Assembly (NCBI RefSeq): GCF_041381155.1 | Contig: NC_091134.1 | Span: 15,626,008-15,690,007, forward strand | From: Argopecten irradians | Taxonomy: Eukaryota > Mollusca > Bivalvia > Pectinida > Pectinidae | DNA: 64,000 bases | Direction: 5' to 3' | Part shown: piece by piece, positions 1 to 64,000 of the stretch | Layout: each line of letters starts with the position of its first letter | How positions within the stretch are numbered: position 1 is the stretch's first letter | Position numbers and translations under genes: made by a program | Notes under the pieces: generated by a model | Databases searched by the model: none | What the model was told of the DNA's origin: nothing | The model's input: only the letters and a program-made list of their open reading frames with translations

Positions 1-3000
1 ATCAAAATTGTAATCTATCGACCGATGGAGCCATGTGAAAGAAAGAAAAAAAAGGAAAAAAAACAGTAAGTGCAATTACAACAATATACAAGAATGATTT
101 GTTCAATGTACAACATATGTGTGAAATACGAATGTTGAGCCTCATACATCTCTTCATTTCAAGACGGCAGTACTGACGGAGTGAAGCGAAGGGAAGTAAC
201 TTGATAGATTAGAATGATTGTCTAAATATATCAACGCCAAAACCGGTATGCATTACGTCCTCTTGCACATCGCACAAAACAAAATGCATTTCAATACGTG
301 GCTTGATTAAATTTGTTTATCTTAAGGAAATGTCATTCTTCAAATCCCTATTGTATCCAATTTCTTCAATGTCTTTGCATTTTTCGCGGAAATCGTGATA
401 AGGGAGATTTATATTATAGATCAGAGTCGAAGAATCTTTCATTTTACAGTGTCACCTATGATCCATTATGCTGTTTGTGTATATGTCACTGGTCTGAAAA
501 TTTGATACATTTTACAGGTTTGCCACATTGATAACAATCGGCTCTCAATGTTAATGTTATTTGATAACAAGCTAAACAGCATTATTTGTACCTGGATATA
601 GAAACACAATTTCTCTCCGCCTACTCGTTCTCTGTGATTGATCCTTCCATTAACGGAATGTTTTAGCGCGAAAACAGCCAGTCAACATTTGCCATGCAAT
701 TGGCAAGATGCATCAACGTACTAATGGTTCCATTCTACACATATTTGTTATCATAGGACGATGCATCAAGGTTCATTCTACATTAATAACACCACTTTTC
801 ACAGTAACAGTAAACCATCAGCTGACATTACTATCCCTATTAATGCTTATAGATGTTACGTAGACACTTAAGCTTATTAAGCAAAGAAAACAATCTCCGT
901 TTACGATTGTACTTTTTACATGCGAGATCAAGCCACTTAGAATAGGATTATTTGTGCACTTAGAAGAGTATATTATGATAATTGTATGCGCGTCGACCGA
1001 TCGGTTGATGTGCCTAACACTCGGTCTCGCCAACAAAGGTCAAAGTTATCGAGCGTCGATGCTATGTACAGGGTTTCCGGATTTTTTATGTAGTGTTTCG
1101 AGTTCTAAGCTGTAATTGAGGATTATAATATAATTTGAAATAATTTGAAGTATAAAGATTTCTATATTATATCTTTATATGTAAATCGGGAAATCAACTC
1201 GCATCGCGAAAAAGAAATTGGTTCTCAATATAGAAGCCAGTAGTAATTTCACCAAGTGGTCCGAAATCAATATTCGTAGATCAAACAAAATATCAAAATA
1301 CTATCCACAAAATAGCATGAACAGTAGGGATCGGGTAAAGATTGGCACTGAGAATAAGATAGCCAAGTAAGAAAACTTTAAAACAGAACAATCACAAATT
1401 AAAAAAGACCCGTTTTCTATATATGCGTCCACCCTGACATAGAGGAAAATCATAGATTTGCAATAGGTGTAGTTCAGTTGCACTGATAAACTGATCCCAC
1501 CGTGAGCTCCTTACTTTTAGCAATACACCAACAATTTGTGGGATATTTTGAGCTCATTGAAGTCAAGTGTTTAGATGATACGGGTAAACTTGATAGAGAC
1601 AGAGACAACACAGACATGCCCAAAGGAACCTGCTAAGGGTAACTGCAGTTACCTGCATTCATAATGGGGGAGGAGAGAAACGACACGGAATTGGTGAAAT
1701 AGTGATACATGGGTTTGCAGGACTTACGGATATTTCGATGGAAAGATCGATGTAGACCATGCTTTTGTTTAATGTCTAAAAATCACTTGAAACCACAGTC
1801 ATATACACGTACATAGTTACGATCTTGTCACCATTTGATCTGTCGCCATTTTGACTGTGTAACCACAGTAACCCTACTCAGGTTCCATACTCTTTCAAAA
1901 ACACCAAGATTTTAGTAAATGGCATGCATTGCTATTAAATAGTCTCAAACAAATGCATACGTTTGCTAGTTACATACTTAGGAGATATATCTCTCTCGGT
2001 TCACATACATGCCATAGAGAATACAGTAGTAACATGTTCTAAATGTTCTATATTTCATCGGCGAATCATTTGAGGAATGTGGATTTATGTCAATTATACA
2101 ACTGTTTCACATATAGTATGAATGTATATTTCAAACACAAGGAAACGAATAATTGATAATGAAACGGAGAAACAATAAGTTCATAAATGGATTTAATATT
2201 AATCTCCAAGTTGGATGCTCTTATCGGACAATGAACCCCTGATGCCGCCTATTATGGTAACAGCCAATAGGAACCTGTTCAACCAGTAAAATAATAATAA
2301 TAATAAAAAATCACATGCTGCCTTCCTAATCGCTTAAGACTTCATCATTTGCCAATTATTTCTACTGAATGCCCCAAAACGGATTCCCACAACTGACGTT
2401 GAAATCGATTAAAATATTATTTTCTATTTAGAGTGAACGTGCTTTGTATCTAGATAATTAAGCGCATCAAGTCACACGCGATCAGTAGAATACGGTTATG
2501 CAAATTTCATTTTGGTTTGACTAAAAAAAGGATAAATGATTTATTTATATCACACCAGAGCTAAACACTTCCTCAATGTTGTGGTTTTCCTTACAGACAG
2601 GTGTTTCTTGGCAAACTTAGTCCATTTGCATGCATGTCAGTCTTTTATAACGTTACTAGAGATATTCTGCGTTAACTTCCTTACCAGACACCATTAATGG
2701 ACAACACAAAGTTTTTTCTTAGAACGCAATAAATATCTAATGACCTGGTCCATTTTACCTCGCAATTTTGATCCAACAACGAAATCATGAATTAAACAGT
2801 GATTAGTCTAATAAAGTAATAAGAGAATGACAACTCGTACGCACACGATAGCCGATTTAATGAGGAACATTCCTGTGAAAACTGCATCATTAAAGCTCTT
2901 CAGCTGCTGTGAGTTCGGTTTACTGACAAAAGGGAACAAAATAAAGGCAATTTAATCTTTTTAATTTTAGTTATTTAAAAAGAAAATTGATTTTATGCAT

Positions 3001-5985
3001 CATTCTTGCAGACATAACCAAAATTACATGGCTTGAAATAATTTTGGAATAGTGTCATACAATTTTCTGTAAATTGTATAGCTATCATAAGCTGTTGTTT
3101 TTGCGGACAACAAAAAGTGACTGAATTAACCATTCCTAATTATTCACAATTAATTTTGTTGTCGCTTGAAATCACTTAAATTATTTCCATGAAACAACCA
3201 GCTATAATGTAATTAATTTGTTAAATTCATTATATAGCTGTTTATTATAAGAAAGAGGTTTTTTATTTAATGTCTAGCAATTGCAGTACACACTGTACAC
3301 TTCCCTAACCTAAAATTGACCGAACGTTTACATGAAGTTTGACCCGAAATTGACCTGAGGTAATACATGATAAATGTATTGACCTGAATAAATGGCAACA
3401 AATCAATAACAACAAATGTCGCCAGTTTGATGTGTTGCTTCATTGAAGCTTATTGCAAAGACACCGAAAAGCACACCTTTCTTATCCGAACACACGAGAA
3501 TAAGCAGGAGCAGCAATCACTGCTTCCGCTATAGAACTCTGTGGATCACGACCTGTGGATTGCCAAGAACCTTCCTCACAAGGCTCAGTGGTCGCGAAAA
3601 GGCAGAAGTGAAGTAGTGTCGGCGTGAGCATTGGATAGGAGAATTCTCTTAGAAAAACGTATATAATTTTGTTCGTCTTTTACAATTATGCGAAGAGCTT
3701 GCAGGTACAGTAATAACACTTCATCTGAATAACTATTAGAAAAAGCATATTTGGAGAAATAATACGCTTTGGTTTTGGTCTTAATGAATTCTGTAGAAGA
3801 CTCCAAGGTATGAAGTGAAGAAATTCCGCCATTCAGAAAGGTGAGAGTATGAAGGTCATATCAATATATCGGTTATTATAGACCACGTCATACACAAAGA
3901 AGTTACATGAGTATGAGCATTGATTAGTATTGAAAAAGGAAACCAATATTGTGAAGAGTCAATTTGGCTATCTTAATATGTCACAAAGATCTGTGCTAAA
4001 TAGGGATGAGTGTTCTTGTAAACACTCGCACGTATATCATAATGGTATGATATTAATAAAAACTAACTGTGGCAGAATCGAAGTATATTTGTCAGTTTAT
4101 AAGCTAAGACATAGAATTGTAACAAACTGCAATGCCGTCAATGGACATCAATCTTCGAGTTCCAACATATCACATAGTTGACAATAATATTTGGTGCATT
4201 ATTCCATTGTTTATAGTATATATTCATTGGATAGAATATTAAAATACTTTGGTCTCGCAGCTCAAGAGTTTTGATTAGATCTGGTCAACATGAGGCTTGT
4301 CGGAGAACATTGTAGCCGAAGTATGGGAGAAAAAAGGTGTCTTTTATGTTTAGCTCTTAATGTGACGCTACCCAAATTAGAATGCTACTCGAAATGAAAC
4401 ACTTCTGGAATATGTGATACATAATTTTCCGTTTACGATGTAAATTGACAATAACTCTCCTAAGGTGCTGAATAGCAACTGTAACATATTCTAATGTTAT
4501 TTTCTTTCCTGTTTCTTATTATCTCTATTTAAATATGAAAATAATGAAATTGTGAGAAATCCGGAAAACAACGTAGTGCGACAACCCTAAAATCACCATA
4601 TATCTTAAAACAAGAAAAACAATTGCTGCTTGGAATATTTTTGACAGATATGTGACTTAAATAAAAAAAATCTTTCTTTCTTAAATGAATTCAAACATTT
4701 TTAATCAAACCAATATTTAAGACGTGTTCCATTTTGGGTATTCGAACCTGCTGAAACAAATGGCTGGACCGGACATGCTTCAAATTTCTCTATCTATAAA
4801 TATATAGACCAATCTGCTGACAAGAAAAAAAAAAAAAAAAAAAAACCAACACCAAATAATGTTATTAAAATTAAAAGCACCTATTCGTAGAATGTTATGA
4901 AAAATATCTAGATTCAAGCACACGTTAGAAAATGCTTATACTTATCTTCAAAAAGTGTTCCAATTTTGGTAGCGTTACGTTAAACACGTACGCTGCAGAT
5001 TTTTCCATATTGTTCTATTATGAATAGGTTCTGACTAGAACAGGATGTTAAATGAATGATTATAAAAACATTTCTGTCAATGGTACCTTGCGTGTGGTCC
5101 AAGAAGCGGAAATAGCGTTTTACATACATGAAGAGTCCCATGGAAGTTAGTCTTACACGTCACTTCCGCTTGCGTGCTGAAAGGTTCCACAGAATCAGGC
5201 TAGAATAAAAAAATAACTATTATTCATGCAATATTTAACCAGTAATCATATTCGCCCTTTCTATTCAGAAGAGTGTTATAGCATTTTGATAATGAACGAT
5301 AGTTTTCTTGTGACATTCTGGAGGCTAGAATACTGGAAACTTAACAGTTATTCAGAAAGTATTTCCGTGGTCTTTCAATATCGATAATGAAAGACACGTT
5401 ATTCTGTGACATTCTGGAGGCTAGGGTACTAGAAACATTCATTTAAAACGTATATCCTTGGTCTTTCAATATCGGTTACAGGATATCAACGACAGTAGCC
5501 GCCAATGATGCTTTCGGCATGAAAGATATATGTCAGATATATTGTAGGATTGGCATTGACCTTTAGATATAAACATGACTAGTATTAAACGAAATCTCCA
5601 TTTCAAAATCACCTATGGTAACACACGACTCGGATACGTGATGGAGACAACGGTGGGTACCACCGTCCATTTTCTACATTGTATTAGCTGATAAGTGGCA
5701 AATTGATTGATTATGTGAGGAAGATGCAGTTAGATCGAAATTTGGCCAACTCTATCACCATAAACCAAGTCTTATAAAATCCTATACACCAAAACTAATT
5801 AAAACTTTGTATCAACAAGTCATCCCAGAGGGATTCTGAAGCCTACTCTATTGAAATGATATATACCAGACAATAGAAAGAAGATTTTTTACCCTACTTT
5901 TCCATTTATCACTGTCATCTTTTGATACATTTAATTCACGTAGGTAAAATTCTCATAAAGATTGCATAGCACCACCACATTTCAA

Positions 5986-6028
<43 letters not shown>

Positions 6029-6772
6029 AAGGCCATGTACTGCCCGCTATATCGTTCCAAAAGCCGTATTGAGGAACAATGCAAGTAGACCCTATAAAAT
6101 TCTGAGGATGGCCTCTTCAATCGTTCTGAGCAAGTTTCAATATGGCGCATGTTTACTACATTTAGTCATTTTCCTGCTCATTAACAAATTTAAATGCACT
6201 AGGTCGAATTATCAGGACAAATATAACTTATATATTTATTTTTATAAAGATCCCATTGGTTTGAGAAATAAATATAACAACGAAAAACGTTAAAATCAAA
6301 GACGGCAGACAGTCGGCCATATTGCTTTTTATGCATTCCCACAATGCAATAGGAATATCAGTAATCGTTTACGGACGGATGGACGAGCCTTGGCAAAAGA
6401 CGATGTGAATAGACCACCAGCTGGAGATGGTTGGGTAAAATTCAATGTATAAAGATACCTACAAGCAATCAGGATTATTTTTGAGTTATAAATGCAATTG
6501 ACATCATTAAGTTGAATGAAAAAGATACACAGCAACCCAAGTGAAAATAGCATATATTCCATGCAACAGGTTTAAAAGAGGGATTGGTAGGTAGGAACTT
6601 GCAACAAGCCGTGATCAAACACATATGCCTTAACTTAGTAAGTAGGTCTTCTATCGTTCGAAATACAGAAAACTGATACTAGAATGCGTGGTATTTATTT
6701 AGATTGGGAATGCAATACATTTTAAAGTGTTGGTAGTAAGATGTGATGCTACAGTGTCTACATTGTACATAC
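1..6772. other. Gene-free flank, left side
   Basis: No conserved coding exon was recognised on either strand. The stretch is AT-rich and holds A-runs (about 4827-4845 and a long one at 5991-6027), a short AAT-type run near 2288-2305 and one tandem duplication listed separately. If the CBR1-like gene continues on the minus strand, its 3' exons should lie here or beyond the left edge, but none could be identified. Confidence 0.5.
5287..5480. repeat. Tandem duplication, ~96 bp unit, two copies
   Basis: Two adjacent diverged copies share the block GTGACATTCTGGAGGCTAG and end in a GGTCTTTCAATATCG-like block. The second copy begins near 5383. No coding potential was seen. Confidence 0.7.
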
Positions 6773-9700
6773 CGCATATGCGACTCCTGCATTGTTGACA
6801 AGTATGCTGATTTCGCCGTAGTAATTACGCAGGAATTCTCCAAACTTTTCCACACCGCTCGTGTCTGTGATGTCCAAAGGATAAAATTTAGGATCCAACC
6901 CTTCCCGTCGGAGTCCTTCAATTGTGTTCTTGGCCTCTTCACTGTCGGGCGCTGTTTGTCAAAGACCAAAATAGCATAATAACGTTTGTTTGTTTGTTTA
7001 TTTTTACGTCCTATTAACAGCCATGGTCATGTAAGGACGTGCCAGGTTTTTGGTGGAGGAAACGGAGTACCGGAGAAAAACCACCGACCAGCGGTAACCT
7101 GGCAACTGCCCCACATGGGATTCGAACCCGCATCCAGAGGTGGAGGGCTTGTGGTAATATGTCGGGACATCTTTCGGCCACCGCGGCCCCAGAATAATAA
7201 CGTTATTTCGGGTGAAATACATAGGTACTAGTAGGAAATATTTTTTAGCGAAGCTGTTTATATTGTTGAAGCTGAAATAGTTTGACATTGCACATTGCAC
7301 CATCATGTTAGCGTTTTCAATTTTGAAAATACACAGTGGTGACTATGCTTGATAATGTCTTTTTATTGCTTGAATGGGCGAGATAATTTTGAAAATCACC
7401 AAAGACACAAGCTTCCTCGGTAATTTGTATATATTCCACATTTATAATTTTCAAACCATTCATTACTTTCAACTCCATTTATCAGTAGTAACAACTGTTA
7501 TATGTCAACAGAAAACAACCCATGTCAATGAAATGTCTGAATGACATTAACACATTGCGATACCATTGCTCCCCTCAAAATAATATCCAATAATGTATAA
7601 CATGACATACTATTTGTGTAGAAATGCTAGTCGCTTTCGTAGTTGTTGTGGAACCATGAATTCAAAAACAACGGCATATGTATCAAATACATTATTTGAA
7701 GTATTGCACACATACATTTTTGCATACAAGTTTACCCACGAAGTAATTTTGAAAGTTTCAACCTATGAAATTAAGTATCCACGGACATTTTATCTTGTAC
7801 AGTAACTACTACTAGTGGTAGTATAACACCAATGGAGGCACTGACTTAGCAGGCATTGGGTTAATTTTCTTCAGATTACTACATGTTGAGTAGGCCGTTG
7901 TAATAACAGAAATCATTTTGAATCAGATGATGTCAATAGTGCGCTTGATGTTGAAGCCTAATATGCTATGATAATATGACGTTGCCATACAACATATGAC
8001 GACCAGGGCATATATGAATGACGTTAACAAGAGGTCATGCTTCTTTCGAGAACATAATTGGAGCTAAACTAAAACATATACAATACATCGAAAAGCCTTA
8101 TTGCTAACACGTGCAATGTACTGAGTAATATATAAGTCTGGATAAACAAGGTTGCTTGACCTCAACTTTTGTTCTAGAGTCCCGTTTTTCATGGTGCCAA
8201 CATACTCTAGGATATTCTAATGACGTCATACCGTTGTGCCCTGTTAATCCTTTGATGTATATTGAACTGCCGACATTAAATCTGTCACGGTGTTGGAAAC
8301 TTGCACAATCTCTTATCCGTTGGAAACATTCGGTCAAAATATTCACGATCGATATGGCGGCTTGGTCTAAAAGGGATTACCCTGGTGATTTTCGGAACTT
8401 TATTACCCGAGAGCCGACTTTTAATTTCCAGTGTGCCAGTGATAGAGATAGTTTCACTTTGTATGCTGACCGTACAATTTCACACACATACGGACATATT
8501 ATTTTATGTTTGGTAGATTCTTTATTGATCAACAAGCTGCAGAAGAAAAGAAAACAAAAATTGGGGTTTCATGTTAAAGGACCACAACATTTCAGAAACA
8601 AAAATAAAAGTTTCTTAAAAACTAATTATAACATCAGATAATTTATATCGATGCCAAGAGATGAATTCAACTTAGCGTGATAATTGGCGGATACATAAGA
8701 CCAATTGCATTATGAAAACAAGAGCTGTTGGAGAACAGCAAAGCTCGCCTATTCAGAAGAAGTTGATGTTTAAGTATTTACTATTTAAACATGGAAATAT
8801 GACAAATATGACAAATTAACAGACTCAAAAACCCCTTAAACGGCCCCAAATTGGTTGTATTATCACGTTCAGCATCCATACACATTAGGAAAATAAAATC
8901 ATAAACATTTGTGATGACTTAAGCTTAAACAATTGACGAAACAGAAACTTGCTCAAAAACTTTAACGTGAAATGGGACGCCAACGCTGACGCTGACGCCG
9001 ATGCCGGGGTGACAACATTAGCTCCCCCTATTCTTCGAATAGGCGAGCTAATTAACATTTAAGTTATCTTAATCAACTTGTTCAAAATGTGAAGATAAGT
9101 GTACTCTTAACGGTAGACTTAAAACTTTTGCGGCTCTAAAAATAACTAATCTTGTTTTACATTTACATTTAAAAAAATCAAAACCGTTTTGGAAAGATAG
9201 TGGGCCTTAAACTGATACTGACTCTATTCATGAGATAAATGTCATTTTTGAATTATCAAAAAACGTGTTATCTTAAATTTGCATGAGTAGCTGTAACGGC
9301 TCCATCACCCAACAGTGCAGCTAATGTTTGATCAGATGGGAAGAGACATAAGGAAGTCTGCCAAACCAATATAGGGTTTCCCATGATAAACCAGCTTTTT
9401 CACTATTGTAACACGCTTAACACAGTTATATCTCAGTCAACTATCGATATTTGTGTAAGCTTATATAGCTAGTTTCTCTAGCTGCTTGGAATCGCATCTT
9501 AATACAAAATATCGTTATTGATGGGATGTAGGTGGTAAATATCGGTGAAGCAAGTTGTTCATATTGGATCTATTTTAATTCAGTATATCAGTTTCGCCGC
9601 AATTTGTTTGTATCCATGAGACAAAAAATTACGATGGTAAATATCGGTCAATCATGTTGTGTGTATTGTTTTTTAAGTTCAGTGTATTTTGCTGTTTCAG

Positions 9701-10174
9701 AGATACATTTATAGACTTATAGATACAATTTATAGGCTCTTATTAAGCGAAAATGAAAAAAAAAAAAAAAAAAATAAATAAATTTTGTTGCATGCAGTTG
9801 AAAGTTAAGTTTACTTTTCAAATCTTTGGAAAAGATCTGAATACTAAGTACATACTGGTACGTGTGTTAGCTAACGTTACCAAAACTACCAATACGTTAC
9901 ATACAGATACATTGATACATCTTCGCTTACCACATTTGTTCAATACATATATGTTACCCTACGATTTTGAAGAAGCACGTACTGTATTGTAACTCATAAT
10001 GAATGGAGATGTCACAGAGAAGGATACTAGCTTTTATCAACGCTGAAGTTTGAGAGTGTAAATTGATAGCTAAGTCTACATTGTGGACACACCTGTTAGG
10101 TAGACATCTCCGTAGAAAACACGACACAAACCTCGGACAATAGCTAGGCCAATACCGCGACTGGCGCCGGTTAC
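6773..10174 (-). CDS. CBR1: Carbonyl reductase [NADPH] 1-like, two internal exons (partial gene)
   Basis: Two minus-strand exons join in phase. The upstream exon, 10174-10093 (82 bp), encodes the Rossmann-fold start VTGASRGIGLAIVRGLCR and ends GDVYLT. The downstream exon, 6951-6773 (179 bp), continues APDSEEAKNTIEGLRREG and reaches LDITDTSGVEKF and the NNAGVAYA motif. Both have AG acceptors and GT donors, and the junction rebuilds one codon (G|CG). TGxxxGIG (cofactor loop) and NNAG are hallmarks of classical short-chain dehydrogenases, and the order and spacing match CBR1, an NADPH-dependent cytosolic reductase of carbonyls and quinones. The catalytic Ser and YxxxK exons and the initiator exon were not found. 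The gene may extend past the left edge with long introns, or these two exons may be all that remains. The 3.1 kb intron contains a SINE and a MITE. SDR identity is near certain; the CBR1 subfamily is likely. Confidence 0.85.
6983..7190 (-). mobile_element. tRNA-derived SINE (family A)
   Basis: Read on the minus strand it starts GGGGCCGCGGTGGCCGA, has a B-box GGGTTCGAATCCC and a conserved body (GGTGGTTTTTCTCCGG, CTTTCCTCCAC-like), and ends GCTGTTAATAGGACGT before an ATAAACAAAC-type tail. Related copies lie at 23432-23653 (minus) and 60977-61187 (plus), with a tail-only piece at 51392-51459. It sits in the CBR1-like intron. The tRNA-like head suggests a Ser- or Leu-type tRNA origin, which is inference. 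Confidence 0.85.
8719..9050. mobile_element. Short inverted-repeat element (MITE-like)
   Basis: The ends are mutually inverted: AGCTCGCCTATTC near 8750 and GAATAGGCGAGCT ending at 9050. The body includes a GCTGTTGGAGAACAGC mini-hairpin at the left end and a GACGCTGACGCCGATGCCGG stretch near the right end. There is no ORF. It is intronic to the CBR1-like gene. Confidence 0.6.
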
Positions 10175-10416
10175 CTATTTCAAAAATAAATAAGATGATC
10201 ATTTGAGCGCAAAATAAAAATGGTTGGCGATCGCTACATTGGTTTGTTAATGAATTATCTATATATGCAATTGGACAGTACTGATTACGTTTACTTTGTG
10301 CTAAGGTGATGAATTAGGAAAAGGCAATGGGTGAAGGGAATGAATACCGTAATGGAAAATGGTGTTTTGAAATCGCAAGTTCAATATTTTATGGCACATT
10401 TGTTTTCGCGGAGGTA

Positions 10417-10798
10417 AAAGGTCCACGAACTTTCCGAAATGACATTTAATTTTCAAAATAGAAATATAAAACAAGATCGATAATTTTGTCGCTAAAGTTG
10501 TTGATTTACCGTTAATACTTCACGTATCATCACCTGAACAATTTGATTAAAATAAATGAAATGTTAATATTCATAACGCGGGTTGTCTTATGTTTCTCGC
10601 CGTCGTCCTAAATATTGCGCGGTAGTTGACTAACACTGCGCCAGTCTGCAAAACAACTAAATGACATTCCACTGTTATCATATATTACGCAGGATATCTT
10701 GCAAATGTTTTATGTTATAACCTCATCTTAGGCCATCGGTATATATTTTCTAATGTCATTAATGTTAATGTTTTGCTCCGGAAAGCTAATGGACCTTT
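10417..10798. mobile_element. MITE with AAAGGYCCAC terminal repeats, copy 1
   Basis: It begins AAAGGTCCACGAACTTTCCG and ends in the inverted counterpart CGGAAAGCTAATGGACCTTT. Inside are blocks shared with 57841-58230, including TTCATAACGCGGGT, GCGGTAGTTGAC and a CTCATCTTA...TATATTTTCT block. Two diverged copies with matching inverted ends support a non-autonomous DNA transposon. The target duplication is unclear. Confidence 0.75.
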
Positions 10799-13700
10799 AA
10801 GTTGTGAATTCCTAAATAAATCTTTGAATGATTTCAAGACACAAAGAGCGAATAAAACGAAAAATAACCTTCGAAGTTTAACTGCTCTACAGTAAATTTG
10901 ATCAAGTATTCCTAAAAAACACTTTTGCACAATATACAATACATATAGGCAAAACCAAAATTTGAATACTACATAAATTGCTTTGTATCATTATCTGTTT
11001 CGACCTATGCTACTAGTGCAAGTTTGTCCTCAAGCGTTGTAAGGGGGATCACTCTAGCATTACCAAGTCAATCTAAAAATGTTATATAGATGCAACTTAA
11101 GTAACCCAAATCAACCATAATATAAAATGTATATATATCATATAATATGCTTTCGGAATTACATGTTTACATTTTGAGTATTTTCCTTAGATTTTTTCAA
11201 CCCTCAGACATGGAGGTGTTCACATAAATTCACATCCATTAAAGTCTATATAAGGATTACATCCCACAAAGTGAGAGTTTTCAAAATAAAACAACGGTGT
11301 GTTAAAAATTTCAAATAGCTTTTCAGGTCTTTTTAGGGTTAGGCAAGGTGAAATGATTGGAATGCACTCTGCAAAAACAATAAAATATTCACATATCCAG
11401 ACACATATCATGCGTCTCTGAACTCTAAAATTAATAGAAAATCATGATGCATTAAAAATTATATGAAATGATCAATTCAAGAAAGAATTATTGTAAAATT
11501 ACATTGAATGTAAGTGACTGAAATGATTATTTCAATAGATAGATCACGCAAAGATATTCTTACATTCACTATTTCCATAAATGTTATAGAACAGTTTCCT
11601 TATTACCAAAACCGCGAAAATAAGCAAGTTGGTAGGCCAATTTACATGTACATACAGCTGAGTTAATATTTCGCTCGGAAGGAACGATAACTAGAGTTAT
11701 TGCCCCTTACGTCTCTTCATTTTATATTTACAATATATCTTTTCGTAATAACCTAAAATGGGAGAGGTGGAATTACAATTTACCTTATGAAGAAATAGTT
11801 TTGCGAAATCCCTACAAGAATGGAAATGGTAAGCTAAGGTCGTTTCAGTATTATAATTGCAATGAAACATACATCTTTGATATAATCATAAATTCATAAA
11901 CAAAAGGAGCATGTCTAACTATTTCCATATAGCGTCTAAGAAAGCTCCACCTCCGACTGGGCTTAAACGATCATCATCATTTGAATAATGATTGGTTTTT
12001 AGTCATATAAATGTATTTCTAATTATTACAAAAAGTAATATGAAATTACTTGTTTTGTTTTTGGTGAGTGCGCAATCAGTATCTTAATCCATTTAGAACA
12101 TAATGCCATGGAGTTTTTTTCGGGGCGCAATTAGTTATTTTCAATATTTTTATCTTGAAGGGAAATAAGAAGCTCAAACTTTTCAATGGTGGTAATGGTG
12201 TAAAGTAAGTAATTTTTGAAAAATACTAATTTGTCTACTCCTGTTTTGATATAGTAAATATACCATTTGTCAGCGGTGTACCATCATTAACAGTATTCCA
12301 ACCTCTTTAAAATATGTACCTACCTGCCTTTGGGATTATTCTTACTCTAGATACACTCTTTACTTACTATAGCGACCTTCTTGTCACATATTGGGATTCC
12401 CATCTCGTAATATTGTGTGGACCAATCAGCTCTATCTTCTCCGCGCCAATTGATCCTTCATCAGGCAAAAGGTAAGACAAAATTCAAAGAAAGTAATTCC
12501 AAAGTTTTCATACGTTTTCTTTCAATAATAACGTGCCCTATATCTTTATTAATCTTAATATAAATCTTAATATTAATAAAAATGTGTAAATATGCGATGT
12601 AGGCTTTTAGAACAGTATCAGCTTTCTGTGAATTCAATCTATTTTTTAAACAACGATGTTCAATGCCATACCTTATGTTTACATTCGATTCTTTATAATC
12701 TTTAATCCTATAGAAGAACTACTATTGATAATCTTTGTGTCTTATTTACACCTTTATTTAACCCTCAACATTCCTTTGACGTCCAGCACGAACTTGTAAT
12801 AATTATCACCAATGTGTTAGTGGATAGATGTAGTCCATTGTATTGTTGTATGCTCAGCATTAGGTATTCATTTCTGTCTAATTATTTGCTTGCACAAAAA
12901 ATATAATTGTTTAAATCAATGAAATTATTATGTTATCCGATTAACATAAAATGTGCTTCAAAATTCCTGGTAGGTTAAAATTATTAATGTCACCTTTTCC
13001 AGTTCACATCAAATCGTGTTTTAAATAAGTCTGGCGTACAAAAGTACACCACTGAATAATGTAATATAAAATCGTTAGACACGGGGCGGTATTTATCTTT
13101 TTTAAATCGTAATAATGTTCTTTTTAGTCGTGCCTCTAAGTGTAGTAAAGTAGTGATGAATGAGAGCTCTTCAAAAATGAACGATCTACCTGTACAACTA
13201 TATAATCCACGTGGGATTGGGATAGGTGTTTTATTGTCACGTATATACTGCATCTGTAAATGATTGTCTCATTCTACAGCAGGCATACGCCTATATGGCA
13301 AATGAACAGAACCAATGACCATTTTTTTTTTAATTTTTAATCTGTACTAGGTGTAAAATCTGTTAAAGCTGACAATATAAGCTGAAAATATTATTTGAAT
13401 TTGACAAAAATAATGTAGTATCTAGATCTGCTATCCTGTATTAAAAATCGTTTCTGAGACTTTTTATGACTGGCGTATCCAAGCAGGTACAAGTGTAAGT
13501 AGGGGTGTCTCATAAATGATTCTTGATATATTTTAATTTTTTTGTAATCTGATTAAATGCCTTGCATTGTCAGCTTTATACATCTATGGTACAATATTAT
13601 AAAGAAAAATACTAATGTGTGGCTTGTCAATACTAAATACACGTATATAGCTTATAGTTACAATGATGGCTTAAAAGAAAATAAGTCAAAGGGATAATTA

Positions 13701-14605
13701 ATTAAAAGGTCTGGTAGTTGTTGCTATATTATGTACAGTGTATGATCAGTCTTGTTTTGGAGACGGTGCATTATTTAATTTAAACTATTTTCGATAAATA
13801 GACCTTTATGTTAATGCATTTCAATGTAAAGCAGACCACGTTAGAATAGTTATTCTTGAATTTCCAAAATCTTAATTTCGTATTTCCAAATTTCCATTAA
13901 GTAAATATTTTTCGACTTCATCTTGGCTTCAACGGGAAATACCAATATATTAGCAACATTTAGAACATTTGCCATTAAAGCTTGTGATGAAAATGTAAAT
14001 ATGAAATGAAGTAGAAAATCGGTGAACTGGCATCTGAAATAAATGTTGAAGTATCCCAAGCTGTACTTCTTTTCTAAAATACGTTTAAGAATAAAAATAA
14101 CTTCTGTATTTATAAAACTTACCTTCGAGTCTCTGTGTTGGCCCTGTACAGTGGTTTGTAATCAGCTATATAAACACTACCTGTTATTGCTGGAGATATC
14201 TTTGTGTGTAAACTTGGTAAATCAATCAATAATCAGTAGTACATTGATACAAGTCTATCGGTGTGTAGATTTCCTACCCCCACAACGACGGTCTCCTATC
14301 ACAAGGGTGACTGTTTTCGGGCGAGGTTAGGGGTCCAGTTGTCTGGTTATCAGACTATGATGGGTTAAGAACGTATCAGCTGAATTATATTACTAGGATC
14401 TATAACTAGTTTGAAACTTGTGATCGAATCTAGAATTTGACATCTTGTAGTGACAATCATCGTGCTATATATTCTATTGATTGATAACTTCGGAAATATG
14501 TTAGAGTCTGGTGACGAGAATATGGGTCTGATAGTCGAAACAATGTATATCGTTATCACTGCTTGCTGAAACAATTATAAGCAATCGCATTTTTCTAGGG
14601 AAATA
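10799..14605. other. Gene-free stretch
   Basis: No recognisable protein family on either strand. The stretch is AT-rich and unique-looking. The only oddity is a 52-codon plus-strand open frame at 12314-12471 ending exactly at a good GT donor; see the findings. The first exon of the CBR1-like gene might lie here but is probably too short to recognise. Confidence 0.4.
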
Positions 14606-14971
14606 ATGATTGTCCTGACGGCTGAAAACCGTAAAGATGCTTTCTTATCCATCCAGAAACAATGTCTGCAAGTCATTTTATCATCTGAGTATTTGAACAG
14701 CACGTATATCCATCGCCATCAAACGCGTAATACTATTTTTGTCATATGGAATTCCCGCGAGGATACTCTAGATATTGTTGTGAATTTTCCCTGTGATAAG
14801 CAAGGTTTGAATCTCAAGAATATTGAGTTTTATGCCAATGATGTCACCAAGAGATCTACAGTAGTAAACAGTATTCCATTTCAAAACAGTTTGTTCCATT
14901 TAAAACTCATATCAAGCCCTTTGTCGTCTTGCATTATACACCAACTTCCTTTTGCTGTGATCATCTTTTGA
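14606..14971 (+). CDS. Hypothetical 121-aa open frame, unassigned
   Basis: Uninterrupted frame from ATG at 14606 to TGA at 14971, just upstream of a SINE. The product shows no motif, signal peptide or repeat that I recognise. Nothing nearby supports expression or splicing. A frame of this length is somewhat longer than most chance frames in this AT-rich window, but the ordinary expectation is that it is not a gene. Confidence 0.12.
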   Translation: MIVLTAENRKDAFLSIQKQCLQVILSSEYLNSTYIHRHQTRNTIFVIWNSREDTLDIVVNFPCDKQGLNLKNIEFYANDVTKRSTVVNSIPFQNSLFHLKLISSPLSSCIIHQLPFAVIIF

Positions 14972-14974
14972 GCG

Positions 14975-15218
14975 GATGATCGGGTGGTGTAGAGGTTAAA
15001 CCATTCGCCTTTCACTCAGCCGGCCGGGGTTCGATCCCCGGCACGGACGTGAAAAGTTTAGGGGTCACCAGCCCGATCACGTGGGTTTTCTCCAGGCACT
15101 CCGGTTTCCTCTCACACTAATTATATAAGGTCTCTCGCGAACTTACATCCGAGCCATCGAGAGTGGTTTGCATAAGTTGTGTAACTTGTTTCGTAATCGA
15201 TGTAAAATAAATAAGTTT
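14975..15218 (+). mobile_element. tRNA-derived SINE (family B), tRNA-Glu-like head
   Basis: The head has an A-box TGGTGTAGAGGTTA, an anticodon-loop-like CCTTTCACT and a B-box GGTTCGATCCC flanked by CCGG/CCGG, all resembling tRNA-Glu. The outer ends do not form an acceptor stem, so it is not a functional tRNA. A body with GTGGGTTTTCTCCAGGCACT follows, and the 3' tail is GTAAAATAAATAAGTTTA. A B-box fragment of a related element is at about 61207-61250. Confidence 0.8.
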
Positions 15219-15712
15219 ATATTTTATATATCTCTTTTGAAAATTTACTACGATACAAATACTGTACACGAAAGTTTATTCTCATAAAATTAATTAAATA
15301 GCATTCCAGCTAAAATTTTCATTCTGTTTATGTTTATTTCGGCAAATTGTTTGAACTTAAGGTTTGTTTAGAGTGCTCCAAATCGTCCCTTGACATGGTC
15401 AAGTACTATATACTAAAATGTTTATCATGGAAAAGGATCAAACGAAATATTTCAATGTGCATGAAGGGAACAAATTGGACGAATATTTGAAGTGCTATGT
15501 TCGGTGGTTTTAATATGCATTCCTATGACTCACTGTAAACGTAAATATTTTAACGGTAAGGTTTTTGACATGCTTTTTTGAAAGAAATGTTTGCTTAAAT
15601 AAGATTTGACTGAATGAGTTTTCTATGTAATTATGTAAAATAACACCGTTATAAGCTCTAATGACTTCTGAAGGCGTATCCTTGTATACATTCGATGTCC
15701 AATCAGGTAACA

Positions 15713-16035
15713 TTAAAAACATGTAGGTGTAAATTTAGAGGGCTCATTGTGCAAGTTCTTGTTTAGGCGTGACTTAAATGAAATCAAAGTCATTGCAGAT
15801 ACCACATTTTCAGGTAGACTGTTCCATGTATCCACAATGCTATTGTTGAATTTGTTTTTTGTGAAATTCAATCTAGCCCCGCGCTTCAGAATCTTTTTTG
15901 AGTGCCCTCTGGCGACAGCTAGGAGACATTGTAAAGAGCTTGTCGTAATCCATAATATCGATATTATTGATTATTTTGTAGACATGAATAATATATGCCC
16001 GTTTCTGTCGATACTGAAGACTTGGTATTTCTATT
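15713..16035 (-). mobile_element. 5'-truncated LINE, 3' end of the reverse transcriptase ORF
   Basis: Minus-strand translation gives LQYRQKRAYIIHVYKI, then LFTMSPS, then in another frame ARLNFTKNKFNNSIVDTWN and SLPENVVSAMTLISFKSRLN, ending at a TAA at 15713. This pattern (R..R..I..YKI; a basic N/R-rich stretch; WNSLP..VV; FK.RL) is the usual C-terminus of CR1/Jockey-like non-LTR retrotransposon polyproteins. The fragment changes frame once near its middle and lacks the RT catalytic domain, so it is dead. Confidence 0.75.
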
Positions 16036-18535
16036 CTATATTGATGATAAATTATTTTATCGCAAAAAAAACATCTTGTGATAATTATATTATAATTAAA
16101 AGTAATTGGTTCTGTGTTAAACATGATTACAACAAAATAAGTACTTTTATAGTAATATTTCTACAGTTGCTAATATTGTCTCATTTATCTAAGTTATTAC
16201 AAGTATAGAAGTCACGTTTTACAAAGACTCTCTCCATCGATCGATGTTGTGTATGACAAGTTGATGTAAATCATCACACAAATATTTCTATTCGATAAAA
16301 AGAACTTTTACTCTTCACATTCAAATAACATTTGTCTCTTGTGATTAATAATGTAGGACAACACAGTTAAATAAATAGAACTTGATAATCTGCCATTCTT
16401 CTCAAAGCAGGACATGATAAAATACTATGTAGTTGTAATGATATTATCATAATTAATTTGTAGGTCAATCTCCTTGTCAAGTTGTACATGGTCACAACTA
16501 CTGGTTATGGAACAACATATTTATCTTTACAACAATACGTTACATCAAGTCTGACTCTAGAACAAAGAAAATTACCAGGACAGATATTGCAAACAATTCA
16601 GAAAACACAGGATCATACAGCATGTTAATTTAGATAAATAAAATATAATAACATTGGGGATAATATAACTTGATGACCCTTGCTGTTGACAGGACGCAAA
16701 ACTAAATACACCAAATTTATTAAAGTATGTGTAGAAAATGTGAAGCATGTGAGAACCGGCAATCACTGACAATTCTTGACCTCCTAGCAATACACAACGT
16801 TACAATTCACAGTGTTAAAGTTATCTCCCGTAGTTACGGCTATTGCCGATAGGATTACCAAGGTATAGTGTTCCGGTTATCACGAGAACCACAGTAACTG
16901 CATAATGGAAGGTGTATACACACCTCAATAAAAATCAAAACATGTACATAATAGAATTGTTTATGATTTTCTTCTCTCAGAAAATCTTGATCATAAGCAT
17001 GAATAAAATAGATCATTACAACGACCTTAAAAACGAATAATAAAATATTTTATCAATGATATATATTATGTTCTTTTTTCATTTCCATGTGACAATCAGA
17101 AGCCATTTCCAATCAAATGAGGAGTTTTTCACATTGATTTACTTAGATAAAACAAAGGATTTCATAGTAACCAAAAAAGTTACATGACTTGTATGGAATT
17201 TTAGTTTTCATACTGGCACTTGTATCTGTATGACATCAACTAGTACTTCAATCATTGGAATTGGCATGGATCAAAATAAGGAATTGATATACGAGAAATG
17301 ACAAATGGAGAATTACAGCATATCACTTGAAAATGAAATGAGTACTCATTATATTCTAATGGGTTCTATCAGATATGTTCCCTCAAAAGGGATGATAAAC
17401 ATTCAGTATTGAAATTCAGTATTGTAATGAAAGAATAAATGGATCACTTATAACTTCAATCAACCACACACAAACATTTCACAAACATGTTACAATGCAA
17501 TCTCTCATATAATAATCTTCAGCTCATAAGACTAGGCTACACTTTTATAACTCACACACCTTTATGTTACAATATAACTCATCAGTCAAATACTTCAGCA
17601 CATGCATTTCAAAATTCTGAAAGTATCGATCATCGACTGACATCATCATATATATCTTAAATGTCAGAGAAGATTGATTTTTTTTCTTCAAAAAACGTGA
17701 ATACTGTTTCTGATTTAAGCTCCATTATTAGAATGCTTCCATTCTGAAAGTATCATCAACTGATATCTTTAGTTTACATATATCTTGAATGTCAGGAAAG
17801 AATGAATATTTTTGTCAAAAACATTAATACTGTTTCTGATATCACCTCTATTATAAGACTGTTTCCATTCATTACAAAAGCAGTGACATTAATATTGCTT
17901 TCCTGCTAAACCTGTGGATCAAGTTTGGAAGGTGTCAAAGCTCATCTAATTATTGTACAAGCATGGAACTAGTTTTACATTCACAGTTGTTGCCACCATA
18001 CATTCTTTAATATCGAAGCATACAGGGCATTTTCACATCTATTCCAGCAATGACATGTTTCTAAAACCTGATTATAAAGATGTTAGTATTAATATGAAAG
18101 TGTCCAAAAAAGCAGTTGTATTATTGCTTAATTTCCATTTTTAGGAATAATTCAAACAATGTGGACCAAATACTTTCATTATAAGAATTAAACACTTCAA
18201 TTCCCTCTCTACATAGCCCCAGGGAACTTTATCTAAACCTTGAATCTTCCTCTTTCAATAATGTAACAGAACACATTTAATAAAATAAACCAACATTATT
18301 ACTGCCCACAGCGTCTTATTCGGTACGAAGAGCTTTTTTTTTTTTACATCAAAAACATAATTTCACCTGTAGCCCGTAATTCTAGGAATTTAAAACTCCT
18401 GCTGACTCTCCAGTCGTGCATGTCTGCTTATCAGGTCCATACTGTGACTAACAGACTACCACTGTATCAGTCTGCCGTTCCATTCACACAAACCTATTTT
18501 ACAGTTCCTCACATGTACAAAGTACATAATTGTCC
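16036..18535. other. Region downstream of RER1, probably including its 3' UTR
   Basis: No coding exon was recognised. It follows the RER1 stop on the minus strand, so part of it is probably 3' UTR. A tandem duplication is listed separately. The polyadenylation site could not be placed. Confidence 0.4.
17618..17873. repeat. Tandem duplication, ~128 bp unit, two copies
   Basis: Two adjacent diverged copies both contain GAAAGTATC, ATATATCTT(A/G)AATGTCAG, AATACTGTTTCTGAT and a TTCCATTC end. They lie just beyond the RER1 stop on the minus strand. Confidence 0.7.
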
Positions 18536-21500
18536 TTAGGAAGACACAACCTTGCCACTATCTTCCTTTCCTTGGTATTTCTTCTTTCCATGTGAAAATG
18601 GTATGTATCTGTATTTAATCATATGCTGGAAAGACAAAAGAACAGGACATAAATAACATACTGGTGTAAACACAATGAAAAAGTAATTCTTCATTATCAA
18701 TAAATTAATCTGAGAAATGTATTTCACACAATGAAGGAAATCCTTGGGTGTTTTACCAGCGTTGTACTGTTCTGCTTGTTAAATTTTGTATCTTGACAGA
18801 AGGCATTCTTAATATTTTGCTCGCAAATATAAAAGCACACTGTCATGAATTTGTAGTTGACTGTCCAACATGTATAACATGGTTGATATATGTAAAGGGA
18901 GGTAACTTGTAATGTAATGTGAGGTACCTCGATACCTCCTCAAGTGATAGAGGAAGTAGATTAGATTTGACCAACACATTTTTCTGTCGCACAATTTCTA
19001 CACCCAAATGTTTATTATAAAACATATGGGCTCTAGGTTGTGCAAATGTTCTTAAAATTCTAACAAATGTGGGATGATAACGAATACAATTTCAAAAAAA
19101 AAGACATTTACTCGATATATATATATATATATGTGTGTGTATTTTTTCTGATATTTGAAATTCATTACTATCATTGGTGCATAATTTGAAGGGAAGGATA
19201 TTATATAAAATTAAGATCAGGTACGGGAACGACTTTGTGGTATTCCAGATACAGTAACTTAAAGTTTATTTCATAAATTGCAAAAGACCTGACAGTATAA
19301 CATTGAAAGTTGTTTAATCCCCATGTAATATCCTCGAATAACTATATTCTATGTTTTAAGTTTAGTTATTCTCCATCCAACAATATCAAACTTAATTTGT
19401 GCAAGTGTATTATTCCACACAGGCAATAATATCACCAGGAACTCGGATAACTGGACAAACACATTCACATTATGAAGTTGTAAGTAATTGAGTGTAATGT
19501 GAGGTACTTTGTTACTTCATCAATTACTTAAGGAAGTGATTTGATTTGACCATCACATGTTTTTCTGTAGCACAACTTCTACACCCAAATGTTTATTATA
19601 AAACATATGGGCTCTAGGTTGTGCAAATGTTCTTAGAATTCTGAAACAAATCGGTCAAAGTGTATAATACCTAATAAGACTATGTTCAATCCAAATACCA
19701 TTATTCCAATATTTTGTTTTGGTATGTTTTATATATATAATTGCTTATCATGTTTTTATATATTATAACCTATCACAATCTTATGGAATTGGGTGCCTAT
19801 TCTGAGGGGAAGGATAAAGGCCAACATAGGTAGAGGTCAGGTAATTAAGGTTAACATTTTGTGGTATTCCAGACATTGGTTTATAAAGAATATTTCACGA
19901 AATGCACCAGATTCTGACAGTAAAATGGATTTATCCCCATGCGTTATCTTTGAATATTAACATATTTTTTAGTTTAGTTACTTTCCACCAAACAATGTTA
20001 AATCTAATTTGTGCAAGTGTCTCCAATACAGGTAATAATGTCATCAGGAACTCAGATAACTGGATAAAACACATTCAAAAGTTGTAAGTAATTGACTGTA
20101 ATGTGAGGTACTTTGATACCTCCCCTACTGTTTGAGAAAGTGCTTAGATTTGACCATCACATGTTTTTCTGTAGCACAACTTCTACACCCAAATGTTTAT
20201 TATAAAACATATGGGCTCTAGGTTGTGCAAATGTTCTTAGAATTCTGAAACAAATCGGTCAAAGTGTATAATACCTAATAAGACTATGTTCAATCCAAAT
20301 ACCATTATTCCAATATTTTGTTTTGGTATGTTTTATATATATAGTTGCTTATTATGTTTTTATATATTATAACCTATCACAATCTTATGGAATTGGGTGC
20401 CTATTCTGACGGGGAAGGATAAAGGCCAACATAGGTAGAGGTCAGGTAATTAAGGTTAACATTTTGTGGTATTCCAGACATTGGTTTATAAAGAATATTT
20501 CACGAAATGCACCAGATTCTGACAGTAAAATGGATTTATCCCCATGCGTTATCTTTGAATATTAATATATTTTTTAGTTTAGTTATTTTCCTCCAAACAA
20601 TGTTAAATCTAATTTGTGCAAGTGTCTCCAATACAGGTAATAATGTCATCAGGAACTCAGATAACTGGATAAAACACATTCAAAAGTTGTAAGTAACTGA
20701 CTGTAATGTGAGGTACTTTGATACCTCCCCTGCTGTTTGAGGAAGTGATTATATTTTACCATCACATGTTTTCTATAGCACAACTTCTACACCCAAATGT
20801 TTATTATAAAACATATGGGCTCTAGGTTGTGCTCTCTAAATGACAAACTAGTGTTTAACAATTCTAACACAGTGTCATCAAATTTTACCCAATTCTAATA
20901 CAGTGGTAATTAATAAGTGTACCTAAGATTTATTGAAAGAAAAGTCCCGGGACTCACGAAAAAATTTGAGAACCCTTTTTGCTTTTTGAACCCAGATTCA
21001 TCAAAACTTTGAAAATTAGTGTTCTGAACAGCCTTAGAAAATCCTACATAAATTAGTTTTTTTATTAATTCTAAAAGAAGAAACTTCATTAATCTACATG
21101 AGGGATTGAAATCAGATTTGAAAGAGTGTACAAAAAGCTACAACTCATTTGTTGCAATGAGAGATCTATTCAACCGTTTCTAATACAGATTTTAATGTAA
21201 ACTTATCTTGGCATACATAGGTAATTATTTGATACTTACTTTTATCTGTCTTTTCATTGTGATGACGAACAGAATTATAAAGTACATTACAAGTATGGGC
21301 CAGAATACTGGAATATTGAAAGCTTCGAAAAATGTACAAAACATGGCTATGGAGATAGCCTTGGTAGAGGAGTACCTGAAAGAAAGAAAAACAAATGTTA
21401 AGTACCTTAGAAATTTATGTAATGAAGTTTGTTTTCAAATTATCACCAAAAATGATATTTCCTTTTGTGAAGAGTAAATGTATTGCACAATAATTACAAT

Positions 21501-23839
21501 AAATTTTGTTCCATTCATGTATCCGTAGTTTGCTTTCAAAATCATCACCGAAATAGTAAAAGGTAGTGTACAATTAATACATTTATTTACATGTACAATA
21601 GTTGCTAATTTAAGCAGTGATTTCAACTGAGCAAGGAAACTTCTGTAGGTTATGATCATATACTGCCAGTAGAAGTTGCAAGAGAATATTCAATCTACTA
21701 AAAAGATATAATAGCTATACAAACCAAAATTTAAATTCTGGTAATCTACGCATAAAAGGTTTGAATTCTTCATTTGCTCTAGTTGGCAGTGATGGACCAT
21801 CTTCTGTAAAAGAAAAGAAAAAAAAATAGTAGAAAAAATGTCTTATCTCTGTATGACATCTCTTCATGATGTCACATTAATAAATTTTGACTCGTTAATA
21901 AAATTTGGTTCATATAAGCCAATACATTATTTGTACCAAATAACTCAGAAGTGAAATCGTCAGAATCACTCTTTATGCCATCTTACCTTCATTATCATCT
22001 GCCAAAGCTGGATCGACTTGGGGCGTGAGGAAGGCCAGAAACATATTCAGCAAATAAATCCCTAGTGCATATGTTACTATATACCAGCCCTGTAAATAAC
22101 AAAAGTAATCACTCATTGCTATCAAACGATAATCAATCTGTAGCACTAATGATCCTTATATTAACTAAAGGTTGCAAATTAATCTAAAATTCTCCAAAGA
22201 AAAGCATTTTAGCAGTTAAAGGGAAATCTAAATTAGGAAACTTTCCTTATATTCAGTAATGCTTTCCCATGGAGAATTTTATGTTACGAAATTCTGAGAC
22301 GTTAAAGAATGCTTGTGAAACTGTCAAGGGGTCCGTATTAGTACTTATTAAAATTTGAAAACTAATGTTCTGGACGCACCTTTAAAAATATCCAATAAAC
22401 TGCTGACTGTACAAATATGTATAACTTGTTATATTTTGTATTAATTAACTTCAGTGCCTCGTTATTTCTTTACCTGAAGTAAAACCACTCGGACACAATA
22501 AGCAGCAGACAGTAGAGTTGTAGAAATCCACCTTACTCCTGTATGTGGTGTTGTTCTATCCAAATTACTTTGATATATCTGAAAACAAATTTGATAATGA
22601 ACCTTTTTTTTTCCAATCAAGATGAAATATGCCATTTATTGTCATTATAAAAAGTTTTTTTTTTTACATAAATTGATATTCAATTCTTACTCTAAGGGTG
22701 TTTGCTAGATACAACATTTGCATATATAGCTTTTTATGTTATAAAGGTAAAAACTAAAAAGCTATCACAAATATTGTATCAGTAGCAGGACCAGACTAGG
22801 TTGATCATTGATGACCAGGTAGCTCAATCTGTTGAGGAACTTGTTATAGTGTTTAGAGGTCCACAGTTCAAGCTACAGCCTAGGTCTAGCCACTACATTT
22901 TCACCTCTCCTTTTAGGCCTGGCTGTTACATACCTGTTGGAGGCTACTAATTAAACTGAATTTTGTCACATTACACTGGATTGTTGATAAGATGGGTGTG
23001 CAGTGATCATGATGACATCTTTAGCAGGATTGGACATGGTAGATCATCAGTGACCAGGTTTAGGTAGCTAATGATCAGCGGTAGAGCATTCGGCTAGTGT
23101 TTGGAGGATCCAGGATTCTAATCCCGGTCTGGCCGCTACATTTTCTCCTTTCCTGCTACAGAGTTGGTGCCCAACTAAATAACATACGGTGGTTGTGTTT
23201 GAAAGGGGCTCGTATGTTTTCGAAGGGAAAGACTTTGAATAAGGAGGGAGGAGTGTTAACGGGATTGGACTGGGTCGATCAACGGTGACCAGGTATCTCA
23301 GTGGTAGAGCATTCGGCTCGTGTTTGGAGGATCCTGGGTTCAAATCCTGGTCTTACCGCTACATTTTCTCCTATCCTGTTACACATCTACAAAATGTGAG
23401 TGCGAGGTTTGGTCATATCCATCTAGGCTCTTCTTTGTTTTGTTTTATAAGTTAAACGTCCTACTAACAGCCAGGGTCATATAAGGACGTGCCAGTTTAG
23501 ATGGTGGAGGAAAGCCGGAGTACCCGGAGAAAACCACCGACCAGCAGTAAGTACCTGGCAACTGCCCCACATGGGGTTTGAACTCGCGACCAAGAGGTGG
23601 AAGGCTTGTGGTTATATGTCGGGACATCTTAACCAATCAGCCACCGCGGCCCCTCTCTCCTTTTTGTGTTGGTAGTCATTTTGATCATGTTTAATGAATT
23701 TAAATTGAATAATTTTCTTCAAACTTACAAATTTTATGCTTTTAATATTAGCCTTTCTTACCGTTCCTATATTTCTGAAGAATTGGCGGACAGGATTAGG
23801 CTGAGGTGGCGAGCCTGGCAAACCATCAGAGTCAGCCAT
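18536..23839 (-). CDS. RER1: RER1, Golgi-to-ER retrieval receptor, complete coding region
   Basis: Six minus-strand coding exons: 23839-23762, 22578-22474, 22089-21987, 21803-21725, 21375-21240 and 18625-18536. They total 591 nt, giving 196 aa plus stop, the same length as vertebrate RER1. All junctions have GT/AG and consistent phases. Landmarks in order are [48 protein letters not shown], the acidic loop [32 protein letters not shown], the FWPILVMYF membrane segment, [16 protein letters not shown] and the charged tail [21 protein letters not shown]1 is a four-span protein of the cis-Golgi that returns escaped ER membrane proteins and unassembled subunits by COPI vesicles. The start is the only ATG fitting the family N-terminus. 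Intron 5 (2.6 kb) holds a ~600 bp tandem array; intron 1 holds a tRNA-like tandem repeat and a SINE. Identity is essentially certain. Confidence 0.98.
18909..20833. repeat. ~600 bp tandem array in RER1 intron 5
   Basis: Units start near 18909, 19496, 20097 and 20701, each opening with GTAATGTGAGGTAC and carrying the block ACACCCAAATGTTTATTATA followed by GGGCTCTAGGTTGTGC. Periods are about 587, 601 and 604 bp. The second and third full units are nearly identical, the first is diverged, and the last is truncated after the GGTTGTGC block. Near-identical 61-codon open frames at 19902 and 20507 are products of the repeat rather than genes. Confidence 0.9.
22806..23392 (+). repeat. tRNA-like unit in ~240 bp tandem repeats, RER1 intron 1
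   Basis: Three units start near 22808, 23048 and 23285. Each begins GTGACCAGGTA-like, contains an A-box-like TAGCTCA/ATCTCAGTGG(TAGAGCATTCGGCT) and a B-box-like GGTTCAAATCC or diverged form, and ends CCGCTACATTTTCTCC. The spacers before units 2 and 3 are also related (GGATTGGAC...GATCAACGGTGACC), so whole ~240 bp units are tandem. The third copy has the best promoter boxes. This could be a tandem tRNA-derived SINE or a small satellite born from one. Confidence 0.7.
23432..23653 (-). mobile_element. tRNA-derived SINE (family A)
   Basis: Same element as at 6983-7190, read on the minus strand: GGGGCCGCGGTGGCTGA head, diverged B-box, CCGGTGGTTTTCTCCGGG-like body and CTGTTAGTAGGACGTTTAAC tail. 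It lies in RER1 intron 1, about 110 bp upstream of exon 1 in plus coordinates. Confidence 0.85.
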
Positions 23840-24692
23840 CTTGATCGGACTGTGTTTTGAACCTTATGATGGAAATATATAGCTTTATAACACATATAAA
23901 AATATTGAATATAATAATCAGTGACAAAACCCATGAAATTAATACCACCAAACCTAGAAAAGGATTTGAAAATGAATCCAATCCGACTGTTTTTCACTGA
24001 ATTCTAACTAACACTTAGTAACAGGATTATCAATTGCAAGAATGTCGCTAAAAGGTTTATTTTCATGTGGATTTGAGGTCTATAGTCAGTATGTGAATGG
24101 GATAAATGAGAGAAATTATAAATCATTGTCCGCTTAAAGCGATGCATTAAACAAAAGATCGATGACATATTTGCTTTAGACTCTAGTCTGAGTAAGTAAA
24201 CAAGCTAGAAATGGATTGGATTTCAGTAAACCGGGTCATCAATTCTAAATCGACCAAATCTTCGGCGATTACGTTCGCGCAAGTACCGGATATAACACAA
24301 ACCTGATCGTTCTTTCTGTTAAAACGGGCTTTAGAGTCAATAGTCCATCTGTATATGAGTGTAAAAATTGTCTAAGTTTGGTTATTACAGTGCAAACTTT
24401 GAGCTAGCCACGTTGCAGACCGCCTGACGAAGTAATGGATGCTTTGACATATCCGGTGTAGCGCGCATGCGCAGATCAATCTACATGTGAAATCTTGTAC
24501 GCTTACCCCAAAATCGATTTGACCCATTGTAATATCATAGGTCGATTTTCCTTCACCCCAACTAAAATGAAGCACGTTGAGATTGAATGCATACTCAAGA
24601 CGCTGTCAATCTTAAGCTTGGCGGTTAGGTTATACCAAATAGTGTGATTTGATCAGCTTGAATGACCGTCAAAGTTCAAAGATTAGAAGATA
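23840..24692. other. RER1 upstream region
   Basis: This is the 5' flank of RER1 (minus strand), expected to hold its promoter and 5' UTR. No TATA box or other convincing element was found. Nothing else was recognised. Confidence 0.35.
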
Positions 24693-25207
24693 CAGTAACG
24701 TGCCAAAAGTCTTCGTAATTTTTATTTTTCCCTATATAATCTATTTATTTTTTCTTTGATTTTTCCCGATCTCGTCTTTTGGCAGATTTTTGATAAGTTT
24801 TGGCATACTTATAGAGAATTATCTACACTTTCAGCTCATAATATTTGTATAATTTTTCGATATTTTGTTTTCAAAATATCAGAAACATATATACATTTAT
24901 ATATGTTTCTGAAAATATATATTTTTTGTGCACCACTTAAACTTATGACGTCATTTCCTTCTTTTTTTTTTACCAAAATGGCAACGAAAAAGTTTTGCGT
25001 GGTAATGAAATACGGTTTTCTCAAAAAGTGCACGAAGGAAAATTATGTAAATATTATAAGATGAAAGTGTAGATAATTTCAACAAGTATGTAAAATTTGA
25101 TTAAGATCTGCGCCTAGGTGAGATCAGGAAAAATCTAAGAAAAATGTAAAAATACAAAGAATATATAGGGAAAAATAAAAATTACGAAGACTTTTGGCAC
25201 ACGACTG
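24693..25207. mobile_element. Tc1/mariner-type MITE, 515 bp
   Basis: The element starts CAGTAACGTGCCAAAAGTC and ends with the inverse GACTTTTGGCACACGACTG; the inverted match continues inward through CTTCGTAATTTTTATTTTTCC. Ends beginning CAG/CAGT directly flanked by TA on both sides (24691-24692 and 25208-25209) are typical of Tc1/mariner. A second inverted pair lies further in (GAGAATTATCTACACTTTC with its counterpart near 25060), so most of the element can fold. No transposase frame is present. Confidence 0.88.
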
Positions 25208-27326
25208 TACATGTATACACAATGTACATTCTGTACAGTAGAACTACTAAGTTTATACAACTACATACACAATAATGTGCATATACTGTATATGTACACG
25301 CAGAACGTTCGGGGAAAAATGTTTAAAAAGTAATAGTTCAATATCTAGAAGACCGAAACATTCTCATTTTTTTACAATTTCAAATATGAAATGTTGTTTT
25401 CCGAATTAATTGGTAAATTTATTTTAGTCCCATTTGTTTGTATATATATGATCTTTATCATTTTGTTTTGTATCATTGAGGAAAAATAGTTTACATTCTC
25501 ATTTTTGAGGCGACTCTGTAAGAAGAGAGCACGAGTTTTTTCATATCATTCAGATTAAACAGCTAGGGTCGGCTTCCCGTGTATGCAATGTTGCGGGTGT
25601 GAAATGCATGTTTTGAGAGACTGTGCATGTAGTTTGTTCGGGTTTTGATTCTTTATAATATTAGAACTCCTTCATTTTATAGTGTTATCTCACTGAAACA
25701 TGCTGCCAGAGCCACAGAATAAGCACAACCTTTCGGCTACATTATAGTGACAACGTACGTTGTTATATGAATCTTTGAAAGTACGTACATGCATGCATGC
25801 TTCTGTAGGACATCTTAAGAAACAAACAAGATTACACTATCACAAGGAGACACAGGTACATCACAAACATGTGGTTGTTTAAAAAAACACACCAAACATC
25901 AGCTGTATATTAAAATATATACTTGACGTTAAGAAATATCAACCATCATTTTCATTTTGTCACGTGATTGATGACGTCTTTATAGCCCAATACTACGACT
26001 GACTGACAGAGAAGCTTTCATACCTGGATTTGATAAATACATCCGAGAGAAAAATAAAACTGCTCATACGCGACAACCCGTTCCTACCTAAGGAAAGGGG
26101 ATCTCATCATAGATTGATTCAAACTGAATACAGAAGCTAGTTTCAGCACGCGTACAGGTCAGAACGGTTTGGGAACAAACATACGCAATTTTATCACACA
26201 TCACCTTAATTGTCAACTTCCGTCTAAATGGACTTTCGTTTTAACGATGTGCAGTTGCCGGTATTTAATGAACTTTGCCTTTATTGGTAAACCTTACAGG
26301 TTAGTTTCATCTTACTATCAATACTGAAAAGAGAACACATACATATGCTTATGTTCACTACTACACAGGGACCTGGCATGAATTACCGGTTTATATCAGG
26401 TACGCATTACATGTGTACATGTACATACAGTATGTATGGGGCCTACAGTATCGTCCATAAAGTCCCTGTGCACTTACCCATGTAATCTACAGAGACCTCC
26501 GGTTTTGTCGGTATTTTGTCTTGCCTAACGTTTACTATTAGCGTTATTTTTTGCGTAATTTTATAAAGTTCAAAGAGTGGAAATGATTTTAAAAATTCGA
26601 TTCATTAATATATTTAAGATATACAAAGGGTTTTCATTTATTAAAACATCGATCGAAACACTATTTTTCTTTCAAAAGTTTTATCGGCATTATCTGAAAT
26701 TTTATGAATTTTTAGTAGATTCTATATTAAAGTTATCGTCCTATATTTCATAAACCATTTATCCAGTTAAGGCTTGCTCCGAAAAGGTCGTGGGCCTTTA
26801 TTTACATAGTAGATATAGTTAGAAAATTAATAGGCTATACACATATAGGGCCCATATGATTGTAAAATATGTATAATGTAGCCTCATTTTTAGATAAAAA
26901 ATATAATGATAATAATGACGTCAAAAGGGAGTGACGGGCGTCATCACATATGTTATTCCGTATGTCAAATCGGTAAGTTTAAGTTTAAAATATTTTTTAA
27001 TGATTAATACACCGTTGCTGATGATTATTCAACTTTTCCTAGATCTAATTTTGTTTTGATTGGACCAAGGATTTATATCTCATATACGTCCTTGGATTGG
27101 ACTGTTGCAAATGGGAGAATATTCATTCCTAAGTCGATCAATGAACCCATGCAAAACAAAATCGAAGCGAGCTACAACATCGCATCTTGTCCCCACGTTT
27201 ATGTTATGTTCACAAGTATGTATTGGCACTTATTACATGATGTAAATCATATTTCATAAAAATATCGAAAATTTTGTTTAGCTCCACGAAGAATTTAATG
27301 GCCTTGATAAAAAGACCATCTTGCAC

Positions 27327-27358
<32 letters not shown>

Positions 27359-27437
27359 AAGATTTGTTAGAAACTGGACAAAAGATTGGTCTTCGTTGAG
27401 CAAAGGAATTGTCGTTATTTTATACGAATGCTGCGAC
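25208..27437. other. Gene-free intergenic stretch
   Basis: No coding exon or RNA gene was recognised. There is a possible single terminal relic of the AAAGGYCCAC MITE family near 26765-26799 (CTCCGAAAAGGTCGTGGGCCTTT) and an A-run at 27328-27355 just before the foldback element. Confidence 0.4.
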
Positions 27438-27443
27438 ATTAGG
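27438..27443. repeat. Target-site duplication, left copy (ATTAGG)
   Basis: ATTAGG directly abuts the foldback element's left end and is repeated in the same orientation at 33110-33115 abutting the right end. Confidence 0.85.
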
Positions 27444-29716
27444 TATGGTGGCTGATTACGGCCATCTCGTGTTGTTGTGTTGTCGCCTTGTCGTGTTGTC
27501 GCCTTGTCGAGTTGTCGCGGTCTCAAACTGCGACAACCCGAGATTTAACAGTTAAAATGTCGACTAGTCGCGTTTTCGAACCGCGACAAGTCGACAACAC
27601 GACAAGTCGACATTTCAAACACGCTAATTAGCGCGTACAGAATCTCGTGTTGTCGCGGTAAAATGTCGACTTGTCGTGTTGTCGCCTTGTCGTGATGTCG
27701 ACTTGTCGTGTTGTCGAGTTGTCGACTTGTCGCCTTCCTGTTACACATACGCAAACAATGGATAACACTAGCCATATTGGATTGCTAATGAAAATAATTG
27801 TGTGCATGTGTTTGTACCTAGATGAAGAAATTTGATAGCAATTTCTTTACCGAGAGTTGTCAAAGTATTTTTCTCTGAACTATGAATTTCAATAATTTGT
27901 TTATTATATGATAATCGTGTAATAATGGTCTGGTCACGCCGTCTGATTATACGCAGTAATCGTCATCTGTTAATTTTAAGGTCACTTGAACCGCTAAGGC
28001 CTAATAGTTCGAAGGCCCGTTAATCCGAAAATTAGAAAATATTGCAATTTTATGGTGGCATATTTCTGCCATCGATTTGCCGACTTACGACTTAATAATG
28101 TCGACATCGTTAAGGCATTAAGTCGACATCATATCGGAATATGTCGACATAAACAGAAGAATATGTCGACTTACCACATGTACATGCCCACATAATGAAT
28201 CCAAGATATTTATGTAGACAGTCGGTAACTCGGCGATTAATGTGTTTATGCTCGGGTGTGACACCGACTTGTCAGTTATTGATGTCGACATCTAAACTAA
28301 AAGATGTCGACATCTGGTCTTGAAAGTGGAAATCAAAGGCCACCCTTTCATAGAGCACTGTGTATATGCAGCAAAAGCCATACAGCAGAGATCGACGTTG
28401 ATTTTGTTAATTCAAGTTTTTATTCATTTGATTTAAAAAAAAAGAAAGAAAAAATGTGATCCTGCACATCCCGGCCATGAAACTGTAGCCTGCGTGTACG
28501 TAGCTGTTAGCCCGAGCTAAGGAAGTGTACAACGAATTATTAATATATATAACCGTGGGTTGAAAATTCGTTTCAAAGCTGTGTGTGTGTTTTGTTGATT
28601 GGCATTCGTACCAAGTCCATGTAGTACATACCGTACTATACTATATTAAAAGAATGAATGAAAATAAAAATAAAAAAATTAAATAAAAAAAGATTTTTTA
28701 TGTTGTATTTTCTTGTGAATCCCGAAAAAAAACAGTTACGTAATTTAAAAGCCATAAAGGTCACAGTACAGGTACACAATACACGTTGGGAAACCAGCTT
28801 TACTTGTTAGCTTGGCCTACATAAATATTTACATCCCTCGATCAGAGATTTAAATGTAAATCTCTGCCTCGATACACTTATATAAAGGCACAACGAATTT
28901 TTGTTACGGTCTTAATGGTCAGATTCAAACTTTGGGCTAAAAATCCTCCAGGGACGCGGTTTTAAACTCCCAACTCGCGATACATCTGCATCTATTTTTC
29001 GTAGTAAAAACATGCGTTCTTTGTAGTCAAACGTAGTAAAAAAAGTCACGTGCTTATACCTCATTCATGCCATTGGCCGGAATATACAATTGTATTATGG
29101 GTAACTAGTGATCACGTGATTTTGTGTTTACTTCCAAATATGGTGATAGTTTGCTTGCCATTTCTTCGGAGAAATTGATTTATTTGAAAATATTTAGACT
29201 CCAAAATGTTATTAATATTGGATGCATATCATTTGACTTGCACATATGGACTGTTTTACTATAAATAATGAACTGAAATGAGTTGTAAAACTGCCATTTT
29301 CACGTTTTGTAAATAAATTATATAATACGAATTGACCAATTCAATAGGTCTAACCGTCTAATCTAAAATCAGCGAAGATCGGCTACTCCCGGCTAAATTC
29401 GTAGAATTCTAAATTCATATTTATATATATTATTACCTGCTTTAGGGCTCAGAACATATACATATAACACAGAGAAAATAAGGCCAAAGTATGTATAAAT
29501 ACCAGGTCAGAGAAATCACTCTATTTGGAAGTAAACACACACTCATGTGATCACTAGTTACCCACTAATACAATTCCATATTTATTTCGGCCAATGGCAT
29601 GAATGAGGTATAATCACGTGACTTGTTTTACTACGTTTTACTACAAAGAACGCGTGTTTTGTACAATTATGGGGAAAATCCTCCGCGGATCGTGGTTTCA
29701 TTTCCACCATTTGAAA
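27444..29716 (+). repeat. Left inverted arm of the foldback element
   Basis: Pairs with 33109-30758. Matching landmarks include CGGTCTCAAACTGCGACAAC (outer), the ATGTCGACATC-rich block near 28100-28310, GGCCATGAAACTGTAGCCTG, GACCAATTCAATAGGTCTAA (29334) and TTTCATTTCCACCATTTGAAA at the inner edge. Inside the arm, 29020-29150 and 29510-29660 are themselves inverted copies of each other (CCTCATTCATGCCATTGGCC). Confidence 0.88.
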
Positions 29717-30757
29717 TTGTTAGCAATACTATCATATCATAGTTTATTTTCCATATTATTTCCAAACAAATAGTTATAAGCTTCCGCATAGCCCACTTAG
29801 CTTTTTGGGAATCTAATACATATGTACACATATACTAAGAAACACGGGCTTATGTGCTTACATGGCAGGTCTCAAGGCCCTCTACCAATATTGTGAATTT
29901 CATGGCCCTGGGGTCTCGGAATTTTCCCCAGGGGATAGGGTCTTTACCATAGTTTATATAGGAGACATATTTATTTGTTTGTTTAAAAGCAAAACATTAT
30001 TTATAACTGTGCATATCGGAATTCAGGTGACTGTTAGACATTCTCAACTCTCATCCATTTGTAAAAAAATCAAATTTTAACAAACTTCTTCTCCACAACA
30101 CGGTTTTTCTCATTTTACAGCAAGTACAAAAACAACAACAATCAAATTACAATCATGAATATTTTGTATTGATATTATTTTTTTTTTGCAAATTTTTCAG
30201 CAAAACAAACATGTTTCAAATTAAATTAATACACATATTTGATTAATATATTTGATCTGCATTCATTATTGAATTTAAAAAAAAAAATGAAAAAAACCTT
30301 AATAACATAGCAAAGGTACATGGTTTGTCATTTTAATCAAGGGAGATAAATCCGATTTGAAGGATTTTCCACAAAGTGGAAAAGTTAAAGCCGCATAATC
30401 CGTATCTTTCAGGGTCCGTAAATCAACAAAAGAAAATTAGGGTACATATATTATAAAAAGTTATCAACTTTCCCCTAATTACACACCCAAAAAGTCCCGA
30501 GTTCAAAAGAAATTAATTATTAAAAATTCGATATCCAGAGTGTGTTTGAATAATTCACTTTCCATGCATTATTCAACCAAAATTTAGACTGGTACATTTC
30601 CTGGTCAACATCAATTATAATTTCAACACAAATTTATTAGATGATGTTTCAAGTAATTGTCGAGTATATATACATGAACTTTGACATCTGCCATGGCACA
30701 ACATGTAATCTTCAATTTATCAATGTTTCACAATCAAAGTCTACTCTAAGCCTTCTG

Positions 30758-33109
30758 TTTCAAATGGTGGAAATGAAACCACGATCCGCGGGGGATTTTC
30801 CCAATAATGGCACAAAACACGCGTTCTTTGTAGTCAAACGTAGTAAAACAAGTCACGTGATTATTACCTCATTCATGCCATTGGCCGAAATAAATATGGT
30901 TGTATTAGTGGGTAACTAGTGATCACATGAGTGTGTGTTTATACATAATTCGGCCTTTTGATGAAGATCTTATTTTCTCTGTGTTATATGTACATGTATA
31001 TGTTCTGAAACCTAAAGCAGGTAATAATATATATAAATATAAATTTAGAATTCTACGAATTTAGCCGGGAGTAGCCGATCTTCGCTGATCCTAGATTAGA
31101 CGGTTAGACCTATTGAATTGGTCAATTCGCATTATATCATTTATTTACAAAACGTGGAAATGACAGTTTTATAACTCATTTCAGATCATTATTTATAGTA
31201 AAATAATACATATGTGCAAGTCAAAATGATATGCATGCAATATTAATAACATTTTGGAGTCTAAATATTTTCAAATAAATCAATTTCTCCGAAGAAATGG
31301 CAAGCAAACTATTACCATATTTGGAAGTAAACACACAATCACGTGATCACTAGTTACCCATAATACAATTGTATATTCCGGCCAATGGCATGAATGAGGT
31401 ATAAGCACGTGACTTTTTTTACTACGTTTTTACTACAAAAAATAGATGCAGATATATCCCGAGTTTGGAGCTAAAACCGCGTCCCGCGGGAGGATTTTTA
31501 GCCAAAAGGTTGAATCTGGCCATTAAGACCGTAACAAAAATTCGTTGTGCCTATATATAAATGTATCGAGGGATGTAAATATTTATGTATAGTAAAGCTG
31601 GTTTCCAAATGGGTATTGCGTATCTGTACTGTGACCTTTTTGGCTTTTAAATTACGTAACTGGTATTTTTCGTGATTCAAAAAAATGAAATCTTGAAAAA
31701 ATAATTGTAATATAGTATAGTACGGTATGTACCACATGGACTTAGTACGAATGCTAATCCACAAAGCACACACACAGCTTTTAAAGTGAACAGTCGGGCA
31801 AGGATGGCTAAAGTCGGTAAAAATGGTGTGAATGTATCCAGTATAATTTCTTATTTATGAAATGGAAAAATAAAATCTCTCGTCAAAATCTGTCTGCGTA
31901 CGAAGAAATTAATTTAAAGTATGGGAATTCTAAATCGTCCTCCCGGCTCACTATATGTCCTTGGTTACATTTCCACACAGCCTCGCTTTCAATGCTTTCA
32001 ACTTTTCTTTACTTTAATGGTCAGAACTGGGAAACTAAGCAGAACTTGACCGTCGTATTAATATGTGAGAACTTTTGGAAGGCCAATGAACGCATTTAGA
32101 CTGGTTTTCTTTGCCCGACTATTCACTTTAAACGAATTTTCAACCCACGGTTATATATATTAATAAATGATTATGGCCAAGAGGATGGAAATTCGTTGTA
32201 GAAAGCAGAGTCCTTTTGCACTCTAACTTCCTCAGCTCGGACTAACAGCTACAATGTGTACGTACACGCAGGCTACAGCTGCATGGCCGGGATATGCAGG
32301 ATCACAATTTTTAATTTTGTAATCAAATAAATAAAAACTTTTCTGAATTAACAAAATCAACGTCGAACTCTGCTGTATGGCGCCTTGCTGCATATACACA
32401 GTGCCCTATGAAAGGATGGCCTTTGAATTCCACTTTCAAGACCAGATGTCGACATCTTATAGTTTAGATGTCGACATCAATAATTGACAAGTCGGTGTCA
32501 CACCGAGCATAAACACTATTAATCGCCGAGTTACCGACTTTCTACATAATTATCTTGGAATCATTATGTGGGCAGGTTCATGTGGTAAGTCGACATATTC
32601 TTCTGTTTATGTCGACATCTTCCGATATGATGTCGACTTAATGCCTTAATTATGTCGTCATCATTAAGTCGTAAGTCGGCAACTCGATGGCAGAAATATG
32701 CCACCAATATAGTCTATGGTACAAGCACTGACTTCAGTTTTCTATATTCAAAGATAGTGGTTATTTCATATGATTTGCGCATGAGTAACAGGAAGGCGAC
32801 AAGTCGACAACTCGACAACACGACAAGTCGACAACACGACAACTCGACAACACGACAAGTCGACATTTTACCGCGACAACACGATATTCTGTACGCGCTA
32901 ATTAGCGTGTTTGAAATGTCGACTTGTCGTGTTGTCGACTTGTCGTCTTGTCGTCTTGTCGACATGTCGCGGTTCGAAAACGCAACAAGTCGACATTTTA
33001 ACTGTTAAATCTCGGGTTGTCGCAGTTTGAGACCGCGACAACTCGACAAGGCGACAACACGACAAGGCGACAACACAACAACACGAGATGGCCGTAATCA
33101 GCCACCATA
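30758..33109 (-). repeat. Right inverted arm of the foldback element
   Basis: Inverse of 27444-29716, interrupted by the MITE at 31783-32130. The inner palindrome pair here is 30821-30945 and 31319-31446. Over the outer ~300 bp the two arms differ mainly in the number of CGACAAG-type words. Confidence 0.88.
31783..32130. mobile_element. ~348 bp MITE nested in the right foldback arm
   Basis: The terminal inverted repeats are AAAGTGAACAGTCGGGCAA and TTGCCCGACTATTCACTTT. The equivalent position of the left arm (near 28575, AAACGAATTTTCA inverted) has no insertion, so it is an empty site. TA on both sides is compatible with a TA target duplication, although the flanking T/A runs leave the exact edges ambiguous by 1-3 bp. 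The 80-codon frame inside has no recognisable product. Confidence 0.85.
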
Positions 33110-33115
33110 ATTAGG

Positions 33116-33836
33116 AGACTTACAAATACACCACGTAGCCACCGTTGGATAAAAAAATAATCATACATTTGTACATTGATTCCACTCCGAACGACCATCT
33201 GTCAAAAATCTCCTGTCGGTCATTCAGAAATCTCTACGTCACCACAACTAACCGATGAAGTGCACGTGGGCAGTTAGTTAACAGTGGAGCGGTCAATGCA
33301 TCCTTGAAAAAGAGTCCAAGTTACAATCACGAACCTTCGCTCGGAATCAGACTGGTCATAGTCAATATTGAATTGACACCTGTCATATCCACTTAGAGGT
33401 GATCTATAGTGAAATATCCTGCTGGCATTGTAACATGGGCGTACATAGACGAGAATGAGTACCTCATGGTTTCTACCTTTAAAAAAAGGTATAAAGTAAA
33501 CGACAGGGAGAGAGCAAACTGTCGCCCTTAGACGCCTTCAGATCAAGCAGAAGCCAGGATGCCAAGGTCAGTGAGAGAAGGGTACTACATGTAGTTAGCT
33601 ATTGGCAGAACCGGTTTACGAAGCGGAGACAAGAACTTAGGTCATCCTTCTTCTTCCCGAGATAAGAGCTTTCAGAAAGTCTGTTTCAAAGGTTTAACGT
33701 ATCCAAAATGATTATAAGGTATTTATCATCGAATACATACTTTAAACTACTTGTAACCTATCTACTTGAAACATGGCAGCTAATTTTTTTTTTTTTGCAT
33801 TAACAAAAATATTGTTATATGATTTCTCTGTTTTAG
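33116..33836. other. PUSL1 5' region
   Basis: The first exon(s) of the pseudouridine synthase should lie here. A candidate is ATG at 33708 with donor after 33718 (M-I-I-R-), which would splice in phase to the exon at 33837. It leaves no room for the usual first beta strand, so it is uncertain. Nothing else was recognised. Confidence 0.3.
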
Positions 33837-36800
33837 AGGTCTACAGATTCAACCCCTACATCCTGACTCGGGCGATACAGTACATAATGTGTTACAGGTC
33901 AGTAATGTATCAAATGTAAATGGAAATAAATATCGAACTAATCAAATGTTTTATTTACTGGGAGAGGATAATTAAATATGCTGCATATCCCTACCTTCCT
34001 AGATAACGGAATTCTCAGTTTTTCGCAAAATTTATCTCTTATCCTAATATCCGCACGCAAGTCAAAGTTGTGTGATATTTAAAGAAAGTTTGCATACCAA
34101 ATCCGGAAACCAACTTACTCTTGAGACGACTCAATTTCGCATTTCCATCCCTAGCAGAAGCTACTTTTTTCTTTGCGATTTTATTTGCGATCCCTGACGA
34201 TTGGTTTTTGGCGATTGCCCGCGAAATATCCCAAACTTAATCACACGCGAAGAAGGGTTGATTTGCCGTATCCAAAACCTAAAATTGCACTTTGGTGTAA
34301 TCATGTAATCTCTTTTTGGTAGATTTATCATCTTATTGTACGTTTTTCTTTATATTATTGTTATATGTTATTACGTCTTTGGTAGAAACATCTGAGGGCG
34401 ATACTGAGGCAGCCGCATCTGAAATCCAAGTTAAGTAGTCGGACTGACAAGGGAGTTAATGCCCACTCCATCCATCTTCACTTTGATTTACCTGTAGGGT
34501 AGGTTATTTAAGGATTAACTTGAATAGATTTTTTTATGTTATGGAGATATAACACAAAAATCTGAGTGTACTCTAAATAACCGCGAAGCGGTTTATGATG
34601 AGAGTACACTCAGATTTTTGTGTTATATCTCCATAACATAAAAAAATTATTCAAATTAATTCTTATAATTCAATTTACTAAAGATAATCCCTTAAATATT
34701 CAAAATTCATTTTGGGACTCTTTTGTCTATGAAATTACGCCGTCATCTCAGCCAATCAGAAGCAACGCTACAAACGGCGACGCCATTTTTTCCTTTATGG
34801 GCTGATAAAGTAAATTTGTAAGCCAATGAAAATTCTCGTAACAAGCAAAATTGAATTATTTATTATTATTGTGAAGCTATCACATTTTTAAGAATTAATA
34901 ATTACATACATCACTGAACTTGAACAAGTTTAATACATGACACTTGCCTTCATATCACTACGAAACTGTGTATAACACATCATTGTTAACGATTAATGTC
35001 ATCGTCAAAACAAACGAAGTAGATATCTATGGATTGTCTATATTTCTGTTCAGTTATAATATATAATGTTAAAAATGTATGTTAAGCTAACGTCACGAGG
35101 TTTTGCATCTTAATTTGATATGCTGACCACCATACATCACTGTGCACACACTGGTGACCGTAATATATATATATCAAAGATGGATGCCGGCGAAATCGCT
35201 AAGTTTCGTTTTTTTGGCTGATTTTGATGTTTTAAGATGACGTTGACGATTGACGATTTCCTTTGCTCTTCGAAGGAAGAGTTGAACCTGCTGTATCTGA
35301 AAATCCTATCGGTTTACACTGAAAGTGTAGACTTTTAACGCAATAGACGCTAGAAAAATATCTCCAAGATGACCGTTATATCAAAACATGATGACCGTAA
35401 TATTGAGAGTTAATGATCGGGAGGATGACCGTAATATTCCATAATTTTTATAACACTTTTATTTTTCCCTTGCTGACCCTTGCATTTCTGTTATAGGACC
35501 ATGCCACTTCTTTCCCTGGAATTTGTCTCAGGTTTTAAGTTTTGATGATGTCATATGTTGTTGCTTATTTCCATATTGTACAATTGACAGTATTTTATCT
35601 GTTATTAGTTGTAAGATATGAAGATTATGTGAGGAATGTTGTTACTTTCTGTAATACATCTTAAGATGTTATCCCTTTACAGATCAACATTAGAAAATGG
35701 CCGTATTTTTCAACCACCTGATTTAGAAAAGGTCGCCAGGGATATAAACAGACGGCTTTATTTACAGAGAGAAAGTATTCGGTACTTTAAATCAAACATT
35801 TTATTGCAAAATAAAAAAATGTGTCGTTTGTGAAATTTTGGTAAAGTTGGAACACGATTGGATATCTCAGTACATTTAGTACGAAATAAAGCTTTCAAGT
35901 AAACTGATCAATTTTACATCTGCACTGAAAGACAACTTAGTCGATTCATAGATTCAAATTTATTCTTCAAAAAATTAACAATGTAAGGTCTTTTGGATTC
36001 GTGTTAGAAGGTGAATAATAAAATGAATACGTCTTTGTGTGGTTACGATTATTCTTCATTCCCCAATATTCATGTTTTTTGCCTACAGAGTGCTGAATAT
36101 CGAACAAGTCCCCAGAACTTTCCATTGTCGGTTTGCTGCCCTGACCCGGAGCTATGTGTACCGTTTGGCAATCGCATCTGAGGATGGGAACACATTTTAC
36201 GAACGCGCCTTCAAGGAACGTTCAGAAATACAATGGGTCTGGTTAGTATAGATGATTAAGGTACTTGTGTTCATCTAACTTTATCAATCTTGAACAGGTT
36301 AAGCGCAATGAATAAAACTGTTATATAAATGAAACACACGAAAAAGAATCGGCATAATCATATTTTAGCAAAATAGTTTTGGCACAACAATCACTAAGAT
36401 TCGTGTACGTGTACAGTAAATCACGACGAAACCAACATGTTGTAATTCCTTCTTTGCATATTACAGAGTTAGCTCCCTTGCGGGTAGGTATCGATTGTTA
36501 CGTCGTTATTTTGTGAGCGCAATTCACGTAGTTTTCCCCGAAACGTATGACGTTGCGCTCCAAAACACATGACGTCACAATCAATATCTACCCGCAAGTG
36601 CAGAAAACTCTGTAATATGCAAATTCGGAATAGTGAACATATGAAGTGCCTAGTGGGACATACAACTTTCAATGACAATAAGAACAGTTACATTTTTGTA
36701 TTATATTTGATAATATGATACGCATATGCGTGTTCTCACGAATGTAAAATGTGTCCTTAAGGATGTATTCTTCTGAGGTTTCAGTCCCGTTGAAGTCTCG

Positions 36801-39776
36801 TTTCAACATAGATCAAAGAAGTTATGAGATTTTCAAATATAATTTATCAGTATCTGTAGAAAGTTGCCAGATGCAAATTTTGTCAAAAAATTACATTTCT
36901 ATTTTTAGTAGATTTTTTTATACAGGGATTTTAAGAAATGGCCCATTTGGCGCCCATTTTGAAATTGTGCCTTTTTTCGCTTCAAGTAGAGCCACAGTTT
37001 TTCCATTTTTTACTGAAATTGTTTTTACTAAAATCATCACTGCGCCAGCATTGTTAGCTTTATTTAGCTAATTTTTGCTGCAAATCGTTACTAGGTTCGT
37101 AGTAATTAAAATATTGAGCAATAATATGTGAAACGATACACTTTTGTGACTTTATTTTTACATTTAATGGTAATTTGGGCACTTTTATTTTTTACTCTAA
37201 AATACTGAAAAAATAACAAAAATTCAAATGGGGCAAAAAAGTAAGCACACGGACCCCCAATTTTTCTTCTTGATTTAGAAAGAACTACTGTTTCCCTATT
37301 GATATGCAAAATAATAACAAAAGTTTAATACCAGAACTTTTTCTATAAAGGGTTAAATTTGGCAAAAATGGCTGAAAATGGTGCATTTCGTAGCTCAAAA
37401 TTACGGGGTAGGGGTAACATATATTGTTATTCTGAGAAAAAATATTAGTCTAATTGATCAAAACTGGTATATTTTTAAAGAAGACTACTAGAAAATGAAT
37501 TCTACAAACATTCATTCATATCAAACACCTTATTAGGAAATTATGGCTTTAATCGCTATCTCATATGGTCAAAATGGCAAAATTCCCATAAAATCCAACA
37601 TTTTGTCAACTAGGTGTCTTCGAGTGATAAAAGCTCAAAAACGAGCACACGGACATATGTTTTTTCTTCCATTTTCTTTTAAGGTACGAACTCCTTTTTC
37701 TAAAAATCTATATGAGAAAAAAAGTTTAATACAAGAAAATTTTGACTTCTCAGAGGTGTACACCCTTAAGTGATGTAAATCATAATATACTCGCTATTGT
37801 CTTGAATAACCACTTTTAAGCAATATACAAAATATCTTGTTTTGTGTTTAACACAGTTTTTGTGTTTATCGTACGCAGTACATACATGTAGTAAACAAGC
37901 ATAACAGTACCTTTTCAATGGATTTAGAGTAGTGTAAATGACTGAATTATCAAATTAAGTTGATCATGTGTAGATAAATAGCCCCATGAATCCACTACGA
38001 TATGAAAAAAAACCTTTTCATTTTCCGTTCCATCAAAATAATTTTGGTTGATTTAGTTTTACAAGCACTTCTTGATTATGACTGAAGTAACGGTATTGTT
38101 TTCTGTTGTCATCTATTTAGGGTTAAAATGAAACAGAGTTGACAGCAAACAGTTTAAGAAATCATAATTTTCATACGAAAATTATTCTTTGCTAATTTTC
38201 CTAGTTGCCCAAAGTTTGACACCCGCAAATTCATAAAGGCTGCAGAGATGTTCTCCGGAAGGAATCAGTTTGAGTTTTATAGACAGGCAGACAAGAAAAA
38301 CCAATTTATTGGTCCAACAAAACGATCTGTGATTGTGCATATACGTCGTGGAATCTCCCAGTCCAATGACCTTTGTATCGGAAGTGGGGAATTCTGGGAT
38401 ATTCACATCACAGGAACATCTTTTATGCGAAAGCAGGTAAATAATACATATTGATATGATTAATTGATGTTAAGAAGGTTAAGAAAATTTAACATTCATA
38501 TATTCCACATCCTTTATGATTATGTAATTGATCTTTTCCCTGAACTACATATATATGAAAGAACTCGGTTCATAGAGCAATATTATTGAACAAAATACCA
38601 TAAGGGCCAAAATAGCATATTATTTTGTTCCAATTTAATAACGATTATGATACTAAAGAGGCAAAATAATCTTTTGGACATGTATAATTACTATCATAAT
38701 CTTTTATCAAGCTTGTTATATATGTGATATCTATTTCAAATTCACATTTTCAGTTAAGTGAAGACTTGTCTATTTGCAAATGATTGAAATAACTATTCGA
38801 TCGGTTTAATATCCGAATATTCTAATATTGGAAAATTCGTTTGGATTACGGTAGGCCTACATGTAGAGATGTCCACTAGGCCTACAGATGTGAACAATCG
38901 TAACGACTGATTGATAATGCTAGTGTTTTAACTGGAGGCACGGTCGCCTTATCTTGAGTTTAATTTCATACCAATGTTTATTGTAGGTGAGAAAAATGGT
39001 GGGATGTATGGTAAATATCGCCAAAGGACTAACAACCTTGGAAGGTCTGCATCAGAAACTTGATGGAAAGGGGGAACTAGATGACAGGGATATCATTGGG
39101 CCAGACGGACTATTTCTCAAGTCTACGACATTCAGAAAAGAAGGTATTGGAATGTTTTAATAATAATAAAAAATATAGATAAGTCTTATGGAATATTTGT
39201 TTTAATAAAAAATATCGAAAATTCTTATAATAGAAATATTAAAAAAATTTATGGAATATAAGTTAAAAGTTATTATGAGATTATGCGTTCGGAGGAAGAC
39301 TGTATAAGTAGTAAGTTTTTAAAGGATGACTTATTATTATCATTAGAAAAAAATGAATTAAAATTAATAAATATATAAATCAATAAAAAAAATGTTAAAT
39401 AAAAGTATAAGAAAATCATAGACACAGGTTTTTGGTTCATATTACTTTGTGTTTTCCAAATTTTCAAATAAAATCATTTAACTTGCATGACCTATTGTGG
39501 TTTTCAGCCGTCAATTTCGCAGATGACGACCAACTACTTGATAAATCCGATGTCTTCTATGGTCCACATTCCAAGGATATATCCAAACATTCTTCTTTAG
39601 AGTGCTGTGGTTCCACCTGTGGTTCCACTGAGGACACTAATAGAATCAATCTTCATTCAATACATGGCGACCATGTTCAAAGTTCTAACATTATACATCA
39701 CAATAGCAATAAACAATATCAGCTTTCATCAGAACAAAGTATTAATCGATTAGTTGGAAAGGAAGTGACGAACTGA
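33837..39776 (+). CDS. PUSL1: TruA-family tRNA pseudouridine synthase-like 1
   Basis: Seven phase-compatible plus-strand exons: 33837-33897, 34386-34498, 35683-35781, 36089-36241, 38205-38436, 38987-39143 and 39508-39776 (TGA). Together they encode about 361 aa. Landmarks are GLQIQPLHPDSG; the catalytic motif SSRTDKGVNAHSIHLHFDLP, whose Asp attacks the uracil ring in this family; VARDINRRLYL; VPRTFHCRFAALTRSYVYRL; FSGRNQFEFY; TGTSFMRKQVRKMVGCMVNI; and GPDGLFLKSTTF. This order matches animal PUSL1, an enzyme that isomerises uridine to pseudouridine in tRNA and has been linked to mitochondria in vertebrates. The last exon adds about 85 residues beyond the TruA fold, rich in Ser, His and Asn with a CCGSTCGS cluster, longer than I expect for the family. 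The N-terminal exon is not firmly located. It is head-to-head with RER1 across the foldback element. Confidence 0.95.
34513..34660. repeat. Near-perfect hairpin, ~55 bp arms, PUSL1 intron
   Basis: The arm containing TTATGTTATGGAGATATAAC and ACAAAAATCTGAGTGTACTCT is repeated in inverse after a short loop that itself contains CCGCGAAGCGG. It begins 15 bp after the donor of the exon at 34386-34498, so it lies inside the nascent pre-mRNA. It is probably a palindromic MITE end or whole element. Confidence 0.85.
36462..36618. mobile_element. Palindromic short element, copy 1
   Basis: Inverted ends are TTACAGAGTT...GCGGGTAG(G)TAT...GATTGT and the counterpart ACAATCAATATCTACCCGC...AACTCTGTAA. A related diverged copy at 60072-60212 shares TTATTTTGTGAGC, AATTCACGT and GATGTCACAATCAATA-type blocks. 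It lies in a PUSL1 intron. Confidence 0.7.
36753..37772. mobile_element. ~1 kb terminal-inverted-repeat element in a PUSL1 intron
   Basis: The left end CTTAAGGATGTATTCTTCTG faces the right-end inverse CTTAAGGGTGTACACCTCTG. There is no transposase-like frame. A shorter diverged relative appears near 50516-50720 (TGGTTTCAGTCTCGTCAAAA and following). It is non-autonomous; family unknown. Confidence 0.65.
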
Positions 39777-40304
39777 ACAGTGGTGAGCGACTTGAAAAGA
39801 AAATCTTTATTTAATCTACTCTGGCTTTTTTGTTTATGTTAATAGCAGAAGTTAGTTCGATGAAATTTCTGGTGTCACAAACCGGAGCCACGAAGTTCAG
39901 TAAGCTATGATAACTGTGAACCATGAAAACGGAAAAAAGCATTACTGAAATATTTTTGAGTACGACGCTATAACGACCCAGCTTCAGGTCAAGACCTACC
40001 ATTTATTCTAGTCTTTCGCTTGCCGTCGGTCGTTCCACCTATTTGTGCGTAAACAAGTAGAGCTGTACTGTAAAGATGTATCTCCTCGACACAAACAAAA
40101 TATCTCAAACTCATTTCAGCGCTTGTTTTTATTTTTATATACTGGAGTAATCGAGTCTTTTGTGCGAAATAAACACACCTTTGAAACAAGCATGGTCTAA
40201 AGTAACATTTCACAACCACTTTCACGCCATATGAGTACATTTATCCCGCAAGAATCGTGTATTCCTATTGGTTAAAATGACGTCACGTGATATCCAATAT
40301 TATA

Positions 40305-40460
40305 TGACTCTTTCGTATGTACATATGTAGGATAGAACTATTCCACCCGAGGGTACAGAGTTTTGGGTCAGAACCGAGGCTTGCCGAGGTTTCTGACCCA
40401 AAATTCTGTACCCGAGGGTGGAATAGTTCTATCCTACATAATTTACATATGAAAGAGTTA
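40305..40460. repeat. Long hairpin, ~68 bp arms
   Basis: The arms carry GGATAGAACTATTCCACCCG and AGGGTACAGAGTTTTGGGTC and their inverse, separated by a loop CCGAGGCTTGCCGAGG that is also self-complementary. The structure is characteristic of palindromic MITEs. Confidence 0.85.
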
Positions 40461-41140
40461 TTTTCTCACATTGCTTGTCGAATTACTTGCACGAAAGGCG
40501 AGGCAGCCATTTTGTGACAAAATCTTAACTTCTTAAATAATTGATCGATTTTAAAAATAAGAATGGCATTCGAAAGAGCTCCTCAAAGTTTGGTTTATAT
40601 TGTAAATATAAACAAGAAATCTTAGGTAAAACGGTTTGAAATGCAAATTAAACAAATGAAATGGTAAATAAATCCGACAAATTAATCGAAATAGAAGAAA
40701 AATGACGTCAACTTTGGCTGACATGACGTCATCTCATTGTTTTTTCAATTGTGACGTCACAGCTATGTAAGATAGATTTATCTTGCATAGCTGTCTTTCA
40801 TGGGACAACTCTATCTTACATGGCTAGCTATGTGAGAAATAGTCGTATCAAGTTATTAGAAATCGTATCAGGTTTGGACGATAGAGTTATCGTTCTTTGC
40901 CCCTAACGTCATTAGCAACAAGATTGCGGTCAAATGTTTGAATGATAGCGCTGATGACCACTTTCAAAGCAAACCAAAATCGGCAACACTTATTTAGGAT
41001 TATTTAACAGAAATGGACAATGACAACACATTCGAGTTTTCAATGAGGTGAAAATTGTTTAAGTTTGAGTCGTTTTGGTCTCCATACATTATTCATTTTG
41101 CAGTTACTAAATGGAAAGGGTCATCGACGAGATAAATTCG

Positions 41141-41283
41141 TTACACAGTTTGTAAGTGACCTAATACGGAAAAATATTGGGTCTCATATAAACATGTGTC
41201 AGGCTCGGCTTCGCCTCGCCCGATAAATTTTATTTTCGACCCAACATTTTTCCGTATTAGGTCACTAACAAACTGTATTATTA
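41141..41283. repeat. Hairpin element
   Basis: The left arm GTGACCTAATACGGAAAAAT followed by ATTGGGTC is inverted as GACCCAACATTTTTCCGTAT followed by TAGGTCAC. The loop holds GGCTCGGCTTCGCCTCGCC. The outer flanks (ACAGTTTGTAA and TAACAAACTGT) continue the inverted match. Confidence 0.8.
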
Positions 41284-41845
41284 ATAACACATAGGTCCAC
41301 TACTTAACATGTATTCCCTAGTATTTTGTTGTCTTTTACTTTAGACTGTACATTTCGGAATAATGTTTGCTTCGTTCCTTCCTACAACACATTAAGTTTT
41401 AATTTAATGTTCAATTTGAGCAAATGATCGTCAATGTTTTCTTTAAATTACCTATAAGTGAAGCTGATGGGTTGAGATAAAGTTACCACAAAAAGACATG
41501 CATCATTTCCTATGTAAATTTACCAATTAAGGTTCCTTTAGCTATTTTGCCGAATGACGTTGTGATATTCAACTACTACACAGTAATTAGGACGTCGGCG
41601 GAACAACCAGCGTCATGAAAATCTAATATTAAAAAAAAATTAATATCTCTTTTTAAAAATGTTTAGGAAGTTATGATAATTGTAGTATACCGTAATCTAT
41701 TAAGAACTTTTAAGAATCTACAAAATTAGCAGTTACGTTTTAAAAATTGAAACCGTTTTGGTAAAGGTATGCACCTTTAAAATAGGGCGGACCTTGCTAC
41801 AAGACATTCGATTTACAAGTTCAAGTATATCTTCAATATTGTGCA

Positions 41846-44800
41846 TCACATATAACTAGCATTTCCATTAAGTTTCATTTCAACGTCTTTATCATCTTGC
41901 ATGGATGAAATTGCCGGCTTCCATTCCTTTGTAGGGTTCAATGATTTTCTGAATCTCTGAAACAGAACAGTCATCCAATGAGCTTAAATTTACTATAAGG
42001 ACATCCTATTTCAAAACTGACAAAATTAAAATTCAGTGAACAATAGTAAAATATATATCATAAGACTCCTTGCTATGTGAATATGAAGGATATTCTACAA
42101 AAGAGTCACAACCATGGGTTTTACAACAGTTTTTGAATCCGAAGGTAGAATTTCCATATCCTTCATATCCGCACGTGAAAGTGTATTTTTATTACAATGT
42201 TACAGTTATGACAGCCCGCTATCTAGGGAAATAATTTCGTAGAAAACCCACAACTGCAAATCAAATAAAAAATTCGGAAATCCATCGCCGCTGACATGTT
42301 TCAAACGTAGGTACATGTACAACAGACCACATGCATGTCACTAAATAATATAAGAAGTAAAATCGCTATATCAAATTTATTTGGCATAGAAATGCGAAAA
42401 TAGGTTGCCACATTAGTAAGTTAGTTTACAAGAATATGAACTGGGCCTAGCTTCACGAACATTCCTAACTTTTATTAACTTTAATTAAGGAATTCCTTAA
42501 CTTAAATTTCCCCGTAGAAAAGGATTACAAAAGTTAAGGAAAAACCTCAAGTCGAGGAGCCTTCCTTTAAATTTGTAATGCTTTCCTAAGGATAATTTTA
42601 AGTTAAGGAATTCCTTAAATTTAAGGAATGTTCGTGGAACTTAGCCCTGACCTGTTTTGTATGCAGAATATACATGTATATTACCTCCCTTAGGAATTTA
42701 CATTTTCTCCCTTAGGAATATACATGACCTCCGTTAGGAATATACATCACATCCGTTAGGAACATGTATCACCTCAATAGGAATATACATTATCTCCCTT
42801 AGGAATATACATTACCACCCTTAGGAATTTACATTACCTCCTTTAGGAATATGCATCACCTCACTAGTAATATACTTTATCTCCCTCAAGAATATGCATT
42901 ACCTCCCTTAGGAATATACATTACCTCCCTTAGGCTGCCATGTTGCTGCTTCAGAATGATGTACATCGTTACTGGTATAGGTATAAGAGGGAGGAAGGCG
43001 ATGATCCAGCCTATTCCTATAGACCAACCAGGGTAGGCAGTGGAACCATAGGACACAGGCTGGTGGTTGATCACTCCTATCAACCATAACCCCTGAATTA
43101 GAACATTAAAGCACTATAATAAGAAGAATACATATATATGATCAGTATCCGTCATTAACTTTAGTTGTAAATTTAGTTGGCGAGGATCAAGAATGAATTA
43201 AAGTTGCGACACAAGCTTTCTTTTCATTCTTGAGCCAAAATATATCCTGTAGATGAAGATTTTGATTAATTAACATTAATTCAAACACACCCCATACACA
43301 CACTCACAAAAACTACACAAAAACAAGACTTCAGAGGGAAAATGGTTTTTAAACATTCTTAATTATACAAATTATATAGTATTTCTGCTTTGCTTTTAAT
43401 AGTATATGCTAGTGCCATGACTTGTTTTGAAGTATCATAGAATGTAAATCATGTCTTTTTAACTTATGAAAAACAGAAACAATGAGTTGCCTTACAAAGA
43501 CCATACTCACGAAACAGAGGAAAGGCGTTACAAACTTCCAGAGAATCATCCAAAGCTTATTCGGCCGGTAACCGATCATTGCCTCGATATTGTCATAGAT
43601 ACGTCCGGAGCCTGCAAGGGAACTGATGTTTTAGAGAATAACTTTGATCAATGCTTGACGACCTTCCCTCTAATGAAAATACATGTGATTGCGTTATTAA
43701 AACGTTAACTGTATAGTACCTACCGTATACCCACGCTAGGACAATTGTTTCCGAGCCCACCAGTAACAATATCGATAAACTTGATAGGTACCAGTCTGTC
43801 AGCTGTAAGACGTACATACCGCCCTGTATAAAATGGGACAAAAGAAGTAGATATTTGTAAATACATCTGTAATCAGGGATAGGACGGTATACTATTAAAA
43901 TCGCTAATCATTAATTAAGATAATTTCTTTTTTTTGTATTAAGAAAGGAGCGAATTGTTTGTAGGAAAATACAACTTAAGTTTATATATTACCCCCTGAT
44001 TTAATTGTTTGACCGTGAATTTAAACGCTCGTTTTGCTATACATAGTCCTCAATAATTGATATCGGACAATATAAAATGGCGATTTTCCATAAATAACAA
44101 AACAAAAAACAAAAAAATACAAAAAAAATACGCCTATGTGTTGGCCTGTTGCTTGAATAACCAAGCAACGGATTTATCAAATGTTGCTTTCCCACAAATA
44201 ACATGAAGTCTCAATATCAGTGCCTGTCTGAATGTTTTATGATTTAGAAGAATATTGAAAAAAAAAAATCCTGTTGTAAATCATGGACCGGAAGTCAAGA
44301 GGAGCGATAATGATTCAGAAACATTTGATAAGAAATCAAGTAAATATTGAACCTCATTAAGTTGGTCCCATTTTTCAAACAAGCCGAAGATAGCTGACGT
44401 CGTTACTGTAAAAAACATTAGACTATCCTAACTATGTAAGGTCATTCCGAATGTTCCGAGAACGGGTCATGAACTTTCCTACTTCCGTTCGGCAACAATC
44501 GTAGCTTCTATGGTGACCAGCGGTACCATAGTTATTAAAAAAATGATTATAAATATTCCTTGATATATAAAGCTTGTTTGTGAGTGTAAAGCTCATAAGA
44601 TATACCGTAACAGGCGAGATATGTCACGTACATGTACAAGTGACCATGAAACAGCTGTCGAAATGTACATGGTCCTATGGTATGGTATGCATGATCTGTA
44701 TAACGTACCTGCATGACGAATACGATACCAATAATTGAGGAGAGTAATAAAATCACTGCGACTGTCAGTAGTCTACGGCGCCCAAATTTATTTGGCCAGG

Positions 44801-47800
44801 TATCTGTTAGCCCAGTATATAGCAGTTGCATATGAACAATCTGTGAACAAAAATGCGTGGATAACATGGAGAAAAGTAATGTAAGTCGACATCTGAAAGC
44901 TATTCAAGTCATTATGGCTTTAGAAAATGATGTATGACACGTATTTAAAATAGCTTAAAGTTAGAAGACAAAAGAGAATTCTAAGCATGAAACATGTGAT
45001 ACAGATATTTGTCTTTTGAAAATCGTGATAAATCACGTCTTTGGCTATTGTCGATAAATTCTTCAATATCATATCGCTCTTACTTTTGTCTTCTACCACG
45101 AATATTTTGTCCTTGTCTGTTTCCTAATCTGGTTAATTATAATAAAAATATGGATGTATGAAATAGAGAAGATCTTGTGAAAGTTTCGGGCTGGTAAGTA
45201 CTCAGCAAGTATGAAGAGCAATCAAAAACATCTACTTTAAGATTGAAATGTAGATAATATACCTGAGAATCTAGACCAACTGTAAACAGCATAAGGAAGA
45301 AGAGAGCTGACCAGAGCTGTGGTAACTTGAGAGTTGCCAGTGCCTCGGGGTACACAATGAACGCAATACCAGGACCTTGAACATAGTCATTTATTTACTG
45401 TATAATTGCTAATATTCCCGAGGATTTAAATTTCGCAAATGTTGCGATTTTTCCCAATTCGCGAAAACAAACGACTCGCGAAAATCAAAATTATAGTTTT
45501 CCATATCAGAGCCTGTCATATGAATGATTTTTTCAAAAGATATAATTCGCGAATATAAGCCCCCACGAAAAAGTTCTAAATAATAAATCACGAAATTTTA
45601 CACCTGCGAAATTTTAACAACTACATAGTATAAAAGAACATTAACGAATGAAAGTGAGAGTATTTGTATTTTATCAAGGTAATATCTCGTAGTAATAAAA
45701 GATGATGTTTTAATACCTTGATCAACGACGTCTTCAATCGATAAGTTCGCCTCCTGTGCCATGTATCCTAACGTTACAAATACAACACAGCCTGCAAACC
45801 AGCTGGTGAAGGCGTCAAACATCGGAATTATCATCGCATCTCTGTAAAATAGACAATGGAGTTAGTGTCAAACATAGGAATTATCATCGCATCCCTGTAA
45901 AATAGACAATGTAGCTAGTGTCAAACATTGGAATGATCATCGCATCCCTGTGAAATAGACAAAGGAGCTCGTGTCAAACATCGAATCTGTCATCGCGTCT
46001 CTGTTAATAGACAAATGAGCTAGTGTCAAACATTGAAATGATCATCGCATCCATGTAAAATAGACAAAGGAGCTAGTGTCAAACATAGGATCTGTCATAT
46101 ATAGCGTCTCTGTAAAATAGAAAATAACGCTAGTGTCAAACATCAGGATTGTCATCGCGTCCCTGTAAAATAGACAATGGGGCTAGTGTCAAAGAACTTA
46201 CATGCGTCCTTGTCAAATGGAAAATAGTGCTAATGTCAAACATCAGAATTGTCATCGCGTCTCTGTTAATAGACAAAGGAACTAGTGTCAACATCCGAAT
46301 GATCATCGCGTCTCTGTAAAATATACAAAGGAACTAGTGTCAACATCGGAATGATCATCGCATCTCTGTAAAATAGACAAAGGAACTAGTGTCAACATCG
46401 GAATGATCATCGCATCTCAGTAAAATATACAAAGGAACTAGTGTCAACATCGGAATGATCATCGCATCTCAGTAAAATATACAAGGGAACTAGTGTCAAC
46501 ATCGGAATGATCATCGCATCTCTGTAAAATATACAAAGGAACTAGTGTCAACATCGGAATGATCATCGCGTCTCTGCAAAATAGACAAAGGAACTAGTGT
46601 CAACATCGGAATGATCATCGCATCTCTGTAAAAATATACAAAGGAACTAGTGTCAACATCGGAATGATCATCGCATCTCTGTAAAATATACAAAGGAACT
46701 AGTGTCAACATCGGAATGATCATCGCGTCTCTGCAAAATAGACAAAGGAACTAGTGTCAACATCGGAATGAATGATCATCGCGTCTCTGCAAAATAGACA
46801 AAGGAACTAGTGTCAACATCGGAATGATCATCGCATCTCTGTAAAATATACAAAGGAACTAGTGTCAACATCGGAATGATGATCATCGCATCTCAGTAAA
46901 ATAGACAAAGGAACTAGTGTCAACATCGGAATGATCATCGCATCTCTGTAAAATAGACAAAGGAACTAGTGTCAACATCGGAATGATCATCGCGTCTCTG
47001 CAAAATAGACAAAGGAACTAGTGTCAACATCGGAATGATCATCGCGTCTCTGCAAAATAGACAAAGGAGCTAGTGTCAACATCGGAATGATCATCGCGTC
47101 TCTGCAAAATAGACAAAGGAACTAGTGTCAACATCGGAATGATCATCGCATCTCCTGTAAAATAGACAAAGGAACTAGTGTCAACATCGGAATGATCATC
47201 GCATCTCTGTAAAATATACAAAGGAACTAGTGTCAACATCGGAATGATCATCGCGTCCCTGTAAATTAGACAAAGGAGCTAGTATCAAACATCGGGATTA
47301 TCATCGCATCTCTGTAAAATATACAAAGGAACTAGTGTCAACATCGGAATGATCATCGCGTCTCTGCAAAATAGACAAAGGAACTAGTGTCAACATCGGA
47401 ATGATCATCGCGTCTCTGCAAAATAGACAAAGGAACTAGTGTCAACATCGGAATGATCATCGCGTCTCTGCAAAATAGACAAAGGAACTAGTGTCAACAT
47501 CGGAATGATCATCGCATCTCTGTAAAATATACAAAGGAACTAGTGTCAACATCGGAATGATCATCGCGTCTCTGCAAAATAGACAAAGGAACTAGTGTCA
47601 ACATCGGAATGATCATCGCATCTCTGTAAAATAGACAAAGGAACTAGTGTCAACATCGGAACGATCATCGCATCTCTGTAAAATAGACAAAGGAACTAGT
47701 GTCAACATCGGAATGATCATCGCGTCCCTGTAAATTAGACAAAGGAGCTAGTATCAAACATCGGGATTATCATCGCATCCCTGTAAAATGGAAAATGGCG

Positions 47801-50800
47801 CTAGTTTCAAACATCGGGATTGTCATCGCGTCCCTGAAAATTAGACACGGAACTAGGGTCAGATATCGGGAAAGTCATCGCGTCCCTGTTGAATGGAAGA
47901 TGGCGCTAGTGTCATGCCCTGTTAAAAACCGTTAATGTTAAACATCAGAATAATCATCGCGTCCCTGTAAAATGACTAAAAAACGCTTGTGTCAAACATC
48001 GGGATTGTCATCGCATCCCTGTAATATATACAAAAGAGCTAGTGTCAAAATACGGATTTGTCATTGCGTCGTCCCTGTAAAATAAAAACAATGCTATTGT
48101 TGAACATTAAAATAATGTCAAATATAGAAATTGCATTGTATATCATACATTATTATGTTCAGCCTTTATTAATGCAATATAAATCAGCATGCTTAAGGCA
48201 GAATCATAAACAACTCTGTAGACGATAATCTTCTCTAGGTTAAAAGTTGTAAAATGTTCGGGAACTGTTCCCTCCTTACGCAATTTCCACAATTTTGACA
48301 ATGGTCTTTGACTCGCTGCCGTAAACGAACCAACACGTGAACTTAATCTTAATTTTGTTGAAAATATTCGCCATAAGTCTGTTCTAAATTAGAATAACAC
48401 AAACTTCAATAGTAGGTAATTATTTTTAATTTAACAGCCTTATCCGTGTGTTTTTCTCGAGCACTTGTCAGGGGAGTCTACTTGAAATTTGACGTACAAT
48501 TGTCTTGCCATGTATGAGAAATGGAAAAAATTTGAAAAAATTGAAATGTAACAGTACCTAATAGTTTTAAATTGATCACACGATTAGGATTACAGTAGTG
48601 AGTCAGGGTGCTTAACAACTGAGCTAGCCCCCTACTAAGTTTTGTTCATGTTTGAGAGATAATCATACAGCTGTCGTGATATTGTACCTGTATATATTGT
48701 TGTGGAATTTGTTATGACTGGCCAACACGATCAAAGCACCAGACGACAGACTCAAGGAGTAAAACGTCTGTGCCGCCGCATCCACCCAAACCTGTGGAAA
48801 AAGAAACCATATAAATACTGTTAAACCTGCTATTAAGTAACATGGAAACGCGGTATACAGTACAAACTTCATAGCAGAAAACAGTTTCTACTTGATCTTT
48901 GATTTATGTTTTATCTTGCAGATGGTTTTCTCAAAGAAATCATTTCACTTTTGCCGGATCTGATGAAAGCATATGCATATCGAATCGAGTCTGACTGTCG
49001 GTATGCTCCATATTCTTACAGATCAGAATAACTTTTACACATACTATAAAACTTCTCTTTTTTTCGCCTGCGATTTATTGAAATCGTGATCAAGGAATAT
49101 TTGCGAAAGTTTATTATCTTCAACATTGTATTGAAAGGTATTTCCATTTAACTTTTGTTCGCGAAACTAATAATCTTCACAAATATGTTTTGAATTGGAA
49201 TTCGAGAAATTCTGTAGTCTCGAAAACAAATTAGTTTACAGCATAAATGTATACAATAATTACACATCGTAAGTGCAAATATTTACGTCTAACTTGAGGA
49301 GTTCCTGCCATCTGGGCAGCATGTAGTACTTAAATCCTTGTATAGATCCTGGCAGTGTTAACCCCCTGATCAGCAGAGCTGTCAGGAACACGTACGGTAT
49401 TGATGCCATTACGTACATAACCTAATAACAGTTAAAAAAATAATACATTCTTAGGGTATCAGATATGTACCATTGGAAACAAGACTTATTAGCATATGTC
49501 TAAAGATATAAGAATCTAAAAAGATCTCCCCAAATGTTCCTAATGAGAAAGAAATATTGTAGTACATTGTATAACATATCTCTTAATCTTATTTGAGAAC
49601 CTCTGAAAGATTCCGAAGTGTTATATAACCTGTTTTTTCAAAGTCACACTGGATATTTTTTTAAATACCTGCATTATTCATTATCTTATAGGCAAATGAT
49701 AACATAAAAATACAATACGATCTACAAAACATTTTAAATGTAAACGTTATGATTACATACCGGTGTTACCTGACGAAATTAAGAACGGATAGAAAGTAAT
49801 GTGTAGACATACCTTTCCTGAAGAATGAATTCCTTTGATTAGACAAAGAAAGATGACGATAGAAGTGGCGAGCACCCCTAGGAGTAACTCCCAGCGAACT
49901 GTCCCCATGGTCTGTATACCTTCGGTTAGCTGTAGGACATTGTTCCTGAAGTTAGTAATGCCATCATTAATAAACATTTAATCATAGTCTAAATTGAAGG
50001 ACGCCAATATAAATGACAATAATTACTATTTATTAAGTCTAAGGTTTAAATTGAAAAAAATATAAAGGAGTAAAAGATTTTTAGAAACAATCTGAAATGC
50101 GACGTTTTTTTCTTTGATGCTAAATCGGTATCACATACGATACGTTTTATTATTTGTTTCAAATGATAAATAAATTGACATATGTTGTGATTCAAATGAG
50201 AGGGTTGTATTAGATAAATCTACAATTTCTGTTAGTTTCAATTGAAGAGACGGGAAGATGTGTTGGAATTATTTGTTTTTAATCACTTTATTGGAAAAAC
50301 AGTCCATTATACCCATGGATACCTGAACTCGGTTAGCAGGTACTAGACTTTTTTATTTTTGGTATCGATCAAACAACGTTGTGTACTATCACTATACTCG
50401 CATGTGTTATAGATTGAGCGCACTCACATTGAATGCCAATTCACACAATGTAATACCTTTTCCTTGGATATGACATTATAAAGTCTCATTAACGATTAGT
50501 GAAATTTGATTAAGAAACCTCTCTGGTGTGGTTTCAGTCTCGTCAAAATCTCGATTCATCCTTGGTCAATGAGTTTTCGTCTTTTTTACAAAAAGATATT
50601 TGTCTCTATTTGCAACAAGTTTGGCATATGAAAAATGTATCAAAGTAAGATTTCTACTGCTGGCAGAATATTAAGAAATAACATCAGTTTCACGTTGTTT
50701 TTAAACCTTTAATCCGTTGAAATCAAATCTTCGATCTGCATTGTAAAGGGAGTAGGAATATAATATGTTACTTTTCTGAGCAAATATAATTGGTTTACTT

Positions 50801-53800
50801 TTGAATAACAGTAACAGTTATATTTTTTAAAAGAATTAACAAAACACTGGTTTTTGTCATATCTTCAAAAAATTATACCTAACAAACACCCAATTCTTGG
50901 GCGGTCAAAACCATGGAAATCTGGTAAAAATACACATTACAACCTGTGTTAATTCATTATAATTCACTCAGAAAGTTTCATTAATTCCATTTCCAAATCC
51001 AATGTGTATCTTCAAAAACTATTCAAAGAATAATTTCTCATTCCATATAAGAATATCGTTAAAATATTTACTAAACGATTTTTTAACTTCCACTGTCAAC
51101 TTAAAATTGACCGATTTTCAACATTATAATCTAAATAGGTCAAACAAATATCAAACTACCGATGGGAAAGGACTAAGCCTATACGTGGTTATCGCTCAGC
51201 ATACAGGGAGTAGGACGACTGGTTCGCTCGTTGTCAGTATAATGTGACCGGATGGGGTGTGGGTTGCTTGGTGATATAGCACTATAAAAAGGGCAACAGT
51301 TCCACTATACAAGAAGACACAACATGAATATAACGCATTCTCCCTAAACACGCACCTCGCATATCATACACGCAGCACACCACATACATGGGAGGACGTC
51401 CTTACATGACCATAGCTGTTAATAGGACGTTAATTAATCAAACAAACAAACAAACAAAAGCGAGTAACCAGCAAGTACTTCACCCATTCAATGCGTATTC
51501 TGTCTGATAACTGTGTCAGTAAGTTTAACATTAAAATAGGATAATATCATATATTAAAATTGCGTGATTTATCTAATAGATACACTATCAGTTAGTATGG
51601 ATGTTAGGAAAGCCTTATACTGTTCATTGATAATGCTATACTCTCATTGCGTGATATGGACTTTTGATAAGTACATACAATGTATATACACTGAAGATGG
51701 TGATTTTGTAAGATGTGTAAATGGCAAACGATGTTCTGATGACCTCATACAGTTATATAGTCAAACCAGATAGTTGTCAAACAGAAAGTACACTTTGTTT
51801 AAAATATACAAATATACAGATAATTATTAAAAACGGAGAATACGAAACAACTCCGGAGTTAAATCGATTGATTATTGTCCTGAAATACCATTTTAACTCG
51901 TCTGTTATCACTGAACAGCATAATATTTGTCCGTTCTACTTATTATGGATCTATAAAAATGCAGGAAAGTCGTACTTAATTCATGACTCTTTTATCCCAT
52001 TGGATTGAAATTGTTTTTATGGTTTATTTGACACACTTGAAGGTACGTGGCAAATGCTTTTAGTCATGGCAATTTCTGTTTCGCACAGCTTTGTAAGAAT
52101 TCCAAATCTAATCAAGTCATTTGAGTTGAACAGAAATCAACGCTAAGACATTTGATCTTATTACAGGTGCTTGAAATAAATAAAAAATAATCGTTGTGAT
52201 GAAATAAATTAAAAAGGAAAGTTTCTAAATTAAAAAAAAATCATTATAGTTGAATCAGGGATGTACTATATATTACAAATACAACAATTTGATCACTAAA
52301 TAACACTTTTGAAAATTTGATGGATTTGGAGATCGAAAGAGACATACATAATCCTTTCGCCAAAGAAAAACAGAATGCCAACAAAATATGCTGAAAGAGT
52401 AAGTCTACAATTAAAATAACAAATAGACGGAATGAAAATATAAGTTCTCCGTTGTATGGGAAAAAAACTAAACTTACTCCCAGAATTCCTCAGATGGAGG
52501 TTTGCGTGTAATATTAGTATCTCCGTTGATATAAGTGTTATTTATCAACATGGATTCGTTTCCGGTTCCGTTGCTATACATCCGAGTTCTTACAGAACAT
52601 ATTTCTGTGTTCCAATCATTACCACACGTGGACCAAGGTACGGTCGGGAAGAAGGAACTTCCAAAGTAGTAAAGGGTCCAGGATAGGATCACTGAATAGT
52701 AGGTCCCTACTATGAAGGTCAAGGTCATCATTCCATAACCAATTCCTGTATAAAATCAATGATATTCTTTGACAGTGTGCCATTATGTACATTTTTTATA
52801 CATTAATATAATGAGTGAGTATGTTTAACTTCTTTTATCTTAGAGTTATGTTGGTTTCCATGGAAACTTTTTATCATATTTTGAAACTTAACGCATCTAA
52901 TCTTGAACCTTTTCTCAAATTAATACGTATTATTACGAAATTTCTACTCGTTATTACTTATGATTATCATTAACCTTGTTAACTTTCGAAACGCAGAAAT
53001 AACAACGTTTCTGTCAATCAATAGTATGCAGATATTTACTGAGCTGCGTGGTATCTGATATATTATTTGAATGGTGATACATGTACATTAGATGAACAGC
53101 AGACCCGTATCATACCGGTACCTTTGAACAATGGACAACATTCCCAAACTTTTCCTGGTCCGAGATTTGAGTACTGGGCGTACGAAAATTGCAGAAAGAC
53201 ACATGGTGTTCCGATAAGGAACAGACACAGGAAGTATGGGATGAGGAATGCACCTGCAACAGTAACAAGTTAAATAAAGATTGAAGGCATATTATAACTC
53301 GACGTTTTAGAATAGATATTTCAGTATGTCGTCTTCTTATTGATAAAGTCAAGTAGGCGTAAGGCTACCTGTGTAACATTAATGGCAAAATACATGAGGC
53401 CACAGAATTTTGTATAAATCAAATGAAATAAAACAAATTTAAAACATTGTTATCATGTTTCATCTCATTTCAAAACCCCATTCGAATGCACGACGTGATA
53501 TCAGGTATTCATATTGCAGTCTAAGGGTGATTTAGTATTTAAGTTATAAGTGTAAAAGGTAGATATATATTCCATGTCTCCGGGAACATAATTTATTTAC
53601 AAGTGTGGTTTAGGGGTACTATTACGAGACAGATATTAAAATCATATTTTCATATTTTACTTCTAGCGAAAGAAATGTATAAGTTCGGTTTCGCTGTCCT
53701 ACCGCCGTAACAGGTGTTTCACGATGATAGGACCACGTAATAGTTTTTGTCAGTACAGAAAGGTTGATATGAATCAGCGAGACAAACAATTTCAACAGTG

Positions 53801-54981
53801 TATACTATAATAAAAGTCTAGTCCTGATAACGACATCAAATTTCATTTGCTTATCTAAATATGGAAATATTTTGTAATAACAGAATATCATATACTTTTA
53901 GGTAGTTCGAAACTTTTTATGGATTATTTATCATTCGTGTAATAAGAATTTAGCACGAATAACTAACAAACAGCTATTGCAATTCCTTATTGTTTGCTTC
54001 GTAAGTGCAACGAGCGGTAATAATAATAATGCATTTTGGAAGATTAGATCAGAAGGACAGTCGAGATTTGTTCCTGTTCAGACGTGGAAAGGAAGGCATA
54101 TATGATTGCACATGCATTGCTATGTGGGTTTTTTTCACGTAATCGTTTGATTTGTATTCCTCTCACATTCCCATCACCTTCAGTGTACCTTTATGCGGGC
54201 CAATAAGAGTGATTTACATGAGAGGTTGTAGATATTTGTCACAACTGTTATAAGATAGAAGAATGCTCTAACAAAATATATAAATTGAGATATAAAGTTT
54301 GTAACAGGAATATTATTAATATGTACATGGAGGATGATAAAATGGTACGGACTAAGGTAAATGTTGTCATGAAGTTGTTTGGAAATTTTGATAACACTGA
54401 AACTCAAACGCGTATTATGATTTTTATTTTATTTTTTACATTGATTGTGAAGCAAATTTTTGTGTCTGCATATTTAATTCCATTGAAAACGCTTTCAAAT
54501 TTCAAACACAGTTTTGATATACTTGATGGAAATTTCCGGAAACAACTTCGGTTTTATTTTTTATTAGTTTAACGTCATGGTAACAGCTAGAATATGAAAA
54601 ACGTTACAGATCACTGCACATTCAGCTTTGAAGTGCTTCTCACGTGAAAATTGTCTCGCAAACACTTGCAAACTCTATGATGCATTTGAAATAATGATTT
54701 AATGCGATAACCCTGGATTACGACATCAAAACAAATCTTTGCTTTATTTCGACCCTAATGACTTGTCGAATGAGTTGACTGTTATTTCACTGTCTTAGTT
54801 ACTAAATAAGTATGAACATGTATGTATGAGAACAGACAATGGAACTGAAACACCTACCCCCTCCGTTCTTGTAACAGATATACGGAAATCTCCAGATGTT
54901 ACCCAGTCCAACAGTTACTCCAATGCAAGAAAACAAAAACTCCAGTCGGTTAGACCAGTTTCCACGCGACTGGTTCGCCAT
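41846..54981 (-). CDS. SLC6-family Na+/Cl--coupled amino-acid-type transporter, complete
   Basis: Thirteen coding exons, 5' to 3': 54981-54858, 53253-53122, 52745-52478, 49945-49813, 49421-49287, 48791-48688, 45841-45717, 45375-45263, 44840-44709, 43823-43724, 43611-43511, 43092-42925 and 41956-41846. The sum is 1746 nt (581 aa) with every junction GT/AG and in phase. TM1 has [19 protein letters not shown]; the glycine before LGN, rather than Asp, points to amino-acid-like and not monoamine substrates. The second extracellular loop has the Cys pair ([11 protein letters not shown]) and four N-glycosylation sequons. TM6 has [17 protein letters not shown]7 [13 protein letters not shown]8 TVGLDSQ with the Na2 Asp-Ser, and TM12 ends in [19 protein letters not shown]. 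The short C-tail is [14 protein letters not shown]...NASYM. Substrate cannot be assigned. Two splice-junction minisatellites lie in its introns. Confidence 0.97.
42443..42647. mobile_element. ~205 bp MITE in the SLC6 last intron
   Basis: The ends GGGCCTAGCTTCACGAACAT and ATGTTCGTGGAACTTAGCCC are imperfect inverses, and the interior repeats AAGGAATTCCTTAA on both halves. It is non-coding. Confidence 0.8.
42667..42932. repeat. 22 bp minisatellite built from the exon 12 splice donor
   Basis: About 12 units of TTAGGAATATACATTACCTC(CC). On the transcribed strand each reads CTAAGGGAG|GTAATGTATATT, identical to the end of SLC6 exon 12 plus its donor at 42925. The first unit overlaps the exon boundary; the rest extend downstream into the intron with 1-5 changes each. 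Confidence 0.92.
45405..45615. repeat. TTCGCGA-rich dispersed repeat
   Basis: The segment is rich in TTCGCGAA-type words in both orientations (AATTCGCGAAAACAAACGAC, CTCGCGAAAATCAAAATTAT, AATTCGCGAATATAAGCCCC). Similar word clusters occur at about 49060-49220 and 61880-62060, always in introns of the SLC6 genes. It is probably an old repeat family. Edges are not determinable by eye. Confidence 0.45.
45842..48125. repeat. 52 bp minisatellite built from the exon 7 splice acceptor
   Basis: Roughly 43 units of a 52 bp sequence in SLC6 intron 6. On the transcribed strand each carries CTATTTTACAG|AGATGCGATG followed by ATCATTCCGATG, matching the last intron bases and the first ~25 coding bases of exon 7 (R-D-A-M-I-I-P-M), then a short spacer TTGACACTAGTTCCTTTGT. 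Central units are near-identical; units at both ends are more diverged, as expected for an array homogenised in its middle. Open frames here such as 46511-46723 are repeat artefacts. Confidence 0.95.
50516..50720. repeat. Diverged relative of the 36753 element
   Basis: Shares a GGTTTCAGTC(T/C)CGT..AA(A/G)TCTCG block and neighbouring AT-rich context with the left end of 36753-37772. The right end was not found. It lies in SLC6 intron 3. Confidence 0.35.
51392..51459 (+). mobile_element. SINE family A, 3' tail fragment
   Basis: GGACGTCCTTACATGACCAT, then AGCTGTTAATAGGACGTTAA, then (CAAA)n. Matches the 3' end of the SINEs at 6983 and 60977 but lacks the tRNA head. It is in SLC6 intron 3. Confidence 0.75.
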
Positions 54982-57300
54982 TTTATACTTGAGAAGTACG
55001 AAAAATTGTGTATAACCTTTAACGTTCCTAGCTTTGATCCTTATAACAAATCATTTCAGTTATGTTGATATTGAGAGTTGTTCCGACGGACGGTTGATTC
55101 ATTGGTTGATGGGGCCTAACATCCCAGTTCCGGTTATAACCGAGCCTAAAAGACTTCTGACGGATGGCGTTACAACTGCAGCTAATCAACCTTTCACAGT
55201 TATCACGTGATCTTTCGACTTTGAATATAACCCGGCTGGGAGTTCCATCCACACATGGATGCACATGGCTGAGGATAAATACAAGTCACACAGCGCCAAA
55301 CATGGAGTTTCTGTCCACATATTCAATATGGTTTGATGGACGTCCTTTATAGTAATTATGTATACGTTTAAGTCATACATTTGTCAATATAAATGTAAAT
55401 AGATATGAGTTGATGGCCTATAAATGACGGTATCTTTTACATCTTGAAAACAAAATCAGTAACACATGTTGACTCCGTTATTTTGCTTTTATTGGAAATA
55501 TAAAATAACAGCTAACAGTAAAAGTTGCAAGCAACACACGTCCCCTGCCATCAATTGCATTTCTAATCTATGGCAAGTTATAATTATGTGACCGGATGTC
55601 TCATACAAAAAACCCAAGATGTGTATGCTATCATTGTATAAAGTTTGAACAAATTCTGTTAATATGTCCTCAAGTTATCATCCAGAAACTAAAATTTGTT
55701 TATTAACCTATTTTTAGTAACAGTAACCTTTGTAATTAACCTTTTGAACCCAAATTCGACCCCAAGCTGTGCCACTTCCTATGATATCATAGTATGAAAT
55801 GTTAACAAATTATGTTGATGTGTTCCCAAGCTATCACCCGAGAATTAAAATGTGTCTAACAGTGACCTTTTTGGTTGGACTTTTGATCCCAAATTTAATC
55901 CCAAGCTGTAATTTCATATACCACCTTTGTGTGAGGTTTGATAAAAAATAAATATATGTGCAGCATTATGAAGAAAAACGTAATATAAACATCATTTTTA
56001 TATGTTTCGCTCGTTTGTATAATTAGTGACGATTGAGTCGAACCCCGCACGGTATACTATTATTGTCAAACAAGTTAACTTCCCGGCGTTTAACATTGGG
56101 TTTTCGAATAAGTTTTAACAAGTCATGGCGATATAAAACGAGCTAAAGTAATACACGTTGTATAAGACACATTTTATTATAAAAGTTATTCACTAACCGT
56201 GTGTGATTATCTCCATGGATTGACTCAATTACATAGGGATGTAATTGATTGAATAACACACGTCATTACCTTTGCATGTATTTTGAAAAAAGTTAATTTC
56301 AATTGTAACACCAATTTCCATTGGTTTAAATTTTTTAGATAACTTTTGCATAATCTGAACAATTTTTTGTCGAGTTAATCTGTACAATTTTTTGTCGAGT
56401 TTTGTGACGAAAAGGGGTTTTGAGAGATTTTTTTTAAAGCGGCACTGTCATTGGCCAAACTAAACTATTTGCTAAGATATCAATGCGACACAACGGGATT
56501 TGTTTTACAGTAAAATTAAGAAAAAGCACGAAAATCCATGATCTTTGCTATAAAATAATAGATCATATTCATATTTACTATAATTATAAAAGGACATGCA
56601 GCACATTTTCAGAATCAGAAGTCGTATGCATATGAGATACTGACCTAAAATCGTTCATTCAAAATTCGATGCTACGTTTCCAGAATTCTCAATCTAATTA
56701 TCTCCGTTTTCTAAATAATTGTTTTCAACATACTTGTGAATATATAAGTTCGTATCCAATGCCTCTTATTGATAACTATGCATTCGTAATTACGATTATT
56801 ATTTTATTATTTAAGCATTGATGTCATTATGTTTTAACTTCATCGGGTTATAAAAGAAATTTTGTTTGCAAACTGTGTGGATCTGCTTATAATATATTTT
56901 TCAGACTACTTGATAACATATATTACGTTTAAACGTACGACTCCATTGATTTTCCATTGGATTATTTTTTCTTAATCAATACGCATCGTCGACGTCTCTA
57001 TTGTGACGTCATGATTACGTCGGGTTTTCGCGCCTTTCTCGGATTTTTTTTTCCAAAGTATATGAATAATCAGAATGTCGGAAAACAAATAAAAATTAAT
57101 TATTCGCGAAACATTTTAAATCGTGTTCAGATTATCTCGCGAAAAGATGCGAAAATTTCCTTCTCGCAAAAAGAAAGCAGTTAATACTATAGATGATGCT
57201 TTTACATATTCTCTCTGTCTAATAACGATCTATCATTCGACACTAAACACAGATAGTTGTCCTAGTAATACCTATCTCTCACAATTGAGGTCCTCAAGGA
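54982..57300. other. Upstream region of the first SLC6 gene
   Basis: Expected to include the promoter and any 5' non-coding exon of the minus-strand transporter. No TATA box or coding exon was recognised. One tandem repeat is listed separately, and near 56350-56400 a 27 bp sequence (CTGAACAATTTTTTGTCGAG) occurs twice. Confidence 0.4.
55640..55915. repeat. Tandem duplication, ~145 bp unit
   Basis: Two diverged copies share AACAAATT(C/A)TGTT(A/G)AT(A/G)TG, CAAG(T/C)TATCA(T/C)CC, AACAGT(A/G)ACCTTT and CCCAAGCTGT, with the second beginning near 55790. No ORF of interest. Confidence 0.65.
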
Positions 57301-57860
57301 GATAGCTGCGAGTCTTGACAGTGCTAGAAAGAAGATGAGGCATTGACGAAGGGACCAAAGTTCACCAACTTTGTGAAGGCAGGACCGAAGGGAAAGAGCA
57401 GCGTGCAGGGATGTGGGATACTAGCAACGGCAACAGACTTGGAGATGAGGGTTGACACCCACTAACGCATGGGATTTCCAGAGGAAGTCCTGTCAACACC
57501 CCTTTGCCCATACATTGTGTTGTGGTCCCAGAACTCCAAGCAGGTTCTTATGGATGACCTCACAGTACCATGGGAGAACAGGACGAGAGGAAAAGGCTAA
57601 TGTACCAGCAACTTTTGGATGATTGCCAAGAACAAGGTTGGAGGACATGGTGCCTTCCAGTGGAGGTCGGATATTGAGGGTTTACAGGCCAGTTACTGTG
57701 GAGAACTCTGAGATGCTTGGGCTTCATGGGAGTAGAAAGGAAGAAGTTCGTGGGAGCAGTAAGCAGACGGGCAGAGGCGGCATCAGGCTGGATTTGGAGA
57801 AAGATGGACGAGAGATGGAGGGGTCACCAGCAACAGTTTTAAAGGCCCCACTACCTTTCC
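57301..57860 (+). mobile_element. Retroelement-derived fossil with nuclease-like segment
   Basis: Translated pieces resemble a protein segment that commonly follows the reverse transcriptase in animal retroelements: KFTKFVKAGPKGK, LEMRVDTH, MGFPEEVLSTPLCPYIVLWS and LTVPWENRTRGK. The P-D/E-like plus LTVPWE pattern suggests a restriction-like endonuclease region. It is broken in several places and lacks any recognisable RT core, so it is an old fragment. Its exact family is not certain. A MITE abuts its right end. Confidence 0.55.
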
Positions 57861-58230
57861 GAAACAGCTTTTAAATTTTAAAATTTTAAAATGGGAATGT
57901 AAAACGAGATCAATGACTTTTTAGACTCGCAAAAGTTACTAACATACCGTTAGTTCAACACTCATCATCATCTTTTGAAAAATATGAAATAAAAGAAATG
58001 TTAATATTTCATAACGCGGGTCGTCTTAAATACCGTGCGGTAGTTGACAATTACTGCGCCGGACGGCAAAACAGCCAAATGAATCTCCACAGTTACCATA
58101 TATAACGCAGGAAATCTTTCTTATGTTTGGTGTTGTTACCTCATCTTAAGTCATGGATATGTATTTTCTTCTGTTATCAATGTGTTTTAAGAAACCTTTA
58201 AATTTTACTCCGGCAAGGCTGTGGGCCTTT
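57841..58230. mobile_element. MITE with AAAGGYCCAC terminal repeats, copy 2
   Basis: Related to 10417-10798. It starts AAGGCCCCACTACCTTTCCG and ends CCGGCAAGGCTGTGGGCCTTT-like, with the shared interior blocks TTTCATAACGCGGGTCGTCT and GCGGTAGTTGAC. It inserted next to the retroelement fossil. Confidence 0.75.
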
Positions 58231-60976
58231 TAGATAGAGATGTACAGACCGAGTGTATATAAGCCTCGTCGACATAAGTGTGACCCAAATATGCAACGAT
58301 GCGTGCTTTGTTGGAATATAAATCGACATATTAATATTTTTAAATGTCATTTTTTTCAGATATCTTTTGAAACTTTAGCTTTTGATGAATTTAAGCTTTG
58401 GTAATTATTCAAATGGACATGCAAACATTATGATGCCTCATAAACCTTAGTTTTAATACAGAATTTATGTACTATAAAAGTTCTTGTTTTCTATGCCTTT
58501 TGTATGCTTCAAGAAAAGCATCATATTGCACTTAAAAATTTACTAATAACATTGTCAAATTGTGAAATGAAATTGTAGATCGTAACATCATAACATTGTC
58601 AGACTGTTCATCTCAGTGTAATGTAGACGTAAAATTAAAACATATGCATCGTACATTTTAAGTATTTCAACTCTCAAAATGAAGGCAACTTAATTTTGTG
58701 GTAAGATTGAGTGGATGTTATCATTGTAAATACAAGTTTCTCCCACAAGATGTTTGCATATAATTGTGAGCCACCATGCGATAAGTAATTCAGATGTCTT
58801 TACAAGTTGTTTTTTCTTCTTTCTGAAATACTTTTGTTACAGTTTCTAATATTTGGAATTTCTCTCTCGAAAAAACAGTTCCGTCATCCAGAAACGAGAC
58901 TCATTGTGAGACACAAAGAGCTGTTTTGCTCGTCCTCCTTAGAGACGTAAATGATATTCAGGAATAAACAGGATAACGATAGAACAAATAAGTTAAGGTT
59001 TTAAAGCAAGTTCTCGGAATTGTGTAGACAAGATTCAACTGTGTACAGAAATAGGCAAATTGTGATTATATCGTCATATTATTTACTCGCTTTGCATACA
59101 AACAGCAAATTTAATATTTCATGTGTTATGCTTGTATAGGTATTCTTTTGACCTGGTTAGAAAGAGTCATTTGAAATGATTCATGGTGTAAATTATATAG
59201 CACTGTAATGGTTATATAGCAAATTTATATACGAAAGGCTTCTTCTTCAGTTTATTGCCTCTGAAAATCTTCTTACTGTAATACATGTATACACCTGCTT
59301 ATATGAACGTGAAATTTACGAAGACATATGTCAATGGAATCACGGTTTTAAACTCTTAATAGTATTAAGTCAATTTGAACATCTCACACTATGTGTATAA
59401 CACTATTTATGAACTTAAATACAAATAATTTCTATACCAACAGCGGAGGCCACTCTTCAATTGCACCCAATATAGAGACCGCAGAACCAAATGATTTCGC
59501 TATATACGATATATTAACGTTTGCCACTGTCCAGGTTAAATGGAGTTTTCAAGTCTGGTCACCTGTCACTAATTTTGAAGAATGGCATCTCGCATACCTA
59601 TGAATAAAAAGAAATTAAGATCTAAAATCTTGCTAAACTTTTATGTGGGGGGTGCCATCTTATGTTGAATTCCGCACCAAATATTGACCAAAATATTCAT
59701 GAAATTCCAATATTGATTACCTCCCCCTTGACACACACTTGACAGAATTTTAAAATTTCTTTATATATTTTACATCTACATGTATTGCCCTACCCACATA
59801 TTAAACATTTGAAACTGATGCCCCCTGAATACCCAATCAGCAGGCTCCGAAACATTCACCTCTCTTTTGTGCCCAAAAAGGGATTTCCAGGAATCTATTT
59901 TTGGTTTGATTCTACGGTCCCTATATAGACCATCCATAATATATTTGATAGTCGTATTTCGGCTGCTCCTAAATTAATCGAAAATGACAATTTTTTTCTA
60001 TTTTCTGACGTACTGTTATAAAGCTACATAAAGTTTTCTGTTTTATTTCGTCTTTACAATATTACAAAAGTTCCTCCCCTGCAGGTAAATGTAAGTATCT
60101 TTTGTGACTTCATTATTTTGTGAGCAAAATTCACGTCGTTTTTTCTTAAACGTACATGTATGACATCATGCACGCAAACACGTGATGTCACAATCAATAC
60201 TTACCCGGGAAGACAAACAACTGTACAATACAAATACAGCATAAGTGGACAGATGGTTTAATATCCAATATCAAGGCAGTGCCTCCAATTCATGCACATA
60301 TTTTAGTCTTTAATAAAGTAATAAACAACATCTTATGAAAATAACAAATAAATAACTCCATACAATATAAATGTTAATACGAGTCATAAATGCCATTTTA
60401 GTAGCTGTAAAACGAATTTGTCTCTATTAACATAATGTTTATGAATTGGAATAACGGTCATCATAATTTGAACTCATCTTTATCTCAGCTAGTCACCATA
60501 TAAGCAGAAAGTTCTAAAAATCTTTTAATTACATATATGATTTTAGTGCAACTGCTGTATAAACTAGACTGAACGGAAACATGCATACCCTGGCTGGTAA
60601 TACGACATCTGATAAAATCATCCAAGCAAAGCCTTACCAGTAAACGATCACTGCATCAGACGGAATGTGGCTGATTATATAATGTATAATTCAATTAATA
60701 AACAACATTATTAACACACAATAGTTAAAATGATTTTTGACAGTACTGGATAATACAGAGAGAATATAAACGGTATTGAGAACAATGCATATGGTTGTTG
60801 GCGGTATACGATGTTGGCAGACGTAAAGGTTGGATCACACAGAGCAGAAATCCGTTCTTGGGCTTCAGTTGGCGGTATGCGAGATTGGCAGTATTTTTGT
60901 GTTTCAATAATTCGAGGGAGCGCTGAATGTTATTGTTTGTAATAGTTAGTTGACACAGTGGCCATTTACTTGCTAA
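58231..60976. other. Gene-free stretch between the two SLC6 genes
   Basis: No coding exon was recognised on either strand. It contains the second copy of the short palindromic element at 60072-60212. Part of it may be promoter for the second SLC6 gene. Confidence 0.4.
60072..60212. mobile_element. Palindromic short element, copy 2
   Basis: GTAAATGTAAGTAT...TTATTTTGTGAGC...AATTCACGTCG is followed by the inverse-like GTGATGTCACAATCAATACTTACC. Related to 36462-36618. Confidence 0.6.
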
Positions 60977-61187
60977 GGAGCAGCGGTGTCCGAGTGGTTG
61001 AGGTGTCCCGAAATAATACACATAAGCCATCCACCTCTGGGTTTGCGGGTTCGAATCCGATATGGAGCAGTTGTAAGGAATTAACCGCTGGTCGTGGGTT
61101 TTTTCTCAGAGTACTCCGGCTTTCCTCCACTAACAAACGTGGCACTCTGGCTGTTAATAGGACGTTTAACTAATAAATAAAGAAAAC
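60977..61187 (+). mobile_element. tRNA-derived SINE (family A)
   Basis: The head is AGCAGCGGTGTCCGAGTGGT (A-box-like), the B-box is GGGTTCGAATCC, the body TACTCCGGCTTTCCTCCACT and the tail GGCTGTTAATAGGACGTTTA with an AATAAATAAAG run. It is immediately followed by a B-box fragment (GGGTTCGAATCCCTGTCCGA, 61207-61250) of another tRNA-derived unit. Confidence 0.85.
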
Positions 61188-61532
61188 ACTGCACTTGCTT
61201 TTCAACAATATTGTGAGGGTTCGAATCCCTGTCCGACGTGAAAAGTGATCGTTTTTTTCAATTATATAGTTTTCCGCATTAAAACCCTATCCAGGCCTTC
61301 ATCCTTTCAAAATATACATACATGTATCTTATGTCTCTCTTATAATTACTCGTTAGGATGTAGCAGTCGTGATTGTGAATCTCTGTAGCAAGCGAAGTGT
61401 GCGGCATAGACATTAATAACTTTCAATGACGTGGCCATGAATATTACCTTTAGTTTGATACAAATAAAGTTAAACCTATATGATAAGAGGTCAGTACCTA
61501 CATGTGTCTGTTCTAGGTAGCATTCCTTACAG

Positions 61533-61705
61533 ATGATAAAATATTATATCATCAAAAGTCAAGATGGATCAGCCTGCTTCCAAAACAGTTGGGAAAAGAG
61601 AGTTGTGGCAAAATGGAAAGGAGTTCATGTTTTCTTGTATAGGTGTCAGCGTTGGACTAGGAAATATATGGAGATTCCCGTACATTTGCTACAGAAATGG
61701 CGGTG
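61533..61705 (+). CDS. Second SLC6-family transporter, first coding exon (gene continues off-window)
   Basis: The exon follows an acceptor TTCCTTACAG and has a short leader, then ATG at 61564. It encodes 47 residues: [47 protein letters not shown], then a GT donor after 61705. This is the N-tail and TM1 of an SLC6 transporter, about 70% identical over TM1 to the first gene, and the intron falls at the same codon in the same phase (NGG|G). An alternative ATG at 61533 is in a different frame and is not the start. The exon for TM2 was not found in the remaining 2.3 kb, which carries a minisatellite; it is presumably beyond the right edge. The gene is head-to-head with the first SLC6 gene about 6.6 kb away. 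Confidence 0.95.
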
Positions 61706-62197
61706 GTATGTTTAGTTAGACATTCTAGTTTCGGTCCTTAGAAAGCATTTGTTGTATAATTAAATGTCCTATGACAACATTGTAATGGTATTTTGATCTT
61801 TCTGCATCACACATTTGTGTTGTGATTTCGTGGTTGTACTGTACAGCGGGTAAAATTATGGTGGTTTATATTCGCTATATTTCCGTGCTTTACTGAAATC
61901 CACGAATTCTTATCACCAGAGAAATATTCAAAAACCCACTGACGTGCCTAAGAACAATAGTTGAAAGAATTTTATGAGTCGATGACCCGCTTAATTTAAC
62001 CTCCGCGAATAAACCTCGTAAAGAAAACCGCGAAATATGGACACCGCGAATTTAAAGCGTTATACAGCATTTATTGTGAAGATATTCGTCTATCGATAAA
62101 ATAGAGCATTAAGCAGAGGTAAAAAATAATTTATGTTAAAGAATTTGAACATCTGGCAATCCATTTAGAAAGCGGCCATGGAGACATTAAGTATACA

Positions 62198-63115
62198 AAG
62201 AAAAATATTGTTTTAAATGAGTATGGCGAACTATTCCTCAATATTTAAGAGTATGGCAACTATTCCTCATATGATTTAAACGGGTATGGCGAACTATTCC
62301 TCCAAATGATTTTTAAACGAGTATGGCGAACTATTCCTCTATATGATTTAAACGGGTATGGCGAACTGTTCCTCCATATGATTTAATATTCCCATGTATG
62401 GCGAACTATTCCTCATTATGATTTAAACGGGTATGGCGAACTATTCCTCTATATGATTTTAAACGAGTATGGCGAACTATTCCTCCAAATGATTTAAACG
62501 AGTATGACGAACTATTCCTCATTATTGCTTTAAACGGTATGCGAATATTCTAATTTAAACAAGTATATCGAACTATTCCTCCATATGCATTTAAACGAGT
62601 GTGGCGAACTATTCCTCCAAATGATTTAAACGAGTATGACGAACTATTCCTCATTATGCTTTAATTGAGTATAGCGAACTATTCCTCCATATGATTTAAA
62701 CAAGTATGGCGAACTATTCCTCCATATGATTTAAACGAGTATGGCGAACTATTCCTCCATATGATTTAAACGAGTATGGCGAACTATTCCTCTATATGAT
62801 TTAAACGAGTATGGCGAACTATTCCTCCAAATGATTTTAAAGGGTATGGCGAACTATTCCTCTATATGATTTAAACGAGTGTGGCGAACTATTTCTCTAT
62901 ATGATTTAAACGAGTATGGCGAACTATTCCTCTATATGATTTAAACGAGTATGGCTAACTATTCCTCAATATTATTTAAATGAGTATGGTGAAACTATTC
63001 CTCTATATTATTTAAACGAGTATGGCGAACTATTCCTCCCTATGATTTAAATGAGTATGGCGAACTATTCCTCTATATGATTTAAACAAGTGTGGCGAAC
63101 TATTCCTCCATATTT
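62198..63115. repeat. ~34 bp minisatellite in the second SLC6 gene's intron
   Basis: Roughly 27 units of GAGTATGGCGAACTATTCCT followed by CCATATGATTTAAAC. The middle units are nearly identical and the left units carry small deletions. Unlike the other two arrays, the unit does not resemble a visible splice junction. Confidence 0.92.
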
Positions 63116-64000
63116 TTCTCGTGATGTGTCTCGGGCAGCATTCGCCTCAATTTTGCATTAATGTATTGTCTCTGTAAAAAATGGTATTTATTCCTAGCTG
63201 AAAGCTAAGGTCAACAAACGATGTCATTTTTCTTCCTTCTTTGCGGTTACTTCACGTGGGGTGATAACAGTGGTGCGGTATTAAAGTGTCATAACATGTA
63301 CAATTGGCGATTAATCAAATACTGACTGTAAGCTGGCTCATATCGGTACAATCGTAACGAAAATGTAGTCTTTTAGCTTGTTAGCGAAGATTAATTAGCA
63401 CATGATCGCCATTGAAATGATATATACAGAAAATGAAATTTGACACACTAGTCAAACCATTTTCCTGTCAATATCATATCGAACGTTTTGATTTTTGTTA
63501 AAGATGAAAACCATTTTAATATTTTTTTTACAAATGTTTTATTCTTCCAGCTAGAAAAAATAGCCAGATTAAAAATGTATACATTTGTATAATATAATTT
63601 CATAGCAACAAGCTACATGTAAGCGCACGGTTATGGGCCGGGAGTCATCTGTACTTTGATAGGAGTTGCCATGGTTGTGGCGCCATGGGATGAACTTCCT
63701 GAAAAATCATGTTGTGCATCATAAATAACTACACTTAACAGTTAAACTACAGAAAATATACCTATGAAACACAGTATCATTCTTCAGTAAACTGACAGAT
63801 TTCTAATAATATAACGTATTAATGCACGATCGTGACCGTGAGAGCTACTCAAAGTACTCAGACCTGTATTCTATATTTGGATATTAGAACTGCCTTTAAA
63901 GTTATTTCTTGTAATTTTCACTATCACAAACTCTCATAAAACATACAATGTGCAAATATGGATGCTTAAATATGATGGTTCAGATTTATGAAAGCACCAA
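63116..64000. other. Intronic remainder
   Basis: Continues the first intron of the second SLC6 gene. No exon with TM2 features was found; nothing else was recognised. Confidence 0.4.

What the first reader, a model, noticed from the sequence alone, without database searches (positions are those of the whole stretch)
45717..48125. About 43 decoy 3' splice sites amplified from the exon 7 boundary
The 52 bp unit carries the exact exon 7 acceptor and the first ~25 coding bases. In transcript order all decoys come before the real acceptor, so the spliceosome must scan a 2.2 kb field of near-perfect copies. A minisatellite that duplicates a splice site this many times is striking and could cause variable splicing or copy-number effects on transporter expression.
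Basis: partly seen in the sequence, partly recalled or inferred. Interest (0 to 1): 0.85.

Follow-up and report, generated by a model that had tools for sequence, protein, structure and literature searches.

The report
Splice-site minisatellite in a scallop transporter
In a scallop transporter gene the DNA at the start of one exon, splice signal included, has been copied about 43 times into the intron before it; such "mirage" repeats were already known from amphioxus, but similar ones turned up in several other genes of this genome and could serve as a natural test of how cells pick the right splice site.

Summary
Upstream of exon 7 of a minus-strand SLC6 transporter gene lie 43 tandem copies (48101-45870) of the exon 7 acceptor (about 25 intron and 28 exon bases), followed by the real one. 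36 of 43 keep AG in place; by an acceptor matrix from the same genome 29 of 43 score at least as well as the real site. A second array in the same gene (42680-42934), not in the finding, repeats the exon 12 donor; 8 of its 11 decoys keep GT. This is a known kind: amphioxus "mirage" minisatellites, with human parallels. New are the setting (bay scallop, by myosin identity), the copy number, both site types in one gene, and recurrence: 7 of 39 arrays in sampled SLC6 loci cross a splice site, and a myosin gene has 26 copies. They are not clearly enriched at boundaries (4.8 expected, P=0.14). Most likely the arrays are tolerated by-products of dense minisatellites, the copy next to the exon body being the one used. 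Variable splicing and copy-number effects could not be tested; use of any of 42 decoys examined would bring a premature stop.

The parts
45870..48101 (-). Array of 43 decoy copies of the intron 6/exon 7 boundary (units 2-44 in transcript order)
   Evidence: TRF and cyclic alignment
46290..47755 (-). Homogeneous core of the array (units 9-36, mostly 52 bp)
   Evidence: Pairwise column identity 0.95 in the core, 0.70 in the 15 outer units
45817..45869 (-). The real acceptor unit: last copy, runs into exon 7; the only unit with CTAAC
45717..45841 (-). Exon 7 (125 nt)
   Evidence: SLC6 homology, reading frame, AG/GT
48688..48791 (-). Exon 6, upstream of the 2846-nt intron that holds the array
42925..43092 (-). 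Exon 12, whose donor (GGGAG|GTAATG) is the real site of the second array
   Evidence: Reading frame into exon 13, GT
42680..42924 (-). Donor array: 11 further copies of the exon 12 donor, 22-bp unit, 8 of 11 keep GT
   Evidence: TRF 42680-42934, 11.7 copies; sequence; motif list
41846..54981 (-). SLC6-type transporter gene, 13 coding exons from the ATG to the stop
   Evidence: PF00209, PDB relatives, open joined frame

Best explanation
It is a 'mirage' minisatellite. A short tandem duplication that straddled the intron 6/exon 7 boundary grew, by slippage or unequal exchange, into 43 extra copies inside intron 6; a second, independent one did the same at the exon 12 donor. Copies can pile up without harm only on the intron side, so the functional site is the copy that touches the exon body. 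Normal splicing most likely still uses it because it is the acceptor closest to the exon 7 donor (exon definition), perhaps helped by a cleaner branch region (CTAAC, no AG close upstream). Rare decoy use would give mRNAs with early stops, open to decay. Shown here: the anatomy, the acceptor quality of the decoys, the stops on decoy use, the homogeneous core and diverged edges, recurrence in other genes. Inferred: the growth mechanism, correct splicing, exon definition, decay.
For: Unit anatomy and copy count. Core homogeneous (58 of 378 pairs identical), edges diverged (0 of 105), the typical pattern of tandem-repeat turnover reported for mirages (PMC3087553). AG columns of the decoys are not more conserved than other columns (ranks 27 and 19 of 53), so no sign that decoys are kept as sites. 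Arrays of the same kind in other genes: L019, L020, L028, L031, L037, L064, L095. Their number fits random placement of dense arrays (7 seen, 4.8 expected, P=0.14). Three paralogs (L009, L010, L062) have the exon 7 acceptor with no array over it. Reported normal splicing of amphioxus mirages. Sites closest across the exon are favoured in large introns (PMC9225289).
Against: No RNA evidence for correct splicing in this animal. PMC9225289 section 9 reports an overall preference for the upstream 3' site, reduced rather than clearly reversed in the exon-definition class; that would favour decoys. The branch argument is weak: CTAAC is not enriched upstream of 87 acceptors of this genome (2 against 2 in a control stretch). 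In L031 and L037, 9 of 17 and 14 of 17 decoys match the real site at all 28 bases compared, so there sequence over that stretch cannot explain the choice.
Confidence: 0.83

Rival explanations
1. Leaky 'poison' field: a measurable share of transcripts splices to decoys, gains an early stop and decays, so transporter output falls as copy number rises.
For: Decoys score as well as the real site (29 of 43); a premature stop follows for 42 of 42 decoys examined; many unannotated intronic sites can be used (PMC10809524, abstract); a TERT intron 6 VNTR is linked to splicing (PMC11830802, start of abstract in the listing).
Against: Amphioxus mirages reported not to disturb splicing; AG columns not specially conserved; the branch region of the decoys differs.
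Confidence: 0.12
2. Intermediate in intron or exon gain: one copy is on its way to becoming a new exon or a new boundary, as proposed for amphioxus globins.
For: Model proposed in PMC3087553; human repeats at exon-intron boundaries can form novel introns (PMC2812944).
Against: AGGT does not occur in the array and GTAAG occurs once, so decoy acceptors lack a paired donor; decoy use brings stops.
Confidence: 0.02
3. Assembly artefact: the array was inflated or misjoined during assembly.
For: Only one assembly was at hand; PMC3087553 reports a wrongly assembled mirage in an amphioxus draft.
Against: Edge units are diverged and core units of several types are mixed, and similar arrays recur in other genes; this is not what stacking one read would give. 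The exact copy number could still be wrong.
Confidence: 0.02

Closest known systems
Amphioxus 'mirage' minisatellites (globins BflGb6 and BflGb9, Adh3; PMC3087553; also troponin C and PGBD5, PMC3902484; founding paper Canestro 2002, doi 10.1093/nar/gkf386, cited there, not held)
   Same: Tandem minisatellite-like copies of an intron-exon boundary with the splice signal, at 3' or 5' boundaries, extra copies intronic, homogenised centre and excluded edges
   Different: Reported 10-72 bp (Adh3) or 150-160 bp (globin) units; 3 and 6 units in the two BflGb6 haplotypes; here 43 extra copies, two boundaries of one gene, a mollusc; splicing and length instability not tested
Human CBS 31-bp VNTR, c.1444_1467+7, 16-21 copies (PMC2630376, passages)
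   Same: The unit crosses an exon end, as in the exon 12 donor array here
   Different: Donor only and polymorphic in people; scallop polymorphism unknown
Human internal tandem repeats at exon-intron boundaries in duplicated genes (PMC2812944, outline and passages)
   Same: Minisatellites across exon-intron boundaries
   Different: There linked to novel introns and alternative transcripts; no transcript evidence here
Tandem dual-specific splice sites of polyubiquitin UBC (PMC10809524, abstract)
   Same: A tandem array of splice sites made by a repeat
   Different: Coding repeats with AGGT sites used in both ways; here AGGT is absent from the array and the copies are intronic

Membership tests
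Mirage minisatellite | Tandem repeat units that span an exon-intron boundary | tested here: met
   44 units for exon 7 acceptor, about 12 for exon 12 donor
Mirage minisatellite | Units carry the splice signal (many, not necessarily all) | tested here: met
   36 of 43 AG in place; 8 of 11 GT
Mirage minisatellite | Homogenised centre, diverged edge units | tested here: met
   Pairwise 0.95 in core against 0.70 at the edges
Mirage minisatellite | Regular splicing not disturbed | not testable with these tools
   No RNA data
Mirage minisatellite | Length instability between haplotypes or tissues | not testable with these tools
   One assembly only
Dual-specific splice-site array (UBC type) | AGGT at each repeat | tested here: not met
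   AGGT found 0 times in 45800-48125, transcript strand
SLC6 (sodium:neurotransmitter symporter) gene | PF00209 match across spliced exons | tested here: met
   E=2.4e-42 for exons 6-8, 9.7e-18 for the ATG exon

The most novel reading that the evidence does not exclude
Scallop genes carry many boundary minisatellites with up to dozens of intact, sometimes identical, splice sites, and a share of these is really used; array length then tunes output of the host gene through mRNA decay and varies between individuals, making splice-site minisatellites a widespread source of expression variation in this animal.
Probability: 0.12. Interest if true: 0.8.

Novelty: new member of a known kind. Interest (0 to 1): 0.5.

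Why it matters
Arrays of near-identical acceptors before one exon are a natural experiment on splice choice: 'closest across the intron' predicts the first copy, exon definition the last. L031 and L037, where 9 of 17 and 14 of 17 decoys match the real site at all 28 bases compared, are the cleanest form of it. The sample suggests that such arrays are not rare in this genome: minisatellites cover 10% of the sampled SLC6 bases and 9% at the myosin loci. Gene prediction, short-read mapping and expression studies could be misled at these places. In the papers listed by ten searches (several lists were capped at 10-25 of more than 100 papers) I saw no report of boundary minisatellites from a mollusc; an abalone gene has an intron minisatellite (PMC6905558, passages), whose distance to the splice sites I did not see.

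Tried and rejected
Branch-site explanation: only the real unit has CTAAC, but CTAAC is not a preferred motif upstream of 87 acceptors of this genome, so it stays a minor factor.

Boundary hot spot: the placement test gave 7 observed against 4.8 expected (P=0.14). Two of the seven (L031, L037) fill their locus and carry probability 1; without them it is 5 against about 2.8 (my subtraction). Some loci overlap (for example L026 and L039 hold the same 55-bp array), so some arrays count twice. L023 was left out because it looks like an unplaced copy of L022. Three acceptors (L020, L031, L037) were added by hand because the automatic projection missed them. L027 counts as a boundary array although its second copy has lost AG. 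The acceptors used for the matrix come from automatic projection and may hold a few errors.

L087 (myosin) looked like a donor array, but by my reading it starts about 19 bases into the intron; L079 has only two to three weak donor copies; neither is counted. L033's 15-bp repeat lies inside coding sequence.

Unit finding by fuzzy pattern found only 4 hits and was replaced by cyclic alignment. A COX1 search for the species found nothing. Two muscle myosin exons, 208 of 208 residues identical to PDB chains 1dfk and 1dfl (alignments shown; 1b7t, 1kk7 and 1qvi have the same score), point to the bay scallop; that these entries are Argopecten irradians, and that this species has 16 chromosomes, is recalled. 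One search shows 16 contigs of 34-73 Mb or, for C1, 75.5 Mb, then a drop to 1.1 Mb.

Full report
What is there. The window lies on contig C1 of an 846 Mb genome with 16 chromosome-sized contigs. Two joined muscle myosin exons of this genome are identical over 208 of 208 residues to PDB chains 1dfk and 1dfl, which I recall to be from the bay scallop, Argopecten irradians. A minus-strand gene of 13 coding exons (54981 to 41846) encodes an SLC6 transporter (PF00209; best solved relatives an unnamed 'Transporter' and glycine transporter 2). The frame stays open through the 13 joined exons.

The acceptor array. Exon 7 is 45841-45717. In the 2846-nt intron before it a cyclic alignment resolves 43 decoy units (48101-45870), then the real unit (45869-45817). 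A unit holds about 25 intron and 28 exon bases. The middle (units 9-36) is homogeneous (pairwise 0.95, 58 of 378 pairs identical); the 15 outer units are diverged (0.70, 0 of 105 identical).

How good are the decoys? A matrix from 87 acceptors of SLC6 genes of the same genome (11 of them from this gene, exon 7 left out) gives the real site 7.3, the 32nd percentile of true sites. 36 of 43 decoys keep AG in place, 29 of 43 score at least as high as the real site, 36 of 43 reach the 5th percentile of true sites, 9 of 43 the median. Of 419 other AGs in the gene's introns 3.1% reach the real site's score. Two features differ. CTAAC occurs only in the real unit. And 42 of 43 decoys have another AG within 24 nt upstream, mostly at 20 nt, against 28 of 89 true acceptors; the real site has none. 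CTAAC is not enriched upstream of true acceptors, so I do not lean on it. The AG columns of the decoys are not more conserved than the rest.

What would decoy use do? Exon 6 was joined in a script to 42 of the 43 decoys (those with an AG within a few bases of the homologous place; unit 41 had none). All 42 gave a premature stop, 41 of them inside the retained array; the exception is by its numbers unit 44, the last decoy, whose stop falls in frame-shifted exon 7. AGGT does not occur in the array and GTAAG once, so decoy acceptors lack a paired donor.

A second array in the same gene. After exon 12 (end 42925) a 22-bp unit, CCTAAGGGAG|GTAATGTATATT, repeats the donor: the real one first, then 11 decoys, 8 with GT (counted by eye). 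The geometry mirrors the acceptor array: extra copies lie on the intron side, and the functional copy touches the exon body.

How common is it here? Sampled were 39 SLC6 loci (31 of the 32 fetched, L023 left out, plus 8): 133,157 bases, 13,558 of them in 39 arrays. 82 acceptors and 77 donors were placed automatically, 3 acceptors by hand. Seven arrays cross a splice site: L019, L020, L027, L028, L031 and L037 at acceptors, L064 at a donor. Copies that keep the dinucleotide, real one included: 4 of 4, 12 of 12, 1 of 2, 2 of 2, 18 of 18, 16 of 18 and 6 of 6. L031 and L037 share an 87-bp unit and are probably one event older than the gene duplication. Thirty myosin-head loci (97,512 bases, 41 arrays) gave one strong case, L095: 60-bp copies, 26 of 26 with AG, the array running to the edge of the locus. 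In one search only arrays near the main exon match were inspected, so this is a lower bound. A placement test that slides each array through its locus expects 4.8 boundary arrays among 39, against 7 seen (P=0.14). So the simplest reading is dense minisatellites that also hit boundaries, not a mechanism that seeks them. The window's own gene was not in this sample. Three paralogs (L009, L010, L062) have the same acceptor with no array over it.

Known relatives. [quoted passage not shown] PMC3902484, one passage). The founding paper is not held. The human CBS 31-bp VNTR has the unit c.1444_1467+7, across an exon end (PMC2630376, passages). Human duplicated genes carry repeats at exon-intron boundaries that can make new introns (PMC2812944, outline and passages). 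The scallop arrays meet the sequence criteria of a mirage; splicing and length variation could not be tested.

Mechanism. PMC9225289 (abstract and section 9) concludes that within large flanking introns the sites closest across the exon are favoured; for 3' sites it also reports an overall upstream preference, which is reduced, not clearly reversed, under exon definition. Here the real acceptor is the one closest to the exon 7 donor, and the real exon 12 donor the one closest to its acceptor. I therefore think the arrays are tolerated, with perhaps a low leak into decay. This step is inference.

Verdict. Observation confirmed, interpretation partly supported: a member of a known kind, unusually large, doubled within one gene, and recurrent in this genome.

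Noticed in passing
27444-33109: About 5.7 kb of nested inverted repeats (the five longest arm pairs 94-99% complementary, 169-235 nt each) with TGTCG-type 8/16/24-bp arrays near both ends; looks like a foldback DNA transposon.
   Followed up: partly
62212-63113: Another minisatellite (35 bp, about 26 copies) upstream of the gene; a 301-base piece of it matched only this place in the genome.
   Followed up: partly
L033, L062 (C1 near 15.692-15.698 Mb): A second SLC6 gene on the plus strand just outside the window; its large exon holds a 15-bp coding tandem repeat (L033 1690-1774).
   Followed up: partly
L020 2459-3249: A second large array (47 bp, about 17 copies) lies next to the 60-bp acceptor array of that SLC6 gene; origin not worked out.
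   Followed up: no
L031 1-1571 and L037 1673-3243: 87-bp acceptor arrays in two SLC6 genes about 28 kb apart in opposite orientation; 9 of 17 and 14 of 17 decoys match the real site at all 28 bases compared.
   Followed up: partly
L095 1657-3186 (C5 near 36.366 Mb): 60-bp acceptor array, 26 of 26 copies with AG, at a myosin-head exon (RCNPYFVRCIKPN).
   Followed up: partly
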